Source of the DNA: Marine Group I thaumarchaeote | GTDB lineage: Archaea; Thermoproteota; Nitrososphaeria; Nitrososphaerales; Nitrosopumilaceae | Assembly (NCBI GenBank): GCA_013390785.1 | Contig: JACASW010000001.1 | Location: 1 to 64,000, forward strand | Direction: 5' to 3' | DNA: 64,000 nucleotides | Part shown: positions 1 to 64,000 of the stretch, in pieces | How positions within the stretch are numbered: the stretch's first letter is position 1 | How the letters are laid out: each line of letters opens with the position of its first letter | Program-made: the position numbers and the translations under genes | The notes under the pieces: generated by a model | What the model saw: only the letters and a program-made list of their open reading frames with translations | Told to the model about the DNA's origin: nothing | Databases searched by the model: none

Positions 1-2016
1 ATCAACCTTAGTGCCTTTTGGTATAGCAATCTGTAACAACAATCCACCATTGAGAGTTTTACTAATCTTGTTGCATCCTGTGATCTCTGCACTTTTTCCA
101 GTAAGACTTGATATCTTATCAATGTCAAGTACTATTCCCTCTGAATAAGTCTCAGTATCAGTTATTTGTTGGACAGAATTTTTTCCATATTTTTCAGCAT
201 CTAACGCAATAAATCTTTCAGATCCATCACTTTCAGTCATACTTACGATGATATTTATTCCAAGATCTTTACTTTTCTTTGTTGCAATATCTACAGCGGT
301 TTCAATTACCTTGTATAGGATCTGTTGTCCCTCATTGTTATTTTTGAATCCCAATATGCCGTAAATCGCATTCTGTAAGCCTACCAAGTTGATCACCAAA
401 GATACCGTACTACGTTGCATGTACAACGTGTCAGCAGCAAGTATTGGATTAACACCTAACCTGATAAGATTGGAGATATTTTTGTTACGCTTAGCCATAG
501 AGTCTAAGGCAGGTTTCATTAACAACGCAAGTCTTGCTCGAAAATAAGTTTCGTCTTTGTTTGATTCAAACGCCAGACGTGGTAGATTGATAGACAGTGA
601 ACCCAAATGTAATAGAGTTGAAGTTGAATTTTTTGGATGAGTTACTCCTTTTTGGGATGTATTATGTTTCGTAAACATTACTTTACCCCCAAGAGTAATA
701 ATTTCAGATATTGTTTGTGATACATCTGTTATCTTTCCCTTATCATAATCAATAACAAGTCCTATCTTTGGAATTGGTGTAAGCTTTGTGTATGTCTTGT
801 AGGCAGAAAGCACGGTTTTTACAATTTTTTGATCTATTCCTAATGGGATCCTAAATGATACCACTGTTGACATTTTGTCATAGCCCATAGTCGTAGAAGA
901 TGTTGTGAAGGAATCAACAAGTTTACGTTCAAGTTCAGGTAAATCTTTTGAATATTTTGAGAGTGATGGTATTAGATCATCTAGCACTACTTCCTGAGAA
1001 GCTTCCTTTGAGATGAGCGCTATTATCATAGATAATGCAGAAGATAGATTACTCAGTGTCTTAACTGATGGAATTCTGCAAACATTAAGGTATTTTCCTT
1101 TTAGATCTATGCCGTCTTCGATCAATGCTTTAACGTTTATGAATATAGTATCTGGTAAAATAGACCATAACCCAGGATTAGTGATATGAAGATCGCCTGA
1201 GAGATGTGCATCTGCTATATCTTTTGGAAGAGTGCTTGTGAGAAGATGCTCAGCAAATACAATTCTACCAGTCTTGAATAACAATCCCTCCACACCATTC
1301 TCTATATTCTCCGCGTTTGATACCATTTCTTGAACTTCAAATATAGGAAGCCCAACTCTGGCTAGTTTGTGTCTGTATTCTTCATGACCATGTTCTAAAA
1401 GTACTGAATTAACCAATTCACGAATCAGTGAACCTGTTAGATATGCAGTCTGATATTTGTAAATGCGATTTTCAACCTCTTCAGTTATTTTCTGTGCCAA
1501 TTCTAGTGGCAAACTCCCTTCACGAACTAGTGATTGGATTATTTTCTGAGAATTAAATTCCTCAATTGAGCTGTGTGATGTTCTAACATACATCTTGCCA
1601 CTTTCAATAATTGATCTTTCTTCGATCTGCCTTGCAAGGCTTAAAACAAGTTTGCCCAAATTTGTAATTGTATATCTTCGTTCTGACTTATTTAATGCCA
1701 CAAGTGATTGCCTTAATAATTTTCTTAAATGGTATGCAAACTTACCACTTTCTTTCTTTGATTTGAATCCAGCAAGAGATTTTAGTTCAGAATAGGTAAG
1801 CGGTCCCTTTGAGTTCAATATTCTTAATATATCAATTCTGTTTGGACTTGCCATAACGGAAAAGATCATTCTCACACGTTTGGAAGTGGATTGTAATACT
1901 TGGCTGCCTGATAATCCCTCATCTAAACTAAGTTCATCATCATCAAGATCACCCATATCCATATCAGATTCAAGATCGATCTCTTCTTCTAGATCTAATT
2001 TTTTGCTACTCCCCAA
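1..2016 (-). CDS. Winged-helix/ATP-cone/NrdD-like protein, partial (C-terminus beyond the window)
   Basis: 672 codons are visible and the frame runs off the left edge. The start is taken as TTG at 2016, about 60 bases downstream of a TATA-like stretch near 2075; no upstream in-frame ATG was found. Order: acidic tail (1-40), ArsR-like winged helix (about 45-135, with SPNRIDILRIL), ATP-cone (about 145-228, RTSHSSIEEFNSQKI), then a region alignable by eye to anaerobic ribonucleoside-triphosphate reductase NrdD (HLSGDLHITNPG near 271, LSINLPRLAF and TESDGSERF later). NrdD normally has a CCR-type thiyl-radical site before the INLPR segment; here that stretch reads FTKHNTSQKG, and only two Cys are seen in all 672 residues. 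The glycyl-radical region lies outside the window. I infer a regulator or degenerate reductase; an active enzyme is less likely. Family assignment is fairly sure, function is not. Confidence 0.8.
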   Translation of the reverse strand, partial: MGSSKKLDLEEEIDLESDMDMGDLDDDELSLDEGLSGSQVLQSTSKRVRMIFSVMASPNRIDILRILNSKGPLTYSELKSLAGFKSKKESGKFAYHLRKLLRQSLVALNKSERRYTITNLGKLVLSLARQIEERSIIESGKMYVRTSHSSIEEFNSQKIIQSLVREGSLPLELAQKITEEVENRIYKYQTAYLTGSLIRELVNSVLLEHGHEEYRHKLARVGLPIFEVQEMVSNAENIENGVEGLLFKTGRIVFAEHLLTSTLPKDIADAHLSGDLHITNPGLWSILPDTIFINVKALIEDGIDLKGKYLNVCRIPSVKTLSNLSSALSMIIALISKEASQEVVLDDLIPSLSKYSKDLPELERKLVDSFTTSSTTMGYDKMSTVVSFRIPLGIDQKIVKTVLSAYKTYTKLTPIPKIGLVIDYDKGKITDVSQTISEIITLGGKVMFTKHNTSQKGVTHPKNSTSTLLHLGSLSINLPRLAFESNKDETYFRARLALLMKPALDSMAKRNKNISNLIRLGVNPILAADTLYMQRSTVSLVINLVGLQNAIYGILGFKNNNEGQQILYKVIETAVDIATKKSKDLGINIIVSMTESDGSERFIALDAEKYGKNSVQQITDTETYSEGIVLDIDKISSLTGKSAEITGCNKISKTLNGGLLLQIAIPKGTKVD

Positions 2017-2118
2017 TATGGTTATTAAAAAAATAGAAGTAATTAAGGTTTGTAACCTGATCCAACTTTTAATTTTTATAGTAAAAAACAATACTTGGAT
2101 CTAAAAGAAAAAATCAAA

Positions 2119-2280
2119 TCACTTTTTTTCTACGTCTAGTGAAAATTCAGCTGATGAGAGAGTTTGTCCGCAAGATGGACATTTGTTATTATAATGTTTC
2201 ATAACATCTTTCACAGATTTAAGCATCTGCATTGTAGAAATTTTTTCGCCGCATTTTCCACAGGTTACATCAACAGACAT
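2119..2280 (-). CDS. Small zinc-ribbon protein (53 aa)
   Basis: An ATG-started reading frame with two CxxC knuckles (C7/C10 in CGKC and C34/C37 in CPSC), the usual layout of a single treble-clef or zinc-ribbon module. The 23-residue linker between the knuckles is basic and helix-like. It lies between the NrdD-like gene and the DUF35/thiolase pair, on the same strand. The role is unknown; such short ribbons in archaea are often nucleic-acid or protein binding. The start is supported by the ATG being the first codon after an in-frame region lacking alternatives. Confidence 0.7.
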   Translation of the reverse strand: MSVDVTCGKCGEKISTMQMLKSVKDVMKHYNNKCPSCGQTLSSAEFSLDVEKK

Positions 2281-2349
2281 GTATAAACATCTGGTGTTAA
2301 ATCGTATTAAATTTTAAAAAATTTTTTTTCATAATATACTAAAAATGAT

Positions 2350-2724
2350 TTACAATTTTTCCAAAACTATACCACGATTATCGAAACCAATCACTTTTAC
2401 CGCCATTCCAATCGGAAGATCTTCAGGTTTTTGTATATTTGGTAAAAACCCTGAGATCCTTATACCTGAATCATCTAATTCCATAACAACCCAAGCGTAT
2501 GGTGCCAAATCCTCAAATCCTGCAGGAGGGACAGTCATTATTGTATATGTAACAACTTTTCCAGCACCCTTGATAATGGAATTAGAAAATCCTTTACTGC
2601 CACATTTTTTACAAAAGTATACTGTAGCAAGATGCAACTCACCACATTTTACGCACTTTCTAGCAAGAATATTACCAGCCTTTGCTGCATCAATAAATTC
2701 AGGTTTTGCAGACAATTTACACAC
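2350..2724 (-). CDS. DUF35 acyl-CoA-associated protein (zinc ribbon plus OB fold)
   Basis: Small partner protein of a thiolase-like enzyme. With a GTG start at 2724 it is 124 residues and overlaps the thiolase stop by 8 bases (GTGTGTAA); a TTG at 2715 is the alternative. A rubredoxin-like knuckle pair (C24/C27, C38/C41) is followed by an OB-fold segment (about 55-124). In archaea DUF35 proteins bind acetoacetyl-CoA thiolase and HMG-CoA synthase and act as a CoA-channelling scaffold; that role is carried over from the family. The translational coupling to the thiolase is directly visible and fits an obligate complex. No HMG-CoA synthase gene is seen next to it in this window. Confidence 0.85.
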   Translation of the reverse strand: MCKLSAKPEFIDAAKAGNILARKCVKCGELHLATVYFCKKCGSKGFSNSIIKGAGKVVTYTIMTVPPAGFEDLAPYAWVVMELDDSGIRISGFLPNIQKPEDLPIGMAVKVIGFDNRGIVLEKL

Positions 2725-3871
2725 TCTGAAATATATGAACTGCACAACTAGCACCAGTAGCACCAAAATTTTGTGTTAGTCCAATTTTTGCGTCATTAAC
2801 GGTTCGCTCACCAGACTGTCCTGTTAGCTGCTCAAATACTTCAGCTATTTGGCCAACACCAGTTGCTCCAATTGGATGTCCTTTGGATTTAAGACCACCA
2901 GAGGGATTAATAGAAATTGAACCGTTTAGTTTAGTTTCACCATTTTGTGCAGCAGTTGCACCAGTACCTTTCTTGAAGAATCCTAGATCCTCTGTGTCGA
3001 CAACTTCTGCAACAGTAAAGCAATCATGAACTTCAGCAAAGTCAACATCTTTTGAAGTAATTCCTGCCATCTTGTATGCAGCTTCTGCTGCAATCTTTGT
3101 ACTTGGTATTGTAGTAAGATGTTCACGTCCTTGCAATGATGCAGGTGAACCACCACGTCCGGAACCAATTACTTTTACGTGATCTTTTGAATGTTCCTTA
3201 GCAAATTTTTCGTTACATAATATAACAGAACTCGCTCCGTCAGAGAATGGGCAACAATCATATAATTTTAAAGGACTAGCAACTACTGCAGAATTCATCA
3301 CATCATCAATAGTAATTTTTTTTCTCAGGTGCGCTTTAGGATTTAATACACCATTTTCATGATTCTTTACTGCAACACTTGCAAGATCTTCTTCCGTTGC
3401 ATTAAATTCATTTAGATATGCACGTGCCATTGATGCAAACAAACCAGGGAATGAGGCACCAGCTTGACCTTCATAAAAGAAATCAGAACAGTAAGAAAAG
3501 TAAGTTGTTGTCCAATCAGTACCTGTATGTGTTACTTTTTCAGTACCAGTTACTAAGACAGCGTCATAAAATCCCGCAGCTACATTTGCAAATGCTTCTC
3601 TAAAAGAAACAGAGCCACTTCCACATGCAGATTCAATAGAAAGTGAAGGACATTCAGAAATTCCTAGATTACTCATAACAACAGGACCCAAGTGTACCTG
3701 CTTGTCTGCAACACCAAATACATTAGAGATGTAACCTGCTTGAATCTCTTTAGGTTCAATTCCAGCACTTTCAATTGCATCAACTGATGCTTGAATTGTA
3801 ATATCAGAAATACTATCTTCTAATTTACCATACTTAGTACTTCCAGCACCTAAAACGCAAACTTTCTCCAT
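2717..3871 (-). CDS. Thiolase-family acyl-CoA acyltransferase (SCP-x/acetyl-CoA acetyltransferase type)
   Basis: 384 residues, normal for archaeal non-decarboxylating thiolases. The nucleophilic Cys is C83 in SACGSG, and the C-terminal catalytic loop GHPIGATG with its His lies near residue 330. Thiolases condense or cleave acyl-CoA; the likely role here is acetoacetyl-CoA formation for mevalonate/isoprenoid synthesis, or a step of the thaumarchaeal hydroxypropionate/hydroxybutyrate cycle, which I cannot distinguish from sequence. The gene overlaps the DUF35 gene downstream, so the pair is probably one transcript and one complex. It begins at ATG 3871 shortly after an A/T-rich promoter region that it shares with the divergent zinc-finger gene. 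Confidence 0.88.
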   Translation of the reverse strand: MEKVCVLGAGSTKYGKLEDSISDITIQASVDAIESAGIEPKEIQAGYISNVFGVADKQVHLGPVVMSNLGISECPSLSIESACGSGSVSFREAFANVAAGFYDAVLVTGTEKVTHTGTDWTTTYFSYCSDFFYEGQAGASFPGLFASMARAYLNEFNATEEDLASVAVKNHENGVLNPKAHLRKKITIDDVMNSAVVASPLKLYDCCPFSDGASSVILCNEKFAKEHSKDHVKVIGSGRGGSPASLQGREHLTTIPSTKIAAEAAYKMAGITSKDVDFAEVHDCFTVAEVVDTEDLGFFKKGTGATAAQNGETKLNGSISINPSGGLKSKGHPIGATGVGQIAEVFEQLTGQSGERTVNDAKIGLTQNFGATGASCAVHIFQSV

Positions 3872-3942
3872 AAAAAATTCTGACCAACTCCTTATAAAAA
3901 TTCTTCATAAGTTTTGATAAGGATAAGTTTTACATAATAATA

Positions 3943-4401
3943 GTGAGAAAAAAAAATCAGCTTTTACAAGTTATAGAAAAAAAGTCAAACCCACATAATG
4001 TGATAAAACCAACAAAGAAAAAAATAGATGTTTTGAAAAATGAACTAGCGCAATACTTGGATTCAAATGGATATCTTTCCTATTCTGCAAAAAAGAAAAA
4101 GTACATAATTTTAGGTACTAATTCACCAAAAAATGGTCTAGCTGTATGTCCGCAATGTAAAATTGGGCAATTAATGATCATAAGATCACCCATAACCAAA
4201 AAAAGGTTCATCGGATGTTCAAACTATAACAATGGATGTAAGGCATCTTCACCGTTATTACAAAAGGCTAGACTACGTGCAACAAAAACAAAATGTGAGT
4301 TTTGTAAATGGCCTATTGTAATATTCAGATATAATAAAAAACAAAAATGGACTAAACAATGTTCAAACTTTAGATGTAAATCAAGGAAAACTAAAGTCTG
4401 A
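3943..4401 (+). CDS. Topoisomerase-type zinc-finger protein
   Basis: 152 residues from a GTG start. A Lys-rich N-terminus (1-60, many KKK runs) precedes two zinc fingers of the topoisomerase IA C-terminal type: C69/C72/C92/C99 (CPQC ... GCSNYNNGC) and C118/C121/C140/C145. No topoisomerase catalytic domain is present, so this is a stand-alone finger protein, probably binding single-stranded DNA or RNA. It ends in an 11-base convergent overlap with the nitrilase-family gene. The biological role is unknown. Confidence 0.8.
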   Translation: MRKKNQLLQVIEKKSNPHNVIKPTKKKIDVLKNELAQYLDSNGYLSYSAKKKKYIILGTNSPKNGLAVCPQCKIGQLMIIRSPITKKRFIGCSNYNNGCKASSPLLQKARLRATKTKCEFCKWPIVIFRYNKKQKWTKQCSNFRCKSRKTKV

Positions 4402-5200
4402 AATTAGAATATAGGTCAGTCCTACGATTTTTTAACAGTGGTAGTTTTTTTCTAGTATTCCTAACAACCGAAATAGAAATATTTACGTAGCCTATTCCTT
4501 GTCGCTTTTTCATATCAAGAAGTATTCTGCCGTAAGGATCAACTGCTAAACTTCTTCCTGAGTAAATATGGCCAATGTGATCAGGTGCAATTACATAACA
4601 ACCATTTTCAATCGCGCGTGATTTGTTTAGTGTGAGCCAATGTTCTTCCTTCATTGGGCCACTAACCCAAGCAGAAGGTGCAATTAGTACTTCAGTACCA
4701 GATGACGCAAGTGCTCTGGATAATTCCGGAAATCTAAGATCATAACAGATAATCATTCCTAATTTACCAATTGAAGTTTTTGTTGGTAAAGGAATTGTTT
4801 TCCCAGCCATCATTTTTGCAGATTCCTTGAATCCGAGTGCATCGTAAAGATGAGTCTTTCTATACTTTCCAATGATTTTTCCACTTTTATTTACTATGAA
4901 CGAGGTATCATACACTCTATCTTTCTTCTTACTTTTTTCTAACATGGTTCCAACTACAATTATAGAATTTTGTCTTGCACATTCTGATATAGCAGATACA
5001 AATTCACCATTTATTGTCTCAGCTTGTTGTGCTACCTGTTTAGCAGATTGTGATGCTGGTGTAAAAAACATCATGTACTCGGGGAATGCACAAAGATCTG
5101 CATGATTCTTTGCGGCCTGTTTGATATATCGTAAAATCTTTGGAAGATTTTTTGTTTTATCAGTTGAAGCTTTGAATTGTACTATAGCAATTTTAGACAT
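4391..5200 (-). CDS. Nitrilase-superfamily carbon-nitrogen hydrolase (Nit2/omega-amidase-like)
   Basis: The catalytic triad of the superfamily is visible: E41 in FPEYM, K115 in RKTHL and C152 in ICYDLRFPE, numbered from the ATG at 5200. That ATG gives MSKIAIVQ, the typical first beta strand; an upstream ATG at 5221 would add seven residues with no family counterpart. Length (269 aa) and the DLRFPE context fit the Nit1/Nit2 branch, which hydrolyses omega-amides such as deaminated glutathione or alpha-ketoglutaramate. The exact substrate cannot be read from sequence. Cytosolic, no signal peptide. Confidence 0.87.
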   Translation of the reverse strand: MSKIAIVQFKASTDKTKNLPKILRYIKQAAKNHADLCAFPEYMMFFTPASQSAKQVAQQAETINGEFVSAISECARQNSIIVVGTMLEKSKKKDRVYDTSFIVNKSGKIIGKYRKTHLYDALGFKESAKMMAGKTIPLPTKTSIGKLGMIICYDLRFPELSRALASSGTEVLIAPSAWVSGPMKEEHWLTLNKSRAIENGCYVIAPDHIGHIYSGRSLAVDPYGRILLDMKKRQGIGYVNISISVVRNTRKKLPLLKNRRTDLYSNFRL

Positions 5201-5234
5201 AGCCGTCATAACATTGATCAAAATAAAAAGATAG

Positions 5235-5411
5235 TTAGAGTTGGCTTCCTGCTTTAAACCAATTCTCTTTTGGATTCTCTTTAAAGACTACAATTACAGC
5301 TTCTGCTTCAGTCTTTAAAATCTCAGTAGCAGATTTTGTTACTGCCTTGGCAAAATCATCTTTTTGTTGTTGAGTTCTGCCAGGATACATTGATACTGTG
5401 ATCAGAGGCAT
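5235..5411 (-). CDS. 4-oxalocrotonate tautomerase-family protein (58 aa)
   Basis: Short ATG-started protein beginning MPLITVSMYPGRT, with the Pro-2 that serves as general base once the initiator Met is removed and an Arg at position 12, close to the conserved arginine of the family. Length matches the roughly 60-residue monomers that assemble as hexamers. The substrate is unknown, as for most such homologues outside aromatic degradation clusters. It lies between a rhomboid protease and the amidase on the same strand, separated by short gaps. Confidence 0.8.
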   Translation of the reverse strand: MPLITVSMYPGRTQQQKDDFAKAVTKSATEILKTEAEAVIVVFKENPKENWFKAGSQL

Positions 5412-5445
5412 GAGAATTTTTTTGTAATGTGTAATTTAGTAGTTG

Positions 5446-6216
5446 TTATCTGTAATCTCCTCTGTAACCATAGCGTGTTCCATAGGTAAACTGAGAGCCA
5501 CGAGATTTTCTGTATATGTATCCAACAGCAAGCCCTAGTACGAAGCCACCAATATGAGCAAGATAAGCAACTCCACCTCCTGCAACACCAAATCCTCCTA
5601 TGAAAAATGGTAATAGGTTTTGAAAAATTAGCCAGAATGGAAGGAAGTACATAGCCTTGATGTGAAGCATTCTCCAGAAAAATCCCAACATCAAAAATGT
5701 CTTAACTTTTGCATGTGGAAACATTACAAGATAAGCTCCCAGTACACCGGATATTGCGCCTGATGCACCAACTGCTGGAATACCAGTTGATGTATCGCCC
5801 ATGACGTGAATTAATCCTGCACCTATTCCCCATAACAAATAGATGCCTAGATATTTTACTCGTCCAAACTTTGCTTCAATGTTGTCACCAAAGATCCAAA
5901 GAAACAACATGTTTCCACCAAGATGCATCAAACCTCCATGCATGAAAACCGAGGATAGTAATGTAAGCTCTGGGATTGCAGGACAGTTAATTACGTTAAC
6001 TCCTGTGTTAATGCCGCTTATTTCTCCAGTAATACAACCGGGTACTGCGCCCCAATTCAAGAACATATTCATTGCTTGACGATTACTAAATTCAAAAAAT
6101 TCCCCAGTAACTGCTACTTCAAAAAAGAAAACAATCACATTGATAGCAATCAAAGCGTATGTTAGTTTTGGTTTGAATCCTGGTGGATGAGGATTTTCAT
6201 CCCCTATTGGTAACAT
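5446..6216 (-). CDS. Rhomboid-family intramembrane serine protease
   Basis: 256 residues with about six or seven membrane segments. The catalytic dyad is visible as S152 in VGASGAISG and H221 in AHIGGFVLG, and the oxyanion-loop region HGGLMHLGGNMLFL lies at 93-106. This is a core rhomboid without an obvious extra domain; the C-terminal tail is hydrophilic and Tyr/Gly/Arg rich. It should cleave single-pass membrane proteins within the bilayer. Neighbouring genes encode exported proteins, but no specific substrate can be named. Confidence 0.92.
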   Translation of the reverse strand: MLPIGDENPHPPGFKPKLTYALIAINVIVFFFEVAVTGEFFEFSNRQAMNMFLNWGAVPGCITGEISGINTGVNVINCPAIPELTLLSSVFMHGGLMHLGGNMLFLWIFGDNIEAKFGRVKYLGIYLLWGIGAGLIHVMGDTSTGIPAVGASGAISGVLGAYLVMFPHAKVKTFLMLGFFWRMLHIKAMYFLPFWLIFQNLLPFFIGGFGVAGGGVAYLAHIGGFVLGLAVGYIYRKSRGSQFTYGTRYGYRGDYR

Positions 6217-6267
6217 ATCTGATTATCTCACACAGTCATATGAATAATAATATTTCATAAAACGTTA

Positions 6268-6542
6268 TTACGAAATCTTCATGATTCCGTTTGAGATTAG
6301 CCATTGAAGTCCAGATACAAACGAACCGTCGTCTATCTGTCCGTCAGCCCACCATCCTGCGTTGTTCTTTATCCAACCTGGAATTACATCATCAGAACCT
6401 GTTCCCTGTTCAGTTGGTGGTATTGTCATTACATTGTTTGAGATAAGCCACTGTATGCCAGATACAAACGAACCGTCGTCTATCTGTCCGTCAGCCCACC
6501 ATCCTGCGTTGTTCTTTATCCAACCAGGGATAGAAGTTTCAG
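6268..6542 (-). repeat. Left arm of a perfect 275-bp inverted repeat
   Basis: Reading base by base, 6268-6542 is the exact reverse complement of 8418-8692; identity stops at the stop codon on one side and just upstream of the first Trp-rich repeat on the other. Inside this arm, 6311-6378 and 6458-6525 are identical 68-bp direct repeats coding the core of the two protein repeats. Confidence 0.95.
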
Positions 6543-6948
6543 CTTGACCAACATTAATTGTAAGCGTAGCGGTTTCCAAGGGAATTGGTTGGAATAGTAT
6601 TCCTTCCATTTCAATGTGTACTATGTGTGAACCATTTTCAGAAAATTCCACTGGAATTGTTATGGAACCTGGTGATGTATGCAAAAGACGCGCCATGGGT
6701 CCAAACACATAGTCACCATCATTTGTTACACTTACACGATAGTCTATGTGCAGTTGAATTTTTTCAGTACCTGATTTTAGAAAGTCAATCTTTAGTTTTG
6801 TAGGTTCTTCAGTGTTTGGTATTGCAGGTATGGTGTAAATTCCTACATCAAGTGTTCCATCACTAGTTGAGACAATTTGATCATATTCAGCTGCAAAAGC
6901 AGGATAAACCATGAAAGGAACCAAGAATAATACGTAAAGCAGTTTCAA
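6268..6948 (-). CDS. Exported protein with two tryptophan-rich C-terminal repeats
   Basis: 226 residues. A signal peptide (MKLLYVLFLVPFMVYPAFAA) is followed by a beta-rich extracellular domain (about 25-135) and two copies of a repeat starting PGWIKNNAGWWADGQ and ending in a WLIS helix (about 140-226). The repeat is familiar from many surface proteins of ammonia-oxidising archaea, function unknown. The last 275 bases, including the stop, are an exact inverted copy of the end of the divergent gene at 7037-8692. The two genes share an 88-base promoter region. Confidence 0.85.
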   Translation of the reverse strand: MKLLYVLFLVPFMVYPAFAAEYDQIVSTSDGTLDVGIYTIPAIPNTEEPTKLKIDFLKSGTEKIQLHIDYRVSVTNDGDYVFGPMARLLHTSPGSITIPVEFSENGSHIVHIEMEGILFQPIPLETATLTINVGQAETSIPGWIKNNAGWWADGQIDDGSFVSGIQWLISNNVMTIPPTEQGTGSDDVIPGWIKNNAGWWADGQIDDGSFVSGLQWLISNGIMKIS

Positions 6949-7009
6949 TGTGTCTCCTTTTCAATCCTAACTAAAAATTGTTATGCAGTTTCTAGTAATT
7001 GTTCACAGC

Positions 7010-7017
7010 TTTAAATA
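7010..7017 (+). promoter_or_regulatory. TATA box for the exported-protein gene at 7037
   Basis: TTTAAATA lies 20 bases before the TTG start, which places the transcript start at or next to the start codon (leaderless). This supports TTG 7037 as the start of the gene. Confidence 0.6.
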
Positions 7018-7036
7018 ACCAAAAACCCAAATAGAA

Positions 7037-8692
7037 TTGTTGTACAATAAAATAATTATTCTAAGTGTATTAGCTTGTCTTTCTTGCATTCCACTGTTTA
7101 GTGATGATGTATTTGGACATGGTCTTGGTGCGGATCAGGCACCACCAATAGACTTTGCTGGTATGCTGGTTACAGTTTCTACAGTCATGGATCCATCAGA
7201 CATTACTGTAGGCGAAGTTGACAGAGCTAATTTGCAGATACGATTCTTTGATCAGGGCACTGATACAAATCTAGAATCTGTTACGTATAGAGTTCAGGTA
7301 TTCCAAGCTGGTGAACTTCTTGCAAGAGAAATTTTCTATGACAAAGACGGAGAGCTAAATGTACAGATTAGACCACAAGACCAATGCTTCGATCCTGAGC
7401 CTTGGAGATGTACTATCTATCAGGGAGCAAGAGACCCTATCAGTGGAGGCTTGTATGCCCAAGGTAGTGGTGTTCCTGTGATTCAGGGTCCCATCTTTAC
7501 TAAAGGTGGGCTTTACAACATTAGCGTAGTAATTGAGGGTGCAACCAGTCCCAAAACACTAGTTGCTGAACCATTAGTATTTGACACGTTTGTAAGTATA
7601 GCACAAGAACAATACTTTGCCATTCCAGAAGCATTTGGAGTTCCTGTAACAATCAAAACATATTATGACGATGTTTCAAACTTTGAATTCAAAGAGTCTG
7701 ACAAATCAATTTCATTTCAGATGCCTTTCGATTGGGCACCAGATTACATTGATCTAGTTGCGGTTGTTCACGAGGAGATACGTATCCCAAAAAACTACGA
7801 GCCATATAGTATTGAGAACGACTTTATTGGATATGTTGATGGTGTGCAGGTTGACAACAGAGCTCTACTAGTTGATCCATATTCGTCAGATACAGAAAAC
7901 ATAATTCATTTTTTGGTTACTGGTAGTGAGCTAAAAAGAATAAACGATGTTTTAGGTCCTGACCATTATGACAGTAAAGAAATGTTCTTCGAACTTGTAC
8001 CACAAGGACAGACAACAGAAAATGGTTTTTCCACTACGTTTGAAAACGGATACAAGGCTAATGTAGCGTGGAAACGTACTTACGGTGCAGGTACTGAGAT
8101 ACCATTTCAGATCACATTCTTTGATGCCAACGGAGAATTGTTAAAAGATGTCAATTATGCAATTTCACTTTTGGATCCTAACGGACAACAAATCTATCTA
8201 AATATTGGAGACGAAACAGCACCATATCTAGGAGTAAAGGCATCTGAGGGAATTGATACACAAACAGTCTACATTTTGTCTGAAGGGATATACACTATGA
8301 GTCTAGCGCTAACAGGAACTGGTATTACAAACTGGGAAAGCGTTGTTCTGTCTGAAGCAGTATTTGAGATTGGAAAAGCTGGAGAACCTATTGCACCAAT
8401 TCCAGAATTGTATGGGTCTGAAACTTCTATCCCTGGTTGGATAAAGAACAACGCAGGATGGTGGGCTGACGGACAGATAGACGACGGTTCGTTTGTATCT
8501 GGCATACAGTGGCTTATCTCAAACAATGTAATGACAATACCACCAACTGAACAGGGAACAGGTTCTGATGATGTAATTCCAGGTTGGATAAAGAACAACG
8601 CAGGATGGTGGGCTGACGGACAGATAGACGACGGTTCGTTTGTATCTGGACTTCAATGGCTAATCTCAAACGGAATCATGAAGATTTCGTAA
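7037..8692 (+). CDS. Large exported protein with two tryptophan-rich C-terminal repeats
   Basis: 551 residues from a TTG start. The N-terminus is a signal peptide (about 1-24) followed by a His/Gly segment (VFGHGLGAD). The body looks like several beta-sandwich modules (about 30-455) without catalytic motifs I recognise. The C-terminus carries the same two PGWIKNNAGWW repeats as the divergent gene, joined by a TIPPTEQGTGSDD linker, identical at DNA level over 275 bases. It probably sits at the cell surface. It is transcribed divergently from the 226-residue protein and converges on the CopC-CopD gene, 6 bases apart. Confidence 0.85.
   Translation: MLYNKIIILSVLACLSCIPLFSDDVFGHGLGADQAPPIDFAGMLVTVSTVMDPSDITVGEVDRANLQIRFFDQGTDTNLESVTYRVQVFQAGELLAREIFYDKDGELNVQIRPQDQCFDPEPWRCTIYQGARDPISGGLYAQGSGVPVIQGPIFTKGGLYNISVVIEGATSPKTLVAEPLVFDTFVSIAQEQYFAIPEAFGVPVTIKTYYDDVSNFEFKESDKSISFQMPFDWAPDYIDLVAVVHEEIRIPKNYEPYSIENDFIGYVDGVQVDNRALLVDPYSSDTENIIHFLVTGSELKRINDVLGPDHYDSKEMFFELVPQGQTTENGFSTTFENGYKANVAWKRTYGAGTEIPFQITFFDANGELLKDVNYAISLLDPNGQQIYLNIGDETAPYLGVKASEGIDTQTVYILSEGIYTMSLALTGTGITNWESVVLSEAVFEIGKAGEPIAPIPELYGSETSIPGWIKNNAGWWADGQIDDGSFVSGIQWLISNNVMTIPPTEQGTGSDDVIPGWIKNNAGWWADGQIDDGSFVSGLQWLISNGIMKIS
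8418..8692 (+). repeat. Right arm of the perfect 275-bp inverted repeat
   Basis: Exact reverse complement of 6268-6542. It contains identical 68-bp direct repeats at 8435-8502 and 8582-8649. The exact identity, including synonymous positions, implies recent duplication or ongoing gene conversion. Confidence 0.95.
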
Positions 8693-8698
8693 ATCAGA

Positions 8699-11560
8699 TT
8701 AGCCTAACATCTTATCTATTCTTCTTTTGTCATTAACGCTCTTGACAAAGAATAATGATGAAACCACTATACCACCGGCAATCAACGGTGAAACAATTTC
8801 AGCGTAATTGAAACCAGACTGATTAACCCCATCTGTTACAGTTCTAGCCTGTCCAGGAACACTGCTAATCGAAACTACTCCAAGCTTCTTGGTTCTTTGC
8901 TCTACAAACCAAATATCTCCATTATCATCTGCGGTAATAAACTGCGTAAAGCTCTCAAGAGTTGGAATAGGAATTTCGATCAGTTGATCATTATATGGAT
9001 CATAAACTCCTAGTTCATCAATCACATGTTGTCCAAACCAAATATTGTCATACTTGTCAATAGCCATACCAAATGGGAGTGATTCTGGGTTGGGGACATT
9101 TACATGATCAAATGTTTCTAATACTGGATCAAACTTGGTTATTCCCGGACCTATGTGTTCGGCAATCCATAGTGACCCGGACTTGTCAAATAACAAAGCA
9201 AATGGTTCATCTAATGGAGTATCAGGTGCAAATTCAGTAATCTCAAAAGTTTTAGAATCTACAACTCCTATCTTACCTGACAGTGCTTCTGCAAACCATA
9301 TGTCACCATTATCATCTAAGAGTAGAGCAGATGGACCAGATTCCGATGTTGGAAGTCTCAAAAATTGTTCAAACTCTTTAGTATTCTGATTGTACATTAG
9401 TAGCATATCTCTGTCCACTACTCCAATCCAGATGTTATTATCAAAATCAACTTTGAGTGCTATAGGAATTGAGTATGGTGATGCTGCGGTAAGTGATGGG
9501 ATTTCTATTACCTCAAATTTTTCTGTCTTTGGATCAAAGTTTCCAATCTTAGAATTTGGAGTATCAGTAAACCAAATCTTGCCATCATGATCTATGTCAA
9601 GAAATATTGTGGAAATTCCAAAAAAATCATATGAACTGAATTGTTTGTCGTCTAGTGTAAACTTCCAAAGTCGTGGTTCTGATGCATCACTAATCCATAT
9701 TGTATTATCACCATCATATCTAGGGTAAAGAGGCGCCGAGTCAGCTTCTGGAAAGTCATACTCTGTAATTTCAGTTCGAATATCTGTAAGAGTTGGTTTT
9801 ACTAACACATCAAATATCACACCCTCGTTTGCTGCTTGCGTCCTCTGTGCCTCAATCTCTATCTGCCATGTACCCGCAAATCCAAACGTAGCTTCTCCCT
9901 CAAATTCTGTTATCCCACTACTTGATTGTGATTCTATTGTTGAAATTTCAAGTGGTGATATGCTCCTTTGTGGATTGGAAACTTTGATCTTCAAGCCAGA
10001 AATATCTGAAAATGGATCACCATCAATAGCAGAAACAATAACGTTGATTGTGTTAGAACCTACACCTACAGGTAAAACTGAAACATCAAACTTTGCCTGT
10101 TCTGAAAACAAGATAGATGAAAATCCAAACGTTGCAGTCTGTGCCTCAGCTGTTTGTACTTCTCCAGCTGGAAGGGAGGAATTGACAAGAAGGGATACAA
10201 CACCAAGAAGTATGATGCCTGTTATGGCAGAAGCTTTGATTGGTTTTTTAATTTTCTTATATGCTAACGCCTCTATGGTAGGTGGTTCAAATCCTTTCTT
10301 TGATACATCAGGAGGTTTTTCACCAAAGCCGAATACACCAGCACCTATTGCCCCACCTAGATTTTTTACTGCAGGCCTTTGAACTTTAAACTGGAAATAT
10401 CCACCCAATCCAATCATTACCAAGGCTAGGAAAATCTTTGCAAATATCAAGAACCCATAAGTTGAATTGGTAATTGATGTGACATTACTCTCTAAGAACC
10501 ACAAAAGAGTTGGTCCAGTAATAATGAGTATACCCAATGCAATTGTAATCATGCCTGAATATCGTGGCAAAATTGCAAGCACTATTTTCTCTTTTTCCAT
10601 CCAGTCCAGTTTTGCAAGTGTAGGTAATATTACAAAAGCAAGAAAAATTACGCCGCCTATCCATACAGATGACAACAAATTGTGTACATAATCTAAGATC
10701 ATTGGTGCTGCAAGCTCAGTTGCTGTACCATGTCCTAACATAGTTGTTGTAAATATTAGTACCAATGATGCAACAAGCATTGGTACATGTTTTTTACTTG
10801 TTAGACGTGGTTTTCTTTCCATCCAAAACCAAATACCAAGAAGAATGATTGTTATGATCATTCGTATTAGCCAAGTAGCACCGAATGAAGTACCGATTAC
10901 ATCAATTGGAGATGTTTCAAGCCGAAAAGTTTGAACCGCTACCATAATAAAATTTGATGCAAGTACACCAACAAGAGCAACTCCTGTTATTTTTGAAAAT
11001 TTTGAACGATATGTTCGATTTATCAATATGAGATTTTCTTTTCCAAAGTGTTTTCGTTGTGTACCCCAAATTGCAATAGCAGATATTGCACAACCTAGAA
11101 CAACTGTTTGTCCGACAATTCCCGGAAATCTTGCCGCTGCTTCAGGTAGAAATGTTGTTTCTGATTCTTCTTGTGTTTCTAAAAGTGAGATGTCAGCATT
11201 GGCTTCACCTGCACCAAAGATGACAGCAGCGCGTACCAAATGTCCATCCACTTTTGATAACACTTTGCTAGTTACAGTGTAGACACCATCCTCAAGTGGT
11301 GATGTTGTAATTACTAGAGAATTTTCTCCTTCATAATATGCAGTATCTCCATTATCTATTTGATTTCCATTACCATCAAATACCTTCAATTCAGAAAAGT
11401 CAATCTCAACTGCTTCAGAATATTTTGTGATGATTTGTGTTGTTCCAATTGCTGCATTTCCTGCTTGGGATGGTTCAGAATCAAGCAAAAATGGATGTGC
11501 GTATGCTGATGGAACCCCAATTATCAAAATCAAAAATGCTAAAAGAAGAAACTTGTTCAT
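8699..11560 (-). CDS. CopC-CopD copper protein fused to a Vgb/NHL-like beta-propeller
   Basis: 953 residues from ATG 11560; the TATA-like TTTAAATT near 11589 argues for this start over an ATG at 11584. After the signal peptide (1-21, ending SAYA) the mature protein would begin with His22, the copper-binding N-terminal His of CopC (HPFLLDSEPS), with the second CopC signature VDGHLVR near 105. A CopD-type membrane region with about eight segments follows (about 145-470). The C-terminal half has repeated W-F/W-I plus D-x-D-G-x-I-W-F blades like virginiamycin-B-lyase propellers, then one final membrane segment. It likely handles copper across the membrane, supplying the oxidases of ammonia oxidation. 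The propeller fusion is unusual. Confidence 0.88.
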   Translation of the reverse strand: MNKFLLLAFLILIIGVPSAYAHPFLLDSEPSQAGNAAIGTTQIITKYSEAVEIDFSELKVFDGNGNQIDNGDTAYYEGENSLVITTSPLEDGVYTVTSKVLSKVDGHLVRAAVIFGAGEANADISLLETQEESETTFLPEAAARFPGIVGQTVVLGCAISAIAIWGTQRKHFGKENLILINRTYRSKFSKITGVALVGVLASNFIMVAVQTFRLETSPIDVIGTSFGATWLIRMIITIILLGIWFWMERKPRLTSKKHVPMLVASLVLIFTTTMLGHGTATELAAPMILDYVHNLLSSVWIGGVIFLAFVILPTLAKLDWMEKEKIVLAILPRYSGMITIALGILIITGPTLLWFLESNVTSITNSTYGFLIFAKIFLALVMIGLGGYFQFKVQRPAVKNLGGAIGAGVFGFGEKPPDVSKKGFEPPTIEALAYKKIKKPIKASAITGIILLGVVSLLVNSSLPAGEVQTAEAQTATFGFSSILFSEQAKFDVSVLPVGVGSNTINVIVSAIDGDPFSDISGLKIKVSNPQRSISPLEISTIESQSSSGITEFEGEATFGFAGTWQIEIEAQRTQAANEGVIFDVLVKPTLTDIRTEITEYDFPEADSAPLYPRYDGDNTIWISDASEPRLWKFTLDDKQFSSYDFFGISTIFLDIDHDGKIWFTDTPNSKIGNFDPKTEKFEVIEIPSLTAASPYSIPIALKVDFDNNIWIGVVDRDMLLMYNQNTKEFEQFLRLPTSESGPSALLLDDNGDIWFAEALSGKIGVVDSKTFEITEFAPDTPLDEPFALLFDKSGSLWIAEHIGPGITKFDPVLETFDHVNVPNPESLPFGMAIDKYDNIWFGQHVIDELGVYDPYNDQLIEIPIPTLESFTQFITADDNGDIWFVEQRTKKLGVVSISSVPGQARTVTDGVNQSGFNYAEIVSPLIAGGIVVSSLFFVKSVNDKRRIDKMLG

Positions 11561-11650
11561 TTTACATAAAACAAACTCGTTCATAATTTAAAGAATTGCC
11601 AATTCGAAAGTTGTACCATTTTAGTAAAGATAATAACGCGTAGACACGTT

Positions 11651-12307
11651 TTGCAAATTGTGAATTATTCACTTTTTGCTATTGTTGGATTAATTGCTTT
11701 AGGATTTAGTTTTTCTTTTGTATATGCACATACGACCATTGAGGTGGGTCCATATGAGATTGAAGTTGGATGGCAAGATGAGCCTCCAGTTGTTGGTATA
11801 CTTAATGCTATAACTATAGACATCAGGGAGCCTGGAGATGTTGAGGGTGCCTCCATGGGTGTAAATAACGCATTTAAAAATTTGCAGGCGTCTGTTGTTT
11901 CCGGTGGAGCATCTAAGATGCTTGATATAAACACTGATCCAAGGCCTGGACATTATTATGCAAAGATAATTCCCACAAAGACTGGTTCACTAGAAATAAA
12001 ACTGCAAGGAGAGATTAATGGTATTGAAATCAATGACGTGATTCCTGTAGAAGATGTTGAGAGCACATCCGTTCTTGACTTTCCTACAACCTCCGGTTCA
12101 TCATCTGGACAAGAAGTTACCGCTTTAAAAAATGCAGTAACTTCTCTTCAAAAAGATGTCTCGTCAATAAAATCACAAGTAGGTGGAATAGATACTAGTT
12201 CAGGAAACTTTGATGTAGAAACAGCATACAACTTTGGAGTATTTGGAATATCTCTTGGTGCAGCAGGAATAATACTAGCTATTATTGCAATGATTAAAAG
12301 AAAATAA
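11651..12307 (+). CDS. Exported, C-terminally anchored protein with predicted mature N-terminal His
   Basis: 218 residues from a TTG start. The signal peptide ends FVYA, so the mature chain would start at H27 (HTTIEVGPYEIEVGW), resembling copper-binding CopC/YcnI-type proteins in which the N-terminal His forms part of a copper brace. A beta-sandwich-like domain (30-130), a Ser/Gly linker, a short coiled coil (about 150-180) and a C-terminal membrane helix with KRK stop-transfer follow. It lies divergent from the CopC-CopD fusion and next to a cupredoxin, which supports a periplasmic copper role. This is inference; no family was firmly recognised. Confidence 0.7.
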   Translation: MQIVNYSLFAIVGLIALGFSFSFVYAHTTIEVGPYEIEVGWQDEPPVVGILNAITIDIREPGDVEGASMGVNNAFKNLQASVVSGGASKMLDINTDPRPGHYYAKIIPTKTGSLEIKLQGEINGIEINDVIPVEDVESTSVLDFPTTSGSSSGQEVTALKNAVTSLQKDVSSIKSQVGGIDTSSGNFDVETAYNFGVFGISLGAAGIILAIIAMIKRK

Positions 12308-12327
12308 AAAAAGAAAAAAAGAATTTC

Positions 12328-13242
12328 CTAAAGTTTAGGAATTAGAGTCATTCTTGTCTTTGCAGTTATTGCAATGATGCTTACTATTGCTACAGCAAGT
12401 ATAATCATGGCAATTGTTCCAAACTCTGGAACTGCATAGCTTCCAACAATTTCTACTCGCTCATTTCCAGCTTCGTATGGAATTGTTAGTTTGTTTCCAT
12501 TCTGTTCAAACTCAACTTCTTCATTGTCTATTAGAACGAAGTAGCTACCGTCGTCAAATGCTTTGATTACTTTACTATGCAATTGAACTGACAGTTCACC
12601 ATCATCTTCTGCATCAATGACAATTATTACAGAGTCATCATCAGCGTTTGCGGTGATACTTGTTACAGAAGCGCCACTAGCATTGATATAAGTTGCTGCA
12701 TCGATAGATGGTCTTTCCATTGCTGCTGCTGCCGCTTCCTTGGCTGCTTGTTCTGCTTCAAGTGCTGCTACTGCTGCTGCTGCATCTGCTGCTGCTGCAT
12801 CTGCTGCTGCTGCATCTGCTGCTGCTGCATCTGCTGCCGCGTCTGCTGCTCCTGCTGCTTCAACGATTACAGTTCCTGACATCCATGGATGAACCATACA
12901 AAAGTAATCGTATGTTCCTGCTGTATCAAATGTATGGGAGAAACTTCCATCAACCATCATCAAGCTGCTGTCAAATACACCATCTGGTCCATCAGTTGCT
13001 GAACCTGAAGTTGCTGTATGAGCTGCGTTGTCAGTGTTTTCCCAAGTAACTGTGCCACCTGCTTCAATTGTAGCTACACTTGGAATGAAACAGTTGTTGG
13101 TTTCTTCACATCCAGGAGTTGCTGATCCTGGTGCGTTTGTTATAGTCACCTCATGATGCATCGCAAATGCATTTGGTGCTATTGCAACCATGGAAACCAC
13201 AGACATAAGAACTAGAAGTGAACTTAGTGTGCTCATTTTCAT
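12328..13242 (-). CDS. Blue-copper (cupredoxin) protein with Ala/Asp repeat and PEFG C-terminal anchor
   Basis: 304 residues from ATG 13242, chosen because the TATA box AATATATATT at 13264-13273 places transcription at that codon; ATG 13257 is the alternative. Signal peptide (1-27), plastocyanin-like domain with ligands H75, C115, H118 and M121 (FCMVHPWM), then an ADAAA pentapeptide run, a short beta domain, and a C-terminal VPEFG motif followed by a hydrophobic helix and basic tail. PEFG is the thaumarchaeal version of a sorting-signal tail. It probably acts as a surface electron carrier, as expected for the copper-based respiration of these archaea. Confidence 0.9.
   Translation of the reverse strand: MKMSTLSSLLVLMSVVSMVAIAPNAFAMHHEVTITNAPGSATPGCEETNNCFIPSVATIEAGGTVTWENTDNAAHTATSGSATDGPDGVFDSSLMMVDGSFSHTFDTAGTYDYFCMVHPWMSGTVIVEAAGAADAAADAAAADAAAADAAAADAAAAVAALEAEQAAKEAAAAAMERPSIDAATYINASGASVTSITANADDDSVIIVIDAEDDGELSVQLHSKVIKAFDDGSYFVLIDNEEVEFEQNGNKLTIPYEAGNERVEIVGSYAVPEFGTIAMIILAVAIVSIIAITAKTRMTLIPKL
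12781..12840 (-). repeat. 15-bp tandem repeat coding ADAAA units
   Basis: Four consecutive 15-base units (TGCATCTGCTGCTGC on the plus strand, last unit with one change) lie in the cupredoxin gene and encode the alanine/aspartate linker. Degenerate copies flank them on both sides. The tract is prone to length change by slippage. Confidence 0.9.
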
Positions 13243-13366
13243 TTGATCAGAAGACATAGTATGAATATATATTGTTTTTGAGAATCATACCAATTGAAAG
13301 TTGTTTTTTGATGTTTGAGTACTATACTATATTAAACTATTAAAATCACGAGCGATCGTCACGAAT

Positions 13367-14530
13367 ATGGATAACATGAAACAAGATAAGACTAAAGTTT
13401 CTATAATCATGCCCACGTACAACGAGTCTGAAAACATCATTCAAGTCTTAAAATCAATAGGTGAACATCTACCAGAAGATATTGCTACTGAAGCACTGGT
13501 AGTCGATGATAACTCTCCAGATGGAACAGGAAGAATTGTTGAAGACTACATAAATGATACACAAAATGGAATTGGGTATGCTATTGAAGTAATACACCGA
13601 AAATCAAAGAGTGGTTTAAGCTCAGCAATACTTGACGGGATACAACATTCAAGTGGCGAAATTATTGTAATAATGGACAGCGATTTTTCACATCCGCCAA
13701 AGATAATTCCACAATTGGTAGAGGAGATAGAGACCTCAAAGTGTGATATTGTCATAGCTTCACGCTTTGTTCCAGGAGGTGTAATTAACGGATGGTCAAC
13801 TAAACGAAAACTGATTAGCAAAACAGCAAAAGGAATTGCGAAAGCGGGTCTTGGTGTAAACGAATCAGACCCAATGTCAGGATTTTTTGCATTCAAACGC
13901 AAAATTCTTGAGGGTATAAAATTTGATGCAATTGGATACAAGATGCTTTTAGAGATTTTAGTAAAGGCAAAGGATGCCAAAGTGAAAGAAATTCCTTACA
14001 CGTTTACAGACAGAACACGTGGTTCAAGCAAGCTGGACTCTTCTACAATGTTTGACTATGTCAAGTCTGTATGGAAACTGTATAGACACGGTCGAGAGGC
14101 AAAAGTCAGTGATACGCGAACGTCTATTCGCTTTATATCTAAAGCAGGTAGGTTTTACACCGTAGGCGCATCTGGACTTTTGGTAAATTACATTATATCG
14201 CTTCTATTTGCAGATGCAATAATTGATTTTTGGTATATTCATGCAACAATAATAGGAATAGCGGTTTCAATGTCTTCGAATTTTATTCTGAACAAGATAT
14301 GGACATTTGAAGATAGAAACTTTGAGGTAAAGAAAACTCTTGCGCAATATGGAAAGTTTGTAGGATTTAGTTCCTTAGGTGCACTAATCCAACTTGGAAT
14401 GGTGTACATCCTAGTTGATAATTACCAATTCGTATATTCTATTGCGTTGATTCTAGCTGTCATTATTGCTGCATCCAGCAACTTTATTTTCAATAAAAAA
14501 TGGACGTTTAAAGAAAAGGTTTGGAGTTAG
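13367..14530 (+). CDS. Dolichol-phosphate mannosyltransferase-like glycosyltransferase fused to a GtrA domain
   Basis: 387 residues. The N-terminal family 2 glycosyltransferase (about 10-235) shows VSIIMPTYNE, DDNSPDGTG (47-55) and the metal-binding IMDSDFSHPP. The C-terminal GtrA domain (about 255-385) has four membrane helices. Together they should transfer a sugar (mannose or glucose) from a nucleotide donor to a lipid phosphate carrier and help flip it, for surface glycoprotein synthesis. It follows an A/T-rich promoter at 13320-13345 and overlaps nothing upstream. Confidence 0.9.
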   Translation: MDNMKQDKTKVSIIMPTYNESENIIQVLKSIGEHLPEDIATEALVVDDNSPDGTGRIVEDYINDTQNGIGYAIEVIHRKSKSGLSSAILDGIQHSSGEIIVIMDSDFSHPPKIIPQLVEEIETSKCDIVIASRFVPGGVINGWSTKRKLISKTAKGIAKAGLGVNESDPMSGFFAFKRKILEGIKFDAIGYKMLLEILVKAKDAKVKEIPYTFTDRTRGSSKLDSSTMFDYVKSVWKLYRHGREAKVSDTRTSIRFISKAGRFYTVGASGLLVNYIISLLFADAIIDFWYIHATIIGIAVSMSSNFILNKIWTFEDRNFEVKKTLAQYGKFVGFSSLGALIQLGMVYILVDNYQFVYSIALILAVIIAASSNFIFNKKWTFKEKVWS

Positions 14531-14573
14531 TACGTTTAATGGTTTAATTAGCCAGAATGACCAAAGTAAAACT

Positions 14574-15068
14574 ATGATGTTAAAATTAACTGTCAGAGAT
14601 ATTCTAAGACAGAAAAGTTTTGGTATTATCGCAATTATTTCTGGCTTTTTGCTTGGTGTAATTTACTATTTCCTTACCTTATCAAGCGCAGTAAACCACA
14701 ACTTAATTGCACTAGTTGTTAGTCCTCAATATCTTGCAGCCTCTGTTGGATTAACATGCATAGTAGCAATTCTTGGAGGAATTAACATTGCATTAGTTGT
14801 ATACAACATAAAGACGCAAAGAATGAATTTGCAAAAAGGTGGCTCGTCAGCAATATTTGGTGGTGCACTTGCTGCGTTTACACCTGGATGCCCTGCTTGC
14901 ACAACATCACTTACTGCAGTCTTAGGCATTGTGGGTGGGCTAGCAATTTTCCCACTTCAAGGCTTGGAGCTCAAGTTTGTATCCATAGCTGCATTATCAT
15001 TTTCAATCTGGTGGGCAATGCGAAACATCAACAAACCAAGTTGTTGTACGATGGAAAAAACTGATTAG
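14574..15068 (+). CDS. Small multi-spanning membrane protein with CPAC motif
   Basis: 164 residues from the ATG pair at 14574, close downstream of the glycosyltransferase stop; an in-frame codon at 14466 lies inside that gene and is unlikely. Four or five membrane helices; one contains PGCPACTTSL, and the tail ends PSCCTM. The cysteine pairs suggest redox or metal handling at the membrane. I do not recognise the family. It converges with the ZIP transporter gene, 3 bases apart. Confidence 0.7.
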   Translation: MMLKLTVRDILRQKSFGIIAIISGFLLGVIYYFLTLSSAVNHNLIALVVSPQYLAASVGLTCIVAILGGINIALVVYNIKTQRMNLQKGGSSAIFGGALAAFTPGCPACTTSLTAVLGIVGGLAIFPLQGLELKFVSIAALSFSIWWAMRNINKPSCCTMEKTD

Positions 15069-15071
15069 ATT

Positions 15072-16250
15072 TTAGATTAGAATACTTGTAATGTACATGA
15101 TTATCATCCCTACAGCAATACCAGCTAGTACTGAACTGTTTGATAATTTACCCTCTTCATTTTGTATCCATCTCATTATTGAGACAATTACCTGAAATAT
15201 TGCACCCGTTCCAATTGCTAAAAAGATAACAGCCGCCAAAGGCGAATAAACAAATCCACCGACCCATGCACCAAAGATTGCAGGAACACCAGCAATCATT
15301 CCCATTGCAGCAAGCTTTCCAATCATCAGCTTTGTACGTGCCATTGGTGCTGCTATGGCAAATCCTTCAGTAGTGTTATGCAACGCAAACCCAACAATCA
15401 AGAAAGCACCAAGTGCAGCTTCACCAAGTACAATTGCTGCACCAATGGCAAGACCTTCCCCAAAGTTATGCAAGCCTATTCCAATTGCAATCATTAATGC
15501 AATTGCCACAGGACCAGCAAGTTTTGAAGCACCTGCACGTTTTCTGAGTTTTTCACCTACGTAATTAAGACCAAGAAATGATACCACAGCAACTGTGGCA
15601 ACTAACAGGATGCCATTGAAAATATCTGACAGATTATTGGCAGAGATTTCAATTGCTTCCTCAGCAGTGCTAACTCCAAGGAAAAGTAAAAGACCTACAG
15701 TGAGTGCCAAGAAAAATTTGTACTTGCTACGGCTAAGTTTCGAAATAAACGGAAACCAAAGAAGACCTATCAATACAGGAAGAATCCCAACATATGTTCC
15801 TATTAGAGCAAAATATGATATCATTTCAGCAGTAGGCTGAATCGATGGTACAGCTACATCAACTTGCTTTTCAAATCTTGTTCCATCATCTACAGTAAGT
15901 CCTACAGCATATGGTTCTCCCTCGTTCCATTCAAATGGTATTCGAACAATTGCTGACTCGAATCGTTCAAGATGCTTGTCCGGTTCTATTGCGGCAGGAT
16001 ATATTCTATCATTAATGTCCGCCATAACAACGTCAACAGCAATCGGTCCAGTATTTCGTACAGTTGCAATTATTTCCGAGTCAACGAATTCAACTTTCTC
16101 AATAGATATTTCTGGTAATACAACACCAAATTCAATAAGTTCAGAGCCTGGACCAAATACATATCCAATCATTACAGCCAATAAAACAAAAGGAATGACA
16201 ACACTAACTGCTGTTTTTGTTCGAGATGATCTTTTAACTTCCATAAGCAT
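15072..16250 (-). CDS. ZIP-family metal transporter with extracellular N-terminal domain
   Basis: 392 residues from ATG 16250, which overlaps the end of the multicopper oxidase gene (stop 16234-16236); ATG 16244 is nearly equivalent. One N-terminal membrane segment anchors a beta-sandwich domain (about 40-145), followed by the eight-helix ZIP core. The metal-binding helices read HNFGEGLAIG and HNTTEGFAIA, the ZIP signatures. ZIP proteins import zinc, iron or manganese into the cytosol. The translational overlap with the copper oxidase gene suggests a joint metal response; selectivity cannot be read. Confidence 0.88.
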   Translation of the reverse strand: MLMEVKRSSRTKTAVSVVIPFVLLAVMIGYVFGPGSELIEFGVVLPEISIEKVEFVDSEIIATVRNTGPIAVDVVMADINDRIYPAAIEPDKHLERFESAIVRIPFEWNEGEPYAVGLTVDDGTRFEKQVDVAVPSIQPTAEMISYFALIGTYVGILPVLIGLLWFPFISKLSRSKYKFFLALTVGLLLFLGVSTAEEAIEISANNLSDIFNGILLVATVAVVSFLGLNYVGEKLRKRAGASKLAGPVAIALMIAIGIGLHNFGEGLAIGAAIVLGEAALGAFLIVGFALHNTTEGFAIAAPMARTKLMIGKLAAMGMIAGVPAIFGAWVGGFVYSPLAAVIFLAIGTGAIFQVIVSIMRWIQNEEGKLSNSSVLAGIAVGMIIMYITSILI

Positions 16251-17292
16251 ACCCTTCCATGTTTGGTTGAGAACTATCTTTTGCATAGAAAACACCTGAC
16301 CATCCCTTCTCAGAGAATTCAGTCAAGTGTGCATGAAACATGTATCTTCCCGTATATTCATATTCAAACTCTAGAATTCCCCTTTCACTTTGTGAAAATG
16401 TAGTCATGTCAGTAAACTCTGATGGAACCATATCAGTACCAGTTGGATAATATTTGTACAAGGTTCCATGTAAATGGAAATTGTTGATGGGGTCTAACCC
16501 TACCATATTTACAACATAAACTCTGATTAGTTCATTTGTGCTAACCTGAATGGGGTGGTGCTGGTAGTAAAATGGAATTGTGTTTGCAGCGTATAGATTG
16601 TTTTCACCATCAAAGTCAGTATCAAATCCGTTTAGCATCATAACCATTTCATCAGCATGTTGTCTTCCGTCCTTTGGATCTACGATGAAGACACCATAAA
16701 GTCCATGACCAATGTGCTCTTCAACTGGCATTACATGACAATGATATGGATGAACACCAACAGGGCCTGCTATGAATTCGTAAGTAAACTGACCGCCGTT
16801 AGAACCTACTATCTCAAATATACCGTCCATCTCAGCTGGATGATTTCCGTGAAAGTGAATTGTGTGTTCCTTGTCACCGTTGTTAGTAAAATGAATTCTT
16901 ACTAGATCACCCTCGGTTGCACGTATTGTGGGTCCAGGAACTTGCCCATTAAATGTCCAGACATTATAAAATATGCCAGGAGCAATTTCCATTATTTTGT
17001 CATCTTCAGCTATAATTGTAAATTCACGAAGTGTTGTACCATCTTCTAACTGGGAAACCTTACCATAGTCAAAATCTCGCAGGTATTTTTCCGGATCAAA
17101 CTCAACTTCTTGAATTGTATAAACAGGATCTAATATATCACCAGTTGTCTGTACCACCGCGCCAGAATGAGTTACAAAAACTTCTGGTTGTTCTTGTGCA
17201 GTGATATACATAGCAGGAAAAACAAGATACCCAGCAAAACCCAAAGAAACAACAGCTAGGACAATAACCATTTTTTGCCCACTAGAAAGCAT
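16234..17292 (-). CDS. Two-domain multicopper oxidase, exported
   Basis: 352 residues with an N-terminal membrane/signal segment (about 8-31). Two cupredoxin domains: type 2/3 copper ligands in HTIHFHG (H143, H146, H148) and HPYHCHVMPVEEH (H181, H184, H186), with the type 1 Cys at C185 in domain 1; domain 2 supplies HLH (H273, H275) and HAH (H320, H322) but no Cys. This is the layout of two-domain laccases and related nitrite-reductase-like oxidases of ammonia-oxidising archaea. It probably oxidises a metal or small substrate outside the membrane. Transcribed with the ZIP gene behind a palindromic site. Confidence 0.9.
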   Translation of the reverse strand: MLSSGQKMVIVLAVVSLGFAGYLVFPAMYITAQEQPEVFVTHSGAVVQTTGDILDPVYTIQEVEFDPEKYLRDFDYGKVSQLEDGTTLREFTIIAEDDKIMEIAPGIFYNVWTFNGQVPGPTIRATEGDLVRIHFTNNGDKEHTIHFHGNHPAEMDGIFEIVGSNGGQFTYEFIAGPVGVHPYHCHVMPVEEHIGHGLYGVFIVDPKDGRQHADEMVMMLNGFDTDFDGENNLYAANTIPFYYQHHPIQVSTNELIRVYVVNMVGLDPINNFHLHGTLYKYYPTGTDMVPSEFTDMTTFSQSERGILEFEYEYTGRYMFHAHLTEFSEKGWSGVFYAKDSSQPNMEGYAYGS

Positions 17293-17323
17293 ACGACTGC
17301 TTGAGATATTGAGTATTTAAAAT

Positions 17324-17337
17324 TTAGCCAAGGCTAA
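17324..17337. promoter_or_regulatory. Palindromic operator-like site before the oxidase/ZIP operon
   Basis: TTAGCC-AA-GGCTAA is a perfect 6+6 palindrome directly upstream of the TATA box (TATTTAAAA on the plus strand, 17314-17322) of the multicopper oxidase. Its form resembles sites of DtxR/MntR-type metal-dependent repressors. The position would block promoter access. The regulator is not identified. Confidence 0.5.
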
Positions 17338-17383
17338 CTTTTTTAGTATAAGGTAAAACTAAACAAACTTCAAAATTGACTGT

Positions 17384-18313
17384 TCAAAAACCGTTTTCGT
17401 TTAGAATTAGACCTAATAGTGCAGCACGTGTATATTTTCCATATTCTGCCTGCTCAAAGTACTTCGCTTGATCGCTAGAGTCAACATCTGTCGAAATTTC
17501 ATCTATTCTTGGAAGAGGATGCAAAATTATTGCATCTTCTTTCATCTTTTTTACAACATCCAATCCAATTACATAACTGCCTCTCATTTTGACATATTCT
17601 TCTTCGTCAGGAAATCGTTCTTTTTGTATTCTTGTCATATACAAGACATCTAAATCATCAATATATTCATCAAGACTTGTGGATTCTGTGTAAGAAAGTT
17701 GCTTTTTGATGTCATATGTAGAGTCATTTCTAATTTTTAGCGACTCCGGTGAAATTAGGTGAACGTCAACATCGTAATTACAAAGTCCATGTAACAAAGA
17801 GTAAACTGTTCTTCCATACTTTAGATCTCCGACTATTCCAATCTTCAGTCCATCAATCTTCTTTTTCTCTCTCTTGATTGTGAAGAGATCCTGAATAGCC
17901 TGCGTTGGATGCTCTTCGGTTCCACTTCCACCGTTAATGATTGGTTTCTGTGAAATCTCTGCTGAAAATCTACTAGAACCATCAAGAGGATGTCGTAAAA
18001 CAAGAACGTCCGTGTATCCTGACATGACCTTAACTGTATCAGATAGACTTTCGCCTTTTTGTACTGATGATGAACTTACATCCGCAATTCCAAGCGAAGT
18101 TCCACCAATTAGTGCCATTGCAGACTGGAAACTCAGACGAGTTCTAGTACTTGGCTCAAAGAAGAGATATCCAAGTGTTTTACCTCTTGCAATCTCACGT
18201 CTTTGGTTAGGATCTAAGCCAATGATTTTTTCAGTAGCAGAAAAAACGCTTTCAAGGTTTTCCTTTCCAAAATCTCTAATTGAGATAATGTCCTTCTGGA
18301 AAAAGCCATTCAT
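17384..18313 (-). CDS. pyrB: Aspartate carbamoyltransferase catalytic chain
   Basis: 309 residues from ATG 18313, the usual length; upstream in-frame codons would run into the divergent pyrI gene. The carbamoyl-phosphate loop FFEPSTRTRLSF and the HPTQAIQDLFT motif are intact, and the aspartate-binding LHPLPR segment is near the C-terminus. It forms N-carbamoyl-aspartate, the second step of pyrimidine synthesis, and should assemble with PyrI. The two chains are transcribed in opposite directions from a 39-base gap, which is uncommon because pyrB and pyrI usually form one operon. Confidence 0.95.
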   Translation of the reverse strand: MNGFFQKDIISIRDFGKENLESVFSATEKIIGLDPNQRREIARGKTLGYLFFEPSTRTRLSFQSAMALIGGTSLGIADVSSSSVQKGESLSDTVKVMSGYTDVLVLRHPLDGSSRFSAEISQKPIINGGSGTEEHPTQAIQDLFTIKREKKKIDGLKIGIVGDLKYGRTVYSLLHGLCNYDVDVHLISPESLKIRNDSTYDIKKQLSYTESTSLDEYIDDLDVLYMTRIQKERFPDEEEYVKMRGSYVIGLDVVKKMKEDAIILHPLPRIDEISTDVDSSDQAKYFEQAEYGKYTRAALLGLILNENGF

Positions 18314-18352
18314 CTTTGAACCATTTATAGAGTCATATATACAAACCATGCT

Positions 18353-18814
18353 ATGGAACAGTCGGATCTCGCAGTCAGGCGTATCAAAGATGGCACTGTA
18401 ATAGACCACATTGATGTGGGAAATGGACTTAGGGTGTTGGAGGCACTTCAAATTGACGGTAGTGATGGAAACGTCATCACAATAGCACTAAATGTCCCAA
18501 GTGGAAAACTAAAGAAAAAGGATATGATCAAAGTAGAGGGAAAGTTTCTTGAAGATGATGACACGAACAAACTTGCTGTAATAGCACCAACATCAACAGT
18601 AAATATTGTCAAAAACTACAAGTTGGTAGAGAAGCGACGTGTATCTCTTCCAAACGAGATTGACAGAATTTTTAGGTGCTCAAATCCTGAATGTGTCACA
18701 AACAGTAATGAGCACATTGAATCAATCATGGATGTATTAGATAAAGAAAAATTAGTTTTGAAGTGCAGATATTGTAACAGAGTATTAGACGTAAACCAGT
18801 TGAAATATTCTTAA
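18353..18814 (+). CDS. pyrI: Aspartate carbamoyltransferase regulatory chain
   Basis: 153 residues, full length. The N-terminal allosteric nucleotide domain (1-100) is followed by the zinc domain with C109, C114, C138 and C141 (CSNPEC ... CRYC) that docks on the catalytic trimer. All four cysteines are present, so a regulated dodecamer is expected. It is divergent from pyrB, sharing a very short promoter region in which the two promoters must overlap. Confidence 0.95.
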   Translation: MEQSDLAVRRIKDGTVIDHIDVGNGLRVLEALQIDGSDGNVITIALNVPSGKLKKKDMIKVEGKFLEDDDTNKLAVIAPTSTVNIVKNYKLVEKRRVSLPNEIDRIFRCSNPECVTNSNEHIESIMDVLDKEKLVLKCRYCNRVLDVNQLKYS

Positions 18815-18826
18815 TTTTAAAATGCA

Positions 18827-18884
18827 AGAATGCAGAACTAACACAAAGGGGAGCATCGTGAAAGTCCTGCGATCTTTGCATTCT
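18827..18884. other. Possible structured RNA or terminator between convergent genes
   Basis: AGAATGCA (18827-18834) pairs perfectly with TGCATTCT (18877-18884), enclosing a smaller ATCG/CGAT pairing (18855-18858 with 18870-18873). It lies between pyrI and the end of the ATP synthase operon. It could be a small RNA or a 3'-end hairpin; a T-run for minus-strand termination lies at about 18909-18916. Confidence 0.3.
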
Positions 18885-18967
18885 AGTATTGTAAAGTAAA
18901 ATGATTACCAAAAAAGTGAATTTTCTAACACTATTTTGTGAAAATTTAATCAAGTTTTGGAATTTTT

Positions 18968-21079
18968 CTATTTAACCTTTAGTTTTGGTTTGTCCGATTC
19001 TTTCTTTTCCTGCTGTTCAGAATGATATTGTTCTTCTGTAAATCTTCGTAAAGATCCAAACGGTGAGAATTTTCTGCCGTTACCACGGTAAAACTTGGAG
19101 AAATACTCAACGTAAACCAATCTTGCGCCTTGAATTCCTGGTTCAAAGACTCCTATGATTATGTTGAACAGGTGTCCTATGAATAGTATCATTATGCCAA
19201 GGGCAGCTAATGGAAGTCCAATGTTAAGCGATTTTAAGAAAATATAGTCAATTGTATGAGCAAGTATAACCGATGCTAATAAAATTCCAATCAGTCTTGT
19301 ATAGGAAAGAATGTGGCTGATTATTGTTGCCACTTCCATTAATGCCATGACCTTCATAGGTCCTTTACTTTTATCACAAGCAACCATTAACGCAATTCCA
19401 CCAAAAATTAATCCATAGTACATGTATGCTATTGGATTAACTTCAATCAGTCTATCCCACGTTGGATTAATAGCATCACCGCTTATGAGAGCAAGTCCGA
19501 GAAGAACTATTCCCCAACCAACTGCCAACCATCCAATCTTGACCAAGGCCTCTTTCTTTTCACCTTCTCTCATACAATCAATTACACCTAAAATTAGACC
19601 AAATGATACAAATCCAATTCCAATGTATCCTGCATAAAGCAAGAGCGTACCTGCTTGATGAATTGGATCAATAAATGCCTGTGATGGTCGATTTAAGATC
19701 TCACCAGGTTCTGGAAGACCAGTAACTCCTGCACTGGCAAGAACATCAAACACGTAACCATTGAGGTGGAATCCAAAATGCAAGTCGAATATACATCCTA
19801 ACACAATTCCAACAACACATCCAGGAATCATTGCTTTTGATAGTTTTACCATCTGTCGTTTTTTCAATATCAACATTGCAAAACTACGCAGTTGCCTAGG
19901 CATTATGTTTAGATTGCGCTTTCCTTTTTCTACACGTCTGATAACCCATAGACAGACGAGAAGTATTACCAAACAGTACCCAGTATCACCAATCATCAAT
20001 CCATAGAAGATTGGAAAAATAAGAGCAAAAACCATAGTAGGATCAAATTCCTTGCTCTGCGGTAGGGAATAGAATCGGATGAATGCCTCAAATAATCTAA
20101 ATTTTCCTGGGTTATTCATCAGTGTTGGTGCTTTCTCTTCTTCCTTGGTTTCTAGTTCGTAGATTGTCGTACCATCTGTAAATTTTTCCAAAGTAGACTT
20201 TACATGACCGAGTTTTGATTTTGGAATCCATCCTTCCATTGCAAAGGCATCTTTTGTGACGCCAAGATTAGAAATTACTTCAAGTTTTTTATTCTCTATC
20301 TGCAGTTGTTCTTCAACTTCAACTAAATTGGCAAAATATTTCTCTGAAATTTTGTTTAGTTCACCATTAATCTGTTTCAGCCTTTGATTTTTTGTTTGCA
20401 GTTGACTTTTTTGATTTGTGATGATTTCAGTTGGTTTTCCATTTAGGGTTGGTACTGCCTCAATCTTGACATTGTGAGTTTGGATTATGTTAGCAAACTC
20501 ATCAGCTGAAATGGTAGGAAACACTACTAGAATTAGATGCGTTAATTCTTTTTCTGCTTGGACATAAAGCATGATGTCCTTGCTACGTGGCTCGATAGAT
20601 TTCTTAAATTCCTCAAACTTATCAGATGGGATTCTACCAAAGTAGGATGTTGCAGAGGAAAGTTGAAGAATCTTCAGGTCTTCGGGAAAGAAGCTAAACT
20701 CTTCAACTAGTTTTAGATTGTTCTCAGTATCCTTGATTTCAGTTAGAAGTGCTTCCTTTTCTTTTTCAAGGCTTGCAACCTGCTCGTCAACATCGATGGA
20801 ACTAGCGGTTTGTAAGAGATCATCAATAGAGTCAAAACGCTTTCTAACAGTTACCGGTATACTAGGGAGCACAGTCATTAGCGCTTTAACACGTAATAAT
20901 TCATCAGATACCTGTCTTGTTAGCTCATTGTCACGCTCATTTTTTACAATATCTAAAACATCTTTTGACAATGGTTCTAACTGTAAAATTTCCATGTCAT
21001 GCAAAATAGAAACTGAAGTTTGCTGATTTTTTCGCAGACCCATAATAGCTATCTTAGCCATTTGAACTGGCTTGAACAC
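18968..21079 (-). CDS. atpI: A-type ATP synthase subunit I (a)
   Basis: 703 residues. The N-terminal half (about 1-335) is cytosolic and rich in coiled coil, forming the collar that holds the peripheral stalks. The C-terminal half has about eight membrane helices; the segment SHILSYTRLIGILLAS carries the conserved Arg that faces the rotor carboxylates. It provides the ion half-channels. Last gene of the operon, 2 bases after subunit H. Confidence 0.95.
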   Translation of the reverse strand: MFKPVQMAKIAIMGLRKNQQTSVSILHDMEILQLEPLSKDVLDIVKNERDNELTRQVSDELLRVKALMTVLPSIPVTVRKRFDSIDDLLQTASSIDVDEQVASLEKEKEALLTEIKDTENNLKLVEEFSFFPEDLKILQLSSATSYFGRIPSDKFEEFKKSIEPRSKDIMLYVQAEKELTHLILVVFPTISADEFANIIQTHNVKIEAVPTLNGKPTEIITNQKSQLQTKNQRLKQINGELNKISEKYFANLVEVEEQLQIENKKLEVISNLGVTKDAFAMEGWIPKSKLGHVKSTLEKFTDGTTIYELETKEEEKAPTLMNNPGKFRLFEAFIRFYSLPQSKEFDPTMVFALIFPIFYGLMIGDTGYCLVILLVCLWVIRRVEKGKRNLNIMPRQLRSFAMLILKKRQMVKLSKAMIPGCVVGIVLGCIFDLHFGFHLNGYVFDVLASAGVTGLPEPGEILNRPSQAFIDPIHQAGTLLLYAGYIGIGFVSFGLILGVIDCMREGEKKEALVKIGWLAVGWGIVLLGLALISGDAINPTWDRLIEVNPIAYMYYGLIFGGIALMVACDKSKGPMKVMALMEVATIISHILSYTRLIGILLASVILAHTIDYIFLKSLNIGLPLAALGIMILFIGHLFNIIIGVFEPGIQGARLVYVEYFSKFYRGNGRKFSPFGSLRRFTEEQYHSEQQEKKESDKPKLKVK

Positions 21080-21081
21080 TT

Positions 21082-21411
21082 CTACTCTACTCCTTTTAGT
21101 AAAATGTTGATAATGTCTTGTGCATTTTGTGCTGTAATTTGTGATGCGATATCTTCAGACTTCGTTTTTGCTTCTTCAATTGTTTTCTGTGTTTCAGCGT
21201 TGGCTTTTTTTGTGGCTTCTTCTACGTTTGAATCAACTAGTTTTTCACCCTCAGCCTTTGCAGCAGCAATTGCTTTTTCTAATTCTGACTCTATCTGAAT
21301 GATTTGATCTTCAATCTTACTTTTGTAACTATCAATTTCTTTTTCAGCTTCTTCCTCTACTTGTTTTATCTTCTTCAAAGAGCTGATGTATTGATCTTGT
21401 GACGCCGACAT
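21082..21411 (-). CDS. atpH: A-type ATP synthase subunit H (peripheral stalk)
   Basis: 109 residues from ATG 21411; a GTG at 21420 would add three residues. Almost entirely helical and charged (repeated KAEGEK, EEATKKAN patterns), as expected for the coiled-coil stalk partner of subunit E. The length matches archaeal H subunits. It lies directly before subunit I and just after a 23-codon membrane micro-ORF whose stop falls 2 bases before this ATG. Confidence 0.88.
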   Translation of the reverse strand: MSASQDQYISSLKKIKQVEEEAEKEIDSYKSKIEDQIIQIESELEKAIAAAKAEGEKLVDSNVEEATKKANAETQKTIEEAKTKSEDIASQITAQNAQDIINILLKGVE

Positions 21412-21412
21412 G

Positions 21413-21484
21413 TTATGCACCCAAAAACTCCTTACTCAAATATAATATAACAGCGATAGCTATGAAGATGTTTCCCATCATCAT
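21413..21484 (-). CDS. Candidate 23-residue membrane microprotein in the ATP synthase operon
   Basis: The 110-base gap between subunits D and H holds a short frame starting with three consecutive ATGs (first at 21484) and coding MMMGNIFIAIAVILYLSKE followed by FLGA, one predicted membrane helix. Its TAA falls 2 bases before the ATG of subunit H, the tight spacing seen elsewhere in the operon. This may be a real small subunit, a translational coupling leader, or chance; no family is known to me. Confidence 0.4.
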   Translation of the reverse strand: MMMGNIFIAIAVILYLSKEFLGA

Positions 21485-21530
21485 TGCACGTTTAATATAG
21501 TAAAATTTTTTTTGCTGGGAGTTTTTAAAA

Positions 21531-22190
21531 TTAATTTGCAATTACTTCTACCTCCACATTTTTTTCTCTTTCTTCCATCTTTCGTTTTACAGTCTTTAAC
21601 ATGGCAAACGTATCTCGCTCCATCTCCTCTAGCCTAAACGTAATGAACTTAACAGCAGACTCTAGTCTTGGAATAAATACATTTTCAATTGCGTTAGCTT
21701 TTCGTTTTGTCTTATCAATTTCATAAAGTAATTTTCGTAGTGTAGTTTCTTTTTCTGCAACGTCTAGAACAATTTTATGCACCTCTTGGAATGCCTTCAT
21801 AGCCTCGCTAATGGAAACTGGAATCTCCAACAAATAATCTGTAAGTAATGCTTCCCTTCTTCCACCCTCCAATCGTGGAATCTTTACGCCCATGACGTTC
21901 TTTGGTGTAATTAATAATTTTTTTAATTGAGGAATTTTCATTGCCTCATTTTCCAGTCTCATTTCACCATCAATCATCTCCGCCATCCTTATGCTTTGGT
22001 AACCTTTGATCAGCTCGGCGTTTAGCTCTCCTCGCAATCTGGATGATGCCTTACTAATGCTAAAAAATTCCAGAATCAAAGCTTGACGTTTTAGTTTTAA
22101 CAGCTTGAGTCCCTTTTTTGCAATCTTGATTCGTTTTTTTGTACGCAAGTATTCGAGGCGAGTTGGCCGGATGTCAGCGTTGGATGGCAT
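21531..22190 (-). CDS. atpD: A-type ATP synthase subunit D (central stalk)
   Basis: 219 residues, typical length. The N-terminal PTRLEYLRTKKRIKIAKKG and the long C-terminal helix (about 150-205) form the antiparallel coiled coil that rotates inside the A3B3 head. It follows subunit B after 9 bases. No unusual feature. Confidence 0.95.
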   Translation of the reverse strand: MPSNADIRPTRLEYLRTKKRIKIAKKGLKLLKLKRQALILEFFSISKASSRLRGELNAELIKGYQSIRMAEMIDGEMRLENEAMKIPQLKKLLITPKNVMGVKIPRLEGGRREALLTDYLLEIPVSISEAMKAFQEVHKIVLDVAEKETTLRKLLYEIDKTKRKANAIENVFIPRLESAVKFITFRLEEMERDTFAMLKTVKRKMEEREKNVEVEVIAN

Positions 22191-22199
22191 TCAAATCAC

Positions 22200-23603
22200 C
22201 TATTCAGATTTGTTTGTGCCACCGGTACTAGTCTTCTTTGCATATTTAGCAATAAATTCTGGTTTGATACGGGTAAGTTCAGTCTCTGAAAGCCCTGCTA
22301 ATAGATCCCAACCAAGCGAAAGTGTCTGCTCAATGGAACGGTTCTCGTTAGGTCCCTGATGAACAAATTTTTTCTCAAAGTCGTTTGCAACAATAAGGAA
22401 TTTTCTATCAAGATCACTTAGTGCACCTTCACCTACAATGGCAGCAAGTGCTCTTGCATCTTTACCTTGAGCATAAGCAGCATAAAGTTGGTCCGCAAGT
22501 TGTCTGTGATCTTCTCTTGTTCTTCCTTCACCAATTCCTTGGTTCATTAAACGTGACAAACTTGTTAGAACGTCAACTGGTGGTTGAACGTTTGCTCTGT
22601 GCAATTCCCTATTCATTACAATCTGACCTTCAGTAATGTAGCCAGTAAGATCAGGGATTGGATGTGTGATATCGTCAGCAGGCATTGTAAGAATTGGTAG
22701 TTGTGTTACTGAACCTTTCCTTCCCTTGATTTTTCCTGCACGCTCATAGATTGAAGCTAAATCTGTATACAAATAACCTGGATAACCTCTTCTTCCTGGA
22801 ACTTCTTCACGTGCTGCAGAAATTTCTCTTAATGCTTCACAATAGTTTGTCATATCTGTCATAATAACTAAGACGTGTTGTTCGCGTTCATATGCAAGAA
22901 ATTCTGCAGTGGTTAATGCAAGTCTAGGAGTAAGTATACGTTCCATTGAAGGATCAGAAGATAAGTTAAGGAATAATGCAGTTCTTTCAAGTGAACCACT
23001 CTCTTCAAATTGTTTAATGAAAAAGTTTGCCTCCTCACTTGTAATTCCAATTGCTGCAAAGACAACAGAAAAGTTTTCTTCCGCGCCAAGAACTTGTGCC
23101 TGTCTTGCAATTTGTGATGCAAGTTGATTATGTGGTAAACCGGATGCTGAGAAGATTGGTAGTTTCTGACCCCTTACCAATGTGTTCATTCCGTCAATGT
23201 TTGACATTCCTGTTTGAATGAATTCCGATGGTTCTTCTCTGGAATATGGATTAATGCTGGAACCTACTAGATCAAATTTTTCTTTTGATACAATCTTTGG
23301 TCCATTATCTTTTGGATTTCCTAGTCCGTCAAACACTCTTCCGAGCATTTCATCAGACACTGATAATGTCGCTGTTTCACCAAGGAATGTTGTTGAAGTA
23401 CCGGTAGTGTTAAGACCTAAAGTTTGACCGAAGACCTGGACTATAGCAAGACCTTGACTTGTATCTAACACTTGTCCCTGTCGTCTTTCTCCATTTTCTA
23501 ATTTTATCTCAACCATTTCACCATAAGATGCGTTGTCAACCCCCTTGACAAAAATCAGTGGACCTGCAACTTTGTCTAGTGATTTGTATGATACATTTGC
23601 CAT
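22200..23603 (-). CDS. atpB: A-type ATP synthase subunit B (regulatory nucleotide subunit)
   Basis: 467 residues. Contains the barrel domain, the nucleotide-binding core without a canonical P-loop (as is normal for B), and the motifs [14 protein letters not shown] and [11 protein letters not shown]. It alternates with the catalytic A subunit in the soluble head. The start overlaps the end of the A gene by one base. Confidence 0.96.
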
Positions 23604-25366
23604 TAGTTAGAACTCTCCTTTGAAAGTGTATCAAATTCTTGTTTCATCTTACTGTTAATGTCGTTTAGTAATTTTTCTAATTCTTCCTCTTTTGTCCATT
23701 TCATTTTTGGTATCATTCCTCTTGATTCAAGTGCTCCTACTTTGGCAGATGTAGACCCTTTCTTTATTACATCAGCTTCTTTCTTACCAAATTCTAAAAT
23801 CGTGGACAACATCTTATGTTGTTTTTGTATTGATGTGTAAGTGTCAACTTCGTCAAATGCACTTTGCTGTAGATAGTCTTCACGAATTGAACGAGCAGTG
23901 TCTAAGATTCCTTTTTCTGGTTCCGGTAATGCATCATATCCTACAAGTTGTACAATCTCTTGCAGTTCTGATTCTTTCTGTAAAATTTCTAATGCCTCTT
24001 TTCTTAGTTCAATCCAATCCTTTGAAACGTTAGATTTGTACCAGTCTGCCATGTCATCCATATACAAAGAATAGCTTGTCAGCCAGTTGATTGATGGAAA
24101 GTGTCTCCTGTTTGCTAAATTGGCATCAAGTCCCCAGAACACACGGGTTACTCTAAGTGTGTTTTGTGAAACTGGTTCTGAAAAATCTCCTCCAGGTGGA
24201 GATACTGCACCTACTAGTGATAATGATCCCTGTCGCTCTTCAGGGGAAATAACAATGCTTCTTCCACCTCTTTCATAAAACTCTGCCAATCTTCTTCCGA
24301 GATATGCTGGATATCCTTCTTCACCAGGCATCTCTTCTAGTCTTCCTGAAATTTCTCTTAGTGCTTCGGCCCATCTTGAAGTGCTGTCAGCCATAAGTGC
24401 CACACCATATCCCATATCACGATAATATTCGCCCATTGTAATTCCAGTATAGATACTTGCTTCACGTGCAGCTACTGGCATGTTTGAAGTGTTTGCTACT
24501 AGAATAGTTCGTTCCATTAAAGGACGCTTTGATTTTGGATCTATTAGTTCAGGGAATTGTGACAGTACTTCACACATTTCATTTCCTCTTTCTCCACAAC
24601 CAATGTAGACAATTATATCGCTGTCTGCCCATTTAGCAAGCTGTTGTTGTGTTACTGTTTTTCCACTTCCAAAAGGACCTGGAATTGCAGCTGAACCACC
24701 TTTAGCAACAGGGAAAAATGTGTCAAGAACTCTTTGACCAGTAAGTAATGGTTGATCTGGTGCAAGCTTTCTCAAAACTGGTCTTGGTGTTCTTACTGTC
24801 CACCAACTTGATAAACCGATATCAGTTGTTTTGCCATTTTTTACAGCTGCGACTTTATCGTTTACAGTAAATTGTCCTTCAGAAATATCAACAAGTTCGC
24901 CAGAAACGTTGTAAGGTACCATAATTTTGTGTTTGATTAATGGAGTCTCTTGAACTTCAGCAATTATTTCACCTGGAGAAACTTGGTCTCCGTTTTTCTT
25001 TACTGGAATAAAATCCCACTTTTTCTTTTGATCAAGTGCAGGAATCATTTTTCCTCTGCTGATAAAGTCTCCACTTTCTGCAGCTAGAACATTCAAAGGT
25101 CTTTGAATTCCATCATAAATTGATGTTAAGAGTCCAGGACCAAGTTGCATTGAAAGTGGTCTTTCTGTGTTAATTACTTTCTCTCCTGGCTTGAGACCAG
25201 TTGTATCCTCATAAACTTGAATCTGTGCGGTATTTCCTTCTAGACGAATAATTTCACCCATAAGACCCATCTCACCAATACGTACAACATCAAACATATG
25301 CGCACCTTCTAGATCTTTAGCAACAGCAACAGGACCAGAAATTCTTGCAATCGTAGCATCTACCAT
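23603..25366 (-). CDS. atpA: A-type ATP synthase catalytic subunit A
   Basis: 587 residues. The P-loop GPFGSGKT is at 230-237, preceded by the non-homologous insertion (about 110-185) that distinguishes A from F-type beta subunits; [22 protein letters not shown] is represented by the expected catalytic segment. No intein is present. Catalytic site of ATP synthesis driven by the proton or sodium gradient made in ammonia oxidation. Confidence 0.97.
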
Positions 25367-25367
25367 A

Positions 25368-25727
25368 TCAGTTAACCTCTATACTAATTCCCAGAACTCG
25401 TTTTGCCAATGCAGCGATTGATTCTTTATCTTCTTCAGCAGTTTCTTTTTGAGATGGCATGAACAACACTAGTGGTTCTATGGACTCCTCAATTTCTGCG
25501 ATAAATTTTGAAGAAAGTTTATCACGCATTGAATTGCTTGCAATAATCAAACCGAACTCACCAGATGAGTAAAGCTCTTGAATTTTTTTACCTGCATCCT
25601 CTTCATTGCTGACAATAAATGTATCATCAATTCCAATCAACCGATAACCAATTACAAGTTCGCGATCGCCTACAACTGCTAATCTACCACTTGTATCAGC
25701 TTTTTGTTTTGAAATCTGTTCACTCAA
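25368..25727 (-). CDS. atpF: A-type ATP synthase subunit F
   Basis: 119 residues, about 15 longer at the N-terminus than the shortest archaeal homologues. The Rossmann-like core begins [19 protein letters not shown] and ends with a helix. It binds the central stalk and stimulates the motor. Its ATG overlaps the stop of subunit C by 4 bases (ATGA). Confidence 0.93.
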
Positions 25728-26788
25728 AGTAACAACATCCCCTTAATTTTATCAATTGGAAGATCGTAGCGCTTACCATATGTAATCCTTTTCAGATTTT
25801 CATGTTCATTTTCTGCTCTGAACATAAAATAGAAAATAGTCCCGATCGACAATGCAATATTTCTCAATTTTTTTACATTGTTTGTAAAGATGAGTTTCGT
25901 AATTGCAACTTCAAAATCAATCAAACTGTTTGAAGTCTTGTATTGTTCGATAGCATCGGTTAGTTTAAAGTAAGAATCAAATTTTCCAACCATTTCTATA
26001 ACGTCTTTTACCTCATAGCTGTCAAGTAATTCCTTTGAGGAGATTCTTCCACCCTCAACAAGATGTTTTGATACAATATCTTTCTCTAAGTTTGATTCCT
26101 TTGCCTTCAAAAGATTCAGAATATTTTTCTTGTCTATTTCGGCTCGAATTAATTCTCTGATTGAGCCTTCATCTCCCTGAAAGAATTTGAGTGATTCAAG
26201 TAATTTTTGATAGTATGCCTCGTGTAGGGCTGACATCATTGGTCCCAAATCTCCAGTTTTTTGAAACTCATCCAAGTGCTTCATCAAGACAACACCATAA
26301 TCATATTTTGTTAGCTTGCTAACTACTCCATCAACAGTTGTTTCAGCAAGAATGATCTTTATCTCATCGTGAGGTATGTTACCAGCAGCAATTCCTGCAG
26401 GAACATTTCTGCTAGAAACCAATAACGATTCAGTCTCTGTAATTTCTCTTCCCATTGCCTTGGAAGAAAGAATCAGTTCTATGTTGTAAAGATCCCATTT
26501 TGCAAGATAAGCTCTTACTGCGTTTTTGCCGCCAAATGGTGTTGCTTCTGAAATCATTTTATTAGTTTCAACCATGTTACGGTTAAATGCAACTTCTAAG
26601 AGCTCGGCTTCTTTGTATACTGATGCAGCCTTTTTGATCTCTTCACCATACCAAGTTGATTCTAATTGTTTAACCATCTCTGTCACACTATTTGCCTTAA
26701 GCAGGTTTAACAAAAATTCCTCAGAAAGAAAATTTATTGCAATTGATTGCAGTCTTCCAAACGAAGATGCATATTGTGATGCACCCAT
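25724..26788 (-). CDS. atpC: A-type ATP synthase subunit C (d-like stalk socket)
   Basis: 354 residues, mostly helical, the family that caps the membrane rotor ring and connects it to D and F. The opening GASQYASSFGRLQSI and the internal threefold helical pattern fit. It overlaps subunit E upstream by one base and subunit F downstream by four. Confidence 0.92.
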   Translation of the reverse strand: MGASQYASSFGRLQSIAINFLSEEFLLNLLKANSVTEMVKQLESTWYGEEIKKAASVYKEAELLEVAFNRNMVETNKMISEATPFGGKNAVRAYLAKWDLYNIELILSSKAMGREITETESLLVSSRNVPAGIAAGNIPHDEIKIILAETTVDGVVSKLTKYDYGVVLMKHLDEFQKTGDLGPMMSALHEAYYQKLLESLKFFQGDEGSIRELIRAEIDKKNILNLLKAKESNLEKDIVSKHLVEGGRISSKELLDSYEVKDVIEMVGKFDSYFKLTDAIEQYKTSNSLIDFEVAITKLIFTNNVKKLRNIALSIGTIFYFMFRAENEHENLKRITYGKRYDLPIDKIKGMLLL

Positions 26789-27342
26789 TATAGTATCTTC
26801 TCCAAAACTGTATTCTTTATTTCGTCTTCATTATTTCTAAGCAGTTCTTCAAATGTCAAATCAATCTCTTTTGTGCCTTCCTTGTTTTCAGCAATAAAAC
26901 CACCAAGAGTTTGAATTGTAGAACCAACTTTTACTCCACTCTTGAAAAATGATTTATCTTCTTCGCGGCAACGAACTACTATTTCTTTAGCAAGCACATT
27001 CTTTGAATAATCAACCAGTTTTTGTATGACTTGTTTGTATTCCGGTTTTTTTGAGTAACCACCTAATTCTTTTTTGATAACATCAAATGTGGAATCTAAA
27101 TTTTTGTTGATTGCATCGAACAATATTTTCTTGGCTTCTAGTTTTCCAGCTTCAACTATTCTGGCACCTTCTCTTTCCGCTTTTGTTTTTGCTTCGTTAG
27201 CATAATTCGCCTTGAGCTCTTTTACCGCAGAATTTTTTTTGGCGTCAGTTTCTGACTTTTTGTCGTTAAGTTTTTTGTCTAGCTCAGCAAGATCGTTTTT
27301 TTTTCTATTTTGTATCTCAGTAACAAATTTGTCTATGCTCAA
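26788..27342 (-). CDS. atpE: A-type ATP synthase subunit E (peripheral stalk)
   Basis: 184 residues if translation begins at TTG 27342, 11 bases after the stop of subunit K; longer in-frame starts would overlap K and add sequence unlike the family. An N-terminal charged coiled coil (about 5-85) is followed by a globular C-terminal domain that contacts the A3B3 head. Pairs with subunit H. Confidence 0.88.
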   Translation of the reverse strand: MSIDKFVTEIQNRKKNDLAELDKKLNDKKSETDAKKNSAVKELKANYANEAKTKAEREGARIVEAGKLEAKKILFDAINKNLDSTFDVIKKELGGYSKKPEYKQVIQKLVDYSKNVLAKEIVVRCREEDKSFFKSGVKVGSTIQTLGGFIAENKEGTKEIDLTFEELLRNNEDEIKNTVLEKIL

Positions 27343-27353
27343 GGTGTTTCGAC

Positions 27354-27686
27354 CTAGAGTATATCTAATAACAAGATAATTCCTAAAACGAAACCAATAA
27401 TCCAAAGTGTTTCAGGAATTACGAAAAAGAACAAAACCTGCCCGAATTTTTCTGGTTTTTCTGCTATAATTCCCATACCAGCCGCACCAATTCCCTGTTG
27501 TGCGCTACCAGTACCGATTAAACCCCCTGCTATCGCAATAGCAGCAGCGAGTGCCAAAATAGGCTTTGATAATCCTGAATCCCCACCCTCAGCAGCAAAA
27601 GCTGGTGGTGAAATAAATGTCATAGATAGCATGACTGCTCCCGCAACAATAGCGAGATAGGAAAGTTTCTTCCTGGAATGAGCCAT
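27354..27686 (-). CDS. atpK: A-type ATP synthase subunit K (rotor ring c subunit), with leader peptide
   Basis: 110 residues from ATG 27686; this start follows an AGGAGGG sequence and a TATA-like GTTAATATAA near 27715. The N-terminal leader ends PPAFAA, so a cleaved signal peptide is likely, then one two-helix hairpin (GGLIGTGSAQQGIGAAG and the second helix). The ion-binding Glu is in FVIPETLWIIG of helix 2. First gene of the operon; being one hairpin, it keeps one carboxylate per two helices. Confidence 0.9.
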   Translation of the reverse strand: MAHSRKKLSYLAIVAGAVMLSMTFISPPAFAAEGGDSGLSKPILALAAAIAIAGGLIGTGSAQQGIGAAGMGIIAEKPEKFGQVLFFFVIPETLWIIGFVLGIILLLDIL

Positions 27687-27747
27687 CTGATCTCGCTGCC
27701 CTCCTAACGTTATATTAACCATATTATGAAAATCTTGATCGGTTTTT

Positions 27748-28521
27748 TTATTCGATGGGAAGTTCAGGTTTGTTTCCCCATTCTGCCCAAGATCCAAGAT
27801 ATACCTTGACGTTTGTGAATCCAATCTTCTTTAAGACCAGAAATGTATTTGCCGCTCTGTATGCCCCCTGACAATAAGTCACAATTTCAGTATCTCTTGG
27901 CATCTGATATAATTTAGAAAGTTCTTCATTGCTTTTGAGTGTCCCGTCATTAGCGATGTTTTCAGTATAGTCTATGTTAGTTGACGTTGGTATGTGACCT
28001 CCTCTTGCTGCTCTTACAAGTTTGCCATCAAATTCTGCATTTGAACGCGCATCTAAAATTGTAATTTTACCAAGGTTATCTGACACATATTCAAAACCTG
28101 CTAAAACCTCTGGATTTGGTTTTGCAGAAAAACTGGTTGTTTTGTAGGCAATTGGTGTTGTATCCCATTTACGTCCTTCATTCTTCCATTTTGTGAAACC
28201 GCCGTCAAGCATTGACATGTTATCGTGTGAAAAATATTCAAGCAGCCAAACTCCTCTTGCAGCAAGCATTCCAGACATATTATCATAGAAAACAACCTTT
28301 TTTTCTTCCGAAACACCCACATGCGAAAAAATTTTTTTAAACTGTTCATTGAATGAAGATATTCCATCCTGGCTTGTATCAATCCAATGAAAGGAGAAAA
28401 GATCCAAGTTTACAGCATTTGTAATATGACCCTTAGAATATTCTTGGAAGGATCTAGCATCAATTAAGATCAGATTAGAGTCATTAACGATTTTCTCTAA
28501 CTCGGTTGTTGAGATGAACAT
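27748..28521 (-). CDS. Two-domain thiosulfate/mercaptopyruvate sulfurtransferase
   Basis: 257 residues with two rhodanese domains. The active Cys is C217 in VTYCQGAYRAANT of domain 2; domain 1 has FYDNMSGM at the equivalent place and is inactive, as usual in this family. The loop CQGAYR is closer to thiosulfate sulfurtransferases of the thaumarchaeal/proteobacterial kind than to a Cdc25-like loop. Cytosolic; moves sulfane sulfur. It ends 61 bases before the ATP synthase operon begins and may be cotranscribed with it. Confidence 0.92.
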   Translation of the reverse strand: MFISTTELEKIVNDSNLILIDARSFQEYSKGHITNAVNLDLFSFHWIDTSQDGISSFNEQFKKIFSHVGVSEEKKVVFYDNMSGMLAARGVWLLEYFSHDNMSMLDGGFTKWKNEGRKWDTTPIAYKTTSFSAKPNPEVLAGFEYVSDNLGKITILDARSNAEFDGKLVRAARGGHIPTSTNIDYTENIANDGTLKSNEELSKLYQMPRDTEIVTYCQGAYRAANTFLVLKKIGFTNVKVYLGSWAEWGNKPELPIE

Positions 28522-28570
28522 AGATTGTATATCATTGACACAGTAAATGAGTTTGTCCTAGGATATTAAA

Positions 28571-28597
28571 ATAAAAAAAAGGAAAAAAAAAGAGTTT
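28571..28597 (-). terminator. Oligo-T terminator after amt
   Basis: On the minus strand the amt stop is followed within 10 bases by two T-runs of eight or nine, interrupted by CC, the form of an archaeal oligo-T terminator. A small GAGT/ACTC stem spans the first run. Confidence 0.6.
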
Positions 28598-28600
28598 TTT

Positions 28601-30199
28601 TTACTCGTTTATGTATGCTCGTTCACCGTTCTGGGCGATGTCAAGTCCGACTTCCTCCTCTTTAGGAGTAACTCGAATTCCACCTGGCCAGATTGCGTCC
28701 ATAATCTTCAGTATGACAATTGTTACACCAAATGCATAAGCAACTGAAAGACATGCGCCTGCTATGTTGATAGCTTGCTGTTCATATCCTTCTGGTGTTC
28801 CAGTCCATGCACCAATACCGTCACCGGTATCCCATACGTGTGGACTTGCCAATGTTCCTGTCAAGATTGCGCCAGTGAAACCGCCTATTCCGTGTACTCC
28901 CCATACATCGAGGGCGTCATCCCATTTGCGAGCATTCTTGAACGCAACAGCGCCGTAACAAACGGTTCCTGCAGCAACTCCGATTATGATTGCAGCCATT
29001 GGGCCAACCCAACCAGATGCTGGAGTAATTGCTACCAGACCTGCTACTGCACCAGTTGCAGCACCTGCGATACTGGGTCTTCCAGTATGTCCCCATGACA
29101 TCAGTAACCAAGTTACCGAAGCCATACCAGTTGCTGTGTTAGTTACAGTCCAAGCGCTGACAGCGATTCCGTCTGACAAAACTTCGCTTCCTGCGTTGAA
29201 TCCGAACCAGCCGAACCAGAGTATTGAAGCTCCTAGTACAACCATAGGTATGTTGTGTGGTTCCATTGGAACCTTTCCATATCCAAGTCGTCTACCAAGA
29301 ACTAGAGCTCCAGCTAGAGCTGCGAATCCTGAAGATATGTGAACTACAGTACCGCCTGCAAAGTCAAGACCATACGAAGGTGACAGGTCTGGATCAAAGT
29401 CCATGTTTCCTATGTATCCGCCTCCCCAGACCCAATGTGCAATTGGATCGTAAACGAAGGTTCCCCATAAGAGAACAAAGATTACCAGAGCACTGAACTT
29501 CATTCGGTCAACTAAGCCACCGACAATGAGTGCTGGTGTAATAATAGCGAATGTAGCTTGGAACATTGCAAACAATTGATGTGGAACTGTTCCAGGCCAT
29601 CCTTGACTACATTGACCTACGTCTTCAGATTTCATCTGTTGCATCTGATAATAATCAGACCATGTGCCTTCACATGGACCTGGTTCACCTAGTGGTGCCC
29701 AAGCTGAAACTTGATTGAAACCCATGTAATCTAGGTTACCCATGAACATGTTTGCTTCAGTGTCAACTGAACCGAATGCTAGGGAATATCCCCACAGTAC
29801 CCATTGTACTGACATTAAGCCCATGACAATGAAAGTCATGCCAATTGTGTTAACAGCGTTCTTTGATCTTGCAAGTCCTCCATATAGGAAGGCGACACCT
29901 GGTGTCATGAACAAGACTAAAGATGATGCTGTAATCATCCAAGCTGTATCACCTGTATCAATCAGACAATACATGTCTGGAACGCCATCGTCATCTGTAT
30001 CCCACCAACATTCGTTGGGGTTACCAGTGTAGATTCCGGCGCCACCGTCAGGGTCTCCGACAACATACCCATCCATACCATCTGTGATCTGTTGGGCATA
30101 TGCCTGAGCCATTGCTCCTGTCGCGGTTATTGCGACTGCGGCCATAAGTAATAGAGCATACTTATGGTTTGCAGATTTAATCTGCATAATAGAGTTCAT
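28601..30199 (-). CDS. amt: Ammonium transporter (Amt family) with cleavable leader
   Basis: 532 residues from ATG 30199. That codon sits 23-31 bases from a TATA box (30222-30230), so the mRNA is leaderless and the longer in-frame ORF start is rejected. A signal peptide ending AQAYAQ precedes an Asp/Gly-rich extracellular segment with DTDDDGVPD, then eleven membrane helices. The two pore histidines are visible in GGTVVHISSG and GVHGIGGFTG. In ammonia-oxidising archaea Amt proteins take up ammonium for assimilation and possibly sensing. It is divergent from an unknown protein across a palindrome. Confidence 0.95.
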   Translation of the reverse strand: MNSIMQIKSANHKYALLLMAAVAITATGAMAQAYAQQITDGMDGYVVGDPDGGAGIYTGNPNECWWDTDDDGVPDMYCLIDTGDTAWMITASSLVLFMTPGVAFLYGGLARSKNAVNTIGMTFIVMGLMSVQWVLWGYSLAFGSVDTEANMFMGNLDYMGFNQVSAWAPLGEPGPCEGTWSDYYQMQQMKSEDVGQCSQGWPGTVPHQLFAMFQATFAIITPALIVGGLVDRMKFSALVIFVLLWGTFVYDPIAHWVWGGGYIGNMDFDPDLSPSYGLDFAGGTVVHISSGFAALAGALVLGRRLGYGKVPMEPHNIPMVVLGASILWFGWFGFNAGSEVLSDGIAVSAWTVTNTATGMASVTWLLMSWGHTGRPSIAGAATGAVAGLVAITPASGWVGPMAAIIIGVAAGTVCYGAVAFKNARKWDDALDVWGVHGIGGFTGAILTGTLASPHVWDTGDGIGAWTGTPEGYEQQAINIAGACLSVAYAFGVTIVILKIMDAIWPGGIRVTPKEEEVGLDIAQNGERAYINE

Positions 30200-30221
30200 C
30201 TTGTTTTCGGCAAATTGAACT

Positions 30222-30230
30222 GGATATAAA
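30222..30230 (-). promoter_or_regulatory. TATA box of amt
   Basis: TTTATATCC on the minus strand, 23-31 bases before the ATG at 30199, indicating a leaderless transcript and fixing the start codon. Confidence 0.6.
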
Positions 30231-30290
30231 CCTGAAGTTGAATAATTAACAAATAAAGTCAATAACTGGATATAGTTATATAATGATACT

Positions 30291-30314
30291 AACATAATAT
30301 TCTAGTATTATGTT
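30291..30314. promoter_or_regulatory. Palindrome between amt and the divergent gene
   Basis: AACATAATA and TATTATGTT form a perfect 9+9 inverted repeat with a 6-base TTCTAG spacer, about 60 bases upstream of the amt TATA box and about 30 bases before the TATA-like AATAATAAAAA (30343-30353) of the divergent gene. It could be a shared operator. Nothing else is recognisable in the roughly 300 bases between the two genes. Confidence 0.45.
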
Positions 30315-30497
30315 ACGCTTATCTAGGCATGAATTTGGCATGAATAATAAAAATCCTGGTGAACTATCCTGAAAACACAGTTTCCGAAGCTCTCAATATT
30401 TGAAACATTCAAAACAAAAACACAGCAGCTAACTGGGGAGGCTATTAGGCAAAGGCATATCATATCTCATCTTGCCAGAGAAGACAGTTCTACATTA

Positions 30498-31031
30498 ATG
30501 ACGCGTACTGCTATTGCCCAAAATATAGCAAAAAAAAATAATCTTCTTTGGAAGAATCTCTATTCTGGGGTTTTTCGTGATTTGGATGAAATTCTTATTC
30601 CGTTAGGAATCGTTGTTGAAGCTGGACGTTTACCACTAAAACGTGGGCCTAAGGCGTTACAGGAGAAGGGTGTTCCATACTACCAACTTACACCTAAAGG
30701 GCTTCTTGTGGTTTTATCAATTGATGATTTTGATCAAAAGGAATCTGTTTTGAACGAATTTTTATCAAGGACCGAAATAAAAGAAGGGTTTGGGAATGTT
30801 ATCAGAACATTAGTGAAAATTTCACCAAAATTCACATATTCAATGTTTGAGATTTACGTTAGAGCCTATTGTGAAGGAAAGTTGGAAAATCTTCTGCCGT
30901 TTAGCATTTCAGAGTTTCAGAAAATATCTAAGAATGTTTTTGTAATACAAAATGAGTTGTTGGCAGGATTTGTCACATTATCAAAATCTAAAAGATTGGA
31001 TGTTCTAAACTTCTTTTCAAAATTCACGTAA
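30498..31031 (+). CDS. Unknown protein divergent from amt, possibly longer at its N-terminus
   Basis: 177 residues from the first ATG. The upstream sequence stays open in frame back to a stop at about 30361 and reads like protein (ETFKTKTQQLTGEAIRQRH), with a CTG at 30369 about 25 bases downstream of a TATA-like run; the true start may therefore be a rare CTG and the protein about 220 residues. The N-terminal part with LTPKGLLVVLS looks like the end of a winged helix. I do not recognise the family. Position opposite amt makes a regulatory role conceivable. Confidence 0.6.
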   Translation: MTRTAIAQNIAKKNNLLWKNLYSGVFRDLDEILIPLGIVVEAGRLPLKRGPKALQEKGVPYYQLTPKGLLVVLSIDDFDQKESVLNEFLSRTEIKEGFGNVIRTLVKISPKFTYSMFEIYVRAYCEGKLENLLPFSISEFQKISKNVFVIQNELLAGFVTLSKSKRLDVLNFFSKFT

Positions 31032-31038
31032 TAATACA

Positions 31039-31719
31039 TTAAACAGTGTCTTCTTTACCAAACTTACCAAACAATGATGATATGGTTATCTGTTTTCCTT
31101 CTTTCTTTCTGATATAGCATCTTTCATAGTATTGACAGTCTAGGCAATCTATTGATGGTTCTATTATTGGTGGTTTTGCTTTTGGATCAGTATTTCTCCT
31201 CTCTATTAGATCATGAAAAACCTTAGTTCTTCTAATCACCTCTTCAAACATCTTTTGGTTCCTGTTTGTTACAAACGATTCCTCTTTACCGTCTGGTGTA
31301 ATATAGACAACAACTCCTTCAATTTTGTCGAACATCCACATGCAGGCATTTACGTACAAAATATCCGCAGGCAATGGATTTTCTGGATATCTGTTAACTG
31401 ATCTAAAGATCAGTACAACATCATCTTTAATCATGTCTACCTGCCCTTTCAGTGCAAGACCACTGTCCATCTCATATTTACCAATTGTAGATTGGGATTT
31501 CATTTTCCGGAATAGTCCACCCAAAACTTTGTTGAATTGCGTCTGTTCAGTCTCGAGTGGTTCAGTTCTATCATAGAAGGAACGGCGCAAACATTTTGTT
31601 GCTTCGTGGAGATAAACTATGTTAGGATCTTTTGTATCAAACTTTAACTGAACATCTTCGCCAATCGAATCAATGGCCTCTCTTACAATCTGCTTATAGT
31701 CTCTATCGCCAACACTCAT
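31039..31719 (-). CDS. Cas4/RecB-like PD-(D/E)XK protein with iron-sulfur cysteines, catalytic residues altered
   Basis: 226 residues. C43 (TKCLRRSF) and the C-terminal triad C192, C195, C201 (CLDCQYYERC) are the four cysteines that bind a 4Fe-4S cluster in Cas4 and Dna2 nucleases. The central GQVDMI supplies D95, but where an E-x-K is expected about ten residues later the sequence is LIFRSVN, so the nuclease centre looks broken. No CRISPR array or cas gene is nearby. It may be a DNA-binding or structural relative. Confidence 0.75.
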   Translation of the reverse strand: MSVGDRDYKQIVREAIDSIGEDVQLKFDTKDPNIVYLHEATKCLRRSFYDRTEPLETEQTQFNKVLGGLFRKMKSQSTIGKYEMDSGLALKGQVDMIKDDVVLIFRSVNRYPENPLPADILYVNACMWMFDKIEGVVVYITPDGKEESFVTNRNQKMFEEVIRRTKVFHDLIERRNTDPKAKPPIIEPSIDCLDCQYYERCYIRKKEGKQITISSLFGKFGKEDTV

Positions 31720-31804
31720 GATACATCATTTAACATATGCCATAAAAATGTAAAATATCAACCACTAATAGAAAAATAAGAAAATGGTGGAATGTTCCAA
31801 TATT

Positions 31805-31927
31805 TTATGCGTCTGGTGCTCTGGAATGTCCTTTGCCACGCAGTCCAAATACTACTACTGCCATAGCAATCATAACTCCAACTGCGGCTCCAAATGCTGC
31901 CATACTTGCTTCTGCCATTCTTGACAT
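31805..31927 (-). CDS. Small single-pass membrane protein (40 aa)
   Basis: ATG-started frame: a short N-terminus MSRMAEAS, one hydrophobic Ala/Val/Met helix (about 9-28) with small-residue GxxxG-like spacing, and a basic tail RGKGHSRAPDA. A different frame over the same bases is longer but has no protein-like character. The clear membrane helix and positive-inside tail favour this as the real gene. Role unknown. Confidence 0.6.
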   Translation of the reverse strand: MSRMAEASMAAFGAAVGVMIAMAVVVFGLRGKGHSRAPDA

Positions 31928-32011
31928 GCTTAAAGTCAATCATATATAGTATTGTTAATTTTTCTTATGTTTTTACAAATAATCATAATTTTCAAATTCT
32001 ATGATACATAA

Positions 32012-32629
32012 TTAGTCATACTTTGAAAAGTTGAATTCTACAATGTTCTCATATCCTGCAGTTATCGAACTGAGGTTATAGAATGCCTCGCCGGAAATCC
32101 TCCAGTTCAATTCTTTACCAGAATTTTTCCAGTTGGTTAGTGTATCCCAAAGTTCAGGAGTCTTACCTGTATTCATGATAGTAAATTTTTCACCAATAGG
32201 AACTGGTCTTTCATTAGTGATAATAAAGTAATTTGGAGACGCAAGGAATCCCTCTGGGGTAGAACCTATTTCCTCTACGGCAATTCTTACATCATCATGA
32301 TAGATTGAATATTTTATGTTATGAAGCATGATTGATTTGAAGTTTGAGTTTGTAAACTTGAATTTTACTTCAAGTGTTGCTTGCTTTTCAGTAATCTCTG
32401 TTATAGAAAAGTCAAATAATTCAATATCAAGTGGTTGTACCTCCTGGGTTGATGGTGAGAAAAATCCTCCTCCTACGTCACTAACTACTGAAGTACCAAG
32501 AAAGTTGCTGCCAAATGTAAAAACAACTAAAATTACAGCAAGCACGCCGGCCGCAGCACCAACAAAGATTCTAGGATTCACAGATTTTGCTTCTTGGGTA
32601 CATTTCTTAAATGTTGAGATAAAGTGCAT
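32012..32629 (-). CDS. Membrane-anchored LEA14/WHy-like beta-sandwich protein
   Basis: 205 residues. One membrane helix (about 20-42) follows a short cytosolic head; the rest is an extracellular beta-sandwich (about 65-203) with the pattern DFSITEITEKQATLEVKFK and later GEKFTIMNTG, like LEA14/water-stress hypersensitive-response domains. Similar archaeal proteins are of unknown function. Transcribed divergently from the small gene at 32654. Confidence 0.6.
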   Translation of the reverse strand: MHFISTFKKCTQEAKSVNPRIFVGAAAGVLAVILVVFTFGSNFLGTSVVSDVGGGFFSPSTQEVQPLDIELFDFSITEITEKQATLEVKFKFTNSNFKSIMLHNIKYSIYHDDVRIAVEEIGSTPEGFLASPNYFIITNERPVPIGEKFTIMNTGKTPELWDTLTNWKNSGKELNWRISGEAFYNLSSITAGYENIVEFNFSKYD

Positions 32630-32653
32630 ATAGTGCTAAAGATTCATTAAATT

Positions 32654-33007
32654 ATGCAGTATTTTCAAGCAGTACAAATTGGAAAGCAAAGAGCAAACAA
32701 AGCGCAAATGGTTTTGTTTGATATATCTGGTTTTGCAATGCTAACTCTTACTACTAAAAAAATTGATGGAAAATTTGTTCCAGTTGGAGAAGAATCATTT
32801 GTTACTGTAATTAAAACTGGTGATGGTTTTGTTATAATTTTGGTAGATGAAGATGGATTTACCAAGGCACAAACAAAAGCATTGGAGAAGGAAGATGCAC
32901 AGAAAATATTTAACAAAGTTTTGGCTTCTGGGATTACGGAATTTTCACGTAAGGAGATAAAAATATGGACTGATACATATCCTACCGTGCAGGATGAATT
33001 AAAGTAA
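32654..33007 (+). CDS. Conserved-looking unknown protein (117 aa)
   Basis: Compact alpha/beta protein without signal peptide or cysteines. Several beta strands (MVLFDISGFAMLTL, SFVTVIKTGDGFVIILVD) are followed by a charged helix and a C-terminal FSRKEIKIW strand. I do not recognise the family. It converges with pyrH, 5 bases between stops, and has its own A/T-rich promoter. Confidence 0.65.
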   Translation: MQYFQAVQIGKQRANKAQMVLFDISGFAMLTLTTKKIDGKFVPVGEESFVTVIKTGDGFVIILVDEDGFTKAQTKALEKEDAQKIFNKVLASGITEFSRKEIKIWTDTYPTVQDELK

Positions 33008-33012
33008 TTAGT

Positions 33013-33687
33013 TTATAGAATTATTTCTGTTCCTACAGGCTGACCCTTCATAGCATTTTCAATAGTTTTAATATCTGCTTTGATAATTCTTGTTTTAATT
33101 TTTGACCTCTCAATTACTTTTAATGCAACAATATCCATGAGATCATAGCCGCCAGCCATTGAACCTTCACGTACTAGCATGTTGCGAAGATCTTTAATGT
33201 TCATTTTGCTGAATTTTTTAGCTTTTTTATTTTTATTGGGATCAGAGTCGTATATTCCATCAACGTCGGTAGCATTAAGAAATTCGGTAGCCTTTATTTT
33301 TTCCGCAATTAATGCAGCAGTACCATTAGTACTTTGACCCGGATGCAGTCCGCCTGCAACAACAATAAGATCACTATCTACTGCGTTTTTTACTTCAGCC
33401 AAAGTTGTTGGTGGGTGAGGGTAGGCTTTGTCTTTTAATGCGTAAATTAGCAATTTGGCATTTAATCGTGATATCTCAATACCAAGCTCATCTAAAGTGG
33501 ATTCATCAGCTCCTGATGATCTAGCATGAGAGATAAAATATCGTGCGATCTTTCCACCCCCAGCAACTATTATCGGTTGGTGTGTTTTGCTTTTCTTTAC
33601 AAAAAATGTTGCATAATCCTTCAACTTTTTTGTCTCATCCATGCTAAATATCTGACCGGAAAGTTTGACAACAATTCTATTTTTCAT
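33013..33687 (-). CDS. pyrH: UMP kinase (archaeal type)
   Basis: 224 residues of the amino-acid-kinase fold. Visible motifs are the N-terminal VVKLSGQIF, the glycine loop [24 protein letters not shown] and the ATP-binding [13 protein letters not shown]. It makes UDP from UMP, continuing the pyrimidine route begun by PyrB/PyrI. Third gene of a nucleotide operon (tmk, HD protein, pyrH) with one-base overlap to the HD gene. Confidence 0.94.
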
Positions 33688-34925
33688 TATTTCAGATCAC
33701 CAAGTATTGATTTGGCTGCAATTTCAACTTTTTTTCTATTTTTTGCAGGAGTATAAACCCTCAAAATTTTCATAAACCCAGACATCACAGAAACAAGCTG
33801 AATGCTTGAAATTTGTATTTCTTTTGCTTTTGTTTTATTATTATTTTCCTCCAAGAGAATAATGGATTTAGATTCCTTTTTTGAAGGAGATAATGGAATT
33901 GAAGATGTATTAGAGCTGTCAACAAAAATTTCGTTAATGTCTACTTTGGAATTTTTTGAAAGCTCTTCTCTAATATCTTGCATACGCTTTTTTGTTATTG
34001 TACTCTTAGTTAGAGTCAGTTCAAATACTGATTTGAATAAATTTCTATTTTGATAATCTGTAGCAATTTTTTTTGCGGTTTTTAGTTTGAAGTTATGTTC
34101 AGGCAGATTTAGCAGTTTAGAGAGAATTACTTCATCAGATAATTTCAGATAGTCATCAAGACTCATTGAAGTAAGCCCAAGTTCTTCTTCTGCTAACTCC
34201 ATTGATTCTAACAGCATTACTTCACCAGCCCTAACTGTCTTATGAAAATAGACGGCCTTGAACATTTGATATCTGGATGTCATCATAGTTTCAAAATTCA
34301 CTAGTGCTGACTTGTCAAGTGCAAGTTTGTTCTTGTATACATCTAAAGAATGCATTAGCCTATTATGATCAATCTTTGCGTGTTCAGCACCTGTGAAGTA
34401 TCCATCTCTAAGTAGGTAATCCATAATGTCGGCGCTCAAAGCCCCAGATATTATTTCATTCAAAAACTGTAATCTGGAGTCACCGAAAGCCACTTTAGTT
34501 ATGAATCTCTTATCGTATCCATTTTTTGAAATCAAATCACCAATCTTTGTCTTTAGTATGATCTCTTTTCCTATGTCTTCATGTGAGTGCTTTTTCTTTT
34601 GTAAAAGTTCCTCAAAAATATGTGAAAATGGACCATGCCCTATATCATGTAACAAACCAGCAAATCGTAAATTTTGAATGTTATCAACAGAGATTAGTCC
34701 CTTTTCATGAAGTGCATGACCCGCCATTGAGGCAATGTGCATTACCCCAAGAGAATGTTCAAATCTAGTATGCTGCGCACCTGGATAGATTAAATGAGCG
34801 CCTGAAAGTTGTCGTATTCTTCTTAACCTCTGAAAAATTGATGTGTCTATAATTTTCAGCTCGCTATCATAAACTCTAACAAAATTATGAATTGGATCAA
34901 TGATGTCAAGATGTGTCTTTTTCAT
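33687..34925 (-). CDS. HD-domain phosphohydrolase (SAMHD1/dNTPase-like)
   Basis: 412 residues. The metal-binding residues are seen in [10 protein letters not shown] (His), [12 protein letters not shown] (His-Asp) and a later [11 protein letters not shown] (Asp), the arrangement of SAMHD1-like dNTP triphosphohydrolases. An additional mostly helical C-terminal part (about 250-412) is less conserved. Its position between dTMP kinase and UMP kinase, with overlaps on both sides, supports a role in controlling deoxynucleotide pools. Confidence 0.9.
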
Positions 34926-35503
34926 GATCCTATTTTTTTGAAAATAATTTTAAGAATTTCTTTATGAACTTCTTGCTTGGTGCCTGAAGCATTAACTATC
35001 TTCCATCTATGCTTTTTTGCCAACCTACGATATATTTGAGATATTTTTTTTGAAAAATCTTTATTTTTTTCAAATGCATCTCTTTTAGATTTTTTGCGTG
35101 AAAATGAGTCACTTTGTGAAGCATCTAAAACAATAACAAGATCAGCTTTTGGGAGACCTTCCTCAAGTTTTTGTAACCACTTTTCTTTCAAGCCATTTGC
35201 AATACCATAAACAAGATTAGAATGATAATATCTGTTCATTATTAAAACAGAGTTTTTTGCAGCAGATTTTTTAATCTCTTCTAGTTTTTCCCATCTGTTT
35301 GCTGCATATAGATAATGAATAATTTCTGGCGGAAATTTTCTTTTACCATGGAGATAACCATTGATTTCTTTGCCAATGACAGTTGAGTAATCAGGAAAAT
35401 CAAATACTGCTGTTTTGATTTTTTGTGCTTTTAGTGCCTTGGCTAACATTGCAGTTTGTGTTTTCTTTCCAGCCTGATCTGTGCCCTCAAGCGCAATAAT
35501 CAT
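34922..35503 (-). CDS. tmk: Thymidylate kinase
   Basis: 193 residues. The P-loop reads GTDQAGKKTQ (7-16), and the DRY-like substrate loop is NRYYHSNLVYG. It phosphorylates dTMP to dTDP. First gene of the nucleotide operon; its stop overlaps the next start by 4 bases (ATGA). Confidence 0.92.
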   Translation of the reverse strand: MIIALEGTDQAGKKTQTAMLAKALKAQKIKTAVFDFPDYSTVIGKEINGYLHGKRKFPPEIIHYLYAANRWEKLEEIKKSAAKNSVLIMNRYYHSNLVYGIANGLKEKWLQKLEEGLPKADLVIVLDASQSDSFSRKKSKRDAFEKNKDFSKKISQIYRRLAKKHRWKIVNASGTKQEVHKEILKIIFKKIGS

Positions 35504-35573
35504 ATTATAAAATTAATGCCTCAGGATTAAATATCTATCAAAACTTATAACATAAAAAAAATCAGTGATCAAA

Positions 35574-35960
35574 ATGGGACTGGTAAAGCATGTCGCTAAG
35601 GAATTTTTTAAGGAGATAGATGATAAATCTAGAGAATTTTTTGAGTTTGTGTTGCCACCTATTGATCTGCATGAGGAAAATGACAACCTAATTGTCACAG
35701 TAGACATTCCTGGCTTTGACAAGAGCGACATCAAGGTTTCAATGAATGGTAATGTGCTATCTATCAACGCAGAAAAAAAAGATGCTGTAAATGGTAGACC
35801 AATAATGAAACAGCGACCGTGTGTAATAGATAAAAAAATGAGACTGCCAATAACTGTTAAAGAGGGAGAGGAAAAAGTTACTTCTGCAAAATATGTTGAT
35901 GGGGTACTAACTATTGAAATCCCAATTACAAAGAAGGGAAAAGAAATCTCATTAGATTAA
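35574..35960 (+). CDS. Small heat-shock protein (Hsp20/alpha-crystallin)
   Basis: 128 residues from ATG 35574, which lies 24-29 bases after the TATA box TTATAA (35545-35550); a GTG at 35565 is less likely. A short amphipathic N-terminus, then the alpha-crystallin domain (about 32-120) with VTVDIPGFDKSDIKVS and the C-terminal strand DGVLTIEIP. The usual C-terminal I-x-I anchor is IEIPI. A holdase chaperone. It converges with the ABC1 kinase gene, 4-base overlap. Confidence 0.92.
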   Translation: MGLVKHVAKEFFKEIDDKSREFFEFVLPPIDLHEENDNLIVTVDIPGFDKSDIKVSMNGNVLSINAEKKDAVNGRPIMKQRPCVIDKKMRLPITVKEGEEKVTSAKYVDGVLTIEIPITKKGKEISLD

Positions 35961-37504
35961 CGATTTCTAGCCGCTACAAATATTCCCATTATTGCTGCAG
36001 ACGCAATCATTCCAATTATTCCAAGTGTTTCGTTTGATTGGAATAAGAATGCAGAGCCAAAAAACACGGCGCCAGACAAAATGCTTCCTGACAATAATGT
36101 ATTCGAACCATGCTTATTTTTTTGCTGCAGAACACGGTTCTCATCCATGAATTTTTTTATTTCAGGTGCAATTGTAAGAGTATCGTCAAGTGTTTTTGCA
36201 AATCTTTTGAATGAATGTTTAATCTCTTCAATGTATGCATCCTTGATCAAGTGTTCCTCTTCTAAAATTTCTCTTAGAACCTTGATGAACTTAAAATCAA
36301 CCTTGTGTGTATGGTAAATTCCTTCTATGATGGTTGACATTCTAAGATACAGTGCAAGATGTTTCGGAAGTTTAAACGGAAACTTTGACATCGTCCTGTT
36401 GGCAAGAGCCATCAGCGCTTCAACTTCCATCTCGTCTGGCTTTTTGCCATACATTGATTTTATGGACATGTCAATTCCTTGCTCTATTACTTGTCGGTTA
36501 AAGTCAGGTGCGAGCATTCCAAGCTCATCCATTGCGTTTACAGTCCTTGGTGGGTTTTTTTCCACAAGAGCAAGATAAAGGCGTACAAGACGCAGTCTAG
36601 TTTCATTGTTTAATCTTCCAATCATTCCAAAGTCATACAGGATTAATGTTCCATCATCCTTGACTGATATGTTTCCTGGATGTGGGTCTGCATGAAAGAT
36701 GGAATGTCGCAAAAGCATCGTAAAGAAGACCTTGTGTACATCGATGACTAGTTTTTGCCTGTCAATTCCCTTTTTGTCAAGCTCCTCAATGTTGGTAATC
36801 TTGATTCCTGGAATGTATTCCATTGTGAGCACGTTTTTTGTTGAATAATCATCATGTACCTCTGGAATTACTACGTTGTATGGCTCCATATTCTTTTTTA
36901 TTTTTTTCAGGTTTTCAGACTCTTTGGAATAATCCATCTCCTCATGAATCGACTCGGCAAACTGTTTCATTATCGGAATGATTGAGAATCTCAAGTTTTG
37001 GTCAACGAATCTCATTGCAAAAGGAATTATCTTCATTAAAACTTTGAGATCTTTTTCTACTTGTTTTTCAATTCCTGGTCGCCTTACCTTGACTATTACT
37101 TGTTGTCCGTTCTTTATTGCTAGATGCACTTGACCAAGTGATGCTCCAGACAATGAGTTTTGATCCAGTTCATCGAACTTTTCTTCAATCTTACCAATAT
37201 CTTTCTCAATTATTGGTCTTACTTTCTCAAATGAAACAGCCGGTACGCTGTCTTGTAATTTAGATAATTCCTCAAGATATGGCTGTGGTAAGATGTCTGC
37301 ACGTGATGAAAGCCACTGCCCAAACTTGATAAAGACAGGACCAAGTGAGATACACGTGTTTAGAAGTCTTTGTGCGTTTCTTCGAAACCTTTTTTCATCA
37401 ATGTTTTTTCCTTCCTGCGAGATCCAAAGAATGCGGTCCTTTCTTAGAGCTAGTACTGCTGGAATCAGTTTGATGAACACATGAATTGTTCTTACAAGTA
37501 CCAA
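35957..37504 (-). CDS. ABC1/UbiB-family atypical protein kinase-like protein
   Basis: 515 residues. Family hallmarks: KFGQWLSSR near 60 (KxGQ motif), ASLGQVHLA, the ATP lysine in VKVRRPGI, catalytic HADPHPGN and DFGM. Two C-terminal membrane helices (about 465-512) anchor it. UbiB/ADCK proteins support isoprenoid quinone synthesis or lipid homeostasis; in this organism quinones are needed for ammonia oxidation, but the target is unproven. Followed on the same strand by a small membrane protein gene upstream at 37509, 4 bases away. Confidence 0.92.
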   Translation of the reverse strand: MVLVRTIHVFIKLIPAVLALRKDRILWISQEGKNIDEKRFRRNAQRLLNTCISLGPVFIKFGQWLSSRADILPQPYLEELSKLQDSVPAVSFEKVRPIIEKDIGKIEEKFDELDQNSLSGASLGQVHLAIKNGQQVIVKVRRPGIEKQVEKDLKVLMKIIPFAMRFVDQNLRFSIIPIMKQFAESIHEEMDYSKESENLKKIKKNMEPYNVVIPEVHDDYSTKNVLTMEYIPGIKITNIEELDKKGIDRQKLVIDVHKVFFTMLLRHSIFHADPHPGNISVKDDGTLILYDFGMIGRLNNETRLRLVRLYLALVEKNPPRTVNAMDELGMLAPDFNRQVIEQGIDMSIKSMYGKKPDEMEVEALMALANRTMSKFPFKLPKHLALYLRMSTIIEGIYHTHKVDFKFIKVLREILEEEHLIKDAYIEEIKHSFKRFAKTLDDTLTIAPEIKKFMDENRVLQQKNKHGSNTLLSGSILSGAVFFGSAFLFQSNETLGIIGMIASAAIMGIFVAARNR

Positions 37505-37508
37505 GGTC

Positions 37509-37883
37509 TCACTCCTTTAGTTTTTTTGAAACAACGTATGATGCATAACCTGTCACCAAAGAAGCAATCAAGCCAGAAAAGATTGATAATTGCTTTGTAC
37601 TTTTGTTTTTGTTATAAAGATAAGATCCAACCTTACTGCCTCCAATAATTGCACCAGCCAATCCAATTAGTACTTCTGGAGCATCCCAAACCAAATGACG
37701 TATTGGATCACTTCTTGGGTCGTACTTGTCCATGTGGACAGTATACTTGTCATCATATTCACGTATGTGTAAGTTTCCATAACGATATTGTTTTTTTGCG
37801 CCCTTTTTGTCGCCAAGCTTGGTCTCTTGTGCTCCTTCCAACATGAATTGTCTTAGATGCTTTGGGACTTCAATTTCTTTCAT
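37509..37883 (-). CDS. Unknown two-helix membrane protein
   Basis: 124 residues: a charged cytosolic N-terminal half (1-65, HIREYDDKYTVHMDKYDPR) and two membrane helices near the C-terminus (about 68-85 and 98-118). No catalytic motif. It lies immediately upstream of the ABC1 kinase gene and is probably cotranscribed, suggesting a partner role. Confidence 0.7.
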   Translation of the reverse strand: MKEIEVPKHLRQFMLEGAQETKLGDKKGAKKQYRYGNLHIREYDDKYTVHMDKYDPRSDPIRHLVWDAPEVLIGLAGAIIGGSKVGSYLYNKNKSTKQLSIFSGLIASLVTGYASYVVSKKLKE

Positions 37884-37966
37884 TTTGATGATCGAGTATT
37901 TCTGTAATTGCTTATATTATTAGCTGGCAATCTATGCAATTTTGGAAATTAATGTTAATAGAAGGC

Positions 37967-38018
37967 GGAGAAAGAGATAAGTCAATCAAGATAATCTTAA
38001 TCTGACTGTCTCTTTTCC
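37967..38018. other. Long imperfect hairpin in the 3' region of the exporter operon
   Basis: A run of nested complementary segments: GGA plus AAAGAGA (37967-37977) with TCTCTTT plus TCC (38009-38018), AGTCA (37980-37984) with TGACT (38003-38007), and AAG with CTT closing a five-base ATAAT loop. About 18 paired bases per side. It lies in the 211-base gap between the exporter operon's last stop and the next promoter, so it may be a processed 3' end, a terminator or a small RNA. Confidence 0.5.
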
Positions 38019-38094
38019 ATCATACCTCTTGGACACATATTAAAAAACATTTCAGACAACAGATCCTGATACCTATGATCAAAAATGAATACGC

Positions 38095-39423
38095 CTAAGA
38101 TTCTGTATTTTTACTAATGTATGGAATTTTCCCTTTTTTGATAAACGGAATCTTGTCTTTGCTGTATAGTTTATAGCCAATTGCAATTACAATTGCTAGA
38201 AAAATTAATCCTCCTATTATCGAGCCATAATCAGTATTATCCTCAAATGGAACGACTGTAATCGTGGTATCATATGTAACAGTATGTTCATCACGAACTG
38301 CGTCTTTGTATGAAACTATGATCGTAATGTCATGTTCTCCAAAACTAAGCAAGCCGTTAGATTCTATTGGCACGTTAAATGGAACTGGTGAATCAGGCTC
38401 TATTTCATCTATGTATTGAGAAGACTCTTTGATGTTAGAATCACCTCGTGGCAGTAATTTGACAAATCCAAACAAACCATCAGCATTTCCCTCGTTTAGT
38501 ATTTCACCAATTACAGTCTTTTTTCCTGACAGTTCGATTACCTTCACTCCATAAATCGACGGTTTGATCAAACCGTTAATGTAAAGGTCTGCAACTCTTG
38601 TCAGCGATTGTTTATCTCCATGTGCGTTGGAATAAGTTATCTTCATGGGAATACGTAATGGCTCGTTTTTCAAACTTTCTGGAACAAACACATTAAATGA
38701 AAATGTCTTCGCAGAGTTCGGATCAATGTTTCCTATTTTCCAGTGATTTTGATCAAAAATTACTTTCTCTACATTTGTAGTAGATGTGCTTGCAGAAGAA
38801 ATTGATGTGTCTGTGTTTTGTAATACAACATCAACGTTTGACAAGGTGGCAGAACCATAATTCGAAATTTCAAGGGTTACATCGTTATTTGTGATTGAGG
38901 TTATCACAGGAGTGAGAGATTTGAGGTTTAGAACGCTTTCTCCTGGTAAAGTAAAAGTAAACTGAAATGAGTTATTTCTTTCCCCAGATGACTTTAATCT
39001 TGAATAGTCTATTTCTACAGAGCCGGGATAAGTTTTGATTAATGCACCGTCAGATATATCTAGATAAAATGTAAGATGAAAATTGCTTCCTAGCGTTGCT
39101 TTTGCGTTACTATCCGCAAGAATTGGATAGTTTATCCCCTGTGGCGATTGGAAGTATGTTGGTACAGATAGTTGTCCTTTAATGCCAACTATATCGGCTG
39201 TTGATATGTTAGCAAATTCTACTGTAAATGGTACATTTTTGTCGCCTGGTCCAACTTCCATTTTTTCCGTTGAAGTTCCAAAGTAAGCGTCAAGCAATTT
39301 TACTCCAACTATGCCTGATCGCAAAATTCCTTGTGGAGGCTTGTCATCCAGTTGTCCATATGCATGAAATACTGGAATGCTACAAACTAGTACCAATAAA
39401 AATGCAAATTTTGCAAAACTCAT
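38095..39423 (-). CDS. Exported, C-terminally anchored beta-sandwich protein of an ABC exporter operon
   Basis: 442 residues. Signal peptide (1-23), several tandem Ig/CARDB-like beta-sandwich segments (about 40-395) and a C-terminal membrane helix (about 400-420) with a Lys-rich tail. This resembles COG1361-type S-layer-associated proteins. It overlaps the ABC ATPase gene by one base (TAATG) and is therefore probably the extracytoplasmic partner of the MacB-like transporter. Confidence 0.8.
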   Translation of the reverse strand: MSFAKFAFLLVLVCSIPVFHAYGQLDDKPPQGILRSGIVGVKLLDAYFGTSTEKMEVGPGDKNVPFTVEFANISTADIVGIKGQLSVPTYFQSPQGINYPILADSNAKATLGSNFHLTFYLDISDGALIKTYPGSVEIDYSRLKSSGERNNSFQFTFTLPGESVLNLKSLTPVITSITNNDVTLEISNYGSATLSNVDVVLQNTDTSISSASTSTTNVEKVIFDQNHWKIGNIDPNSAKTFSFNVFVPESLKNEPLRIPMKITYSNAHGDKQSLTRVADLYINGLIKPSIYGVKVIELSGKKTVIGEILNEGNADGLFGFVKLLPRGDSNIKESSQYIDEIEPDSPVPFNVPIESNGLLSFGEHDITIIVSYKDAVRDEHTVTYDTTITVVPFEDNTDYGSIIGGLIFLAIVIAIGYKLYSKDKIPFIKKGKIPYISKNTES

Positions 39424-40097
39424 TATGCAACAACCTCCAGCTCTGGGGAGTGTTCTCCTTCAAATGCACGACCATCTTTAATTGTAATAACTCGATCAAC
39501 GTCTCCAAACTGTGCTCTCTCGTGAGTTACAACAATGAAGGTCTGTCCCAGATCCTTTGCCATGGTCTTCATTAATTGTACAATATTTCTTGCAGTAACG
39601 GAGTCCAAGTTTCCCGTAGGTTCGTCTGCTAAAACTATTGTTGGACTATTGACTAGTCCGCGCGCAATGGCAGCTCTCTGAGCCTGACCGCCAGAAATTT
39701 TGTTTGCCCTTTTGAATAATTGATCTTTCAAGCCAACTTTTTCAAGAATCTCCTTTGCCCTGTTATTGGTTGTAGAGTCGAACTGTATTTGGCTAGGAAG
39801 AAGGACATTTTCTAATACCGTAAGATCAGCCAGAAGATTGGAAAACTGGAAAACAAAGCCTAGTTTTTTATTCCTAAATGCAGAGATCTCGTTATCAGTC
39901 AAATCACTTGTGTCAAATCCATCTACCAGAACTCTGCCTTCTGTTGGTCTATCCAATAATCCAACCATGTTTAGTAAGGTAGATTTTCCGGAACCAGAGC
40001 TTCCTATAACCAATACAAATTCGCCTTTTTTTACAGAAAATGAAACGTTGTTCAGTGCCATAACTTTGGTTTCCGCTTCCCCGTAGATCTTGGTCAA
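39423..40097 (-). CDS. MacB/LolD-type ABC transporter ATP-binding protein
   Basis: 224 residues from TTG 40097; residues just upstream (ALQLEN in frame) also fit the family, so the actual start may be a nearby CTG. Walker A GSSGSGKST, signature SGGQAQRA, Walker B IVLADEPTGNLD and the H-loop VVTHE are intact. This subfamily powers mechanotransmission or lipoprotein/antibiotic export rather than classical translocation. Middle gene of the operon. Confidence 0.93.
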   Translation of the reverse strand: MTKIYGEAETKVMALNNVSFSVKKGEFVLVIGSSGSGKSTLLNMVGLLDRPTEGRVLVDGFDTSDLTDNEISAFRNKKLGFVFQFSNLLADLTVLENVLLPSQIQFDSTTNNRAKEILEKVGLKDQLFKRANKISGGQAQRAAIARGLVNSPTIVLADEPTGNLDSVTARNIVQLMKTMAKDLGQTFIVVTHERAQFGDVDRVITIKDGRAFEGEHSPELEVVA

Positions 40098-40119
40098 ATT
40101 TTCTAATTGTAATGCAACA

Positions 40120-41400
40120 TCAGACAGATCTCATCGCCTCCACTGGTTGTTTTTTCGTAGCACGATACGAGGGATATATTGACGCAATCATGGCCAGAAT
40201 GAATGCAAGGAAAGCTGTCTCACCAATTTTTTGCCAGTTATAGTTAACCTCTAGTGCCAAACTGCCCTGAAACTCCATATTTGTTATTTTTGCATAAGTA
40301 GTATAACCCAGTCCTAATGCAGTACCTGCACCAGCACCCATTGCACCAATAATCATTCCCTGCATGATGAACAGAATCAAAATGTCTTTACGTGTGGCAC
40401 CAATGGCTCGCATAATGCCAATTTCCCTTGTTTTGCTGTTTACTAGCATCATTTGTATGGTAAGAATGGCAAATGCAGATGACCCCATTCCGAAATAGCC
40501 AATTAAATTAATCATGGCAATTCCCGATCTAAATCCTGAAAGAGTTGATTCTGCAGATTCTTCAATAGTTTCAGCCCTTAGGTTATCATTTGGAAATGCC
40601 TGTAAGAATTGGTTTTTAATTTGTGTTGCGTCATAGGGGCTTGCTGATTCTTGTAATCTAACCATAATTGATCTTGACTCTCCTGATCTATCCAACATGT
40701 CACGCAAAGTGTCTATGTGAATGATGACACTTCTGTCAAATCCCTGTCCGCCTGCAGTTCCAGAAATGCCAGTTACAACAAATCGCTTTTTTTGGTCAAT
40801 GCCCCATTGATCTGTTATAGTAAGTTTTACACTATCACCAACCCGGACTGGTTGGCAATAGCCCATGTCGATACCACCTGTTACTGTTGGATCAGTTCCG
40901 CTAGACATGAAAGAACCGCCTCTGGAACAACCTCCAAGATCAGATGCAACTGATTCTCCAACAACAATTGAATTGCGAGCATAGACATATTGTCCATCAC
41001 CTACCGTTTCGTGGATAGTTGATGTCCTAATGTCAGAAATGGGATCAACACCTAGAACAGGTACGTTAAATTTCTCATGTTGCTGTCCTAAAATTCTAGT
41101 TTCTGCAGTAGCAGATGCTTCTAACCTTGGCGTTGCTGCCTCAACGCCCGGAATTCGTTCAAACCAATTAATTAAAACAATGTCTGATTTCTCGATGGTA
41201 GATTTCTCTTCGTCATAAACGTAAATGTCCCCAAAACGATATTCAGACATGTCACGTATTATGGCATCATAGATTCCCTGAAAAATTACAAAATTTACAT
41301 TGATTACTAAAATTCCAATCGATACGGCCAATACGGCACCAATCAAGCTTCCTCTTTTGTTTACCAGCATCCTCTTCGCCAGATGAAGTCGGTAATCCAT
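40120..41400 (-). CDS. MacB/FtsX-type ABC transporter permease
   Basis: 426 residues from ATG 41400, selected because the TATA box (41421-41430) places transcription there. One N-terminal membrane helix, a large extracellular domain (about 50-275) and three C-terminal helices: the FtsX/MacB layout. The segment REIGIMRAIGATRKDI is the coupling helix signature. First gene of the exporter operon. Confidence 0.9.
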   Translation of the reverse strand: MDYRLHLAKRMLVNKRGSLIGAVLAVSIGILVINVNFVIFQGIYDAIIRDMSEYRFGDIYVYDEEKSTIEKSDIVLINWFERIPGVEAATPRLEASATAETRILGQQHEKFNVPVLGVDPISDIRTSTIHETVGDGQYVYARNSIVVGESVASDLGGCSRGGSFMSSGTDPTVTGGIDMGYCQPVRVGDSVKLTITDQWGIDQKKRFVVTGISGTAGGQGFDRSVIIHIDTLRDMLDRSGESRSIMVRLQESASPYDATQIKNQFLQAFPNDNLRAETIEESAESTLSGFRSGIAMINLIGYFGMGSSAFAILTIQMMLVNSKTREIGIMRAIGATRKDILILFIMQGMIIGAMGAGAGTALGLGYTTYAKITNMEFQGSLALEVNYNWQKIGETAFLAFILAMIASIYPSYRATKKQPVEAMRSV

Positions 41401-41424
41401 GTACAAAATCTAATTGTACAAAAT
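41400..41424 (-). promoter_or_regulatory. Direct repeats overlapping the exporter promoter
   Basis: TGTACAAAAT occurs at 41400-41409 and again at 41415-41424, 15 bases apart, covering the interval from the TATA box to the start codon. A repressor binding both copies would block initiation. The adjacent divergent Lrp-type regulator gene is a candidate. Confidence 0.4.
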
Positions 41425-41500
41425 ATAAAGGATCTGTACCATAGTGCTAACATATAGGACATAATTAACTATAATAACCACCAATTATAATATTCATACA

Positions 41501-42421
41501 TTGAAACTTAACAAATTAGACAATTATGACATGAAAATTCTCGGAATTTTAACTATTAACTGTAGAACACCTGATAGGCAAATTGGCAAGAAAGTTGGTT
41601 TGTCGGGAGTTTCAGTAAAATCACGAATAACTAAAATGGAAAGAGCTGGAATTATTCAAAACTTTACCATGAAAGTGGAACCTCCATCTTTGGGATATGG
41701 CGTAATCTACTTGGTGGTACCAAGTGACGATGAATCTGATATAGTAAAAAAGCTGAATCTTGTTGGAGAACCGTTTTTTGTTGTACCGTGCCTTGGTGAC
41801 ATAATAGCATGTGGAATTGTGATTGAAAAAGACATGGAACAAAAGACAGAGTTGGTGAAAAATCTCATCAGCAATGCTAGGATCGTTCTAACCTTGGATC
41901 CAAAAGAATCTGAATTTCGGGCGGACTTGACTAAAACAGACTTTAAGATTCTTGAACAGCTACTAAAAAATCCCAAGGAAAAAATTGACAGTATTGCCAA
42001 GTCTACAAGCCTATCAGCAAAAACAGTTGCAAGAACTATTGAAAAATTTGAGATGAATCCAGCTATTCAATTTACCATAATTTATGATCCAAGGAAACTG
42101 GAAAAATTCATTGCGTTTGCGCTCCTTGCAATGGTCCAGAACGATACCAGAAAAGTTCTAAAAGAGATAGAAGCAGGGTTTGGCGACTATTTCTGGCAAG
42201 TTCCGTTTACCGCCAAAGAAATGTTGGTTCTATTCATGTACAGCGATAACATATACAATGCAGATGTAATGCATCATAAGATCAAGCATGCTAACGGGAT
42301 TGCTTTTACGGAAGTCTTTTTCCCAAAAAAGATAATGATGCCTACAGACTGGATAACCAACTCGATCAAAAATGCATCAAGATCAGGTAAGCTGCATGTG
42401 CCGATAAATCAAATTATTTGA
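41501..42421 (+). CDS. Lrp/AsnC-like transcriptional regulator with two helix-turn-helix regions
   Basis: 306 residues from a TTG start. The first winged helix is at about 5-55 (ILTINCRTPDRQIGKKVGLS), the second at about 145-195 (ILEQLLKNPKEKIDSIAKS); each is followed by an alpha/beta ligand-type domain. It thus looks like a duplicated Lrp-type unit in one chain, a form common in thaumarchaea. Divergent from the exporter operon, which it may control; the ligand is unknown. Confidence 0.85.
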   Translation: MKLNKLDNYDMKILGILTINCRTPDRQIGKKVGLSGVSVKSRITKMERAGIIQNFTMKVEPPSLGYGVIYLVVPSDDESDIVKKLNLVGEPFFVVPCLGDIIACGIVIEKDMEQKTELVKNLISNARIVLTLDPKESEFRADLTKTDFKILEQLLKNPKEKIDSIAKSTSLSAKTVARTIEKFEMNPAIQFTIIYDPRKLEKFIAFALLAMVQNDTRKVLKEIEAGFGDYFWQVPFTAKEMLVLFMYSDNIYNADVMHHKIKHANGIAFTEVFFPKKIMMPTDWITNSIKNASRSGKLHVPINQII

Positions 42422-42484
42422 TCGGCGTTGGTATCATCAGTATCACCGTGGTGTTAAATTGCTTTTTTGTGATAAGGTATTAAG

Positions 42485-43657
42485 ATGGCAACTGTTACTG
42501 ACTTTGAACAATTAGATTCTATAATTTCAAGATATTTTCCAGACAAGTTTTTCTATCTGAAACTTATTTTGGCGGCAGGGTATTCCACTCTTTTTATCAA
42601 TGGTATAACACAACCAATTTCATTATTTTTGATTGGAGATCCATCAACCAAAAAAAGTACGCTGCTTGAAATTATGCGAGGTTTGGACAGAGTGATATTT
42701 TCTGACTTGTTCTCAGGAGCCTCGTTTGTAAGTGGTGCCAGAAATGTTGAAGGAAATGACGATCTTCTTCCCAGATTGCGAAATAGATGCCTAGTTACGC
42801 CAGAATTGGGTGTGCTTTTTAAAGATCGTAACCTTCCTCAAACGCTTGGCCTACTGACTAGGCTTCTGGATGGCATGGGGTATGTCAGGCACACAGGTTT
42901 CGGCGAGGTGGGTGTTCATGAAAATGTAAGGTTCAACTGGTGTGCTGCTATAGTAAAAATACAGCCAAAGATCTGGAACCTGCTTGGGCATTTGGGCCAT
43001 AGGTTGCTGTTTTTGCATCTAGAAAATGACAATGAATCAATCGAGGCGGTAGAAAATAGGCTTGTACGTATGATTACGGAAGATCGCGACTATAACGAAA
43101 AACTGTCTATCTGTCGTAACGCTGTGATTGCATATTTTCAAAAGATTCAAGCAAGATATCCTAACGGAGTCACATGGAACATAGCCATGGATGATCCACA
43201 GGCAAAGCGAATCATAGTCAGGGCTGCGTTGATGCTGAAATCCCTACGTGGCACAATTGATCCAAAAGATGCTACCAATACAATCTTTGAGGAACCCACA
43301 AGACTGACTCAGTCATTATACAACATCTGTCGTGGTTATGCATTGATGCACGATAGAATACACGTTACCGTCAATGACGTCGAATCCATTCTAGCTGTTA
43401 TGTTGGATTCAGCTCCACCAGAACGGAAAAAATTACTTTTAGCATTACTCAAGCAGAATGGTGAGATTGATGCAGATCAATACATGGAAATGTCAAAGCA
43501 TAGCCACAAAAGAGTTCTAGAGGACTTTACTAATTTTGAAACTTTGAACATCGTAGACTTGATTCAGGATAGTTCTGTGAAAAGGATAAGAGTGAAGCCA
43601 GAGTTTTCATGGCTTCTAGATAAGAAAATTCTTAAGATGATCAAACTGCATAACTGA
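42485..43657 (+). CDS. AAA+ family ATPase of unknown role with C-terminal winged helix
   Basis: 390 residues. Walker A is GDPSTKKST (51-59); a hydrophobic strand ending in TPELG (about 103-109) could be Walker B. The fold order and LLPRLRNRCLV segment recall MCM/Mg-chelatase-type AAA+ proteins, but the MCM N-terminal domain is absent. A C-terminal winged-helix-like segment is at about 315-385. Possibly DNA-associated. It follows the Lrp-type gene by 63 bases and precedes a Nudix gene by 5. Confidence 0.65.
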   Translation: MATVTDFEQLDSIISRYFPDKFFYLKLILAAGYSTLFINGITQPISLFLIGDPSTKKSTLLEIMRGLDRVIFSDLFSGASFVSGARNVEGNDDLLPRLRNRCLVTPELGVLFKDRNLPQTLGLLTRLLDGMGYVRHTGFGEVGVHENVRFNWCAAIVKIQPKIWNLLGHLGHRLLFLHLENDNESIEAVENRLVRMITEDRDYNEKLSICRNAVIAYFQKIQARYPNGVTWNIAMDDPQAKRIIVRAALMLKSLRGTIDPKDATNTIFEEPTRLTQSLYNICRGYALMHDRIHVTVNDVESILAVMLDSAPPERKKLLLALLKQNGEIDADQYMEMSKHSHKRVLEDFTNFETLNIVDLIQDSSVKRIRVKPEFSWLLDKKILKMIKLHN

Positions 43658-43662
43658 GCAGT

Positions 43663-44178
43663 TTGAAAAAAAAGACAGTGTACAAAGGAAAACCAGTCAG
43701 CATTGATGTTTACAATCTGACAATAGAAGGACGAAAGGTTCGGCGTGAAATAATTCAGCATCCAGGTGCATCTGCAATTTTAGCATTTGATGAAAATGGT
43801 AGAGTCATTTTGGTAAAACAGCATAGATTTCCGCATGGGTATATTCTGGAAATTCCTGCTGGCACACTTGAAAAACGTGAAAAACCAATCAGTTGTGCAT
43901 ATCGTGAGATAATTGAAGAAACTGGGTATGAAGCAAAAAAAATGACTAAACTGATTTCCTATTTCCCATCAGTTGGCTACAACAAAGAAGAAATTCACAT
44001 TTTTGTTGCGTCTGGTCTAAAAAGGAAATATGAGTTAGAGTTGGATAATGACGAGTTTATCACAGTAGTAAAAATGGACATTAAGAAACTAATAGGAATG
44101 ATCAAGACTGGTAAGATCATCGATTCCAAAACAATCTGTGCAGTTATGGTATATGCAGCAAAGAAAAAACTGCTGTAA
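43663..44178 (+). CDS. Nudix hydrolase (ADP-ribose pyrophosphatase type)
   Basis: 171 residues from TTG 43663. The Nudix box is complete: G67-x5-E73-x7-R81-E82-x2-E85-E86-x-G88. The upstream strand VILVKQHRFPHGYILEIPAG matches ADP-ribose pyrophosphatases, which hydrolyse ADP-ribose to AMP and ribose-5-phosphate. It sits 5 bases behind the AAA+ gene and is probably cotranscribed with it. Confidence 0.9.
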   Translation: MKKKTVYKGKPVSIDVYNLTIEGRKVRREIIQHPGASAILAFDENGRVILVKQHRFPHGYILEIPAGTLEKREKPISCAYREIIEETGYEAKKMTKLISYFPSVGYNKEEIHIFVASGLKRKYELELDNDEFITVVKMDIKKLIGMIKTGKIIDSKTICAVMVYAAKKKLL

Positions 44179-44179
44179 T

Positions 44180-45160
44180 TTATTTTCGATAAGTTGGCTG
44201 GACCAGATCAGATATGTCTGACCAAGACTGTGCAATTTTTTCAAATATGTAAATTAGATCCAAGAATGCAATCGGCGTCTGCTTCTTGTGTTCAAGTGAC
44301 AAGCGAGTTTTGGATATTTTGTCCTGATATTGCTTATGTAATTTTATGGCCTCTATTGCAAGAGAACGGTTATTCGTGATAAATGCGTCAATTGACTTTT
44401 TCTGGATTTTCTCAATATCCTTTGCAATATCGTATATCTTCTTCTGGTCAGTGCCTGATAGGGAGGTTTCTGATATTGATTTTGACAGGTCAACGATTGT
44501 ATCGCCGGCAGTTTCAAGGATGTTCCCAGCTATCCTGTAATCCAAGATGTCAATGTTCTCCAGATTAAATATTCCAGCCAGCCTTCTGTCAACCATGGTG
44601 CTCCTGATGAATCGAACTAGAAGGAAATACTGCCTGTTTATCTCATCATCGCGATTTGGGATTGTCTGAAGGTTTGTGCTATCACCTGTCGTTAGGGCGG
44701 ATAGCGTTTCATCAAACATGCCAAGTGCGATTGAGCTCATCCTTTTGAAAATTGTCTTCGGATTGAGCGACGTCTCGTCAAGCAGGAATTGACCTGTAAT
44801 GTTTGACGCGTCCTCATCTAGGATTTCCATGCCAACCAGCCTTCTCATTGACTCGCGTATTACTTCCCTGTCTTTTACCGAGATTGTAGATTTACCATTA
44901 ATCTTGATGGTGTCATATCCAAGCAGATATGCGCCGGTAATGTTAGCTGCTATGTTTTCCTCTCCTGAAAGCGGATACTCTATCTCAATTTCCTTAGACA
45001 GTTTCCTACCCTCGCCTACTGTAATTGAGAGGCTGTTTTCTAAAGTCTCAATCTGGACCTGTGAGCTCTTGACCAGATTATGGTCATCTACCCACTGCTT
45101 TGGAAGTGAGACTAGGATGCTGCTGCCAATCTTCTGCAGGCGTCGCGTAAATTTAGACAA
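44180..45160 (-). CDS. AbrB/SpoVT DNA-binding domain fused to PhoU
   Basis: 326 residues from TTG 45160. The N-terminal swapped-hairpin AbrB domain (about 3-50, RRLQKIGSSILVSLPKQWV) precedes two PhoU three-helix bundles (about 130-315). In thaumarchaea this fusion is repeated many times and is annotated as a phosphate regulator, but no phosphate transporter is here; instead it is divergent from the CoA operon. A perfect palindrome lies just before its start, suggesting autoregulation. Confidence 0.88.
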   Translation of the reverse strand: MSKFTRRLQKIGSSILVSLPKQWVDDHNLVKSSQVQIETLENSLSITVGEGRKLSKEIEIEYPLSGEENIAANITGAYLLGYDTIKINGKSTISVKDREVIRESMRRLVGMEILDEDASNITGQFLLDETSLNPKTIFKRMSSIALGMFDETLSALTTGDSTNLQTIPNRDDEINRQYFLLVRFIRSTMVDRRLAGIFNLENIDILDYRIAGNILETAGDTIVDLSKSISETSLSGTDQKKIYDIAKDIEKIQKKSIDAFITNNRSLAIEAIKLHKQYQDKISKTRLSLEHKKQTPIAFLDLIYIFEKIAQSWSDISDLVQPTYRK

Positions 45161-45161
45161 T

Positions 45162-45175
45162 TTAAACTAGTTTAA
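45162..45175. promoter_or_regulatory. Palindrome between AbrB-PhoU and the CoA operon
   Basis: TTAAACTAGTTTAA, a perfect 7+7 palindrome, occupies the space between the TATA box (TTATACT, 45178-45184 minus strand) and the TTG start of the AbrB-PhoU gene. It contains AGTTTAA in both orientations. Confidence 0.5.
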
Positions 45176-45208
45176 TTAGTATAAGCCATATTTTTATATT
45201 TTTACTTT

Positions 45209-45216
45209 AGTTTAAA
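45209..45216 (+). promoter_or_regulatory. AGTTTAAA box in the pantoate kinase promoter
   Basis: The half-site of the palindrome at 45162-45175 recurs here, between the TATA box TTTATATT (45193-45200) and the pantoate kinase ATG at 45224. The two divergent promoters therefore share the same box at the same relative place. Confidence 0.4.
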
Positions 45217-45223
45217 TCGATCC

Positions 45224-46120
45224 ATGATGGCAAGCGCATTTTGTCCAGCCCACATTACAGGCTTCTTCAAGGCAGAGCTTGAGGGAAATGATCTAAACCG
45301 TATTGGTTCGTTGGGTGCTGGATTTTCAATTCAAAAGGGAGTAAAGACAACAGTCATTTTAAGTTCTAGGAATCCTAGCAATGCTACAAAATTCCATATC
45401 CAGATCAAGGGATTCAAGACTGGCGATGTCAGAGTATCTGAATATGTACTGAACGAATTTCTTGCAGACAATGATGATTATTTTGTTGATGTGATTCACG
45501 AGCTGGATGTGCCTGTGGGATATGGTCTTGGCTGTAGTGCAGCCGTTGCATTGTCATTGGCACTTGCGCTGAATCAGGCGCTGAATACAGGCTACTCAAA
45601 AACTGAGGTAGCACAGATCGCTCACTTGGCTGAAATAAGATGCAAGACCGGCCTTGGTGATGTCTTGGCATCATATCACGGTGGATTCGAGATTCGTACC
45701 AAATCTGGCGCACCTGGGATTGGCAAACTAGAAAAAATAGATCCCAAGGAGAAGCTTGATGCCCTGATAGTCTGCTTTAACCCAATCTCTACCAAGAAGT
45801 TCCTGGGCGAGAAAATTTCCCTAGTTAATGGATTGGGAGGCAAGATGGTTCAGGAACTGATCAAGTCTAAGGACATAGGTGAGTTTCAGGATAAATCGAT
45901 AAAATTTGCAAAATACATCAAGGTAGTAACCCCAAAAATGGAAAAGGTGGTTAGTGAGCTTCGTAAAAATGGGATAAAATGTGGCGTTGCGCTATTTGGC
46001 GAGACCATATTTTCTTTGGTGCCTTGCAGTGAAAAAAAGAAGGTTTTGCAAATCTTAGAGAAATACGACGGTCTAGTTTTATCTTCTAAGATTGATAATT
46101 CCGGTGCCAGGTTGGATTAA
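45224..46120 (+). CDS. Pantoate kinase
   Basis: 298 residues of the GHMP-kinase fold. The nucleotide loop is GYGLGCSAAVALSLA, the opening SAFCPAHITGFF and the C-terminal GVALFGETIF fit archaeal pantoate kinase rather than mevalonate-pathway relatives. It converts pantoate to 4-phosphopantoate, the first of the two archaeal steps replacing bacterial pantothenate synthetase and kinase. First gene of a four-gene CoA operon, leaderless by TATA position. Confidence 0.92.
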   Translation: MMASAFCPAHITGFFKAELEGNDLNRIGSLGAGFSIQKGVKTTVILSSRNPSNATKFHIQIKGFKTGDVRVSEYVLNEFLADNDDYFVDVIHELDVPVGYGLGCSAAVALSLALALNQALNTGYSKTEVAQIAHLAEIRCKTGLGDVLASYHGGFEIRTKSGAPGIGKLEKIDPKEKLDALIVCFNPISTKKFLGEKISLVNGLGGKMVQELIKSKDIGEFQDKSIKFAKYIKVVTPKMEKVVSELRKNGIKCGVALFGETIFSLVPCSEKKKVLQILEKYDGLVLSSKIDNSGARLD

Positions 46121-46137
46121 AGATTATTTGTGGTGGT

Positions 46138-46878
46138 TTGTTGAATATTCCTAAATCTCATCCGCGCTTTGTATCTCTCAGCATACGCGAGAAAATTGTC
46201 AAGGGGTATAATGACGGCCTTGTTGCAAAAGAGGGTCTTTTGGCCCACGGACGTGGTGAGGCATTTGATTATCTAGTTGGTGAAAAGACTACCAAAACCG
46301 CAAAGGCTGCCATCCTAGCTGCCGCTGCCAAATTGCTTTCTGCCCAGAATCCAGTAATCTCAGTAAATGGAAATGTCGCTGCACTTTGCCCAAAAGAGAT
46401 TGTCCAGCTTACCAAAGCTACCAAGGCTAAGATTGAGGTAAACCTGTTCTACTATAACGAAGATAGGAAGAAAAAGATTGAAAAATCTCTGAAAAAGGCT
46501 GGCGCAAAGCAGATTTTAGGCACAAATCCAAGGTCATATCGGAAAATTGGCGGTCTGGACAGCCCCAGACGCATAGTAGACAAGGATGGAATTTTTGCAG
46601 CAGATGTCGTACTAATTCCACTTGAAGATGGAGACAGAACCGAAGCGCTACAAAAGATGGGAAAAACTGTCATTACGTTTGATCTTAATCCACTTTCCAG
46701 AACTGCCCAGAAAGCGGACATCACAATAGTGGACAATGTCATCCGTGGGATGAGACTTCTCGTCTCGGCTTGTAAGAAATCAAAATCAACAAAAACTAAC
46801 TTTAACAACAGAAAGGCTTTGTCTTCTGCAGTTTCAGAAATCAAGGATAATTTGAGGAGGAGGGGATCACTTGCATAA
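46138..46878 (+). CDS. 4-phosphopantoate-beta-alanine ligase (phosphopantothenate synthetase)
   Basis: 246 residues from a TTG start. The motifs SHPRFVSLSIREKIVKG, HGRGEAFDYL and the ATP/acyl-phosphate region VLIPLEDGDRTEAL match the archaeal family. It joins 4-phosphopantoate and beta-alanine to 4'-phosphopantothenate. It follows pantoate kinase by 17 bases and its 3' end contains the Shine-Dalgarno sequence for panB. Confidence 0.92.
   Translation: MLNIPKSHPRFVSLSIREKIVKGYNDGLVAKEGLLAHGRGEAFDYLVGEKTTKTAKAAILAAAAKLLSAQNPVISVNGNVAALCPKEIVQLTKATKAKIEVNLFYYNEDRKKKIEKSLKKAGAKQILGTNPRSYRKIGGLDSPRRIVDKDGIFAADVVLIPLEDGDRTEALQKMGKTVITFDLNPLSRTAQKADITIVDNVIRGMRLLVSACKKSKSTKTNFNNRKALSSAVSEIKDNLRRRGSLA
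46854..46865 (+). promoter_or_regulatory. Strong Shine-Dalgarno sequence for panB
   Basis: GAGGAGGAGGGG ends 5 bases before the TTG start of panB, inside the end of the upstream gene. It supports TTG 46871 and translational coupling (8-base gene overlap). Confidence 0.8.
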
Positions 46879-47653
46879 GACGGTAAATGATATCATAGCA
46901 AAAAAAGGCAGCAAGAAGATCACCGTAGTTACCAGCTATGACTATACCATGGCGACACTTTGTGATCAGGTCGATATTTTGCTTGTAGGAGACAGTGCAG
47001 GAATGGTCATGCTTGGCTATGAAAATACTGCTCCGGTAACCATGGATGAAATGGTGCTATTTACAAAGGCGGTCAGCAACGCAAGGGAAAATGCCCTCAT
47101 CGTGGCTGACCTCCCAAACAAATCATATGAAAATGAGGCTGATGCGGTGGCAAATTCTGAGCGACTGGTTAGGGCTGGAGCAGATGCTGTAAAACTGGAG
47201 GGAAGGCTTCCAGATATCATCAAGGCGATTACCAAGGTTGGAATACCCGTCATGGGTCATCTTGGACTTTTGCCACAAACGGCCAAAAAATACACGGTTC
47301 AGGGAAAGACGGAGGAGGATGCCAAAGTACTGGTAGCTGATGCTAGGGCATTACAAGAAGCAGGAGTCTTCAGCATCGTCTTGGAGATGGTAGCTGCTGA
47401 AACTACAAAGCACATCACAGGAGCAGTTTTTGTTCCAACAATCGGCATAGGCTGTGGAAAGGACTGTGATGGTCAGGTTTTAGTCATTCATGACATGTTA
47501 GGGCTTTTTGAGAAGATGACGCCGAAATTCGTCAAAAAATACCTCTCTTTGTCGGAAGAGATCAAAAAAGCCGTGGCTGAGTATGTGGAAAATGTCGAAA
47601 ATCGTACATTCCCAGCTGAAGAGCACACATTCCATATGGAGGTACAGAAATGA
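46871..47653 (+). CDS. panB: 3-methyl-2-oxobutanoate hydroxymethyltransferase
   Basis: 260 residues from TTG 46871. Substrate and metal residues are in VTSYDYTMATL, VGDSAGMVMLGY, DLPNKSYE (corresponding to DMPF) and GHLGLLPQ; the general base E appears in LEMVAAE. It makes ketopantoate from ketoisovalerate and methylenetetrahydrofolate, upstream of pantoate. It overlaps the following gene by 4 bases (ATGA). A ketopantoate reductase is not seen in this window. Confidence 0.95.
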   Translation: MHKTVNDIIAKKGSKKITVVTSYDYTMATLCDQVDILLVGDSAGMVMLGYENTAPVTMDEMVLFTKAVSNARENALIVADLPNKSYENEADAVANSERLVRAGADAVKLEGRLPDIIKAITKVGIPVMGHLGLLPQTAKKYTVQGKTEEDAKVLVADARALQEAGVFSIVLEMVAAETTKHITGAVFVPTIGIGCGKDCDGQVLVIHDMLGLFEKMTPKFVKKYLSLSEEIKKAVAEYVENVENRTFPAEEHTFHMEVQK

Positions 47654-48864
47654 CCAAACACCCATCCTTGGACATTGTGGAAAGCTATGGCACTGAACTC
47701 TCTGGAAAGAAGGTTGTTCTGTGCGTTGCTGGCTCGGTTGCCGCATACAAGTCAATCGAACTTGCAAGGCTGCTGATGCGACATGGTGCCAACGTAAAAT
47801 GCGTAATGAGCGGTGCCAGCACAAAGCTGATCAAACCAGATTACATGAAATGGGCAACTGGAAATAACGTCATTACCAAACTAACTGGAAACATGGAACA
47901 CATTGATCTTGCGGATTACAAAAGATCTGATCTGATTATCGTTTATCCTTCAACCGCAAACACATTGGGTAAACTTGCAAATGGTATAGACGACACACCA
48001 ATATCCACGGTACTTACTGTAGCGTTTGGTTCAAAGATTCCAATATTGATGGGGTTGGCAATGCATGCATCAATGTATGAAAATGCTGCAGTTCGTAAGA
48101 ACATGCAATTTTTGAGAAAGAAGGTGGATTTCGTATCTCCGCAAATGATTGAAGGGAAGGCAAAGGCACCAGAACCAGAAGATGTGCTGGACTTTGTTTT
48201 GACCAAGTTTGGACAGTCAAAAAAGCTGAAAGGAAAGAAGGTCTTGATGACTGCAGGTCCAACAGTTGAGAAGATTGACCCTGTACGTGTCATGACAAAT
48301 ATCAGCACCGGAAAGACTGGAACCCTGTTGGCTTCAGAACTAGTCTCAGCAGGCGCCAAAGTGACCCTAGTTTACGGACCTGGAACCGCCGAACCGCCAA
48401 AAGGTGCCAAAATCATTCGTGTAAAGACGGTTTCAGAGATGTTTAGTGCAGTCAAGAAGGAACTCCGGAAGAAATTTGATGTTGTGATTCTGGCTGCTGC
48501 CGTATCTGATTTTATCCCAAAAAACTCAAACTCCAAGATTAAGAGCAACAGAAGCACTGCCATCAAACTGACCAGAGCCCCAAAGATCATAGATCACATA
48601 AAAAAGATCCATAAGGGAATTCTCATCGGTTTCAAGGCTGAAGCTAATGTATCAAAAAAAGAGCTTGTTTCCAGGGCAAGGAAGAAACTGAGGGAATCTG
48701 ATGCGGATCTAATGATAGCCAATGATATTGGCTCTGGATACAATAACTCTGATTATAATGAGGCCTTCCTGGTAGACTCAAAAAATGTGGTAAAAACTGG
48801 TCGTAAAACCAAGGCTAAGATTGTAAAAATCATCCGTAAAAATATTGAAAAAAATCTTAACTAA
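47650..48864 (+). CDS. coaBC: Phosphopantothenoylcysteine decarboxylase/phosphopantothenate-cysteine ligase
   Basis: 404 residues. The N-terminal CoaC flavoprotein domain (about 15-185) has VAGSVAAYKSIELA and AMHASMYENAAV with its catalytic His; the C-terminal CoaB domain (about 195-400) has MTAGPTVEKIDPVRVMTN and AAAVSDFIP. The fusion carries out two successive steps to 4'-phosphopantetheine. Last gene of the CoA operon. Confidence 0.94.
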   Translation: MTKHPSLDIVESYGTELSGKKVVLCVAGSVAAYKSIELARLLMRHGANVKCVMSGASTKLIKPDYMKWATGNNVITKLTGNMEHIDLADYKRSDLIIVYPSTANTLGKLANGIDDTPISTVLTVAFGSKIPILMGLAMHASMYENAAVRKNMQFLRKKVDFVSPQMIEGKAKAPEPEDVLDFVLTKFGQSKKLKGKKVLMTAGPTVEKIDPVRVMTNISTGKTGTLLASELVSAGAKVTLVYGPGTAEPPKGAKIIRVKTVSEMFSAVKKELRKKFDVVILAAAVSDFIPKNSNSKIKSNRSTAIKLTRAPKIIDHIKKIHKGILIGFKAEANVSKKELVSRARKKLRESDADLMIANDIGSGYNNSDYNEAFLVDSKNVVKTGRKTKAKIVKIIRKNIEKNLN

Positions 48865-48884
48865 AAGAGAATGATGATGATATT

Positions 48885-49058
48885 ATGGTAGGACCACAAG
48901 ACGGCGGATTCGGATTTGACCAATCCAAAAAATATACGTCTGTTGACAATTTAGAAAAAGTCTGTGTTCAATGCCAAGCTGGTCAGCACAAAAATTGTCT
49001 TGCAAAGGCAAAGAAGATACCAAGTTGCGATTGCGAACACTGTCTAATTTACGGTTAA
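48885..49058 (+). CDS. Cysteine-rich small protein (57 aa)
   Basis: ATG-started frame 20 bases after coaBC. Ligand-like residues are C27/C30 (CVQC), H35, C38 and C48/C50/C53 (CDCEHC), enough for one or two zinc ions. The N-terminus is Gly-rich (GPQDGGFGFD). It ends 1 base before the next ATG and is probably cotranscribed. Function unknown. Confidence 0.65.
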   Translation: MVGPQDGGFGFDQSKKYTSVDNLEKVCVQCQAGQHKNCLAKAKKIPSCDCEHCLIYG

Positions 49059-49059
49059 A

Positions 49060-49407
49060 ATGACAAAGCAGCCTCTGTTTTCTGCCATGACGACAGACTT
49101 TGATGCAGACATCAAAAACTTCAAGGAAATACTAAACGAACTGGAGCTCAAGACGCATACAAAGAACGGCTACAAGTTCAGCCCTGATGCCAAGATGGCC
49201 GCGGGCTGGTGGTTTTTTGAGATTTACATGGAGCAGGAATTTGCAAGAAACATAATTGAAAGTGATATGATCAACAAAAAAAAGGGACGCGACAGAATCC
49301 TCAAGTATATTGAGGAACAATTGAAGAAAAGAAAGTCAAAGGCTCGGCTCAGATTCTTTGACGATTATCCGCTGATGCGCAGGTACTGGAGCTGGTTGAT
49401 GAAATGA
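49060..49407 (+). CDS. Unknown 115-residue protein
   Basis: Highly charged helical protein without signal peptide. Aromatic clusters AAGWWFFEIYMEQEFA and RYWSWLMK stand out. No family recognised. Close spacing behind the cysteine-rich gene suggests a shared transcript. Confidence 0.65.
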   Translation: MTKQPLFSAMTTDFDADIKNFKEILNELELKTHTKNGYKFSPDAKMAAGWWFFEIYMEQEFARNIIESDMINKKKGRDRILKYIEEQLKKRKSKARLRFFDDYPLMRRYWSWLMK

Positions 49408-49415
49408 GGATCTAA

Positions 49416-49478
49416 AAGCCTAAAATTAATGTCAAAAAGCCTAAAATAGACCTTAAAAAGCCCAAAATAGATGTTGAA
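49416..49478 (+). repeat. Three 21-bp tandem units
   Basis: Units AAGCCTAAAATTAATGTCAA and two close variants (49416-49436, 49437-49457, 49458-49478) would code KPKI-type heptads followed by a stop, but an in-frame TAA directly precedes them and no start is visible. They look like the remnant of a repeat-coding tail just downstream of the previous gene. Confidence 0.7.
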
Positions 49479-49480
49479 AA

Positions 49481-49606
49481 CTAGTCAAACCACATGAACA
49501 TTAAAACCATCAAAATGATAGCGCCCAAAGATAGAAAGTAAAATGGCGGCAATTTCCTTGGTTTGTCAGTGGCAAAAAACGAGTCCTTTCCACTGTCAGG
49601 TTTCAT
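49481..49606 (-). CDS. Small membrane protein (41 aa)
   Basis: ATG-started frame: polar N-terminus MKPDSGKDSFFATDKPRK then one hydrophobic helix (about 20-40, LGAIILMVLMFMW). A typical tail-anchored small protein. No homologue known to me; codon use is unremarkable. Confidence 0.5.
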   Translation of the reverse strand: MKPDSGKDSFFATDKPRKLPPFYFLSLGAIILMVLMFMWFD

Positions 49607-49644
49607 AACATTATAACACATGTCCAACATTTATCATTTCTAGG

Positions 49645-49767
49645 ATGCCATACGGATATGACAAAACTAGATCAGAAAGAAGATGCAAGGACTGCAACAA
49701 ACTACTTTATGTTTTTGAGGTTGGCGAGTTTTGCATAGAATGTTCAAGAAAACAGGCTAAGATATGA
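49645..49767 (+). CDS. Small two-CxxC zinc protein (40 aa)
   Basis: ATG-started frame with C14/C17 (CKDC) and C30/C33 (CIEC), a minimal zinc-ribbon with a Val/Phe strand between. The N-terminal PYGYDKTRSERR is basic. It stands alone between a membrane microprotein and the CDGSH gene. Confidence 0.6.
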   Translation: MPYGYDKTRSERRCKDCNKLLYVFEVGEFCIECSRKQAKI

Positions 49768-49804
49768 TCATTACCTTTACAAATAAGATGAATGAAAAAA
49801 AATT

Positions 49805-50047
49805 ATGACAGAACCAGAAATACCACAAAAAAGACCATACCCAATGCAAGTTGAAGCGGGAAAGGAATATCATGTTTGTATGTGTGGAAAATCCCAGAAC
49901 CAGCCGTTATGTGATGGATCTCATGCAGGATCAGGCCTTGGACCAAAAGTTTTCAAAGCAACCGAAGCAGGATTCGTTGCGTTTTGCGGATGCAAGCACA
50001 GCGCAGATGAAACAGGAAAGTGTGACGGAACTCACGGCTCACTATAG
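49805..50047 (+). CDS. CDGSH iron-sulfur protein with two clusters sites
   Basis: 80 residues with two CDGSH-type motifs: C25-x-C27 ... C36-D-G-S-H40 and C61-x-C63 ... C73-D-G-T-H77. Each should hold a 2Fe-2S cluster through three Cys and one His. Tandem small CDGSH proteins are widespread in bacteria and archaea; proposed roles are electron or cluster transfer. Cytosolic, no anchor. Confidence 0.93.
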   Translation: MTEPEIPQKRPYPMQVEAGKEYHVCMCGKSQNQPLCDGSHAGSGLGPKVFKATEAGFVAFCGCKHSADETGKCDGTHGSL

Positions 50048-50054
50048 ATTAGAA

Positions 50055-50120
50055 TTAATAAGATTTGGTTTTTTTCTTTAACCAATCCCATTCAGGACGT
50101 TCCTCATCATCGTCTATCAT
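50055..50120 (-). CDS. Possible 21-residue acidic/aromatic microprotein
   Basis: A short ATG frame, MIDDDEERPEWDWLKKKTK plus SY, looks protein-like, and the frame stays open to an upstream TTG. It is too short to judge; listed with low confidence. Confidence 0.2.
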   Translation of the reverse strand: MIDDDEERPEWDWLKKKTKSY

Positions 50121-50186
50121 AATTGGCTTCAAACAAATTCTGGTTTTTGTTTCAGATAATAAATTTCACTATTGTAAATACATGAG

Positions 50187-50351
50187 CTATTGAGATAATA
50201 TTTTTCTGATTTCTTCTAACTTTTGATCAATTACTGTGTCCTCAGGATTGTCTTGAAACCTGATAATTTCAACAATTTCATCAAGTATTCGTAAAGATTC
50301 TGCAATGTTTTTCCTGAAAGTTGCGATTTTTTCCTGCTCAGCATCTGTCAT
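50187..50351 (-). CDS. Small helical protein (54 aa)
   Basis: ATG-started frame of heptad-like charged and hydrophobic residues (FRKNIAESLRILDEIVEIIR), probably a coiled-coil hairpin. No cysteines or membrane segment. Unrecognised. Confidence 0.5.
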   Translation of the reverse strand: MTDAEQEKIATFRKNIAESLRILDEIVEIIRFQDNPEDTVIDQKLEEIRKILSQ

Positions 50352-50439
50352 TTTCAAACTATGTACGACTTCTTGAGTTAAAAGAGACGGGGTGTATCAA
50401 ATCGCAGAAAAAATATAGTCGGTTTTACTATAATTGAGT

Positions 50440-50745
50440 ATGGAAGGAGACCCTACTGGTGGCATGTGGATATATCTCATCTTTTTGATCATACCATTGG
50501 CACGAATACTTCCACGTATGTTAAGGAAGTATAGAAACAAAGGTCTTAGTGCTAGTGACATCCACGGTGGACCAGACAAACAACAGAATCAGGATGGATT
50601 TTTCTCAGATAAATTGATACCAGAACGACCAAGATTTAGAGAAGAAGAGCCGCCAGAACGACCAAGATTTAGAGAAAGGGAACCGCCAGAACCACAACCA
50701 AAACCTGACAAGAAAGATGGCTGGGTGGGAAAAGACGATTTTTAG
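50440..50745 (+). CDS. Membrane-anchored protein with proline/arginine repeats
   Basis: 101 residues from ATG 50440 (a TTG at 50434 is also in frame). One N-terminal membrane helix (about 9-24), a basic stretch RKYRNKG and a disordered tail in which ERPRFREEEPP and ERPRFREREPP form a tandem repeat. No family recognised. Confidence 0.65.
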   Translation: MEGDPTGGMWIYLIFLIIPLARILPRMLRKYRNKGLSASDIHGGPDKQQNQDGFFSDKLIPERPRFREEEPPERPRFREREPPEPQPKPDKKDGWVGKDDF

Positions 50746-50765
50746 TAATTAACGGTAAATATTTT

Positions 50766-50856
50766 GTGTGACCCCTTCAAGCAAAACGTCTTTTGGAGAC
50801 TACCTCCAATGGCTTTACTATGAAAGCTTTGGTTTTTTTGTTTTGCGAGGCCACAC
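50766..50856. ncRNA. Candidate structured RNA: outer stem with two hairpins
   Basis: Pairings visible by eye: GTGTG (50766-50770) with CACAC (50852-50856), CC with GG, GCAAAAC (50781-50787) with GTTTTGC (50840-50846), an inner hairpin TTGGAG/CTCCAA with loop ACTAC (50793-50809) and a second, GCTTT/AAAGC with loop ACTATG (50812-50827). Both loops contain ACTA. A 4-bp TGCC/GGCA hairpin lies at 50879-50889. A TATA-like TTAAATA at 50910-50916 (minus strand) would start a minus-strand transcript near 50887, covering the whole element; no protein gene follows it. Orientation is not settled. Confidence 0.45.
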
Positions 50857-50932
50857 TCTTTTAGTCGTTAGCTTTGTCTGCCATCGGCATATGCAATACA
50901 TCTTTATGATATTTAACGGTGTAAGGTAGTTA

Positions 50933-51172
50933 TCATCTCTGTTCTTCCACTACTGTTAGTGTTAGGGTTGAACGTATTTTGTCCATCTTTCTAAGATTTT
51001 GTGTGATGGTTTCTCTAAGCGTCTCGGCTGTTTCTGCCTCAAGTTTTACAGTTATGTCATAAGCGCCAAAAGTTCCATGTACTTCCTTGACAGTTTTAAA
51101 TTCCTTCAGTTTACCGATTATTTCTTCTTCAGCACCCAATTCACAATTTAGTAAAACATATGCTTGTGCCAT
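50933..51172 (-). CDS. Stand-alone Lrp/AsnC ligand-binding (RAM) domain protein
   Basis: 79 residues forming the beta-alpha-beta-beta-alpha-beta ACT-like domain of Lrp proteins without a DNA-binding part (AYVLLNCELGAEEEI, VKEVHGTFGAYDITV). Such proteins form rings that bind amino acids or modulate full-length Lrp regulators, such as the one at 41501. Confidence 0.9.
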   Translation of the reverse strand: MAQAYVLLNCELGAEEEIIGKLKEFKTVKEVHGTFGAYDITVKLEAETAETLRETITQNLRKMDKIRSTLTLTVVEEQR

Positions 51173-51206
51173 AATTCTAAATTATATTCAAAGTATTTAA
51201 TGCCGA

Positions 51207-51446
51207 TCACGCTTCCTTTAAAATCAAAACTTCGCCGTCAATTACATTATAGTTTACTAGTGCTCTGTCTGGATCGAAATCTGCATGGGGCAACTCTTGT
51301 CTACATAAAACAAGCTTGGCTTCTTTTGGCAATCGAAAATGCATCCTTGAACCAAGTATCACATCCTTTATTCTGGTTGATTTCTGAAACGTGGTTTCCC
51401 ATATTCCTTTTGATGTTTTTACATTGACTAAAACTTGATTTGCCAT
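51207..51446 (-). CDS. Small beta-grasp-like unknown protein
   Basis: 79 residues from ATG 51446 (an ATG six codons upstream is less likely). Strand-helix pattern VLVNVKTSKGIWE, IKDVILGSRMHF, AKLVLCRQELPH and a final EVLILKEA recall a ubiquitin-like fold, but there is no C-terminal GG. Unrecognised family. Confidence 0.6.
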   Translation of the reverse strand: MANQVLVNVKTSKGIWETTFQKSTRIKDVILGSRMHFRLPKEAKLVLCRQELPHADFDPDRALVNYNVIDGEVLILKEA

Positions 51447-51503
51447 CAAAAAAAATACGCCCAAGAAATAAAATAGTCTTTAGATGCCAGAATGTAGTAA
51501 ATC

Positions 51504-52178
51504 ATGACTTTTACGCATCTACTCCATCCAGAAATTCCAAAAATTAAGCAGATCAATATTGATGGTGTTCGGCATTATGAGACACCAGATGGAACACTCA
51601 TCTCAATCACCTCGCTTTTGAAGAATTTCACACCTCAGGGCATTTTAGATTGGAGAAAAGCAGTTGGAGAAGAGGTCGCAAATGCAGTCATGATAGCTGC
51701 TACCGATAGAGGCTCGAAGGTTCATCAAATAATTGAAAACTGTCTGTCAAACAAACCTGAAACTGATCTTGTTGGGAATTACGGTGAGCTTGCAGCCAGA
51801 ATGTTCAGCCAAATGATACCGGCTATAGATAAGATTGACAGAATTAGGGCATTGGAAGTAGGGTTGTATAGTACCAAGTTTGGTATTGCCGGAAGGGTTG
51901 ACTGCATAGCAGAATACGACAAGGAATTGTCTGTGATCGATTTCAAAACTGCCACGCGAAAAAGGGATGAAAGAAATGAGAACTATCTTGTTCAAGCCAG
52001 CTTTTATTCCATCGCTTGGGAGGAGCGGACGGGCGAGAAGATAAACCAGATAGCAATTCTTACCACGACGGAAGACGGCAAGCTTGACGTGTACAGGGAC
52101 GATCCATCAAATCATGTGGGAAGGTTGGAAGAGATGATTGAAGAATACAAAACTAGTAAAATAGGAAAGACTGTCTAG
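51504..52178 (+). CDS. PD-(D/E)XK exonuclease-like protein (MGME1/phage RecB-like)
   Basis: 224 residues. The nuclease residues are H74 and E78 in KVHQIIE, D133 in AGRVDCIAEY, D146-x-K148 in VIDFKTA, and Q164 in YLVQASFY, the complete core of the RecB/MGME1 family of single-strand DNA exonucleases. It begins ITSLLK after a substrate-loop region common in phage proteins. Possibly of viral origin or a DNA repair enzyme. Its stop overlaps a convergent small gene by 4 bases. Confidence 0.85.
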   Translation: MTFTHLLHPEIPKIKQINIDGVRHYETPDGTLISITSLLKNFTPQGILDWRKAVGEEVANAVMIAATDRGSKVHQIIENCLSNKPETDLVGNYGELAARMFSQMIPAIDKIDRIRALEVGLYSTKFGIAGRVDCIAEYDKELSVIDFKTATRKRDERNENYLVQASFYSIAWEERTGEKINQIAILTTTEDGKLDVYRDDPSNHVGRLEEMIEEYKTSKIGKTV

Positions 52179-52321
52179 CTTTTATGACAAGAACATCTGC
52201 AGTTAACGTGCCATTTCTTGAATGGGTTTTTTGTCAGAGGAAAACTTTGACCATACTTGTCTGCTTTCAAATCTAAATTTTTATGCCAGTCTTTACAGTT
52301 ATCACATTTTTCAATTTCCAC
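52175..52321 (-). CDS. Small Cys/His protein (48 aa)
   Basis: GTG-started frame with C6/C9 (CDNC), H13, a mid His and a C-terminal CRCSCH cluster, suitable for one or two zinc ions. Its stop overlaps the end of the nuclease gene by 4 bases. Role unknown; one of several short zinc proteins in this region. Confidence 0.55.
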   Translation of the reverse strand: MEIEKCDNCKDWHKNLDLKADKYGQSFPLTKNPFKKWHVNCRCSCHKS

Positions 52322-52359
52322 AAAAAATAACCTCCTACAAATTATATAATTTTTTTAAA

Positions 52360-52443
52360 CTAGCGTTTTTTCTGTTTGCTCCTTCTGCGATCGGCCTTTT
52401 GGTCAGCCCATCTCTTATGCTTTCCTTTTTTTCGTAACGCCAT
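52360..52443 (-). CDS. Very basic 27-residue protein
   Basis: ATG-started: MALRKKGKHKRWADQKADR continuing to RRSKQKKR, more than half Lys/Arg. The size and composition recall tiny ribosomal proteins such as L41e, but the sequence does not match that family closely. Could bind RNA. Short, so uncertain. Confidence 0.45.
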   Translation of the reverse strand: MALRKKGKHKRWADQKADRRRSKQKKR

Positions 52444-52492
52444 GATTTACCAGATTTTTCTGGCTTTATGAAGTTTGCAAAAGGTGTTTTGT

Positions 52493-52771
52493 CTAGAAAA
52501 CGCCTGCCATTTTTGTTGAGATAGTTGACATGTCTTCTCCTCTCGCACGTTGCTCTCTTTTCTGAGCGCGTTTGAGTGCTCTATCGGCTGTGTTTTCGCC
52601 ATATTTATCGCGTAAATATCTCATAAACACAGTTGACACGCGGCCACTGTTTTCTGTCTTATGGCAATTCAACTCTATCTCACAGTCCCAATCATCAGGA
52701 TTCTCTTCGTGTATACTGGTGTCTCTTACTTTCCCCTCAGAAAGGTGATCTGGGTCGTACCAATTGCTCAT
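52493..52771 (-). CDS. Unknown 92-residue charged protein
   Basis: From ATG 52771: MSNWYDPDHLSEGKVRD, an acidic middle (EENPDDWDCEIELNC) and a basic helical end (RYLRDKYGENTADRALKRAQKREQ). Upstream in-frame sequence is Phe/Leu rich and unlikely to belong. Promoter region contains repeated TTAGGAGACATT motifs. No family recognised. Confidence 0.6.
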   Translation of the reverse strand: MSNWYDPDHLSEGKVRDTSIHEENPDDWDCEIELNCHKTENSGRVSTVFMRYLRDKYGENTADRALKRAQKREQRARGEDMSTISTKMAGVF

Positions 52772-52862
52772 GGTTTCTATAGAAAAAATTGTTAAAGTAG
52801 AAAAAAGTCGACAAAGATAGACAAACCAGTCTGTTTTGGTTTTGTTTTTCATGTCATAGAAC

Positions 52863-52960
52863 AATGTCTCCTAATGTCTCCTAAATTCCACCACTGGAAA
52901 TTCTAAGCTGTAAAGAAAAGAAGCCTGTTGATACTGCTTTAAGATAATTTAGGAGACATT
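52863..52960. repeat. Repeated and inverted TTAGGAGACATT motif
   Basis: AATGTCTCCTAA occurs twice in tandem at 52863-52884, and AATTTAGGAGACATT (52946-52960) is the exact inverse of AATGTCTCCTAAATT (52873-52887). TTCCA-CCAC-TGGAA forms a small hairpin inside. The block lies between two minus-strand genes and touches the stop of the upstream one. Operator or recombination site are both possible. Confidence 0.7.
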
Positions 52961-53753
52961 AAGTTGCGTTTGGATATACCGAAGCGCTAAGTTCTTTCTC
53001 AATGTTTTCTTCCACTTTTTTGAATGTGTGCATTGTAGCCGAATAAGATTTTAGCTTCTCTAAAAGATACAAAACCTTCTTCTTGGAAACCGCGTATTTC
53101 ACAAATTCCATCATTCCGTCTTGTTGTTCTTCGATTACCATCTCTCCAACAAATGTAATCACACCGTCTGTTTGCATAACTACTTCAGGCTCCAAAACAT
53201 CTTGAGCACCTACCAATGTACTTCTAACTACATCAAGTAATCTACCAAGCTTTTCCTCCTCAAACTTTATTCTTTCATTTAATGTACGAATCTTCCAAGT
53301 TCTTTCCTTTTCTTCAAGTGTAAGCGGATGATAATCTGATTTGACTGCTGCATTGTAAAACTCTGCTGTCTTCTTAATTCGACCTAAATTGAATAACATC
53401 GCAGTAACTTGGGATTTAAGATGAAACACGGCAAAGTCTTTTCTTTTTAGTCTGTGGTCTTCGTTTGAACTAATGATCTTATCTATTCTAACTTGATTTT
53501 TATGCGCAAGGTGATGGAAGAATAGTGCTAGAACTCCACCAACAATCAGATCACCATAAACCAGATGGCCAATCCCTGAAAGATCACAATGTTCACTAAT
53601 TTCTAAAACATGACAGCTTGCATCTCTTTCCCCAGTAGCACCAAATGACATGTGAATGAAGAATGTAGAAGAAACAAATATGAAAAAAACTAATAATGTT
53701 TTAGTAAGCAAACTTTTGTGTATTTGTTTTTTCGCTGATAAACTAGAAGACAA
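52959..53753 (-). CDS. Unknown membrane protein with coiled-coil cytosolic part
   Basis: 264 residues. Two membrane segments (about 18-38 and 62-82) flank a short extracellular loop with a Cys pair (CHVLEISEHC); the remainder (about 90-264) is cytosolic and helical, ending in VEENIEKELSASVYP. Not a known receptor fold. It lies 13 bases downstream of a C1q/TNF-like protein gene and is likely cotranscribed. Confidence 0.65.
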   Translation of the reverse strand: MSSSLSAKKQIHKSLLTKTLLVFFIFVSSTFFIHMSFGATGERDASCHVLEISEHCDLSGIGHLVYGDLIVGGVLALFFHHLAHKNQVRIDKIISSNEDHRLKRKDFAVFHLKSQVTAMLFNLGRIKKTAEFYNAAVKSDYHPLTLEEKERTWKIRTLNERIKFEEEKLGRLLDVVRSTLVGAQDVLEPEVVMQTDGVITFVGEMVIEEQQDGMMEFVKYAVSKKKVLYLLEKLKSYSATMHTFKKVEENIEKELSASVYPNAT

Positions 53754-53766
53754 TTAGAACTACGTC

Positions 53767-54264
53767 CTAATCTAATTGTACAAGTGTTAGGATTATAGAC
53801 GGAATGGTTGGTTCACCGTCTGGTTGCAATGCTTCTATACCAATGCCTTCTCCTTCTGTTTCAGCAGCCATCATTATGTTTAATGTGTCACCACGGTTTA
53901 GTGGACATACAGCATTCATTGGTATGACATCTTTTTCTTGAGAGTCTGTTAACACACGTCTAACGTTAGAGTTAGGAAGGTCTACGTTGTTTACTCTTAA
54001 CCAAAAATCAATCCAGCGGTTCCTTGCTCCTCTTAGTTTTGCAATCTGCGGTCCAGCAATTACAAGATAGATTCCTGATTTTTTAATTATAACATCGCCC
54101 TTGTCAAAGTCAACTGATTGTGTTGCCTCAAGAACATCTTCCTGCGCATCAAATTCAATTTCTACAGGTTTCAAAGTGTTACATACTTGCGTCTTACTGG
54201 ATGAAAATTGTCCAAATGCCTTTCTTATGTCACGAGCTTGTTGAGTCAGATCGATCCAAAACAC
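53767..54264 (-). CDS. C1q/TNF-like jelly-roll protein
   Basis: 165 residues. A helical head (1-30) precedes a predicted all-beta jelly roll: DFDKGDVIIKKSGIYLVIAG, WIDFWLRVNNVDL, CPLNRGDTLNIMM and a final IPSIILTLVQLD, the strand pattern of C1q/TNF or BclA-type trimeric domains. No signal peptide is seen, which is odd for such a fold outside virions and surfaces. Viral structural origin is possible. Operon with the membrane protein that follows. Confidence 0.55.
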   Translation of the reverse strand: MFWIDLTQQARDIRKAFGQFSSSKTQVCNTLKPVEIEFDAQEDVLEATQSVDFDKGDVIIKKSGIYLVIAGPQIAKLRGARNRWIDFWLRVNNVDLPNSNVRRVLTDSQEKDVIPMNAVCPLNRGDTLNIMMAAETEGEGIGIEALQPDGEPTIPSIILTLVQLD

Positions 54265-54362
54265 AATAGGGTATTTAATTATATTTCAGTTTGATTTACA
54301 CACTAGTTCTTTTTCGAGACTAGCGGGCATAGCTTAAATTCCCCACCAAAACAAAATCAAAA

Positions 54363-54755
54363 ATGGTAAAAACCATCAATGCTGATGAGTTGAAAAAAAA
54401 TCGTAAGAACTATGTATTGATAGATGTACGAGAGCAAGAAGAATTGCTTGGTGGTAATATTCGTGATTCCATTCATTTGCCATTGGGACAATTAATTAGG
54501 AAAGCAAGAAAGACGGAAAAGGAGGAATTTGGTCCTGAGGAAAGACATCATCTGTTTTTAGTTCTTACAAAACAAGTTGACGTAAAAAAATCTCTGGGCA
54601 AAAAAATTTGTATGTATTGTTCTTTTGGTTATAGAGGAAGCATAGCTGCTGATGAACTAGTAAAGTCTGGAATTAAGGCTGATATTGTAAACCTTGAAGG
54701 CGGATTTGCTGCTTGGGAAAATCATAATGGTAACTCTGGCACTAAAACCTACTAA
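54363..54755 (+). CDS. Single-domain rhodanese
   Basis: 130 residues. The active Cys is C86 in MYCSFGYRGS; the N-terminal VLIDVREQEELLGG and C-terminal LEGGFAAWENH are standard. Likely a sulfur carrier. Leaderless promoter: CTTAAATT ends about 20 bases before the ATG. Confidence 0.92.
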   Translation: MVKTINADELKKNRKNYVLIDVREQEELLGGNIRDSIHLPLGQLIRKARKTEKEEFGPEERHHLFLVLTKQVDVKKSLGKKICMYCSFGYRGSIAADELVKSGIKADIVNLEGGFAAWENHNGNSGTKTY

Positions 54756-54759
54756 CTTT

Positions 54760-55818
54760 TTAAATTACAATCAAGTCTTTCGTAAACTTATGCATCACGG
54801 ATGCACTATCCTTTACTATTAGCGAGTCCTCGATACGAACACCGAACTTTTTTGGTATGTAGATGCCAGGTTCTACCGTGATAGCCATGCCTTTCTTCAG
54901 CTTTTCTTTGTTTTTGGCAGAAATGTTTGGGTTTTCATGCACATCCAAACCAATTCCGTGACCCGTTGAATGAATGAAATGTGGTCCGTAGTTATACTCC
55001 TCTATAATTTTTCTGCATGCGTGGTCTACCGATGCGCATGTTTTTTGTGGTTTTACAGCTTTCAGTCCAACCTTTTGTGATTCTTTTACAATTTCATAAA
55101 CTGTTCTAGATTCCTTAGAGATAGAGCCAAGTCCAAATGTTCTAGTTGCGTCTGAAACATATCCTTTGTATCGCAAGGTCAAGTCAACAGTAATCATATC
55201 GCCGTCTGCAAATTTTCTCTTGGTAACTTGTGCATGTGGAAGTGAAGAGTTTGTACCACTAGCTATTATCAACGGATTTAGAGTTGAACGATATCCAGTA
55301 TCAAAGAGATCATTTGCGTTTGCAAATGCCATTAAAATTGTCTGCAGTTCGGACTCCTTTCTGCCTTTCTTGATAGTTTGTGCGCAAAGCTCAAACATCT
55401 CATCTATGACAGAAGATGCTTTTTTCAAAATGCGAATTTCCTCAGAATCTTTGATTATGCGCGCATTGTAAAAAGGAATAGAAGATTGTTTTAGTTTAGG
55501 AATTGATTTTTTTAATGACTGCATTACAGAATAGTTTTGACAGTCAGTGCAGATTTTTTTCTTCTTTATGGTAGAAGCTAATGTAGATACCAAACCACCT
55601 CTTTGTGAAGTTATAACATTACAGTTGACTGAATCTTCCTTTGCCCTTTGTGCCTCCAGTTCGGGAGCAATGATCGTAGTTTTTCCACCTTCTAGGATAC
55701 CAACTGCTTCACCCCAAAAACCAGTCAAATAGAATAGATTCTCAGGCTCAAATGTTACAAGGGTATCACAGCTGATCGCATTGCAAAATTTTTCCAGTCT
55801 CTTTCTACGCGTATTCAT
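54760..55818 (-). CDS. M24 peptidase (Xaa-Pro aminopeptidase/prolidase type)
   Basis: 352 residues: an N-terminal creatinase-like domain (1-120) and a pita-bread catalytic domain. Metal ligands are seen in TVDLTLRYKGYVSDATRTF (two Asp), HSTGHGIGLDVHE (His), TVEPGIYIP (Glu) and GVRIEDSL (Glu). It removes residues before proline from peptides. Convergent with the rhodanese, 4 bases apart. Confidence 0.92.
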   Translation of the reverse strand: MNTRRKRLEKFCNAISCDTLVTFEPENLFYLTGFWGEAVGILEGGKTTIIAPELEAQRAKEDSVNCNVITSQRGGLVSTLASTIKKKKICTDCQNYSVMQSLKKSIPKLKQSSIPFYNARIIKDSEEIRILKKASSVIDEMFELCAQTIKKGRKESELQTILMAFANANDLFDTGYRSTLNPLIIASGTNSSLPHAQVTKRKFADGDMITVDLTLRYKGYVSDATRTFGLGSISKESRTVYEIVKESQKVGLKAVKPQKTCASVDHACRKIIEEYNYGPHFIHSTGHGIGLDVHENPNISAKNKEKLKKGMAITVEPGIYIPKKFGVRIEDSLIVKDSASVMHKFTKDLIVI

Positions 55819-55890
55819 TGTTCAAAAAGATGTTTTTGTGAATTTATGTATGTTGGAAAGTTTGTATATCCAGATTATTCTGTAATTATA

Positions 55891-56901
55891 ATGGCAGAAA
55901 AGAAAGAGAAAAAGAAAGTTGTTGCGCTGCTTTCTGGTGGATTAGATAGTACACTTGCTGTAAAAACAATGCAAAAGCAGGGCTTTGAAGTTTCAGCGGT
56001 TGCGATCAAGACGCCGTTTTGTGATTTCGATTGTGGTAGAGGTTGTGGCTTTGAGATCAGAGAGAGGGCGGACAATCTGGGAGTTGATCTAAAAACAGTT
56101 TATCTTGGAGACGAATACATTGAAATGTTAAAACACCCAAAGTATGGTTTTGGTTCCGGAATGAATCCATGCATTGATTGTAGAGCAATGATGTTTGAGG
56201 CTGGCAAGAAACACATGGAAGAGATCGGTGCAGAATTTATTATTTCAGGTGAAGTGCTTGGACAAAGACCAATGAGTCAGTTTGCACCTGCTTTGAAAAA
56301 AATTGAAAAGCTGTCAGATTTGGAAGGAAAGATTGTTAGGCCGTTGTCAGCTGCGTTACTACCTGCTACTGATCCAGAAAAGAATGGCTTGATAAAAAGA
56401 AAAGATCTTGGGATGATAAGAGGACGTTCCAGAAAAGAACAGCTACAAATGGCAAAAGAATTTGGTATTGAAGATCCACCAAACGCTGGTGGTGGTTGTC
56501 TACTGACAGACCCAGCATTCTCATTAAGAGCTAAGGACTTGTTCAAACATATTGAGACACCAACAACAAACGATATTGATCTGTTAAAGATTGGACGACA
56601 TTTCAGATTGGATAAAAACTCAAAACTAATTGTTGGAAGAAACAAAGATGAAAACGATATGATTAATGCACTTGCATTACCTGATGACATCTTGCTTGAA
56701 GCTAAAGAATATGTTGGACCATCTGTTATGTTAAGAGGAGACAGTATAGACAAACATGTAGAGTTTTCAGCCAGTGTTACACTGCGCTACTCTGACGCAC
56801 CAAAAAATGAAACCGGTGTTGTTACTGTTCATAAAAATGAGGATATAGAAATTTCGGTAAAATCTGCTGAAGAAACATCGTATATAAAATTGAGAATTTA
56901 G
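55891..56901 (+). CDS. PP-loop tRNA thiolation enzyme (MnmA/ThiI-like) with C-terminal extension
   Basis: 336 residues from ATG 55891. The ATP-pyrophosphatase loop is LLSGGLDSTLAV; cysteines in CDFDCGRGCGF and NPCIDCRAMMF are candidate sulfur-carrying residues. A conserved GGGCLLTDPAFSLRAKDLF segment leads into a domain like DUF814/NFACT-R (about 205-336). This combination is annotated as a tRNA thiouridine synthase-like protein; the modified position is unknown. Confidence 0.82.
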   Translation: MAEKKEKKKVVALLSGGLDSTLAVKTMQKQGFEVSAVAIKTPFCDFDCGRGCGFEIRERADNLGVDLKTVYLGDEYIEMLKHPKYGFGSGMNPCIDCRAMMFEAGKKHMEEIGAEFIISGEVLGQRPMSQFAPALKKIEKLSDLEGKIVRPLSAALLPATDPEKNGLIKRKDLGMIRGRSRKEQLQMAKEFGIEDPPNAGGGCLLTDPAFSLRAKDLFKHIETPTTNDIDLLKIGRHFRLDKNSKLIVGRNKDENDMINALALPDDILLEAKEYVGPSVMLRGDSIDKHVEFSASVTLRYSDAPKNETGVVTVHKNEDIEISVKSAEETSYIKLRI

Positions 56902-56971
56902 GTATCAAAACATAGTTTACTCGTAAAAAAATAAGAAAGACTTTTTTGAGAAGTTGATCGCAAGATAGCTA

Positions 56972-57250
56972 ATGCAAAAGCAAGCAAATCCCACATATCT
57001 AAAGGCAATTACAATTAGGGATCCAAGTGATATCCACACTATCAAAGAGGATGTCAAGAAGGGTATGATCCTAATTCTCCGTGTTACACCACTTGCTCAG
57101 AAGGATGTTGAGAAATTGAGGAAGGTTGTAGAGGATCTTTATGTAATTGCAAGGGATTCTGGTGCAGACATTGCACGTCTTGGTGAAGAGAGAATTGTCG
57201 TAACTCCACCGCGAATAAAAATTTGGAAGCCTGATTACGATCTAAAATAA
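56972..57250 (+). CDS. sepF: SepF-like cell division protein
   Basis: 92 residues. YLKAITIRDPSDIHTIKED, then the KKGMILILRVTPL strand and GADIARLGEERIVVTP, match archaeal SepF, the membrane anchor of FtsZ in archaea that use FtsZ. The usual N-terminal membrane-targeting helix is very short here (MQKQANPT). Its stop overlaps the aCPSF1 gene by 9 bases, convergent. Confidence 0.88.
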   Translation: MQKQANPTYLKAITIRDPSDIHTIKEDVKKGMILILRVTPLAQKDVEKLRKVVEDLYVIARDSGADIARLGEERIVVTPPRIKIWKPDYDLK

Positions 57251-59176
57251 TTTAATCGCTTCTTGAACTTGTGGATAATGTGATGAGACTTTGTACATTC
57301 TACGTATTGACATTGACAGATTTTCCGATTTTTTCCTTTCTCCGTGATTAACAAGAACGCGTCTTAGTTTAGGTCGTAATCTATGTACAAATGACATGAG
57401 TTGGTTGTAGTCACTGTGCCCACTAAAACCATCAAGTCTTTCTGTACTACAGTTTATCGAAACAACTTCAATCTTACCATCTCTTCCCAATATTGAAACT
57501 TGCCTAGCCCCATCCATCACCCTTCTGCCAAGTGTACCGTTCACTTGATAGGAAACAAATAAGATCTTGTTTTTTGTGTGAGGTGCAATATTCCTAAAGT
57601 ATTCCAGTACAGGTCCACCCTCAAGCATTCCAGATGTTGCAATGATAATACATGGTGAATCTTCTCGTAACGCCTCGTCTCTTCCGCTCTGATGTTCAAT
57701 GTTTGTAAAGTATTCAGAATCAAATGGATTGTCATCTGATTCTAAAATTTTCTTTTTGAGATCCCTTACTAGATATTCAGGAAAAGATTCGTGTATTGCA
57801 GTAGCCTCTTGTATCATTCCCTCCATGAAGACTGGAGCCTCAATAAGATCACCTGATTTCATATACTGATCTAGGACTAGCATTAATTCCTGTGCCCTTC
57901 CAACTGCAGGTATAGGAATGAGAACCTTGCCTCCCTCTTTGAGAACTGAATTGACAGAAGCAACAAATGTAGATTCAACTTCCTGTCTATCTGGCTGTAT
58001 GTCTTCTTTCAGACCATACGTGCTTTCGATGAGTAAAGTTTCTACCCGTGGATAGTTTGTGTTTGCGCTTTCAAGAAGCATACTTTTACCATATTTGATA
58101 TCGCCTGTATACACAAAATTATGCTCGCCGTTACCGATATGAAAATGACATGTTGCTGAACCTAAAATATGTCCAGCATTTGATAGTACCAGTTTGATGT
58201 CTGGTGATATGTCAGTTACCGCTCCATATGGAATAGTAATCGCCTGTCTCATCACTTGATGCACATCTCTGTCTGCATACATAGGTACTCTGCCTTGAGC
58301 TGTTGCAACTTTGATTGCGTCAAGCTGTATGAGATTCATCATAGGAAGTGTAGGTTCTGTGCAAAAAATTGGGCCCTTGTAACCATACTTGAGTAAAACC
58401 GGCAAAAATCCCGAGTGGTCAAGATGTGCATGACCTATTACTACCGCATCTAAATCATCAAGAGTTATGTTTGCCCAGTCAAGACGCGGATATGCTTCTC
58501 TCGGACTACGTGCTCCTGGATTTATGCCGCAGTCAACCAAAACTTTGCTATCTGGTGTAGTTAACAACATGCATGACCTACCAACCTGACCAAAACCGCC
58601 AAGTGTCAGTAAGGATACTTCAGATTTTTGTGCAAGACGTGGTCTGAAAATTTGTTCGCCCACCTGTTTTAGGTATTTTACTCTTTCAGATGATGAAATT
58701 TTGAGTTGGTAGTTTATCGCCTGAATTGTGTTTGATGGTTTAGTTGTAGATTTTCTTATACGCAGCTTCCAGCCCGTTTTTTCAGAAATCTCAGCGTGGT
58801 TAAATTCCTCAACATTTCTCTGGCAAAGCCATGGTCGCTTTACCTCTATTGCAACTTCGCCAGTAGCAGTGTCAAAAAAGGTACCCTGTAAGTTTGCCTC
58901 CTTTGGCACGTGCTCGTTAATAATTTTTCTTGCATCTTCCTCGGTTTTTCTGATTGATTTATCGATACGAATTACAATTCGTTTTTTAATCTCCTTAACC
59001 AGATTAGAAATTATAATATTATTTTCCATCAAGAATCTTGGAGTTTTGGTATAAAGCGCAAATCGTGGACCTTCGTAATCAATCTTGGTCACGTTAGCTT
59101 CTTTGGGTATACTTGCCAGTATGGTTGCCATGATATTTTGGCTGTTAGGTACTTGTTGCTGTTGCTTTTTTTGCAT
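57242..59176 (-). CDS. aCPSF1/FttA: beta-CASP ribonuclease and transcription termination factor
   Basis: 644 residues. N-terminal KH-type region (about 1-180), metallo-beta-lactamase core with GHAHLDHSGFLPVL and DCGINPG, the beta-CASP insertion, and the closing motif VNHGERKK. In archaea this factor cleaves RNA at T-rich 3' ends and terminates transcription. ATG 59176 is used; ATG 59131 is the alternative short start. It follows the proteasome gene by 7 bases on the same strand. Confidence 0.95.
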   Translation of the reverse strand: MQKKQQQQVPNSQNIMATILASIPKEANVTKIDYEGPRFALYTKTPRFLMENNIIISNLVKEIKKRIVIRIDKSIRKTEEDARKIINEHVPKEANLQGTFFDTATGEVAIEVKRPWLCQRNVEEFNHAEISEKTGWKLRIRKSTTKPSNTIQAINYQLKISSSERVKYLKQVGEQIFRPRLAQKSEVSLLTLGGFGQVGRSCMLLTTPDSKVLVDCGINPGARSPREAYPRLDWANITLDDLDAVVIGHAHLDHSGFLPVLLKYGYKGPIFCTEPTLPMMNLIQLDAIKVATAQGRVPMYADRDVHQVMRQAITIPYGAVTDISPDIKLVLSNAGHILGSATCHFHIGNGEHNFVYTGDIKYGKSMLLESANTNYPRVETLLIESTYGLKEDIQPDRQEVESTFVASVNSVLKEGGKVLIPIPAVGRAQELMLVLDQYMKSGDLIEAPVFMEGMIQEATAIHESFPEYLVRDLKKKILESDDNPFDSEYFTNIEHQSGRDEALREDSPCIIIATSGMLEGGPVLEYFRNIAPHTKNKILFVSYQVNGTLGRRVMDGARQVSILGRDGKIEVVSINCSTERLDGFSGHSDYNQLMSFVHRLRPKLRRVLVNHGERKKSENLSMSIRRMYKVSSHYPQVQEAIKLF

Positions 59177-59183
59177 TAAATCA

Positions 59184-59816
59184 CTAAAGCGAAATTATAG
59201 ATTTTTTTTGTTCCTTTGTCAAAAGTTGGAATCCGTTTTTATCAATTGTTGCTATGTTGATTCCATCACCGGTTCCAATGTTTCTTACAATAGCAGCTTT
59301 CACTGCACGAAGAGCAATCGCCTTTGCATCCTCAAGAGTAAGTCCATCACGATACTCATCTTCTAAAACACCATATGCAACAGGTGAACCGCTTCCAGTT
59401 GTTACATAGGATTTTTTTTCTACAGAACCAAACATGTCTATATTAAACAATTGTGGTCCATCACGATCATATCCACCAAGTAAAATATCAGCAATAAACG
59501 GATAACCTCTGTTCTGATGAAAGACTAGAGAACAGAGTCTTGCAAGTGATTTTATTGTAATGTTTTCGTTTGTTTGAACTGCATGTACATTTGCATGATA
59601 TCTCAAAATGTCTGTCAGGTTTTGTGCGTCTGCAACCCCACCAGCAAGTGTTAGACCAGCATGATCATAGATTTTTTGTATCTTCATTGTATTATTATTA
59701 GCAATAAAATATCCGGCGCTTGCCCTCATATCAGCACATAGTACGACACCGTCTGATGCCTTTATCCCTACTGTGGTTGTGCCATGTAATATTTTATCTT
59801 CAATATTCGTAGTCAT
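59184..59816 (-). CDS. psmB: Proteasome subunit beta
   Basis: 210 residues. A 12-residue propeptide ends at DKILHG, giving the catalytic Thr13 (TTTVGIKASDG). Later residues D28 and K44-like positions (DMRASAGYF, NTMKIQKI) are in place, as is SGSPVAYGVLE. Active threonine peptidase forming the inner rings of the 20S core. Confidence 0.96.
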   Translation of the reverse strand: MTTNIEDKILHGTTTVGIKASDGVVLCADMRASAGYFIANNNTMKIQKIYDHAGLTLAGGVADAQNLTDILRYHANVHAVQTNENITIKSLARLCSLVFHQNRGYPFIADILLGGYDRDGPQLFNIDMFGSVEKKSYVTTGSGSPVAYGVLEDEYRDGLTLEDAKAIALRAVKAAIVRNIGTGDGINIATIDKNGFQLLTKEQKKSIISL

Positions 59817-59910
59817 AGAATATCCCTCGTTTGAGATATTTTCAAGTTATTTTCACCCTTTAAATAACTTTTGTGAGGCAAATAATAAGCACTTGAAAGG
59901 GAAAAAAAAT

Positions 59911-60954
59911 ATGCCGTCACATACAATGGAATTACCGCGCCAAATTGTTGTCGGAGAAAAAAATATTGGTGATATTGGAAATTTTCTAAACTCGCTAAAA
60001 AAAACAAAAAAGATTTCTCTTGTTTCTGGAAGTAATGTTAAAAAAATAGTCCAAAGGAAAATTGAGGCATCTCTCGTTACATCTAAAATTAAAAGCTCGT
60101 GGTATTTAGCTAAAACAAACGATCAAAAAACAATACAAGACATTGAGAAAAAAGTGCGCCAGGACAAAAGCGAGTTAATTATTGGTATTGGTGGTGGACG
60201 TTCTGTGGATATTGCCAAGCTGATTGGGTTTAATCTCAATAAACCATTTGTTAGTGTACCAACATCTGCTTCACATGATGGTATAGCTAGTCCCTTTGTG
60301 TCTGTTAAGGGTGATAAACCACATTCACTAGTAGCTACTGCTCCACTTGGAGTTTTTGTAGATGTGGACATTATGAAAAAAGCGCCAAAAAAACTGCTTG
60401 CAAGTGGTTGTGGAGATCTCATAGCAAAAATTACAGCGGTACGAGACTGGCAACTTGGCAGAGATAAAACAGGTGAATATTACGGAAGATATTCTGCTGA
60501 ATTGGCATCTATGAGTGCAAAATTTTTGATAAAAAATTCTGCGCGTTTTTCAAAAAAAGGTCTGCATGTTAGAGAAATTGTCGAGGCATTAATCAGTGCA
60601 GGTGTTGCGTCATGTATAGCTGGCAGTAGTAGACCATGTTCCGGTGCAGAACATTTGTTCTCTCATGCTGTTGACAAATTAGAGCCAGGAGTTGGTCTTC
60701 ATGGTGAAAAATGTGGAATTGGAACGATATTGATTGCAAAATTACAAGGACAGGACTGGAAACAAATTACAAAGGCGCTAAAGGATGTAGGTGCCCCTAC
60801 TACTGCGAAAGAGATAGGACTGAAGCCTGAAATTCTCGCAAAGGCGCTAACTATTGCTCAGTCATTAAGACCAGAAAGATATACCATATTGAAGGAAGTT
60901 GATATGACTGAAAAGAAAGCTGTCTCGCTTGCTAAAAGCACTAAGGTGCTTTAG
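59911..60954 (+). CDS. egsA: sn-Glycerol-1-phosphate dehydrogenase
   Basis: 347 residues from ATG 59911; TTG 59893 is also in frame and nearer to the position expected from the TATA box (59859-59866), so the start is ambiguous. NAD(P)-binding GIGGGRSVDIAK, the metal-site PTSASHDGIASP and later SHAVDK and GLHGEKCG histidines are present. It makes the glycerol-1-phosphate backbone of archaeal lipids. Overlaps the FKBP gene by 14 bases at its end. Confidence 0.95.
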   Translation: MPSHTMELPRQIVVGEKNIGDIGNFLNSLKKTKKISLVSGSNVKKIVQRKIEASLVTSKIKSSWYLAKTNDQKTIQDIEKKVRQDKSELIIGIGGGRSVDIAKLIGFNLNKPFVSVPTSASHDGIASPFVSVKGDKPHSLVATAPLGVFVDVDIMKKAPKKLLASGCGDLIAKITAVRDWQLGRDKTGEYYGRYSAELASMSAKFLIKNSARFSKKGLHVREIVEALISAGVASCIAGSSRPCSGAEHLFSHAVDKLEPGVGLHGEKCGIGTILIAKLQGQDWKQITKALKDVGAPTTAKEIGLKPEILAKALTIAQSLRPERYTILKEVDMTEKKAVSLAKSTKVL

Positions 60955-61699
60955 CTTTTTTTGTTTTGGTTTTTGTCTCTGTTTTCTTACTAGAAGTTTT
61001 TTCTTGAGATTTAGTTTGCTGTTTTACATATGTTTCAACAAAGTTTACCTTTTCTAATGCTGAGATAAACTTGAAAATATCAGTTTGAACTAGGTGTTTG
61101 ATAACATGTAACCCGTCAGCACGAAACATCTCTTCTGGTATGGTAATGTCTAATACGTTTCCAGTTTTTTTGAATAAAATTTTGTCGTCTTTTACTGGCA
61201 GATATCTTTTTAAAATTCCAGATGTTTTCTCGTCGTCTGTTTTTAATTCCTTTAATACGTTAATGTCATAAAGAACTGTTTTACCTGCAAATCTATGGTT
61301 ATAGTCTATCTGAACTCTGCCCGATCCAATAAATCTCACAATTCCTTTTTTGTTATCAACTTCAACCATATCACCTATTGAAACTTTTTCTGCATCTTCT
61401 CCAAGCTTACGTAGTGGAATCATTCTAACTTTGCCTGTATCTCTTTCTCCAAATCCCTTGTCTGGTGTGATCTCTATAGTTGTTTTATCGCCTACAGAAG
61501 TTTTTTCTAGCGCTTCATCAAATCCTTTGATTACCCATGATTCTCCAACTGAAACAAGTTTTGGCTGATATTTTACATTGGGATCATGAAAAGAATGTTT
61601 TTTTGCTTCTTCCTCGATGGTTGTCTCAAAAACTTCACCAGTGTCTTTTACTTTGGAAGTGTAATCAACCAAAATTAATGATCCTTTACTGAATGTCAT
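60941..61699 (-). CDS. Long FKBP-type peptidyl-prolyl isomerase
   Basis: 252 residues. FKBP core with LVDYTSKVKDTGEVFETT and GDKTTIEITPDKGFGER, the insert-in-flap region (about 90-150, ending in DYNHRFAGKTVLYD), then a C-terminal domain (about 160-225) and a Lys/Thr tail. Archaeal long FKBPs act as chaperones with isomerase activity. Confidence 0.93.
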   Translation of the reverse strand: MTFSKGSLILVDYTSKVKDTGEVFETTIEEEAKKHSFHDPNVKYQPKLVSVGESWVIKGFDEALEKTSVGDKTTIEITPDKGFGERDTGKVRMIPLRKLGEDAEKVSIGDMVEVDNKKGIVRFIGSGRVQIDYNHRFAGKTVLYDINVLKELKTDDEKTSGILKRYLPVKDDKILFKKTGNVLDITIPEEMFRADGLHVIKHLVQTDIFKFISALEKVNFVETYVKQQTKSQEKTSSKKTETKTKTKKAKAP

Positions 61700-61742
61700 T
61701 GTATACTGCGTTTTTGAATTTCCTTATATAAGTTAACGTGAG

Positions 61743-62888
61743 TTAGAGATCTTTTAATTTTTCTTCTGCAATTCTGAGACCGGCTTTTGCATCAACATCA
61801 TAACCCATCATATCTAATGTAGATGCGATGGAAGAAATTGTTCTCATTACATGATATCGCTGAACCTCTCCCATACAGCCAACACGGAAAACTTTTCCCT
61901 TCAAATTTCCAAATCCGCCTGCTACAAGAACTCGGAATTTTTCCGCTAAAGTATTTCTGAATGTTTTATCTTCTAGACCATCAAGATAATTCAAAGCTAC
62001 AATCGTTATTGAACGATCTTCTTCTTTTGCAAATGGTGTTAATCCTAGTGCACTTAAGCCAGCGTATAATGCATCAGAACAAATCTTGTGACGATTAAAG
62101 ACATTTTCTAATCCTTCTTCTAATAAAATTGATAATGCTTCTCTATATGCATAAAGTAATGGTAATGCAGGAGTAAATGGAGTATGTTTAGATTCTTCGT
62201 AGTACTTGAAATATCGTGCTAGGTTAAAGTACATTGTTGCAGGTGGATTTTCAATCATGTATTTTTTAGCTTTAGGGCTTATAGATATTGGAGAAATTCC
62301 GGGTGGAGCAGCAATTGCTTTTTGTGCACCAGTCATACATACATCAATGTTCCATTTATCAACAGGTAATGATGTGCCACCAAGTAATGAAACTGAATCT
62401 ACTATGTACATTGAATCATTACGTGATGTTAGGTCTGAGACTTTATCGAGATAATTTACCATTGTGCCAGTAGAAGTTTCATTATGAACAACATAGAATG
62501 CTTTGACATCGTTGTTATTATCAAAAGCTTCTTTTACTTGATCAAAAGTTGCATTTTCTCCAGGAGGTGTTTCTAATCTGATTACATTTGCACCTTGACC
62601 TTCTATTAATTGTGATAATCTGTTACTAAATTCTCCATTTACAGGTATGATGACTTTATCATCTTTTTTAACAATATTTACAACGCCTGCTTCAACTGCG
62701 CCAGTTCCAGATGCAGATAATGCTACAATATCATTCTGTGTTTCAAAGACTTGCTGTGTTTTTGAAATAACATCAGTATACAATTCAACAAAATCATCAC
62801 TTCTATGATTAATTATTGGTGCAAGCATTGCCCGCATAACTCTGTTTGGTACATTTGTTGGACCAGGTAGCATTGATAGATATTCCAT
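61743..62888 (-). CDS. Class V aminotransferase (alanine/serine-glyoxylate type)
   Basis: 381 residues. The PLP lysine is K190 in MTGAQKAIAAPPG; N-terminal LPGPTNVPNRVMRAM and the HRSDDF segment are typical of serine-glyoxylate or alanine-glyoxylate aminotransferases. The amino donor cannot be told. Next gene upstream is NMN adenylyltransferase, 30 bases away. Confidence 0.9.
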   Translation of the reverse strand: MEYLSMLPGPTNVPNRVMRAMLAPIINHRSDDFVELYTDVISKTQQVFETQNDIVALSASGTGAVEAGVVNIVKKDDKVIIPVNGEFSNRLSQLIEGQGANVIRLETPPGENATFDQVKEAFDNNNDVKAFYVVHNETSTGTMVNYLDKVSDLTSRNDSMYIVDSVSLLGGTSLPVDKWNIDVCMTGAQKAIAAPPGISPISISPKAKKYMIENPPATMYFNLARYFKYYEESKHTPFTPALPLLYAYREALSILLEEGLENVFNRHKICSDALYAGLSALGLTPFAKEEDRSITIVALNYLDGLEDKTFRNTLAEKFRVLVAGGFGNLKGKVFRVGCMGEVQRYHVMRTISSIASTLDMMGYDVDAKAGLRIAEEKLKDL

Positions 62889-62918
62889 AACTTCTTATCG
62901 AATTGACAATATTTATAA

Positions 62919-63413
62919 TTACAGATTTTTTAAACGCTCTTTGGCGTTCAGATTATCTAGGACTTTTTGCGTTCCTTGCGGAACCAAATCTTGCCAGTTT
63001 TTATTGCCCGCTATTAGCTCGCGTATGTTTGTTCCTGAAAATTTTTCGCGATCTTTCAGTACTACTGGAACTACATTCATCTCACGTTTTTCAAACAAAG
63101 TTTTCGTAAACTCATCATTTGTAAAAACAATATCATATTTTGGTACTATTTTATCAATTTCAAAAGTCCATTTTTCATGGTCACCAACGTCAGGTATGTC
63201 AAAAATTTTGAGTCGATCCGCCATGGAGGATTCTATAGATGAAATAATCATCTCTTTTCTTTCCTCAGCTGAAAATGGATTTCTCTTTTCATTTGATTTG
63301 TTTGAACTACCAATGCCTATGAACAAATTTTCTGTCCTAGACAACCCAAACAGAACAGCATCTAGGTGCCCCAAATGAAATGGCTGAAACCGCCCAATTA
63401 AAAGTCCGTCCAT
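62919..63413 (-). CDS. Nicotinamide-nucleotide adenylyltransferase (archaeal NadM type)
   Basis: 164 residues from ATG 63413 (an ATG five codons upstream is also possible). The nucleotidyltransferase motif is GRFQPFHLGH (7-16) and the C-terminal FSGTNIR replaces ISSTKIR-type signatures. It forms NAD from NMN and ATP. No fusion partner. Confidence 0.92.
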   Translation of the reverse strand: MDGLLIGRFQPFHLGHLDAVLFGLSRTENLFIGIGSSNKSNEKRNPFSAEERKEMIISSIESSMADRLKIFDIPDVGDHEKWTFEIDKIVPKYDIVFTNDEFTKTLFEKREMNVVPVVLKDREKFSGTNIRELIAGNKNWQDLVPQGTQKVLDNLNAKERLKNL

Positions 63414-63447
63414 AAAACTAATTTTCAAGTATCTTTAAAAAATATGT

Positions 63448-63942
63448 TTAAATTCCTGCGTCGAGCAAAGCGGCGAAAAACAATATGGCTACAGATAACA
63501 CAACGGTGGTTTCCCCCAAGATCATGCCATTTTTGTTAAGTTTCTTCAATTCATTATCCTCAATTTCTCTATTCGTGATTTTTTTCTCCACGTCCCCACT
63601 AAACACACGAATGTGAACTACGAATGTTATAATCAAAGCAATAACAAGAATGATTTTTGTTATTAGAAATGCACCATAGCTACTCGAGAATAATATTTCA
63701 GGGGACTGTAATACCAAATGAGAATTATAGATTCCTGTGATAATCAAAATTATAAGTGATGGTAGAGCTATTTTATTAAATCGTCTGCCTGTCTTGATCA
63801 TTAACTCTAATCTCTCTTCGGTAGAGAATGACATTCTTTTCAAAAGCGGAGCTAAAACAACGCCAAGAAATATTCCACCCCCCACCCAAATTGATGCGCT
63901 AACAAGATGAGCCCAAGTGACTATAACCTGCTCAATTGCCAT
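63448..63942 (-). CDS. CopD-like four-helix membrane protein
   Basis: 164 residues with four membrane helices. TWAHLVSASIWVGGGIFLG at the N-terminus and ITGIYNSHL resemble the CopD copper-resistance membrane domain, which also occurs in the fusion protein at 8699-11560. The conserved His in AHLVSASIWVGG is present. Possibly a copper-uptake or haem-related membrane protein; function uncertain. Confidence 0.75.
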   Translation of the reverse strand: MAIEQVIVTWAHLVSASIWVGGGIFLGVVLAPLLKRMSFSTEERLELMIKTGRRFNKIALPSLIILIITGIYNSHLVLQSPEILFSSSYGAFLITKIILVIALIITFVVHIRVFSGDVEKKITNREIEDNELKKLNKNGMILGETTVVLSVAILFFAALLDAGI

Positions 63943-64000
63943 GAAAATTCCTGTTTTTATTCAAATATTAGCTATATGAATTCTGACAACGTTTTTTAGT

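Follow-up and report, generated by a model that had tools for sequence, protein, structure and literature searches.

What is the function of a gene that joins an ArsR-like winged helix and an ATP-cone to the body of an anaerobic (class III) ribonucleotide reductase (RNR), NrdD, without the residues that mark a working enzyme? Such a gene, termed REG here, lies at the left edge of the window, a stretch of 64,000 nucleotides from a Marine Group I thaumarchaeote. The first-pass annotation of this DNA had proposed a nucleotide-sensing transcription factor built from a dead reductase. Loss of catalytic motifs, linkage to RNR genes and conservation of the winged helix support that proposal, and we consider it likely that REG is a one-component, nucleotide-sensing regulator of RNR genes that descends from a dead class III RNR. 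Its ligand, its DNA binding and the regulation itself, including the direction of control, are inferred and unproven, with no experiment, expression or binding data behind them. The architecture of REG, its missing catalytic motifs, its separate branch in the tree, its near-universal conservation within the class, its linkage to RNR genes and the conserved promoter elements nearby are observed. The gene is laid out in the window as follows.

1..2016, minus strand: REG gene (winged helix, ATP-cone and pseudo-NrdD); 672 residues visible of ~720, 3′ end on contig G000:C17
1642..1866, minus strand: winged helix DNA-binding domain (DUF7347 / HTH_20, ArsR-like), from profile matches
1375..1593, minus strand: ATP-cone (PF03477), found at the same interval in the genome search
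1..1356, minus strand: NrdD-like barrel region, catalytic residues lost (PF13597; model of the relative L002)
577..684, minus strand: stretch matching the thiyl-radical CC(R) cysteine region of NrdD, shortened and free of Cys (alignment with true NrdDs)
1..55, minus strand: overlap of the window edge with contig C17, which carries the gene's Zn-ribbon end and stop codon, followed by nrdJ

The reading frame on the minus strand spans bases 1..2091 and runs off the left edge of the window; the TTG at 2016 is the likely start, an inference that agrees with the start assumed earlier. All domains of the proposed combination scored above their Pfam cut-offs. In profile searches, the reductase region matched NRDD (PF13597) at E=1.5e-18 (67 bits, cut-off 26), the winged helix matched DUF7347 at 2.8e-10 (40.8 bits, cut-off 27.6) and HTH_20 at 7.9e-8 (32.6 bits, cut-off 27), and the ATP-cone matched PF03477 at E=2.3e-8. 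With its HTH_20 and DUF7347 matches REG has the ArsR-like winged helix of ArsR-type regulators; the ArsR/SmtB metalloregulator profile NF033788 was not met (24.8 bits, cut-off 55). The score of 59 bits against the NrdD equivalog TIGR02487 is likewise far below the 326 needed. Only two Cys occur in the visible part, within NVCRIPS and ITGCNKIS, and there is none ahead of INLPR, which confirms the reported absence of CCR cysteines there. The source had been taken for an ammonia oxidiser, and its genome indeed encodes an archaeal AmoA.

The left edge of the window is a true contig end (G000:C2:1), and the missing part of the gene was found on another contig of the same genome. Contig G000:C17 overlaps the edge by 55 bases and carries the last 48 residues of REG, ending in EIKKVIEKGASITSSFKPVMQVPICGNCGFKDEKLGDKCPTCKSTYII and a stop codon. 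This joint rests on the 55-base overlap and on the identical gene order in the relatives L002 and L003. The C-terminus read on C17 is a Zn-ribbon with the stop directly after it, and complete REG proteins of related genomes end in the same way, their stop codon following an NrdD-type Zn-ribbon (CGxCGFKDE...DKCPxCKSxYxx). Thus the completed gene has no C-terminal glycyl-radical loop, one of the features that could have overturned the dead-reductase reading. Another, an activase gene just beyond the left edge, is also missing: the next gene on C17 gives a PF02867 match and is, judged from its sequence, a B12-type class II RNR, nrdJ (TIGR02504 family, via the relative in L038). In that relative (G040, same genus; REG at 8820..10895) even the Zn-ribbon is lost, the protein ending in ...SSFKPNQIK, and the ribbon looks dispensable there.

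The loss of reductase catalysis extends well beyond the window. All 157 full-length REGs in our census have the winged helix and 152 have the Zn-ribbon (CxxC...CxxC), while neither the NxN flap, a substrate motif of NrdD (PMC11226230), nor the RVxGYY glycyl motif occurs in any of them. A CC pair was seen once, in L139, at a spacing unlike that of NrdD. The 11 true NrdDs from REG loci show the converse pattern (winged helix 0, Zn-ribbon 10, NxN flap 9, glycyl motif 10, CC 11); these neighbours of REG keep their catalytic motifs. When REG rows were inspected in an alignment against true NrdDs that adjoin REG in Bathyarchaeia, the CC motif, the RPFC cysteine and the RVTGYY loop were all absent, and no thiyl-radical cysteines could be aligned in the full-length protein. 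A decayed remnant of the glycyl loop is kept in some Bathyarchaeia REGs and is wholly gone in ammonia oxidisers, and the PF13597 match ends at ~529 of 562 in most copies. The activase NrdG scored above cut-off in none of 61 Nitrososphaeria genomes. Weak NrdG matches across the class all fell below the cut-off; the single one inspected was QueE-like, and the recurrent match is ~240 aa long. REG was therefore rejected as an NrdD, failing on four of the five marks tested: thiyl cysteines, NxN flap, glycyl-radical loop and NrdG activase.

The overall fold appears to have outlived the chemistry. AlphaFold models were obtained for the ammonia-oxidiser REG of L002, which is 88% identical to that of the window (pLDDT 80.7), and for a Bathyarchaeia REG (pLDDT 84.6). 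Foldseek returned class III RNRs as the best PDB matches of both, with E values of 1e-20 and 2.5e-25, respectively, in line with the NrdD-like nature first read from the sequence. By these predictions, together with the CxxC...CxxC pairs, REG is a class III RNR barrel with a Zn site.

REG is widespread. It was present in 285 of 300 sampled Nitrososphaeria genomes, a degree of conservation on which the idea of a decaying pseudogene was rejected, and in two thirds (240 of 363) of the good genomes sampled across the phylum. Families f23, f29, f31, f35 and f38 had no REG match among the genomes listed. In a scan of named genomes, nearly all of the best 80 matches listed were labelled Bathyarchaeia. 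A maximum-likelihood tree separates REG from true NrdD by a branch with 100/100 support, and G013, a genome of family f16, carries both forms. Although this tree does not show the rooting, it is most simply read as a dead form that arose once.

Conservation is uneven along the protein. Between L002 and two other genera, identity is 100% in the winged helix (over ~95 residues), 88% in the ATP-cone and ~60% in the barrel, so selection seems strongest on DNA binding and next on the cone. The FAYHL motif of the winged helix recurs in 157 of 157 full-length REGs. The cone reads VRTSH..EEF..KI, with VRTSH where KRDG is the usual signature. Because the true NrdD of L103 has VRTS as well, we regard it as a lineage form and not as a broken cone; nucleotide binding is plausible on this inference and has not been shown.

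The genomic neighbours tie REG to nucleotide supply. In ammonia oxidisers, nrdJ lies directly downstream on the same strand in 53 distinct Nitrososphaeria loci, typically after a gap of 70-440 bases; in three further loci nrdJ is convergent with REG, the arrangement of family f18. Bathyarchaeia-type genomes have REG followed by a true nrdD in 10 loci, eight of them with a glutaredoxin gene between, nrdJ downstream in one locus, and pyrB/pyrI convergent with REG in 68. REG has neither RNR nor pyrB neighbours in families f16 and f19. A NAC-like gene abuts REG in f19 and stands just beyond nrdJ in f18, as if nrdJ had dropped out of the f19 locus. Since the gene usually adjoins a working RNR or another nucleotide gene, REG probably serves archaea as a sensor-switch for the supply of DNA precursors.

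Several details of these loci were recorded along the way. REG and pyrB, which encodes aspartate carbamoyltransferase, stand tail-to-tail in most Bathyarchaeia (L093-L108 and L129-L197), often within 10-30 bases of each other, and several of these loci have nrdD between the two. In L013 (G076) the gap between REG and nrdJ is ~350 bases longer than in the near-identical L012, which may reflect a small insertion. Directly upstream of REG in the window, on the same strand, bases 2119..2283 (minus strand) encode a zinc-ribbon-like protein of 54 aa with two CxxC; the same coding stretch precedes REG in other ammonia oxidisers, and its zinc-ribbon Pfam matches are sub-threshold only.

Candidate operators were sought in the promoters of the adjoining RNR genes, with no binding data to confirm any of them. 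In same-family (Nitrosopumilaceae-like) genomes, a palindrome, TATGAANTTCATA, lies upstream of a TATA-like box in the nrdJ promoter, beside a second, imperfect inverted element, CGGTGTNAA-N5-TTGA, whose arms are conserved and whose spacer varies. Searched genome-wide in 10 same-family genomes, the palindrome occurred in one to three copies in nine, and one copy fell in the nrdJ promoter in eight of the 10; the remaining seven copies were scattered at unrelated genes. These genomes share ancestry, and such counts lend support without amounting to a probability. The palindrome is absent from the closest relatives, L002 and L003, and from the window's own genome, and most other Nitrososphaeria families inspected did not show it. 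An initial operator pattern, GKTGTNAANNNNNTTGANY, was discarded as a genome-wide signal, being about as frequent as its reversed control and informative by position only.

The candidate operators differ between lineages. In some Bathyarchaeia, TATACAAAATTTTATAC, a TTATACAA direct repeat that overlaps the TATA-like box, precedes grx-nrdD; this is its only genome copy in G369 and, at one mismatch, in G502. A search of 16 genomes failed to find the element in 12, and unrelated genes accounted for three of its five matches. Upstream of REG itself, a search for TGTCAA half-sites found hardly any and gave no candidate operator, which leaves autoregulation by a TGTCAA element unsupported.

Could REG act on reductases without controlling their genes? 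A pseudo-reductase might bind NrdJ (or NrdD) and tune its activity or oligomer, the winged helix serving for dimerisation or nucleoid tethering, and adjacency to an RNR gene and a fold and ATP-cone common to RNRs would suit such a modulator. However, no part of the protein is as conserved as the DNA-binding domain, which is unchanged between genera, and pairing with two RNR classes suits control at the DNA better than a specific protein interface. We think direct modulation unlikely; linkage to two RNR classes and the extreme conservation of the winged helix together support a regulator of RNR genes. REG might also sense nucleotides and act mainly on pyrimidine or DNA-replication genes, its RNR adjacency being a historical remnant. 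The many convergent pyrB/pyrI loci and the lack of RNR neighbours in f16 and f19 speak for this. Yet REG is repeatedly linked to RNR genes, and to more than one class of them, the promoters of those genes contain conserved elements, and convergent pyrB and REG have no common promoter, all of which makes such targets very unlikely.

That REG is still an active reductase, or another enzyme with unusual chemistry, deserves hardly any credence, even though the rules of class III are not absolute: in structures of the T. maritima class III RNR no cysteine is suitably placed (PMC4390871). In REG the cysteines, the NxN flap and the glycyl loop are lost together, NrdG stays below cut-off, and a B12-type nrdJ is present.

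Under the preferred reading, that of a nucleotide-sensing regulator of RNR genes, a class III RNR would have been fused to an N-terminal winged helix and would then have shed the thiyl cysteines, substrate flap and glycyl loop of its radical chemistry, while the ATP-cone, the barrel and the structural Zn-ribbon were retained as a sensing and dimerising body. A dimer formed through the old NrdD interface could place its pair of winged helices on a symmetric operator within an RNR promoter. ATP or dATP in the cone would alter the oligomer and so DNA binding, as in NrdR and in the P. copri NrdD, in which these nucleotides on the cone shift the balance between dimer and tetramer (PMC11226230); dNTPs at the old specificity site may also be sensed. 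Given the rest, repression at high dATP is the likelier sign of control, favoured by the overlap of the Bathyarchaeia element with the core promoter. The elements of ammonia oxidisers lie further upstream and would also fit activation. A broader claim, that a complete class III RNR became a phylum-wide transcription factor, sensing the dNTP pool through its own allosteric sites and controlling whichever RNR class each lineage uses (B12-dependent nrdJ or glycyl-radical nrdD), is one that we favour with some reserve.

Enzyme-derived one-component regulators such as BirA and PutA likewise join a DNA-binding domain to an enzyme that senses a metabolite of its own pathway. Those enzymes stay active, whereas REG has lost its catalytic residues, and the enzyme family in REG is RNR. 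With NrdD, REG shares the barrel fold, the ATP-cone, the C-terminal Zn-ribbon and a common ancestry; it differs in lacking the thiyl cysteines, NxN flap and glycyl-radical loop, in having a winged helix and in its separate branch. NrdR resembles REG in joining an ATP-cone sensor to a DNA-binding domain, and in controlling RNR genes of several classes, which is presumed for REG (PMC9110341, PMC12176259). The suggestion that REG is an archaeal analogue of NrdR stands as a functional hypothesis and fails as to architecture and profile: NrdR is a small protein with an N-terminal Zn-ribbon and an ATP-cone, whereas in REG an ArsR-like winged helix is joined to an entire dead class III RNR, and the NrdR profile TIGR00244 had no match in the window's genome and none above cut-off in 61 genomes of the class. 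No description of the REG architecture was found in the open-access literature, subscription papers being outside the search. If our reading is right, REG is an ATP-cone RNR regulator that works much as NrdR does and whose build we have not seen recorded.

Gene-level control of dNTP supply is little known in archaea, where NrdR is rare (PMC9110341). The anatomy of REG, its genomic position and the neighbouring promoter elements point to such control in ammonia oxidisers and Bathyarchaeia, and would, if this is true, make REG an example of a radical enzyme converted to a transcription factor. Elsewhere in the window, 6268..6948 (minus strand) and 7037..8692 (plus strand) encode divergent, secreted-looking proteins that share a long repeat end (IPGWIKNNAGWWADGQIDDGSF...); the two ends are identical over ~85 residues, possibly through recent duplication or gene conversion.
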